Shown in pieces: positions 1 through 27,156 of a stretch of 27,156 nucleotides of DNA. The stretch's first letter is position 1. Each line of letters opens with the position of its first letter. This stretch comes from Saccoglossus kowalevskii (taxonomy: Eukaryota > Hemichordata > Enteropneusta > Harrimaniidae), in contig NW_003158224.1 in NCBI RefSeq assembly GCF_000003605.2, positions 381,137-408,292 of the forward strand, written 5' to 3'. The notes beneath the pieces are model-generated. The model made no database searches and was not told where the DNA came from. It saw only the letters and a program-made list of their open reading frames with translations. Position numbers and translations under genes: made by a program.

Positions 1-2740
1 TAACTTTTCTAACATCGAAATCCTGTGGGAGACATTGCAGTAGAAGGCTCACATGACAGAAATGTATAAAAACACGATAAAATAACGTAACGAAACTTAA
101 CACGAAAAAAGCCCCCGTTGGCAAAATGGGTAATAAACTAGATCAGTAGCCCGGAGGATTTATATGTTGTCAATAATGGTTTCCTCATCGACTCGTAAAG
201 AATAAGGAAAACCGTGCGTCGCCGCGCGTGAAACAAACGTTATAGGGGTAAAGCGACTTATGCACCAGGGCGTTTTCACGATACTCGCGAGTAGTAAAAT
301 GGGATGTATGTGTTAAGAATAGTTTAAGGTGGGAGCCTGCTAATAAGGTTTGTGAAAATTGGTTGTAAATGTCAATATTGTGTACAATCATTGAATTTTA
401 TTTCCATGGTAATATAAAACAGCAATTTGTCTTGTGTAACAGTACCGTAATTTGCGTATTCCATCAGCTACAATTTTTGTTTTACCCTATGTCACAATTT
501 GAGATATATGACATAATATCATAATATCGCCGATTTTCTGAAACTGACAAAATCACCATTCACTAAAACCTTTGCACGAAAACTAAACTGGTCTTTATAT
601 TGACCGGAAGTACAATTTATTGTACAACGGGCGATTTCTATGTATTTTAAGAGCAGATTTCTACCTTGCACATGACCACAGTCCCTCTATTAATGACAAA
701 GGGACTGTTACATGACGATGGAACTAAGGTATATACGCTTTACAGTAAGTATCCGACGAGACAATGACTCAATGCGAGGCCACGAGAACTGAGAAAGTAC
801 CAATTTGGTATAATACAACCAATCATAAAATACCCGATAAACGCGAGATCATTGTAGCGGCGAGGTTTCATCCCCACTTTGGTAACCTGTATAATATTCT
901 AAATGCCAAATTTGTTGCTAGCTCGGAGCGATTTTCTTGTAACGCAACACGAAGTAGTCAATTTCAATTAGAGCACCCCCATCTTGCGATTTTATCATAG
1001 TTCGTGGAACTATACTTTAAAAAGTCTGCATTCGCATGTTTGTGCCTATTTCTCTGTGCAATGCGGATTTCCGGTGCACGTGATATTCTTCGATGACGTA
1101 AGCAGCTTGTAGACTTATTCGAAGTTCGTTCTCGTCGCGTGCGCATGTTCTTCTATGACTCGCTCATACCCTCGATTATTTTAATATTTTGCACGATGTA
1201 CCGATCACCTTGATTCAAACATTTACATTTCATGACGGGGAGTGGTAGATTTGTCAGTGTCTGTTATGACTCAGACCACTAAGGTTATGGTTATAACCAA
1301 ACTGGGCACGGACGCGAATAAACAAAATGGCGGATTTGAAGACGTAGTCGGACACAATTATCACGTGAAACATAAAATGCAATCATTTTTAAAGGTAATA
1401 AGTGCATACCTTGGCTTGTAATTTTCCACACTGGTGAATAAGGAACTGGCAATTCGTTTCCGTTTTAAAGAAAGGCCATTTAACGAAGCGTATATTATAC
1501 AAGACAGCATTTGATACGTCGAAAATAACTGTCAATGGATATACAAGCTGCTCGCTGATTGGTCCGACTGTTACACAAGTCATTTTGCCTGATTCGGAAT
1601 GGTAAAAGACAAAAATTACAATTTTGGATGCTCGGTAGTCAGGTAAAATTTGGTTATGGTCTACTTCAATAACAATTTTGAAAACTCAATTTTACTAAAT
1701 AGACTTATCTTTGCATAGTATTGATTTGTTGTGGTCTTTACTTGGAATAAAAATGTAAGTATTTTAAAATAATCTTCAATGCTGGGCTGGAACCTTTCTG
1801 GCAGAGCAGGTGAAATTTGAAAGTTACATTTCCTTGTGACTGGTACGAAAATTTGAGAAATTTCAAAGACCGGTATAGAGAGCGTACACATACTGGTGAA
1901 ATCAAACATAATCGAATAAACACACGATAATGTATCACTGCTTTTCAACAGGTGATTTTCCGTTCAACTGCGTGATCTCGCGAGATGCATGAAAGACGCG
2001 CGTCGAACGTCTGTCGCAAAAATCGAACGATTTGATTTTCAACTCGAATTTCTTTATTTCGTAGCTCACATCGTTATGCCGATCTTCAACAGAGGAATAT
2101 TGCTTTCGAATACCCTTACTTAATCGAAATTGTCTATCATCAAATGTATACAGCACATTATTAAGCATGGAAATGCCCCCAAAATATTTTCGCGTTTGTG
2201 GAATCCCACGCGATGTTTGACGCCACTACGACGCTATGACCTTTGTTTGTCCTGTTTTTACGTTCGATTTCACGCATAACGCGTGATTCTCGCAGTGTAC
2301 GGAAAATGGTCTACTGATGAATAATAAATATATTACTTTATATTTTCAAGGTTTACCCTTTAGGGAGCTGAAAGGTATCCGTCCACACGTCGCCTCTTCA
2401 GTCATGGTATTATCAACCACATGGCAAACACTGGAAGATTGCGAGGGCTTTTCTATTTTTGGCGGGTGGCGAATGGAAATTGATCTGCCAAGTTTAACAG
2501 CTATGAAAATTATTTACATACTTCATTGTGTGTGGATTGATCCATGTCTCGTCATTTCGCATTAAATGAAATGTATGCTAATTATATCATCATCAAAGAT
2601 CGCCCAGCTTCCATTATATTATTGTTCAAGAGTTCACTGTCAGTCGGCTTACAAAAACACGTGAGCGCTGCAAAATGATCACAATATAAATTAGAAACAA
2701 CCGGAATTTTGATAATTTAGTTAAATATGTCATTCAACCC
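1..2740. other. 3' flank, no gene found
   Basis: AT-rich DNA with open frames below about 100 codons and no recognised domain, RNA gene or transposon end. Confidence 0.6.
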
Positions 2741-2743
2741 GTT

Positions 2744-2761
2744 GGGGGGGGGGGGCGGGGG
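2744..2761 (+). repeat. G-tract: twelve G, one C, five G
   Basis: An almost pure G run in otherwise AT-rich flank. It could form a G-quadruplex or triplex, or reflect slippage. The run length may be an assembly error. Confidence 0.9.
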
Positions 2762-3695
2762 TCGCCGGTTAACGGAAGACCCGCCGAAGTTAAAAGGCAT
2801 TAAAAACGTTCTTTAATTTCAACGATTATAAGGAAGGTTATTTGTTTAAATTTATCATAAATACCGAGTTAAATTGATCTGTCGTCGTTTGATAGTAACA
2901 GTTTCGCAGAACAGATAAAGCATAACAACCTTTCCCGGTGAACAACTGGAAAATTATCCGATTTGTGCAATTTGTGGGGACACTTAACTAACACCTCTTT
3001 ATTGTGTTGTCATACACAGAATCGATCACAGCCAATGATTAAAATGTCGACGGTATAAGTAATCGACAAAACTATCGCTCGTTCTGAAATGTACGCACCG
3101 GGTGATTACTTCATAAAATCAGTCTGCACCATCATACTTGTTGCCATGGCAATGGAGGAGTGGTTTGACTTCAATCTTCTCTCCCCCCCCCATAATTTAT
3201 AAATATATTTTACTAGTTCGAGTGTCGGTAGGTCCCACACCCTCTTCTCTTTGTTGGGATACAATTGGGGTGGCTCAGTAACCACAATGCAGTCCGGGTA
3301 CACGAGATTGCAATACGTCCGGTTTACAACAATCGCAATGTCACCTGGGAAGCGTCGACATGAAAAACAATTTTTTTTTAGATGTTTTATATCTAAATTT
3401 CCAAAACGAAAAAAAAAGCCAAAGACATGTAAAACGTGACTGTATCTCTATAAACTGTAAACTACAGATTGAGTTTTTAAACATTTATAGCCAAATAATA
3501 TTGTCCGACACGGTAATTAGTATCACACCATGAAAATACTGAAGTTCTTCTTAAGTATCGCTCTACATCATTTCGCATCAGCAATCTAGAAAATCGCTAT
3601 AAAATAATCTACAATTACATTTATTTTCACGAAACAAATGCCATCACATAGCATCACAGCAAGTGATGAAAAGGCAGACTAATCATGTTTGTTTA
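2762..3695. other. 3' flank, no gene found; contains an X-box-like palindrome
   Basis: AT-rich, no coding signature on either strand. A nine-C run near 3183-3191 and the X-box-like site at 3140-3153 are the only visible structures. Confidence 0.6.
3140..3153. promoter_or_regulatory. RFX X-box-like palindrome GTTGCCATGGCAAT
   Basis: TTGCCATGGCAA (3141-3152) is a perfect 12-bp palindrome. With the flanking bases it matches the RFX X-box except for the final base (T for C). It lies about 10.8 kb beyond the Sp6-9 stop codon. Confidence 0.35.
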
Positions 3696-3875
3696 AGACT
3701 TAGAATGAACAAGATTTGTTATTATTTAGAATTGTAGTAACGTATTGGCGATGTCCACTAGAAATTGAAACACTTATAATAAATCAGACTTAGAATGAAC
3801 AAGATTTGTTATTATTTACAATTGTAGTAATGTGTTGGCGATGTCCACTAGAAATTGAAACGCTTATAATAAATC
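3696..3875. repeat. tandem duplication, two copies of 90 bp
   Basis: Copies at 3696-3785 and 3786-3875 are the same length and differ at four positions (about 95.6% identical). Three of the four changes are transitions. The partial AG after copy two ends the repeat. No open frame or known repeat family is recognised in the unit. Confidence 0.96.
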
Positions 3876-3877
3876 AG

Positions 3878-6130
3878 TGAATTTCGTTCTAAATATGTAT
3901 GTTTCTATATATTCCTGAGAATGAATGTTAACAAAACAGCTGAATGTGGTATGTTTCAATAATACAATCAAAACGAAAAACACGCAAATGTAAATTTTAA
4001 AAATAATATACCGTGACAGTAGGTGGGGGCAAGAATTACGGGGAGAAATGTACATAGATGTAAGACGTAATTATGTTCAATTTTAAACCATTAATATGTT
4101 TACCCTCAAAGTCAAATGCTTGATAATCTGTTTAGAACGGACACTTGCGGTTTTTTTTCTTGGAGGCTATAATAATTTGCACGACCGTTTTGTTTAAATA
4201 GTTGCTTCATAATCGGTTTTTTGTTTGCTCTCAGCCGAAATTGAAGACACTAATTTCACTTAATCGCCGATTATATCACCCTCGCACTAGGGAAACACAA
4301 ACGATCATCGCTTGTCATACAGCGCGTGTGCGCATCCCTACAGGTGTGTCAATTTCCAATTTGTTACAAGTTGTCCATTTCATTTCGTCAATTGGCTGCA
4401 CTGCGCGCGTTTCCTTTTTTAACGCAATTTGACAAATTGCGTTAAATGTTGCATTTTCAGGGGCCGTTCCGCAGTGTGCGACGGAAATGGCCGATTACGG
4501 TGTTCGGTTCCCGCCAGCTAACAACAACAGACAATATAAACGTATCGCTTAGCATAATGGTTGTTATAGAACGATGTTTGCTAGCAGAAATCACTGCTGT
4601 TCAGTCCGCGAAGTCCAGATCGGAAGTAGCCAAATTGTGTCCAATTACCGAATTATCGTGATTCACAAAGCGACACAAAACCCACTAAAATTGCATATTT
4701 TTCCTTCTTTCTTTGGAAGTGACTTTAAACTATTTATGGCACTGCTATTATCCCTCTGTTGTCAAAAACGTTATCTTGAAAGGTAAAATACATTTGCAAA
4801 TTACAAAATTGGTCGCGTTATTTACTCAGCGTGTTATCGCGTAAATTGACAGCCCACGGGGGTCGCGCCATTTTGCTTGGATAACAGATACTAACCGGAG
4901 AATCAAAATTGGAGTGCCTTTTTTAAATCAACGAACGGGAAAGTATACGTCATAAACATCAACAATTTTGGTTTCTAAGAATATAAGAAAACACGGATTG
5001 TTTGTCAAGAAAAATCTCAATTTGGCAAAAAAATAGAGGAATAAAGCTTATTTATGATTATTCTATTCAAGGGTCGATCGCGACATTGTCACTCGTAGCA
5101 GGGAAAACGAGTTTCTCATACGCCTGTAAATCAAGAGGCATGTCTATTGTGACCGGAGTTACAGCTTCACAGATGGCGGAAATGTTGGCTTCAAAATAAA
5201 AAGGTGGTGATATAAATAATAAAGCTTGTACGTGATTGATTGTCGCTGCTGCTGTAGTAGCTTTAAAAAAAACTTCTTTTGAGATTCCGATTCCTAGAAA
5301 ACACACATTTACTAATAAAACGATGCTGTCGACGGCTGTGATGAATTGTTGCAATACTGTTAACATTTCTAATGAAATCGTTGAAATTCACGAATGTAGG
5401 CGAGTAGTACGGTCATCCAGGGTCCACCGTGACGGAGCGTGTAGCTCTACAATATAGTTATACTTGCTCCAGTTAAATGTGGGTGTTGGTGTGCTGAATT
5501 TGGGCTGATATTGAAAACCAAATCTACAGAAAAATTATAAAAAATAACAATTAACAAAATCTATATCAAAATCTAAAATCGGAAGCACCGCCTATGATAA
5601 AATACAGCAACATCATGCAGAAAAAATCTGAAAAAAGTGAAGAACAAATAACTTCTAAAGTATGTCTACCATCCCATGTTTCCCCTTAGACTGCAAAAGC
5701 AATACAAACATCTCCAAAGTTGCTAAAAGCAAAATACATAAAATGGATCCTGGAGATCATCATACAGTATATATTTTTCCTGGGCTGGGTGGGGGTCACC
5801 GGGGATGTGGGGTCCCCAATAGTACGCAACTATCGGATGAAAATCAATCACATACCCTCTCTGCATTAAGTTATTATTCACGGTGTTTTCTATTACAAAG
5901 CGGTACCTTTTCACTGTTGGCGTGCTGGCCAGCATGTCTACCCTCCATCACGTATCACTGTACAGAGAAGCTGTAAACAACAAATACAATTCATCCAACA
6001 CTGCGTTGGATTTGTTTCAGAGATACAGAAGTATTATCATTCTATTTTCTCAATGTGCACACGTGTTCAAAATCACACTAACTAGAGTACTATTTCTGAT
6101 GAGATTTTCAAATGGTTACTCACTCACTAT
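3878..6130. other. 3' flank, no gene found
   Basis: AT-rich, with short unrelated open frames (up to 114 codons near 5883-6227). Nothing recognised except the palindrome at 4418-4446. Confidence 0.6.
4418..4446. repeat. perfect palindrome with 14-bp arms and 1-nt centre
   Basis: The arms TTTAACGCAATTTG (4418-4431) and CAAATTGCGTTAAA (4433-4446) are exact reverse complements around a single A. It could extrude as a cruciform or serve as a symmetric protein-binding site. No transposon ends or target duplication are evident. Confidence 0.95.
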
Positions 6131-6134
6131 ATGT

Positions 6135-6179
6135 CACCTGTTGATTTACGTGTCACGTGATATGCCATGTCATCACGTG
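6135..6179. promoter_or_regulatory. three E-boxes phased at about 20 bp
   Basis: CACCTG (6135-6140), CACGTG (6154-6159) and CACGTG (6174-6179) start 19 and 20 bp apart, close to two helical turns, so bHLH dimers would sit on one face of the DNA. TCACGTGA around the middle site is the MITF/USF/TFE-type form. Confidence 0.4.
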
Positions 6180-6491
6180 GTGATTGTTGACTTATTTATA
6201 TTGTTGAACATTTTCTTTTTACTTTAAACTTTTTTGGGTGAAATTCGTGAATACTGGATACAACGTCTTCTAAATTAAAAAAAAAAGTCTACAACCGCCG
6301 AGGTACTAGTAGTCTGATTCTTCGGCAAATCGATATTTTGCGACAATATCAATATGCATAGATTAAGAACAATATCTATACGTGTTGGGAAATATGAGTT
6401 TTTAAGCATCCGACGAAATATTATCTTTGAAGGTTTTAGTTTAGAACACGCTGCACTTTGCTGAGTCTAGCCAATCCACCACTTCTATCAG

Positions 6492-6601
6492 GATTAGCGA
6501 TGAATCCTGCGACAAAACTCTGGACTCAGCAACAAGGGTCCCGATGTTAGCAAGGCGGGCCAGTCAGCCCAGCTCATCGAATTGTGTCGCCTCGGGCGAC
6601 G
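6492..6601 (+). other. exon-like GC-rich island with acceptor and donor signals
   Basis: A pyrimidine-rich stretch ending in AG (6490-6491) precedes 110 nt that stay open in one frame and end at ACG|GTAAGA (GT at 6602-6603). The frame reads roughly SDESCDKTLDSATRVP, then a Ser-rich stretch. No domain is recognised and no partner exon was found. The island also contains the small hairpin GTCGCC-TCG-GGCGAC (6586-6600). It could be an exon of an unknown gene, a non-coding RNA piece or a repeat. Confidence 0.2.
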
Positions 6602-6609
6602 GTAAGACT

Positions 6610-9600
6610 TAACTGCCCATGAACGAATACAAACTCATTTTGATGCCTACTTGCTAGTTCAATCTGCAGCCGGCCCAGTATTGATACGTAGACGAGAAAA
6701 CGAAAAAAAGATAAAACATTTAGACGCCAGACTATGAAAACCCCTCAAGGTTATATCCGAAGTTTCAGAGTTTTTCCTGCTGGCGTTGCTGTTAAAACGT
6801 ATGTATTTTTAAGGTAAGATCTAATTGAACGCCGAAACCCAGTGAATTAAAGTTAGCCCCCGATTGGCCTGTCAGTTAGGTGTTATGATTTGAATAGCCA
6901 ATTGGGACTATTTTGTTAGGCGTGCGACTGTCAATAATTGTTCGTTTCCTTGATGGTAAACTTTGACTATTTAATAGGGTATAGTATCAATAACTTGAAG
7001 TCGAACTCGTTCAATTTGTCTTTTTCAATCATTAAAAAGTACGCAGTCTATCGCTATCTCGATATGATAAAATATTTCCCCTAAAATGCCTATTTATATA
7101 ACAGTAGATATATTGCGTGTTGAGTCCGGGTAAGTCCTCATATCCACCATTTTGTTTATCATAGTACCTAGATAGCGGTGTTAGAATCACCAAAATGTAA
7201 AATGTTTCATTTGAAACACCAAGAAAATCTAAAAAATACAATCGCTTAATAGTGAACGCGTTTGCTCGAAATTAGTAAGCAAAACAAATTAATGTGTTTA
7301 AATATTACCCACACTGTAGGGGCACAGTAAATAACCTTTGATTTTGTTATTCCCCGAAATATTTATTTTCTAAGTTCTTCGATCGTTATTTTTTGAAAAA
7401 AAGCTTTGTGGATTTCGATCATCGAAGCCGTCAAGATCCCCAATTCACATGAAGCGACTCAATGAGAATATATGTGTCTACCAGTATCATTGGAGAATCT
7501 ATTCAAGTGTAACCCGGACAATTACTAACCGCCTTGTACCCGAATAACCTCCGTCATACACCCCTTGTTAAACAATATTCCACTTGAAGACCTTAGTAGA
7601 GTGTTCACCTAAATAAGCAAATTCATTGATTTCGCCTTGAGAATTACAAAGACCTTGCGAAAAGTAAAAGACAGAGGAGACAATGAGGTTGTTCATCATT
7701 GTGAACGATGACGTATCAGGGTTCGGGTCGTCTAACATGGTTACACTGAGGGTTGTTTTGCTCATCGGTACTACTTTCTTTCACTTCGAGAAAACAGTTT
7801 TGTTTGCGTGTGTTTCTCACCATATTTTTCATATTTCTGGCCCAAACCGCGTTTTGTTTAGTACATAGCGAGGTTCTTTGATTTGTTCACAGAGACGGGT
7901 GCTTCTATCGAAGTGCGAAGGAAGACACCTTCAAAGTTGTAAATTTTGTTTTCACATCTCGGGCCCAACCTGAAACGAGGTATTCAATAAATTGCCGGCT
8001 TACGGGTCCGTTAGTTGAACAGTTATTCTTCGGCGTCTACGCCCCCTAGGGAGTTTGAGTTTAGAAAACATGTTTATTTTACGATTAATCGCTGATGATA
8101 AAGCCAATCTCAGCGTAGAATCTCCAAGTCACTTTTAAAAGGTTCAATGTAATTGTGATCGATAATGTTTGGCCCCCGAAATTTACGGCTTAAACGGGTT
8201 GGAACAGGAGCATCATTCCAACGTGAAGACCCGTGTCATCAGAGTTTTGTTTTTAGGTATTCGAGCGTGCTGGGTGACAACATCTACCAACATTCTCGCT
8301 TTGAAAGAAGAACGCGTTTGTTATTGATGCTGACTGTTGGCAAGCTAATGAAAAATATGTAAACATTATGAATTTCCTCGTTTGGCCCTACTGAAAACTT
8401 TTGCGCTGCAATCCACAAGTATTTTCAGATTCATCATTAAAATTCGCGTGAACCTACGTACGTGTTCAGCAAACTTTTGAACGGTACGAATGTCATTCGC
8501 TTCGCTCGGGTAGATTTCAGGAGGCACTTGTCCTGGGAACTAAATTTTTTCCTTTTACCAGCTCTGCCAGGGACGATTTTATATTTGCGCAATAAACGTG
8601 AAGGTAAACCCGAAATTAGATAAGAATTAGATACCATTCTTAAAAGCAGACCGCTTTTAACGGCCCGGGGGACATTCCGATTAACAGGCGTTTCACACCA
8701 CCCGAAAACTCTTGAGATGAACCTGATTCTATCGATAACTTCGACACATGCCGACCGGAGCGAAAACACGCGGGGCTCGATACACCGGGCATCCCTCGTG
8801 ACGTCTTCTACAGTGCTGTGCTTTGTGGAGACACAGCGTCCACACTTTTCCAAATTCGTTCACATTCTGCGTTGTTGACAGTAAACAAAAATGACGCCAA
8901 TATTTGAGCGTTATTTTTTGTAAGTTGATGTTTTCCAACTTCACTGCAGACATCATTCCGAATACGCAGAGAGTACTGAAACTTAAGAACCGTTAAAACG
9001 GTGTATAAAATGTATTGTATTGACAACATAACCGGATACGATGTCTGGTAGTTTATTTTATTGACTCGAAGTGAATTATTTGAGCCCCTCCCCGCCTCCC
9101 TCCCCACACCCACTAATTGTGATAACGGTGCATTGGTTTGGCTGAGTCGATCACTAAACACGTTCACATTCAGTGTCCGACCCTCGTGAACATTCAAAGC
9201 TGTAAAACAAACAGTTTGTTTGCAAGTGATTCCTGGTGAGCGTGATATCTGTTTGGCCCCCTCCGCAATTTTTATAATGAAAATTAAAAATAGGTATCTA
9301 ATCAGATACTACTGATAGTAAAAATGACCAATAACTAACTACTACTTTCCACAACTTTTATACGCTTGTTCGAAGTTACCACGTGGTGATGTGCTTGATT
9401 TTCAGCACCGCTCCGAGCGACGGAGCTATCCCCGGATGTCGGGGTATTTCAAATCAAACCTTCATCTATCATACAGTGGTGTGATAGATATATATTCGGA
9501 GGACGATTTCAATGATTATTGCCTGACTAGCTACGAACAAAACTTAAATGGTGGCATATTTGATGAAGCATTTGACAAAAAATACCACGTGACAATGACA

Positions 9601-12500
9601 CTCGCACACCGGCTCGACATAGAGACAGGTTCAAAAGCGAGACGTAAGCCGAACCTCCGGGACAAGTTTCGTATTGGATGAGTGTTTTTTTGTTTATTTT
9701 GTATTTGTTTTTACGCAGTTTGAATGTTTTGGTCATTTTAGTATTGTTTGGATATAGTATGTTGATTACAAATTGTTTGCAAGCTACGGTTACCAAAATA
9801 TGAAAATAGGCATATATTATGAGATCTTTACCCAAAGTAAATTTCCATGTGCCCGAGCTCGAGAAAGAAGTTATGCGTAAATTCTGGTAGGCTGCAAACA
9901 AAAATGCACACAAATCTTATAAAGAAGGTTTCGAAATTTGAATGTGCCAACCCAGACCGTTGAACTGCATTAATATTAATAATTAATATGCTTTCACCCT
10001 TTTGATGACATAATTTGTTCCAGCCAAAATGCTGGTGCCACATTTTTACGTATTTTTTTTTATTTTGTTAATTGTCGACTTGGTGGCCATAATTTCCTAC
10101 TACTACAGGTCTTGGCGATCTGTAAATGATATACTAGTATTTTGTGTAAGGCGACCAATGTTGACATTGACTTTAAAAGGGTTATTAACTGCGTCACTTA
10201 TTCTTGAAGTAATACATGCTCGAAAATGTGCACTGAACCTGAGTGTATCACCCAAATACTAGTTACTTTATCGTAAAACGTATATGTATATTGCCTAAGA
10301 AGATCAAAGTTCCAGATAGCAGTCGTTATGGAATAGCTGGCGTACGAGGTTTTGATTTTCTAAAAAAAAAAAAAGCATCGCCGACTACTATTTCGTCGAC
10401 TTAAAGTGAAGTGTCAAATTTAAAAAGTCTAAATACTTGGGAGAAAAAGGATCATCTTAATAGTAAAAGGATTGTAATGAATAAGCAAGCGTTTTGTCAC
10501 GTCCCGACAAGACAGTCACGTGTTGTGTTTATACCATTCTTTGATAAATAATATTTCGTATTCGTATCCGTCTTTATTAGATCAGCCCGCCCTTCACATT
10601 TGTTTTTCTGACACCGACATACTTCCCAAACAAGTATTCGTATTCCGCCACCAGTTCGGGTCGTGCCATAGTGAAAAAAAGTGGGTCTGACATACAGTAG
10701 CCAGGGGTGCCTGTCTGGGTATTTTATAATAAGCACCGTCACAAGCTTTTAAAAAGAAAACTCTTGTGTCAGCGATATTAAAGTGGGTGCATTGTCTGTC
10801 GGTGTTGTTCTTTTGATGGCGTAGCATTCCGATTAAAGATGTCTAAACTCAGTAAAATGGGTCAAACCAAAACATCAATGAATCGCATTGCACATGTCGA
10901 AAAATATGAAACAAAAATACCCATAAAATACTGGGCCAATTTGAATTACAAATCGGATAAAAAGATTTTAAATTTCCCAATAAAATTACGCAGTCAAATA
11001 TATACAAAATGTATAATTTTCGCATGACGTCACATTGCTGTCGACTTTATCAACCTCAACGGCGGGTAATGTTCCCAGGGATTATGATATGATGATGCCG
11101 GAAATAATGGGTTTAAGGAAACAGATTCAATTTGGGAGATAATCCTGCGATATCATCAAACCGCTCATCATTCGTTATAGCGTGCAAAAAAACAAGTTTC
11201 CCGAGCTCTGAATCGTACTCTGTAGAAGTAAAATGTTTTTCTTCAAGTTCTGGGTAAAACGTGAACAAATATATTTTTAAATATTGGCCAAAGTATTTTG
11301 CCAAAAATTGACATTTTTAGGACAGTTTTCATAAAATAAAATGATAGAGACAACATTATTTGATTTTTTGAGTTACCGTACTCACTTTCAAAACAAATAT
11401 TTTGAAAACAATTCAAGACAAGAACGAAATCCCTACTAAGTCATGGTATGCTTTAGCCGATGTGACTACGAAAAACGATGAGATAGGAGGAGATTTGTGC
11501 ACCATGGCAACCAATGATAAATATTTATGTATTTATGAAATGACAAACATTTCTTTAACAAATAGTTCGGTGACCCCAAATGTTTTCATGCCAAAATACT
11601 TATATTGGCATAGGATACTACATGATAATAAAATTTAGGACTTGTTCTTTTTCATTCATGATTATGTTTCTACCTCACCACGTGGATGGACGACGGTATC
11701 TAAAAATCGTTTTTATTTCTACCTCCTACAAAGACACTGGGGTTTTTTGTAGCGTCTCTTTGTCGCGATGTTAAATTAAAATGCAGTGTTTTAGTGCACG
11801 TTCATAAAGCTGTGATGACATCACCATATTGTTCTAATGGTCACTTTCGTTGTCTTGTTTCTTAATGAACCCTATATTTGCCTTTGTTTTTCGAGGGGCG
11901 TGTAAGTTGTCTTCGCACCAAAGTGTCGAAAATGCAGTCGGAACTATTAAATTTAGTGTGTTCGTCCGGAAATTGCGGATTACTAGATTTAATGATATGG
12001 GATGTGAATTCGCTTTGACTGGATGCAAGTCGAAATTGAGACTGGACATACTGGGGTGGGGTTGTCTTTACAAACAGTGAGTTGAAAATTATATACCGCT
12101 GTTCTCGGGTTATGTGAACAAACAGCACGAGGTTGCCAACTACTTGAACAATACCAGACGCAGATAAGACCAAGTGGGCTGCACCGGTGTCAAAAGTGCT
12201 AGTCAAAATGGTATTGTTGCTCGAATCCAGACAATACTACTACTCGGCAATGCCGCGTTTGAGATTGACTCCCAGAAAAAATATGCTAATACCTAACCAA
12301 ACATACAACCGTATTTCGACAAAATAAAAATTGTAGAAAAGTTAGTTTGAGTAGGTGTAATACCTGTTCATGGTCTCAGGTATTAATACCCCATCGTGAG
12401 TTAAGTGGTCACTCAATAGTCTCTTCATTCGCTGTATATACATAGGTGATCGCGCCAAAAAGTGTGCTGCATCTACGTTAATTGGATCGGTTGAGAGCCG
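6610..12500. other. 3' flank, no gene found
   Basis: About 5.9 kb of AT-rich sequence. The longest open frames (8437-8853 minus, 138 codons; 8808-9197 minus, 129 codons; 9527-9913 minus, 128 codons) overlap each other or have no recognisable domain, and I regard them as chance. A TCF-like GATCAAAG occurs at 10302-10309. Confidence 0.6.
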
Positions 12501-12511
12501 GTAAAGACCAG

Positions 12512-12578
12512 GCAAACAAGGTCGAAGAAAAGAAGGGACACTAATAGGCCCTTCACTGACATTCTGTGCCTTGTTTGC
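12512..12578. repeat. nested inverted repeat (67-nt hairpin)
   Basis: Outer arms GCAAACAAGG (12512-12521) and CCTTGTTTGC (12569-12578) are perfectly complementary. Inner arms GAAGGG (12532-12537) and CCCTTC (12549-12554) pair around an 11-nt loop, with unpaired internal loops of 10 and 14 nt between them. A transcript could fold into a two-stem hairpin, but the internal loops are too large for a typical miRNA precursor. Confidence 0.7.
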
Positions 12579-13302
12579 TAAAAAGGCGAATTGAAAGAAA
12601 ACCCAATCTGGGCTGGCCGCACAATAAATTGCCTTTTGTAAAGTCGAATTTCATTGTATCCTACGACTCTAAGTTGATGCAATTAAGAAAGCCATACCAT
12701 GTCACCTCGATTCCGGTGAGATCGAGATTAAATTCAATAAGGATTACGCTCACTTGGCGTTATACAAAGCTGATGTTTTCATCTAAAGTCGAGTGGATGA
12801 TATCCACGGCTGGCACCATGTTTTCAACCAGTTATTGCAGAAATCTAAAAATCGTTCAAGGTAGAAAGTTTCATATTAAAGTAACCATGTCATCATTTGC
12901 TCCGTCTTGCATCGAAATACATTGTATTCCATTTTTTTTATTTGTTACTTCAAGTTTTATCTTCATGTTTATTCTTTTTAAGCTCACACGTACAATTTTC
13001 TTGTAAGTGACGCCTTGGAACCGAATTGCAATTATATTTCGTGTACACCCAATAATATCGGTACAGATACATTGTAGACAGGATAAATTGCCTTTTCAGT
13101 ATCATTGAACAAGTATCGGTTCACCGCTTCTACAGAAGCTATTCCAAAACAAAATATTATAACTCTATGCCGGACTTCCCAAAAACTCTTTGGTCAACGA
13201 AATACGCCTCGCTTTCAAAATCGATTCAGATCACACCGCATCAACACACATGATCATTGCAAAGAAATTCATCCGCCATATTCAAAAATAGTCCACATCA
13301 AA
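12579..13302. other. region just beyond the putative Sp6-9 3' end, no gene found
   Basis: A 146-codon plus-strand open frame (12566-13006) is the longest in the window apart from the Sp6-9 exon. It has no recognisable domain, and its C-terminus is hydrophobic only because the DNA is T-rich. I do not call it a gene. If the more distal poly(A) signals are used, part of this stretch is Sp6-9 3' UTR. Confidence 0.5.
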
Positions 13303-13308
13303 TTTATT
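13303..13308 (-). terminator. candidate polyadenylation signal AATAAA for Sp6-9
   Basis: The plus strand reads tttatt, which is AATAAA on the transcript strand, about 613 nt beyond the stop codon. It is the first canonical hexamer after the stop, but hexamers are common in AT-rich DNA and two later copies compete. Confidence 0.35.
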
Positions 13309-13920
13309 GCTTCCATGTTAATTATTAGGTGATTAACTCAAAATAATCAACTTCAAAAGCTAACAAAAACTTAACGCTAAATTTTGCTTACTGAAAAAGC
13401 GAAGTGATTGGTGGGTACTTTCTACTACGAACTTGGCCCCATTGAATTAATATACACAAATATGTACGCTGTAATTGGGACTGTTCTGTCGTCAAATAGT
13501 GGCTTAAAATCGAACCATTTTCGGATTAAGATAACCTGATTGCTTGATGGAAATGCAGAGCCCTAACTTGAAATCAGAGTAAAGTTGATACACAACAAGA
13601 AAACCGCGAACACATTTCGGGTAAAAGTAAAAGCTGAACCGTAATACGAGTCAACAAAAATATGTCAGAACTCCAATGTCTTAAAGCTTCACTGAAAACG
13701 AAATTGAAATGAAAATGAAATCACTTCGCGAGTTCTTCGTCATGCAGAAAAAGTGGATTGTGTTCGGTTTTAAACTCAGCATCGGTGGCTTTTCTGCTCA
13801 AAATATCATTAGAGTTTGTATAAAAAAAAAGTCACCCAGCTTCTGACAAGTTCAACATAAGGGTGTACATACAATATTAAATAAGTGCACTAAATATTTA
13901 TAAAGTCTATGAATCTATGG
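13309..13920 (-). other. putative 3' UTR of Sp6-9
   Basis: This AT-rich non-coding sequence directly follows the TGA stop on the minus strand. It includes a homopolymer tract near 13820-13830. The extent is inferred from the nearest AATAAA on the transcript strand; the real 3' end could lie further down, since two more AATAAA motifs occur at 12968-12973 and 12937-12942. Confidence 0.4.
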
Positions 13921-15219
13921 TCACTGCGTTGTCGATGATTTCATGTCGTTCGGCGTGTCAGCTGTCACGGGGGTTGGTGTACATATGCTGCCGGGTGTGG
14001 AAGGAGGAACGCTTGGTGGGCCGCTTTGGCTGTTTTCAGTGTCACTACCGCTGCTACTTCCACTACGTTTCCCACCGCTTGGGCTGTTGTGTGTTTTGAC
14101 GTGTTTGCTGAGATGGTCACTCCGCATGAATCGTTTGTTGCAGACTGGGCAAGCGAAGCGTTTCTCCCCGGTATGCGTACGCAAGTGCCGCTGAAGTTCG
14201 TCCGAGCGAGTAAAACGCTTACCGCAGAATAACCAATTGCAGACGAATGGTCTCTCTCCGGTGTGCCATCGGAGATGCGCTTTTAAGTGCGACGTCTTTC
14301 CGTAAACTTTACCACATCCGGGGATGTGACAACTATGAATGTTCTTTTTCGGGATACATTTTCCAGCAGCGGCAAGTCGTTCGTTCTCGTGGCAGTTCGG
14401 ACAATCGCACGTCGCTCTGCCGGTATAGCGACGGGTGGCCCGGGAAGCTGCCGAAAGTCCCGTTAATCCTGGCTGTGTCATTAACGGCCCGCTCATATTG
14501 GGTATGCTCATTACGTCACAGTGCGATGGCAGCATGGATTTAAAACTGTCCTGTAGTAGCGACGGTGTCGGTAAAAACTGAGCGGCTGGGTTACTGCTCA
14601 GTGCTGGGTGCGTAGATAAGGTATAGTCCGTGCTGTAGTTTGGAAGCTGTGAGTGTAAAGTCGTGCTCACGTTTTGTACAGGGTCCAACCAATTGGGGTT
14701 TGCGTGCATATCCCACCAGGTGCCTCCTGTCGACGCTACGTCTCCTGACAGCCCGGGATGAGGACTTGGTTTGAACCAGGCTGTTGGTTCATAATGGTGG
14801 CCGACATGGGCACCCATTCGTTGATACATACTCGACATCGAGAAACTGTCGGACATGCTCCCGTGCATTTTTTGTATAATAGATGGTTGTACGGAGAGAT
14901 CGGCCTGGGAGTTCCTCATCTGCGACGAGACGTTCGGCAGGAACAAGTCTCCCGTATTGTAGCTCATTTGGTTGGAAGCCGACTGCGCTAAGGAGTACGA
15001 AGAAATTCCGGCAGCTGAGAAGCTGGGTTCAGTAGTGAGTCCTCCCAGTCTTGGGTTGACAATCCCTCCGGCACTGGTAACGATCGGAGACGTCTTCTTC
15101 CAAGGATGGAACCCCTTTCCGATTGCTGCGTCCGCTAGGGGCGGTGGGCTGCGGTTACCAATCTTATTACAAGTTGCGGCAAGCATAGCGAGTGGAGTGG
15201 ACCCGGGCCTTGGCTGCTC
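13921..15219 (-). CDS. Sp6-9 (Sp8-like): Sp6-9 class zinc-finger transcription factor, coding exon 2 (main exon)
   Basis: This exon encodes residues 8-439 of a nuclear DNA-binding transcription factor. In this family such proteins bind GC/GT boxes and act in limb, neural and apical-organ development. Reading from the splice acceptor, the protein opens [11 protein letters not shown] followed by [10 protein letters not shown], the Sp8/Sp9 signature. An IGKGFHPWK motif lies near residues 40-48, and a [13 protein letters not shown]...WWDM...NWLD block at about 155-185. The Btd box CDCPNC is at 278-283. Three C2H2 fingers follow: C304/C309/H322/H326, C334/C339/H352/H356 and C364/C367/H380/H384, joined by TGERPFV and TGEKRFA linkers. 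Helix contact residues read KTSHLKA, RSDELQR and RSDHLSK, as in canonical Sp proteins. All zinc ligands are intact. The C-terminus is a Ser/Pro/Thr-rich tail ending in TGA (13921-13923). An in-frame TAG lies directly upstream of the exon, so the frame must be entered by splicing. Alternatively translation starts at the internal ATG at 15184-15186, giving a 421-residue form like the short SP8 isoform. The several plus-strand open frames over this exon are antisense shadows. Family assignment is very sure. Assignment to Sp8, Sp9 or the pre-duplication Sp6-9 is inferred. Confidence 0.97.
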
Positions 15220-15250
15220 CTACGGAGAAATGAGCAAGAAATCATTAGTA
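15220..15250 (-). other. 3' splice acceptor, pyrimidine tract and branch site of the Sp6-9 intron
   Basis: On the minus strand a TACTAAT branch-point match (15250-15244, branch A opposite 15245) is followed by a pyrimidine-rich stretch and then CGTAG|GAG, with the AG at 15221-15220. The branch-to-AG distance is 25 nt, which is normal. TACTAAT is nearly identical to the optimal metazoan/yeast branch consensus. Exon 2 begins at 15219 in phase 0. Confidence 0.88.
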
Positions 15251-16916
15251 TGGAATAACATTATAAAGGAATAAATTCAAGATTTAAGAGCCAATCACAA
15301 CGGTGCACGAAAAGTTTAAGTTATAAAAAAAAATTATACGGTCTTGTTTTTCTTAACAGCGAACACAATGCCAACCTTCGGCGTTTAACTGATGTCAGTA
15401 TGAGTGAGATGAGTCCCCTTAAACACATACGATGCACCCGACACTCTCAACTCACGATAAAAGAACTTGTAATAGCCGGGCAATTTGAACAACTCGGAGG
15501 AGAAATTGAACATAATTGTCTTACAACGAACGCGTACTGAAACTACCAGCTCGTAAAGTTCCCTTTCTGCTTTCTTGTTTCTCTCCGTCTTGACTCTGAG
15601 CTTTTATAGATTACTTTTAATGCCACTGCCCCTTTCGATCAATGAAAGGGTCCCAGTATACAAAGGTTTTCCTTTATATGGGGACGTTTTTTATATCACG
15701 CTATAAAAATCAGAGGGAATATCGTTATCTGTACACTGCGCATTGTTTAACGCCACCAATTTCGGCCCAGACAAAGGCTGGGTAGCCATCCTTCACTGTG
15801 TCTCTGTTGAGATATATGTAGATGAGGTCAGATTTCTTGACCTATGGGTAGTCCACAATGCCAATAAGGGCTGCCGTTACCCCAGCATACCAATTTTCCG
15901 TTAGCTTTGACGGATCAGAATGCCCACGAAATACTGTAGTGCCCCGGTTGTCTCGCCGGTCAAGTCCAAGTTTCATGCGCGTAGTAGACGACTTGCATTT
16001 ATGGGTGGATTCAATGATTCCCCCGCCTTTAACACCCGCCCCTCTGTCAGTATTCACTTTGTTGTTTGACGATTCGTGAATGATCATGATCGTTTTTGAG
16101 TCGCTTCATATGTTGTGATTGGAACGCACAGTTTTGATTTAAAATATAACCGAAAATAAGATGCTTTTTTTCTTTAAATATTGAAGTATTTTGTTCACCG
16201 AGTATTTAAAAAGTCGGTCAGTCATATACCCACATCTTGCTACTTAAAGCAAGTTCACTTATGGGAGAATACGCAATCAGCCAAGTTTTGTTCGTTTTGT
16301 TCGAGTTTGCATGAATACTAAGAATGATTTTAGAAGTACTATCACTCGAAAAGGTTGAAATAAATTGGATGAGGCAGCCATGTTATTAGTACTTAACCAC
16401 AAGAATGGAAAAACAAATGTATGTTGACATGAGAAAAGAACCCCTCCCCAACAACAGAAAAGCTGAAATTAATATCGCTGTATTTTGACAATACATATTA
16501 AACTGAAAGATGCGCTGTATGATCATTGTCAATCAAAACAAGTACGCTGGTCGAAAAAAACATTGTGACAGTCACAATATATATAAACCCGTGATGGATC
16601 GATCGATACATACGTCGATAGGGGATATGATTGAAATGGAATAACTGGACATCGAGGGAACCGCTTGTGGATTTTTGGTTGTGACGGTCTCCGTTGCACA
16701 GAAAAGAAAATATGCGGTCGTTAGGGTGTACGGGGCAAGTCAACAGGATTCGGTAACTGGGTGCGCAGTGTACCGTAAAAGGGTACGACCATGTGCAATC
16801 GGACGGTGGATGATAACGTTTTAATTATGCAACGTTCCAACATTGTAAGTTTCATTGATTGTTGTTTTAACGCGCCTCACTGAATTTAGATGTAGCTGCG
16901 TTTAACCCACAAACTA

Positions 16917-17067
16917 NNNNNNNNNNNNNNNNNNNNNNNNNNNNNNNNNNNNNNNNNNNNNNNNNNNNNNNNNNNNNNNNNNNNNNNNNNNNNNNNNNNN
17001 NNNNNNNNNNNNNNNNNNNNNNNNNNNNNNNNNNNNNNNNNNNNNNNNNNNNNNNNNNNNNNNNNNN
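16917..17067. other. assembly gap (151 N)
   Basis: A run of 151 N inside the intron. It sits about 540 nt before the decayed reverse-transcriptase fragment, so a repeat may have caused the break. Confidence 0.99.
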
Positions 17068-17604
17068 ATTAATGATCTTTCGAAAAATGTGATTTTAAAT
17101 TAAAAACAAAATCACGATTTTTACAACTCGGTAAATAGTAATCTTGTATATTCTTTTTTGTCTAAATGCAATAGTTTGCAATTATCGTCCACAACAAATT
17201 ACAAACCAGTCCTCAAACTTACTCGCTTACATCGTCCACGTGCAAAGAAGGCTGGCCGAATACCACGAGCGTCATGGACCGAAGATGGAGAGGTCACTTG
17301 GGATTTGAGCATAAAGCATCTAAGTATAGAAGACTATGATTCAGTCGCTTACTCGAATGTTTGATAAAGTTGTTCATTTCACTACCCGTGACAGGTCGAG
17401 TCGGAATGATGGACGCGGCAGGCATTCTGGCTGTCATCCATTCATTGAAAAAAGAATTTGGGCGTCAGTGATGTATTGAAAGGTGATGGGGTGAAAAATG
17501 GGGTCTACTCGACTCAAGTACCTCTTGGCAGACCTCTAGCGTACAAAAAGGGGCCGAGCGTTTCGGACTACAGATAATTTAAATTTTATAGTCCGGAGTG
17601 CTGA

Positions 17605-17916
17605 ATTGCCACGACTGGTGTATACACAAGTAAAGCTCCAGGCAGTAATACTGTTTCACCCGTGAGGTGCTCGTGTCTCGTCAAACTTCAATTAGATTTT
17701 CGCCAATCAATTACTGTTTTAGTTGAATTAAACTCAGCTCTTAATACTGGTCGAGTGCCAAGATCATTTGCCGGTGCACCCCAAATCGCGCTTATAGGTT
17801 ATTGCGCTGTAAGACGGGCCACCGGATATATGCTTCGAGCAACAGAGCGAGTACAGGGAATAAAAAGACACCAATTAATCGGAATACGACAATTTCCTTC
17901 ATTTGGGAAGAGTTAA
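17605..17916 (+). pseudogene. decayed non-LTR retrotransposon reverse-transcriptase fragment
   Basis: One frame stays open for 104 codons after a TGA at 17602-17604. It contains SKAPG followed by a VSP (17629 onward), then about 35 residues later LVELNSALNTGRVPRSF (from about 17719). In Jockey/CR1/Rex-type non-LTR reverse transcriptases the fingers region commonly reads (S)KAxGPDGISP...NxSLxTGxVPxSFKxAxVxPLxKK, with similar order and spacing. Here GPDG is changed to GSNT, and the KxA...PLxKK end is degraded to AGAPQIALIG. I find no YADD catalytic box downstream in frame and no other intact domain. It is antisense to Sp6-9 and lies inside its intron. Chance similarity cannot be excluded. Confidence 0.45.
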
Positions 17917-18720
17917 TCAAATTACACATTGCTATCGTACTTGAACCTGCTCGGTGCTTGTGATGGCGGGTATTTCCGCTAAACACACGCCTCCTTGAAT
18001 CGGAGCAGCTCAAATCAATCGACCAACTTCGATTTCCTTAATAAAAGACGCGATCCGTGTAAACCTGCAATTGTTTTATATATTGTTGCATACTTTAAAG
18101 ATCTGCCACTTTTAGCCTGAAATCCCTATTCACATTCACCCCGTTTCCTGCCCATTCACAGATCAGCACCGCATCGGAGTCGTCAAAATTCTATCCGGCT
18201 AATTTTCTCTCGTCGGTTTTGATTAACTGGCATATCTTTCTGATGGCCGTCAGAGGAAATTTCCGGTCTTGTCTTTGAGTCGGTGTATGATGATCGCTCC
18301 CACGTCAACCAAAATACGCGTTGTGCCATCCTAGTGTAATAGGAATGCTAAATCTGAAATATTATTAACACAATTTCCCTATTACCTGAGACATCTATAT
18401 CACCCATGCTACTTATGAACAAATTACTGACAATTTCCAATAAACCAATTTTTTTACTAAAAAAAAGCGTTTCAGTAAATTACATTTTTAAGTACGCATT
18501 GTACCTTCATTTTACCAAACATTAATTACAATGCAAAAAAAAAAAGAAAAACTGTTCGGAAGTACTGTTTTTTTAATCTATAGTGTTAAATATGTACTAG
18601 AAACTGCATACGTTTTTTAGACGAGAATTAAAATACAAATACACACAACTGACTTTACCCCCTATATTTTATGAGTACCAGTTGAACAGAAGTCAGCAAA
18701 GCGTGGTCACACTAACATGT

Positions 18721-18745
18721 ACACACACACAACAACAACAACAAC
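18721..18745 (+). repeat. compound microsatellite (AC)5(AAC)5
   Basis: Five AC units are followed directly by five AAC units, then GACGA. It lies in the Sp6-9 intron. Confidence 0.9.
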
Positions 18746-20587
18746 GACGAGCGTGACTCTGCCCTGTCGATCCGTTGTTTGTCATTACCGGTATACCTGT
18801 ACGTCAACCCGCCCTGCTCCCTCCCTCCGAATTCAAAACGAGACAATTAGCAGCGCAACAGTTATCCGACTTTTGACTTCATCCAGCCACTGAATATGAA
18901 CCATCTGTAAATATGTATTTTTGCGCTATCCATTGTTATTTATGTTTTTTTATGACGCATGTAATAACAGTTACGGTGGCTTTTATAGAGGTGCCGCGTC
19001 GCGTCTAAACTGTTTGAGTGTCTATATTCTCTGTGACAATGCCATGTGAGATAAGATGACAATTATCCAATTTATTGATACGATTTTTGCAGGACTGAGG
19101 AATTACAAAACAGTTTTATATTCTTCGACTCAAAAATCCACGACAAAGCCACAACGTTAAAAAAAATAGTCGGACATAATGGATTTACCCCTCTCAAGTA
19201 GTGTAACGGTGATGTCTAGAGCTGTCGTATGTTTTTGTCGTTGTATTGCTTAGAGGCTGGCAGCTCTCTAATCTCCTTAATAACGACTAATTATATCAAC
19301 GTATCTCCTTACTAAACAAGGTCCCTTGTCCATTTCTGTGTCAGTATAAGCATTCACTTAGCGGTTTACTCTAAATCCACGCCTAATACTTGTTTGTTTC
19401 TTGTAAAGGGGGCAGGGCTAGTGTGATGAAGCGGTACTACCTTCAAGCTGGGGGACACCAAACGCTGTCAACAATGGGAAACAAACACCAGTATGTCTTT
19501 GTCGAGAGAGTGAGCCACGAAATTACTGGTAACATGATGGCTTGTTGTGCTTGTTTCACTGCAGCTAAGTGATTCAATCAACAAGAAAGGTACTATGCCA
19601 TGGCTCTATTAAAGAGGACGATTTCGCAATTGACCCGAGTTGTTTGTGGCATTTCATGCGGCGATAAATCACCTTGCACGAAATGGACAGATGGGGGACC
19701 TCGGTCGTTGAAATTGGCACATGACTATTTAGAAACTTATCGCGGTAAACTCCCTTTCATGCGCATGGCGAAGATAATGGCCATAAAATCACCCAATTTC
19801 ATGATATCATGGATTGAGTTAAAAGCAATAAATGACAAAGATATGGATTTGTTTAAACATTGTTTTTGTTTGTTTCAGTGAGTCGTCGCAGCAGACTTAA
19901 AACAAGAAAAAAAAACATTACAACTATACACATGTTGCAACACGTGAAAGACAACGATGTTATATCCTGATATAAATCGTTTCGATTTCATCAACACGAC
20001 ACGTTGAAATGAATTATGTGAATGCTCATTTCTAGCCTGACAAGAATAGTCAGCAACCCGTGACGTAATCGTCACTGGAACTCGTTTTTTTACCACGCCG
20101 AGACTACAGTGCCCTAGTCTTCGCGTCACTGGCTCCATACACACTTCAATATCTTTCATGTACGCAGACAGGTATCTAAGATTTTGGCAAACCCGGTACG
20201 TTGTGGGGAATATTAACAGTATTACGATCTCGAAACATCAAAATACGTTAACCTCCAAACAGTCTCGCTCCCAATCTCAATAATGAATGACCTCAACTAT
20301 CACTGGTGACAAAATAGTCAAGACATCTTGAGAGAAAATGAGATAATGCCCAAACGAAGGATAACTTTTCGTGCGTTTGACCTACACTGGTGTTGGCTGT
20401 GTTCACGTTTCCTATAGTCAATATGATTACGTTTCGTTGTTGGCTTTGTGGCTATAAATAAAATTAAAGTTTTATTTTATTTTTTATTTTAAACTGATGG
20501 TATATGTGTTATTAATAAGTTGTAGAATCAGTAATTTTAATAAGATTCAGTCGGAAAATCGTATATAATTGCTAATTAGACGCGTCT

Positions 20588-20612
20588 TCAAATCAAATCA
20601 AATCAAATCAAA
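20588..20612 (+). repeat. (TCAAA)5 pentanucleotide microsatellite
   Basis: Five exact TCAAA copies, inside the Sp6-9 intron. Flanking DNA is very AT-rich. Confidence 0.9.
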
Positions 20613-21564
20613 GCCATGACTAAATTGACACAGAACGGAGCACGTGCACGTTTAATGTAATAATTATAATAAATAAAAAAAATGCATTTTGGGGATAAAT
20701 AAATAATAGTATTTATATCCAGTCTGTGTGTCGTACATTAAAAGATCGGTTCATTGATACTTTTGATTGTCGTGGTTATATTTCGCTCAGATTTCTACCG
20801 CGGGGTGTTGTGTACTACGTATGAGTTAGGATGCATGTGACATTGAAAAACATGAATAGGAAGCACGTATGTATATTGAATAGGTGGCGCTCTGATAGTG
20901 AACGAGAGATATATGCCCGTTAGCGAACAGAATCGATCTTCAATTTTATTCTAAGTGTTCCATTCGGATAAGTGCTTCTATATATGTGTTTTGGTTCAAA
21001 ATGGGTAGATTTGGGATTTGGAATTGTACCACCGATGATGCGAGTCGCGTTAATGAGATAAAAGCCCCGAATAAAGATCGCACCGACTGCATATGTGTTT
21101 TTACGGTGACGCGGTGCGGCACGGCAGCGAACACCCTCGCGAAGGCTGTGGGCATTTTTCATAAACTAAGGCGATAGAAATGGGCACCCTGGCTGCCTCA
21201 AGGTACTGAGTTCGTTTTTTTATATTACCATCTGTGGGCAAAGCGAAAGACGGCTTCAAAGACAAAGGAGTCAACAAGCCCGGGTATACGGTGTGTATGA
21301 GATGTTCGCTTACAAAATATGTAGTGATCTGTAACGTTGAATGCGTTATGGAATATAGCAGGTCATGAAAATACACGACCGGCGATGTACTAGGTACATT
21401 AACATCCAACGGACTCGTGGGTCTTTTCAGACGTATTAAGTCGCTAAGGTTGACGCGTTCAACCACTACCTCGGTAATTGAATCAACAACACTATCAACA
21501 GTTTTACAAAAAATGTTTGACACTCACTCGCTGAACTATTAGCACCAATTTGTGAAGCTTCCGT

Positions 21565-21660
21565 AAAGCGCCTACCAAGTGTTTGTCGAATCTCTTTTAC
21601 ATATTATTGCCTATATGTTTGACCTCTATTATTGCGAATAAACAAGCTCTTGAACTTCAA
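21565..21660 (+). mobile_element. possible 3' tail of a LINE-like element
   Basis: The segment has a GTAAAGCGC string and ends with GAATAAACAAGCTCTTGAACTTC. Tails of the type AATAAA..CTTGAACTT, with an upstream TAAAGCGC, are common at the 3' ends of non-LTR elements in marine invertebrates. No tandem tail repeats or coding remnant are attached, so the call is weak. Confidence 0.2.
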
Positions 21661-22717
21661 CGTTTACTTTATTCTTTTTTATTGGTTTGGGTTTGGGTGT
21701 GGGAATTTAGAAATGGCTTTATCCAATCATTAGTTCAATGACCAAGGTGCGAAAAGCAACACAGTAGTAGAAATCGACAACATGTTATCTTTTTTGAAAT
21801 GAGCATAACACGATGCAGATTTCAAATAAACTGAAATTGCAAAAAATGCCGGGGAAATGTAGCTCGTACAAAATAAACAGTTACTGGTGAAGTTTTTTTA
21901 AAAAATAATTTTCTTACAGCGACGGATGAAATGTATCACTGTATTCTTCCGGTGCAATGAAACGTTTTCATTTCTACGCCAAACTAGCTAATACCGTGTA
22001 TATTTTAAAGTAACACACACTCACAACATTTTTAGCCGATGAAACGTGACAATTTCACAGTTTATGAACGCGATAAAAAGCGCAATGAGTAGTCTTCATG
22101 TCTCGCCGCTTTCTCCCGACAAATGTAACGAATGTTTACCGTTACGTGGCGTGTATCGGTCGGTGAGCGTGGAATTACCAGAATTTTATGTCGTTAGGAA
22201 AATAAATGACCAAAAATAAGCTACACACTAAGAAACACAACTGGAAACAGTAATTTTTAAGCTACCACACGCTGATGAAACACACCGGCGTCGTAGAGTC
22301 GTTAGTTTCATCCATGCATACCAGTTTCTACAACTACACACAATTAGAAGATAGTAATAACAAATAAGCATAAAATATATTTAAAAAATGTTGCAGACTT
22401 CATAAACCGATATGTGCAATACCACAACCGTCGAACTAACTACAGTGCCGTCCGCGTAATATATTATATTTCTGTGAGTTGAGTAAAAACTGGATAAGAA
22501 ACATTTTTTTATTAATGCGCTCACGAATAAGCAAAGTTTACAAATGAAGCACAAACGGGTGACTCCAGAGATGCTATGTCAACGTGTCACACAGGGTGTC
22601 AAACCGCTGTTGTTCGTTTCAAATGAACACGGGTGAACCGGTATGTGAGGTTCCATATGACAGATTTCAAAAAAGAACGACTGTCCTTTGTGCCTTTCCT
22701 AAAAAAAACACAGGGTC

Positions 22718-22726
22718 GATCAAAGG
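22718..22726 (-). promoter_or_regulatory. TCF/LEF-type site CCTTTGATC in the intron
   Basis: The minus strand reads CCTTTGATC, matching the high-affinity TCF/LEF consensus. It lies about 930 bp into the intron from the start exon. Sp8-class genes are linked to Wnt signalling in several animals. A 9-bp match can occur by chance (about 0.2 expected in this window). Confidence 0.3.
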
Positions 22727-22913
22727 CAAAAGAAGTTCAGTTGTGCGTTAGAACAGAGCACTTCTGGTTGACCGCCTCTTAAGCAAAATGCGCCTTAAAA
22801 CATGGCATGTTTTAAGGTGAGAAACGGGGAAACCCGGACCAGTGAATTCATTGTGTTGTTCGAAAGAAACGCGTGGTATTCCATACTTAGTTGGACGGTA
22901 ACACATAATTCAG

Positions 22914-22930
22914 AAAAAAAAAAAAAAAAA
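22914..22930 (+). repeat. A17 homopolymer followed by CACACAAAAAA
   Basis: A run of 17 A, then a short CA stretch and another A run, in the intron. No element body is recognisable upstream, so I do not call it a retroposed tail. Confidence 0.85.
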
Positions 22931-23651
22931 CACACAAAAAAGCCAATTGTCCGGTTTAGCAAATTCGTAATGGGCGCAAGAGAAGTCGCCACCAATAACC
23001 AAACAGTCCCACCTAAAATGCACGACTTTTGTGTTTTGCTTCAAAAGTTTAGAACTACAAGGCCCGAATGAGGTTGGCCGCCAGATAACAACAACGCAGG
23101 TCGAGAGCGTTCGCCAACTGTCAACGGCCGACCATCGACTACACGTGGAAATGAAAAGTCTATTACGATTCGGGTATATTTATATAACCAGGAACGCGTT
23201 AAATACCTTGTACAAATAAGTATTCTAGTTGTCGTACCATCTGTAAACAAGCGGGGCGAAGACAATACTGAAAGTACCCGATCGTAAATGGAAGCCTTCC
23301 AAAGTACACATATAACAAGACAAGGGGGCTTACTCACGCGGATATGGTCTCTGTTAGCGTTGAATACGTATATGATTTCCCCACTCCTCAATCTCCAATC
23401 CAAATCCGAGGTAAGTCGAGCTTTGAACAGTTAGGTAGCGATCACCGACATAGCTACCCAGTCCGAACAGAGAGCGAAATGCGATCGAGTTAATGTGCAG
23501 CGTTAACTTGCGCGGAGTGGCGGCGAGATCTCCAAGGTGAAGCCTTATATATGAATGAGGCTACACGCCGTAGTAAGGTCCCTAACAAACCCAATTTAGA
23601 AACTAAATGAATGCAATTGTAGCAATTATATATGAAACGTTATGGAGAAAT

Positions 23652-23657
23652 GCTTAC
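23652..23657 (-). other. 5' splice donor of the Sp6-9 intron
   Basis: On the minus strand the sequence reads GGG|GTAAGC, a strong U2-type donor directly after the seventh codon. It leaves the frame in phase 0. Confidence 0.88.
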
Positions 23658-23678
23658 CCCAAGCAACGATGTCGCCAT
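23658..23678 (-). CDS. Sp6-9 (Sp8-like): Sp6-9 coding exon 1: 21-nt start exon encoding MATSLLG
   Basis: Seven codons (ATG GCG ACA TCG TTG CTT GGG) encode MATSLLG and are followed at once by a consensus donor GTAAGC (23657-23652). Joined in phase 0 to exon 2 they give [18 protein letters not shown]. From memory, vertebrate Sp8 begins MATSLLGEEPRLGSTPLA with its intron at the same place, and SP7 begins MASSLLE at the matching junction. The start context is good, with A at -3 and G at +4. An in-frame TAA at 23694-23696, six codons upstream, makes this the first usable ATG of the frame. I see no strong 3' splice site just upstream, so the exon probably continues into the 5' UTR. Agreement of seven residues, reading phase and donor site makes a chance match very unlikely. 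It is inferred without transcript data. Confidence 0.93.
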
Positions 23679-23786
23679 TATACGATTCTCGACTTATTTT
23701 TCTAAGTCTCCACTCCCCTCACCTTACGTGAAGTGGCTTTTCCAGTCCAACTTTGGAGATCGCAAGCGGTAGAGGTGGTTACTGAG

Positions 23787-23794
23787 ATGCAAAT
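23787..23794 (+). promoter_or_regulatory. octamer motif ATGCAAAT (POU-factor site)
   Basis: An exact ATGCAAAT lies about 110 bp upstream of the Sp6-9 ATG. Oct/POU proteins bind this octamer. A single 8-bp match has a chance expectation near one per window, so position is the main support. Confidence 0.35.
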
Positions 23795-24046
23795 GACCAG
23801 GTCCGCCCATTTGGCCCGATAATTGCCGCTTGCAAAGGGCTTTGAAGAGCCGCCTATCGGCTGATCCACCAATGACACATTGTCCCTTCTCTGCTTGTTT
23901 TGCATATATGTTTCCGAGTGATGCGCAGATCACACGAATTATTACGCCAGGTACGAGTTGACGAGTCAAAAAGACAAGTCCAGAGTCTATTGCTCAGTGC
24001 CAGCCGGGTTACGATCTTCATTTTTCGCTCATCGTTCGGTTATAGT

Positions 24047-24078
24047 GGAAAGGGGAGTGGAAGGAAGGGGAGGGGGGG
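24047..24078. promoter_or_regulatory. purine-rich tract with CCCCTCCCC-type boxes on the opposite strand
   Basis: The plus strand is purine except for one T, with runs of G. The minus strand therefore reads as a C/T tract containing CCCCTCCCC-like Sp/KLF boxes, about 370-400 bp upstream of the start codon. A second CCCCTCCCC lies on the plus strand at 24156-24164. Such tracts can bind Sp/KLF factors or adopt non-B DNA. Autoregulation is inferred only. Confidence 0.4.
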
Positions 24079-24286
24079 TCTCCTCTTCTTTTGTTCCAGT
24101 CACGGCATAGACAACAGATCGTGACTTGTAAGTAACACGTTATCAGCGCTGTTAACCCCTCCCCTCATTTTCATATTAAACATTCTATAAACAACACCTC
24201 CGTTGTAATTATAGTAGAGAGAGAAAATAACTCTCCCAGTTGAGGTCAACGCAAAGACACCACGGCCGGACAACATGCTCAGGGTG

Positions 24287-24300
24287 GTTGCCACGGCAAC
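24287..24300. promoter_or_regulatory. perfect RFX X-box (GTTGCC-AC-GGCAAC)
   Basis: Two perfect inverted half-sites GTTGCC and GGCAAC are separated by 2 bp, which fits the RFX consensus GTNRCC-N(0-3)-RGYAAC exactly. One more symmetrical base pair on each side extends the palindrome (24286-24301). It lies about 610 bp upstream of the Sp6-9 start codon. RFX factors bind X-boxes in ciliary and neuronal genes. Confidence 0.55.
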
Positions 24301-27034
24301 CCCACATCGCTGGCAAACACTCGTAAAATACACACGTTAACACGTGATGAGCACACATAACATTCAACTGGATTTCAATGTGCCACTCTTCAATGCAATG
24401 AAAGCAAAAATGTTGAAAATAAAAAACAAGTTCTGGTTTCCGATTGTGGCTTCCTTTTTGTTGGTCAGTTAGAATGTAAGCTTCAATCATTTTTAGACAT
24501 TGGTAGTATTCGTGAGTTTTGGGATAATTGACGTACTACTAGAAGAAGAAAAAAATGAGTAATTTACAATTAAGCAGCTGTATCGAATGTACATAAGGCC
24601 TGGGGTATTTCGACAACTGTCGCAACAGAGCAGCATACACATCTCGTAATCCTATATAGTCGGCATGAACGGCCAATTTCAACAGATTTACGCCTCAGAG
24701 ACGCATCCCTTTAACGTGTAAGCCAGTGCTTTCAAAACTAGCATGGATAATCAGGTATATTTTTAAATTCTTGCTCGAAACGAACCAGCATGATACGATA
24801 AAAAAAGATCCCCAATCCGATAGCGCCGCCATGAATGAATAAATACAAAACATTTCCCATCTGCAGTGATGTAATATAATTCTCAGACAATGGGGGCGGA
24901 ATGCCTAGTCTTGCAGAGGTGACAGGATCCACCCGGGGGATAGAAAAGCCCAACCCATGCAGATGTAGGCGGCATATAGAGGTCTCTAAATAAAGCTAAC
25001 AATCATGGTGATGTGGGGGTACGTTTGCTAGCCAAAAACGGCCCCAGGCTTGAGGAGTGATCGTAGTAAGAGGCGAAAAAAATCACACAGGCGGAATTTG
25101 TTTAGATTTAAAAATTCGAGTGAGAGCGGGTCTTACTGTCTGGCTGTCAGACCAGCATTGGATGCATTGGTGTATAGAGATCGATCGATTATATAGAAGT
25201 TCGCCCGAGGATGTTTTCATTAGTGATATCAACACGTTCGTGGAGTCGCTCAAACACTGCCAACGTAGTTTAAATGAATAATAATATAAAAAAACGTGGT
25301 TTACAAATTTCCAAAACTGAACCCGCGCACACACTGTTATTTTAAATAGACAGCGCCTGTTGGTAGCGTGGTTCCCCCACATCACGGCCAAGTAGAAGAC
25401 TGACGTTTCGGGCGATTTACATCTCTATGGTTCACGTTGTTTGGAGTTATATATGCATGTACGGAGTGTGATTATTAAAAACGGGGCGCGCTCACGAATC
25501 TTGTTATTGGCACCTTCGTCTCACTGTGTATAGAAAAACAATGTCTGTATGGAAAATATGTTATCGGGATACCTCGCCACAGATAATAAATAGAGCGAAC
25601 GGCGAATGGGTGGTAATTGCGCTCAATTGATTGGTTTAAGATTAAAACAGCCTATTAAGTAAAGAAACCCGAATTCACCCATTGATATATGTACGTAAGA
25701 GGCAACCACCTGTGAGCGGCGGTTGGATCATGTGTCCACGAACTGGTAATACTATCCGTGGTGTTTCGATTAGTGTTACAATATATCCTGCAAATAAGCC
25801 TGTCTAATCCGTGGTTCAATAGTTAAACAACATGACGAGAGCGGAACGCCTTTGCCAGGGGGCCCGGGTACTCTCCTTGCATTCGGGTTACAAGAAATGG
25901 CGTGTGTGAAAGGGCGCCCATGGCGGCGAGTCAGTTCTTGCACCAGCGTACATGAAGTGCGTTATCTCGACTCATCGCAGGGCAGGGTGTCACAAATGCA
26001 GTAAACTGCCACTTGCCGACCAATGACAATAGAACCTCTTAACATGCGGAGGATTGATCGCTCCACCTGTCGAAAATGGTAACTCTCGCGAATTCGCGTA
26101 CGGACGGGGCCCTGTTTGTCAAAGAGAATACAAAAATCACCGCGCAACTGTGTGCGGTTCCCCCACTGGACTGGGGTATAATTTCGGATAAAAACAACGG
26201 AACTTAGCGGGGAAAAACGGAAATTAGACGCGTCAAACTAACATGTGGTGAGCTTTCTTGGTGCCGTGTTTGTGAAATGGATACTGCCTGGGGGCTATGC
26301 ATGATCATAAAGCATTTGCTGGCCACGTCTGCAATGAAAGCGGCGGTCTTGCATTAGAAATAATGCTGATATCGGTAATTTGTCGCAGGGAATCTAAACC
26401 ATTACTATTATCAGTCCGCCCGTCTAGTTGATGACAAATTTGGCAGTTCCAACCGTGCGTGTTCATTCTTAACACGTATATTACTTGACATTGTATACGG
26501 TGTACTAGAATACTGCCGGGTACATAACCGTTGAGTGTTCCTTCCTGTTAAATTATAGATCAAGTCCGGATTGATATTCGCGACTTGTAAGTTTCCCGGT
26601 ATTTACGTGAATTCCGTAGGCGTAGCCGGTCTTCCCTCTGGGTGGGGTAGGGTGTATTACTGGGCGTCCACGTAGGAGGGCAACGTCACCCCAATATGAC
26701 AAGATCAGGCTAACGAAGGCGAGGCCCCGTAACCTGTATACCCTGTCGGCGTAATAACGTAGCCGCCTATGAATGTCACTATTTTTTTTTCTGTGCATAA
26801 TAGCGGCTTATATCACCCACCATCGACGTGCACAAAACCACTACAAACACCAATACCACGGCCCTAGAGTGGTGAAAAATTGTCTGTCCATTGCCAGATT
26901 CACGGGTCGAATGGTTTCCCATTTCGATACCACAAACAAATTTAATTACATACTTGTCACGTTTTGTTTTATACAGGTTCCGTCTTCTATTAGTGTACTG
27001 ACTCTAGTAAGCAAACAAACTAACCAAACAAATG
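24301..27034. other. upstream flank with no gene found
   Basis: About 2.7 kb upstream of the X-box. Open frames are short (at most about 100 codons) and none has a recognisable domain. The part from about 25.8 to 26.8 kb looks somewhat richer in GC than the intron. I see no tRNA, rRNA or transposon signature by eye. Confidence 0.6.

Positions 27035-27156
<122 letters not shown>

Follow-up and report, generated by a model that had tools for sequence, protein, structure and literature searches.

The window analysed here, a stretch of 27,156 nt from the hemichordate Saccoglossus kowalevskii (contig NW_003158224.1), carries on its minus strand what is very probably an invertebrate Sp6-9 orthologue whose coding sequence is divided over two exons, as in the long isoforms of vertebrates. 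Its start exon, which encodes only seven residues and lies far upstream of the main exon, is almost certainly real, judging by its sequence and by its fit to the published structure of the human Sp8 and mouse Sp7 genes. This seven-residue start-exon arrangement was already published in 2004, and the window gene is a further example of it. According to the proposed gene model, transcription would start upstream of 23678, the first exon would supply the start codon and the seven residues MATSLLG, an 8.4-kb phase-0 intron would be removed and the rest of the protein would be encoded by exon 2. The spliced product would then carry the whole Sp motif (PLAMLA) shortly after the junction, as in Sp8L.

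The start exon and its predicted splice junction

The gene model comprises the following features, read from the sequence and, where indicated, from database matches:

23658..23678, minus strand: exon 1 (of the exon-1a type), coding part, with MATSLLG from the start codon and six further codons, ATGGCGACATCGTTGCTTGGG, then GTAAGC from 23657
15220..23657, minus strand: phase-0 GT-AG intron of 8,438 nt, GTAAGC ... TTTCTCCGTAG
15244..15250, minus strand: branch-site-like TACTAAT, 31 to 25 nt before exon 2, with the branch A 26 nt before it
13921..15219, minus strand: exon 2 coding region including the stop (also zinc-finger Pfam matches)

The original prediction of a 21-nt start exon with the peptide MATSLLG and a GTAAGC donor was borne out at 23678..23658 of the minus strand, where the frame joins that of exon 2 in phase 0. 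An in-frame TAA is located 15 nt upstream of the ATG, and the donor (GGG/GTAAGC, with G at -2 and C at +6) is not ideal. Seven stop-free candidates consisting of ATG, 18 nt and GT lie upstream of exon 2 on the minus strand, matching MATSLLG at 7/7 residues in one case, 2/7 in one and 1/7 in five; the plus strand, taken over the whole window, has 22, with a best match of 3/7. A chance match as the origin of exon 1 was rejected, because the real sequence reaches 7/7 whereas the best value among 400 order-1 Markov copies of the 11.9-kb upstream stretch was 5/7, obtained once. Exon-1-like sequences (at least 5/7 residues, then GT) were absent from 23 of the 24 loci examined in the same genome (L001-L024); the remaining locus, L021, overlaps the window, and its hit is the actual exon 1. 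Among the papers searched, no text contained MATSLLG or LAATCNKIG.

The distance of 8.4 kb and the coordinates originally given for the two exons were right, the intron running from 23657 to 15220 and including a 151-nt run of N at 16917-17067. The acceptor with its TACTAAT branch site was likewise found as predicted (15250..15244): it reads TAG/GAGCAG, exon 2 begins at 15219 on the minus strand and both junctions are in phase 0. The window has four copies of the pattern TACTAAY on its minus strand and three on its plus strand. Joining exon 1 to exon 2 yields an open reading frame of 439 aa, whose stop ends at 13921. Reading upstream from exon 2, one meets no in-frame stop until the TAG of the acceptor itself; the open frame thus extends exactly as far as the acceptor, and the eleven residues that precede the first methionine of exon 2 can be translated only through a splice. 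For the same reason, unspliced read-through from upstream of the acceptor was rejected. These features suggest that the splice from 23658 to 15219 is used in the animal.

Features of the encoded protein

The remaining part of the protein contains the following features:

15178..15195, minus strand: Sp motif PLAMLA, cut by a start at the second methionine (15186)
15094..15120, minus strand: GKGFHPWKK motif
14392..14409, minus strand: buttonhead (BTD) box CDCPNC
14089..14331, minus strand: three C2H2 zinc fingers, limits approximate (PF00096, PF13465; PDB matches)

Three of these are features of the Sp family. PLAMLA differs at one position from the Sp-motif consensus PLALLA (PMC534095), CDCPNC agrees with the buttonhead box consensus CxCP(N/Y)C (PMC534095), and the zinc fingers, located near the C-terminus, match PF00096 and PF13465 as well as KLF and other C2H2 proteins in the PDB. 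The GKGFHPWKK motif was called unique to Sp8 proteins in 2004 (PMC534095); a ten-letter motif so described, taken here as a marker of the Sp6-9 clade, is matched at nine of its ten residues. The window gene is probably the invertebrate counterpart, by orthology, of the vertebrate Sp6-9 genes and resembles Sp8 most closely in its motifs. Because the Sp motif begins before the first methionine of exon 2, splicing is required for its translation in full, and it would be complete only in a protein starting in exon 1.

A search of the window against Rfam at gathering scores gave 0 matches, and no relative was found in viral contigs. A TTTA-type simple repeat occupies positions 26773-27156 of the window and reads as an LFIY-like repeat in an open frame of the plus strand.

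Comparison with human Sp8 and Sp7

The long isoforms of human Sp8 and Sp7 have translated first exons that code for seven residues, whereas their short isoforms have untranslated first exons and are 18 residues shorter, with a disrupted Sp motif (PMC534095). A review also states that exon 1 of Osx encodes seven residues (PMC2898801). The human Sp8 primer labelled exon 1a/2 encodes ATSLLGE, without the methionine, followed by the two bases GA (PMC534095). The joined codons of the window encode ATSLLGE, identical to the residues of this one human primer, outside which the methionine lies. The two sequences differ at 7/21 bases, in six of the seven codons, and all the differences are synonymous; when seven differences were placed at random, the peptide was kept in 4 of 200,000 trials. 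This exclusively synonymous change across ATSLLGE bears the mark of selection acting on the peptide. Immediately after it the primer ends in GA whereas the window has CA, so the eighth residue after the methionine differs.

The window sequence thus matches the long-isoform structure of Sp8 and Sp7, with a seven-residue first coding exon, phase 0 and the junction ATSLLG/E. Sp7 has a different start peptide. The likeness to Sp7 (Osterix) lies in the first exon of seven residues, with the remainder of the protein in exon 2 (PMC534095, PMC2898801), and Sp7 has been described as limited to vertebrates (PMC534095). With human Sp8 the window gene shares, in addition to ATSLLGE across the junction and 18 residues before the second methionine, the GKGFHPWKK motif, the BTD box and the three zinc fingers. 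The claim that the joined product and the intron position match vertebrate Sp8 is therefore supported both by the human sequence and gene structure (PMC534095) and by the Osx review (PMC2898801). The dimensions of the genes are different: the intron of the window measures 8,438 nt, whereas in human Sp8 exons 1a and 1b are 733 bp apart and exons 1b and 2 are 152 bp apart (PMC534095).

It had further been proposed that ORF-based annotation would miss exon 1 and wrongly start the protein at MLAATCNK. This is not simply so, because human Sp8S begins at this second methionine, from the untranslated alternative exon 1b (PMC534095). The long form of the window protein has 439 residues and the form starting at the second methionine has 421; the difference of 18, as in the human isoforms, indicates that MLAATCNK corresponds to the start of a published human isoform.

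Alternative starts and the upstream region

Candidate elements for the initiation of transcription are located both before exon 1 and close to exon 2:

23781..23873, minus strand: candidate promoter motifs before exon 1, motif matches only (ATTGG 23873, GGGCGG 23808, ATTTGCAT 23794, TCAGT 23785)
15525..15580, minus strand: candidate untranslated exon 1b, with TATAAAAG at 15608-15601 and a GTAAGA donor from 15524

The motifs before exon 1 are, in order, of the CCAAT type, a GC-box, an octamer (ATTTGCAT, the only one in the window in either orientation) and the initiator-like TCAGT. TATA, CCAAT and GC boxes have been reported before human exon 1a (PMC534095). A close parallel to the human promoter was rejected, since a TATA-box is present in human whereas the window shows no TATAAA between 24000 and 23640. 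Five upstream ATGs occur within 400 nt of exon 1, the nearest at -132, which implies either that transcription starts near exon 1 or that the upstream sequence is spliced out. These ATGs, together with the absence of TATAAA between those positions, would agree with exon 1 belonging to a longer transcript with more untranslated exons upstream of 23678. We nevertheless regard this as unlikely, because the promoter-like motifs at 23873-23785 would place the start of transcription about 105 nt ahead of the start codon, past the last of the upstream ATGs.

The candidate exon 1b bears on how many forms of the protein are produced. Its GTAAGA donor lies 84 nt after the start of TATAAAAG, and a transcription start 28 nt past the first T of that element would give an exon of 56 nt. 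The exon contains no ATG, has a TAG in the frame of exon 2 once the two are joined and would be separated from exon 2 by an intron of 305 nt. Human exon 1b likewise has an in-frame stop and no initiation codon and lies 152 bp from exon 2 (PMC534095), and long and short isoforms have also been reported for the fly gene D-Sp1 (PMC534095). Both forms might therefore be made as in human Sp8 and Sp7, with exon 1a (23678) leading to the long protein and an untranslated exon near 15525-15580 leading to the short one. This possibility is a tentative one, since the short motifs were chosen post hoc and the exonic side of the donor is weak (TTCGTT/GTAAGA). Under criteria set after seeing the sequence, the window has two pairs of this TATA-donor type on its minus strand and zero on its plus strand; with two on a 27-kb strand, one would fall within 600 nt of exon 2 with a rough chance of 4/100. 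The same pair without an ATG, 389 to 305 nt before exon 2, and the start of human Sp8S at the equivalent methionine (PMC534095) would also suit a gene that makes only the short protein from MLAATCNK, with a promoter, or an untranslated exon, close to exon 2, MATSLLG being an unused relic or a chance match. This is highly improbable, because the seven codons give the human residues with synonymous change only, as happens when selection acts on a peptide in use, and because chance copies never exceeded 5/7 matches in the 400 trials. The preferred reading remains that of a long protein starting in exon 1. Exon 1b is only a candidate here, unlike in human Sp8, and no TATAAA was found before exon 1.

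Conservation outside vertebrates

The original prediction also held that the intron and the start peptide are conserved well outside vertebrates. The window supports this, but the observation is not new, because the 2004 comparison already included beetle and fly (PMC534095), and the intron is not universal (PMC7661307). According to the legend of Fig. 4 in that paper, exon/exon boundaries ('GE and S') are indicated, along with the methionine of the short isoform, on human, Tribolium and Drosophila proteins, the assignment of boundaries to species not being given there (PMC534095). The likeness of the insect Sp6-9 genes (Drosophila D-Sp1 and Tribolium Sp8) to the window gene is one by description, through the boundaries indicated in this comparison and the two isoforms of D-Sp1 (PMC534095). 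The spiralian SP6-9 genes belong to the same clade, but several of them, including cephalopod SP6-9b and SP6-9c, are intronless, whereas cephalopod SP6-9a has introns (PMC7661307, 2020); it is the intronless genes that show the intron not to be universal.

Sp relatives in the same genome

When the genome, 572 Mb in 4,830 contigs, was searched for the zinc fingers, with 150 of 679 candidates scored, the window gene was the only match with 100% identity among those listed. An Sp5-like gene (C4723:463928, plus strand) reached 90% and an Sp1-4-like gene (C4723:259967, minus strand) 78%, the others listed having at most 70%; the names Sp5-like and Sp1-4-like rest on the N-terminal frame and glutamine-rich sequence, not on a tree. 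The three Sp-type zinc-finger genes on contig C4723 are:

259967-260188, minus strand: Sp1-4-like
395216-395485, minus strand: Sp6-9
463928-464191, plus strand: Sp5-like

The three genes share this one contig over a span of about 204 kb, Sp6-9 and Sp5 being divergently oriented. A triplet of Sp genes is considered ancestral to Metazoa, with one Sp6-9 gene in each invertebrate studied (PMC3087555), and the set of three found here is in line with that ancestral triplet. As for linkage to Hox genes, 150 of 209 homeodomain candidates were scored, and the 95 matches listed include none on this contig of 612 kb.

Like the window gene, the Sp5/btd-like paralogue (L002, C4723:463928) has the sequence MLAATCSKIG after an in-frame SPLA and an acceptor-like TATAG; unlike it, the residues before the Sp motif differ (HPTPTSADLSKP). 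At L002:670-718 an acceptor-like TTTATAG is followed by an in-frame peptide, which suggests that the Sp5-like gene probably has an upstream first coding exon too.

The mitochondrial contig

Separate observations were made on the mitochondrial contig of the assembly (L026/L027, contig C4830, 17,037 bases), in which COX1 lies on the strand opposite most other large frames. Of the nine ATA codons of COX1, eight fall in the aligned part; in the alignments with both PDB chains listed, as we read them, five pair with Ile, two with Val and one with Leu, and none with Met. Such use of ATA for Ile speaks against the vertebrate mitochondrial code and, together with the gene order, would suggest a hemichordate. 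AAA is aligned with Lys in SGKKE, and TGA codons are common within the frames (64 in seven genes).

Implications for the Sp6-9 family

For one developmental regulator the analysis improves the gene model, and it offers a clear-cut case from an invertebrate in which the start exon is unchanged in protein sequence while its silent positions have changed. A system of two starts, with a distant seven-residue exon for the one and, for the other, a TATA promoter with an untranslated exon next to exon 2, could conceivably be ancestral to bilaterians, although we hold this to be rather doubtful; both starts would then have been kept 8 kb apart here, and the choice of promoter would set the inclusion of the Sp motif. 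The short form, if produced, would be without half of that motif. Since the function of the Sp motif region was called unknown in 2004 (PMC534095), a conserved promoter of the short isoform, if true, would raise the importance of the finding.
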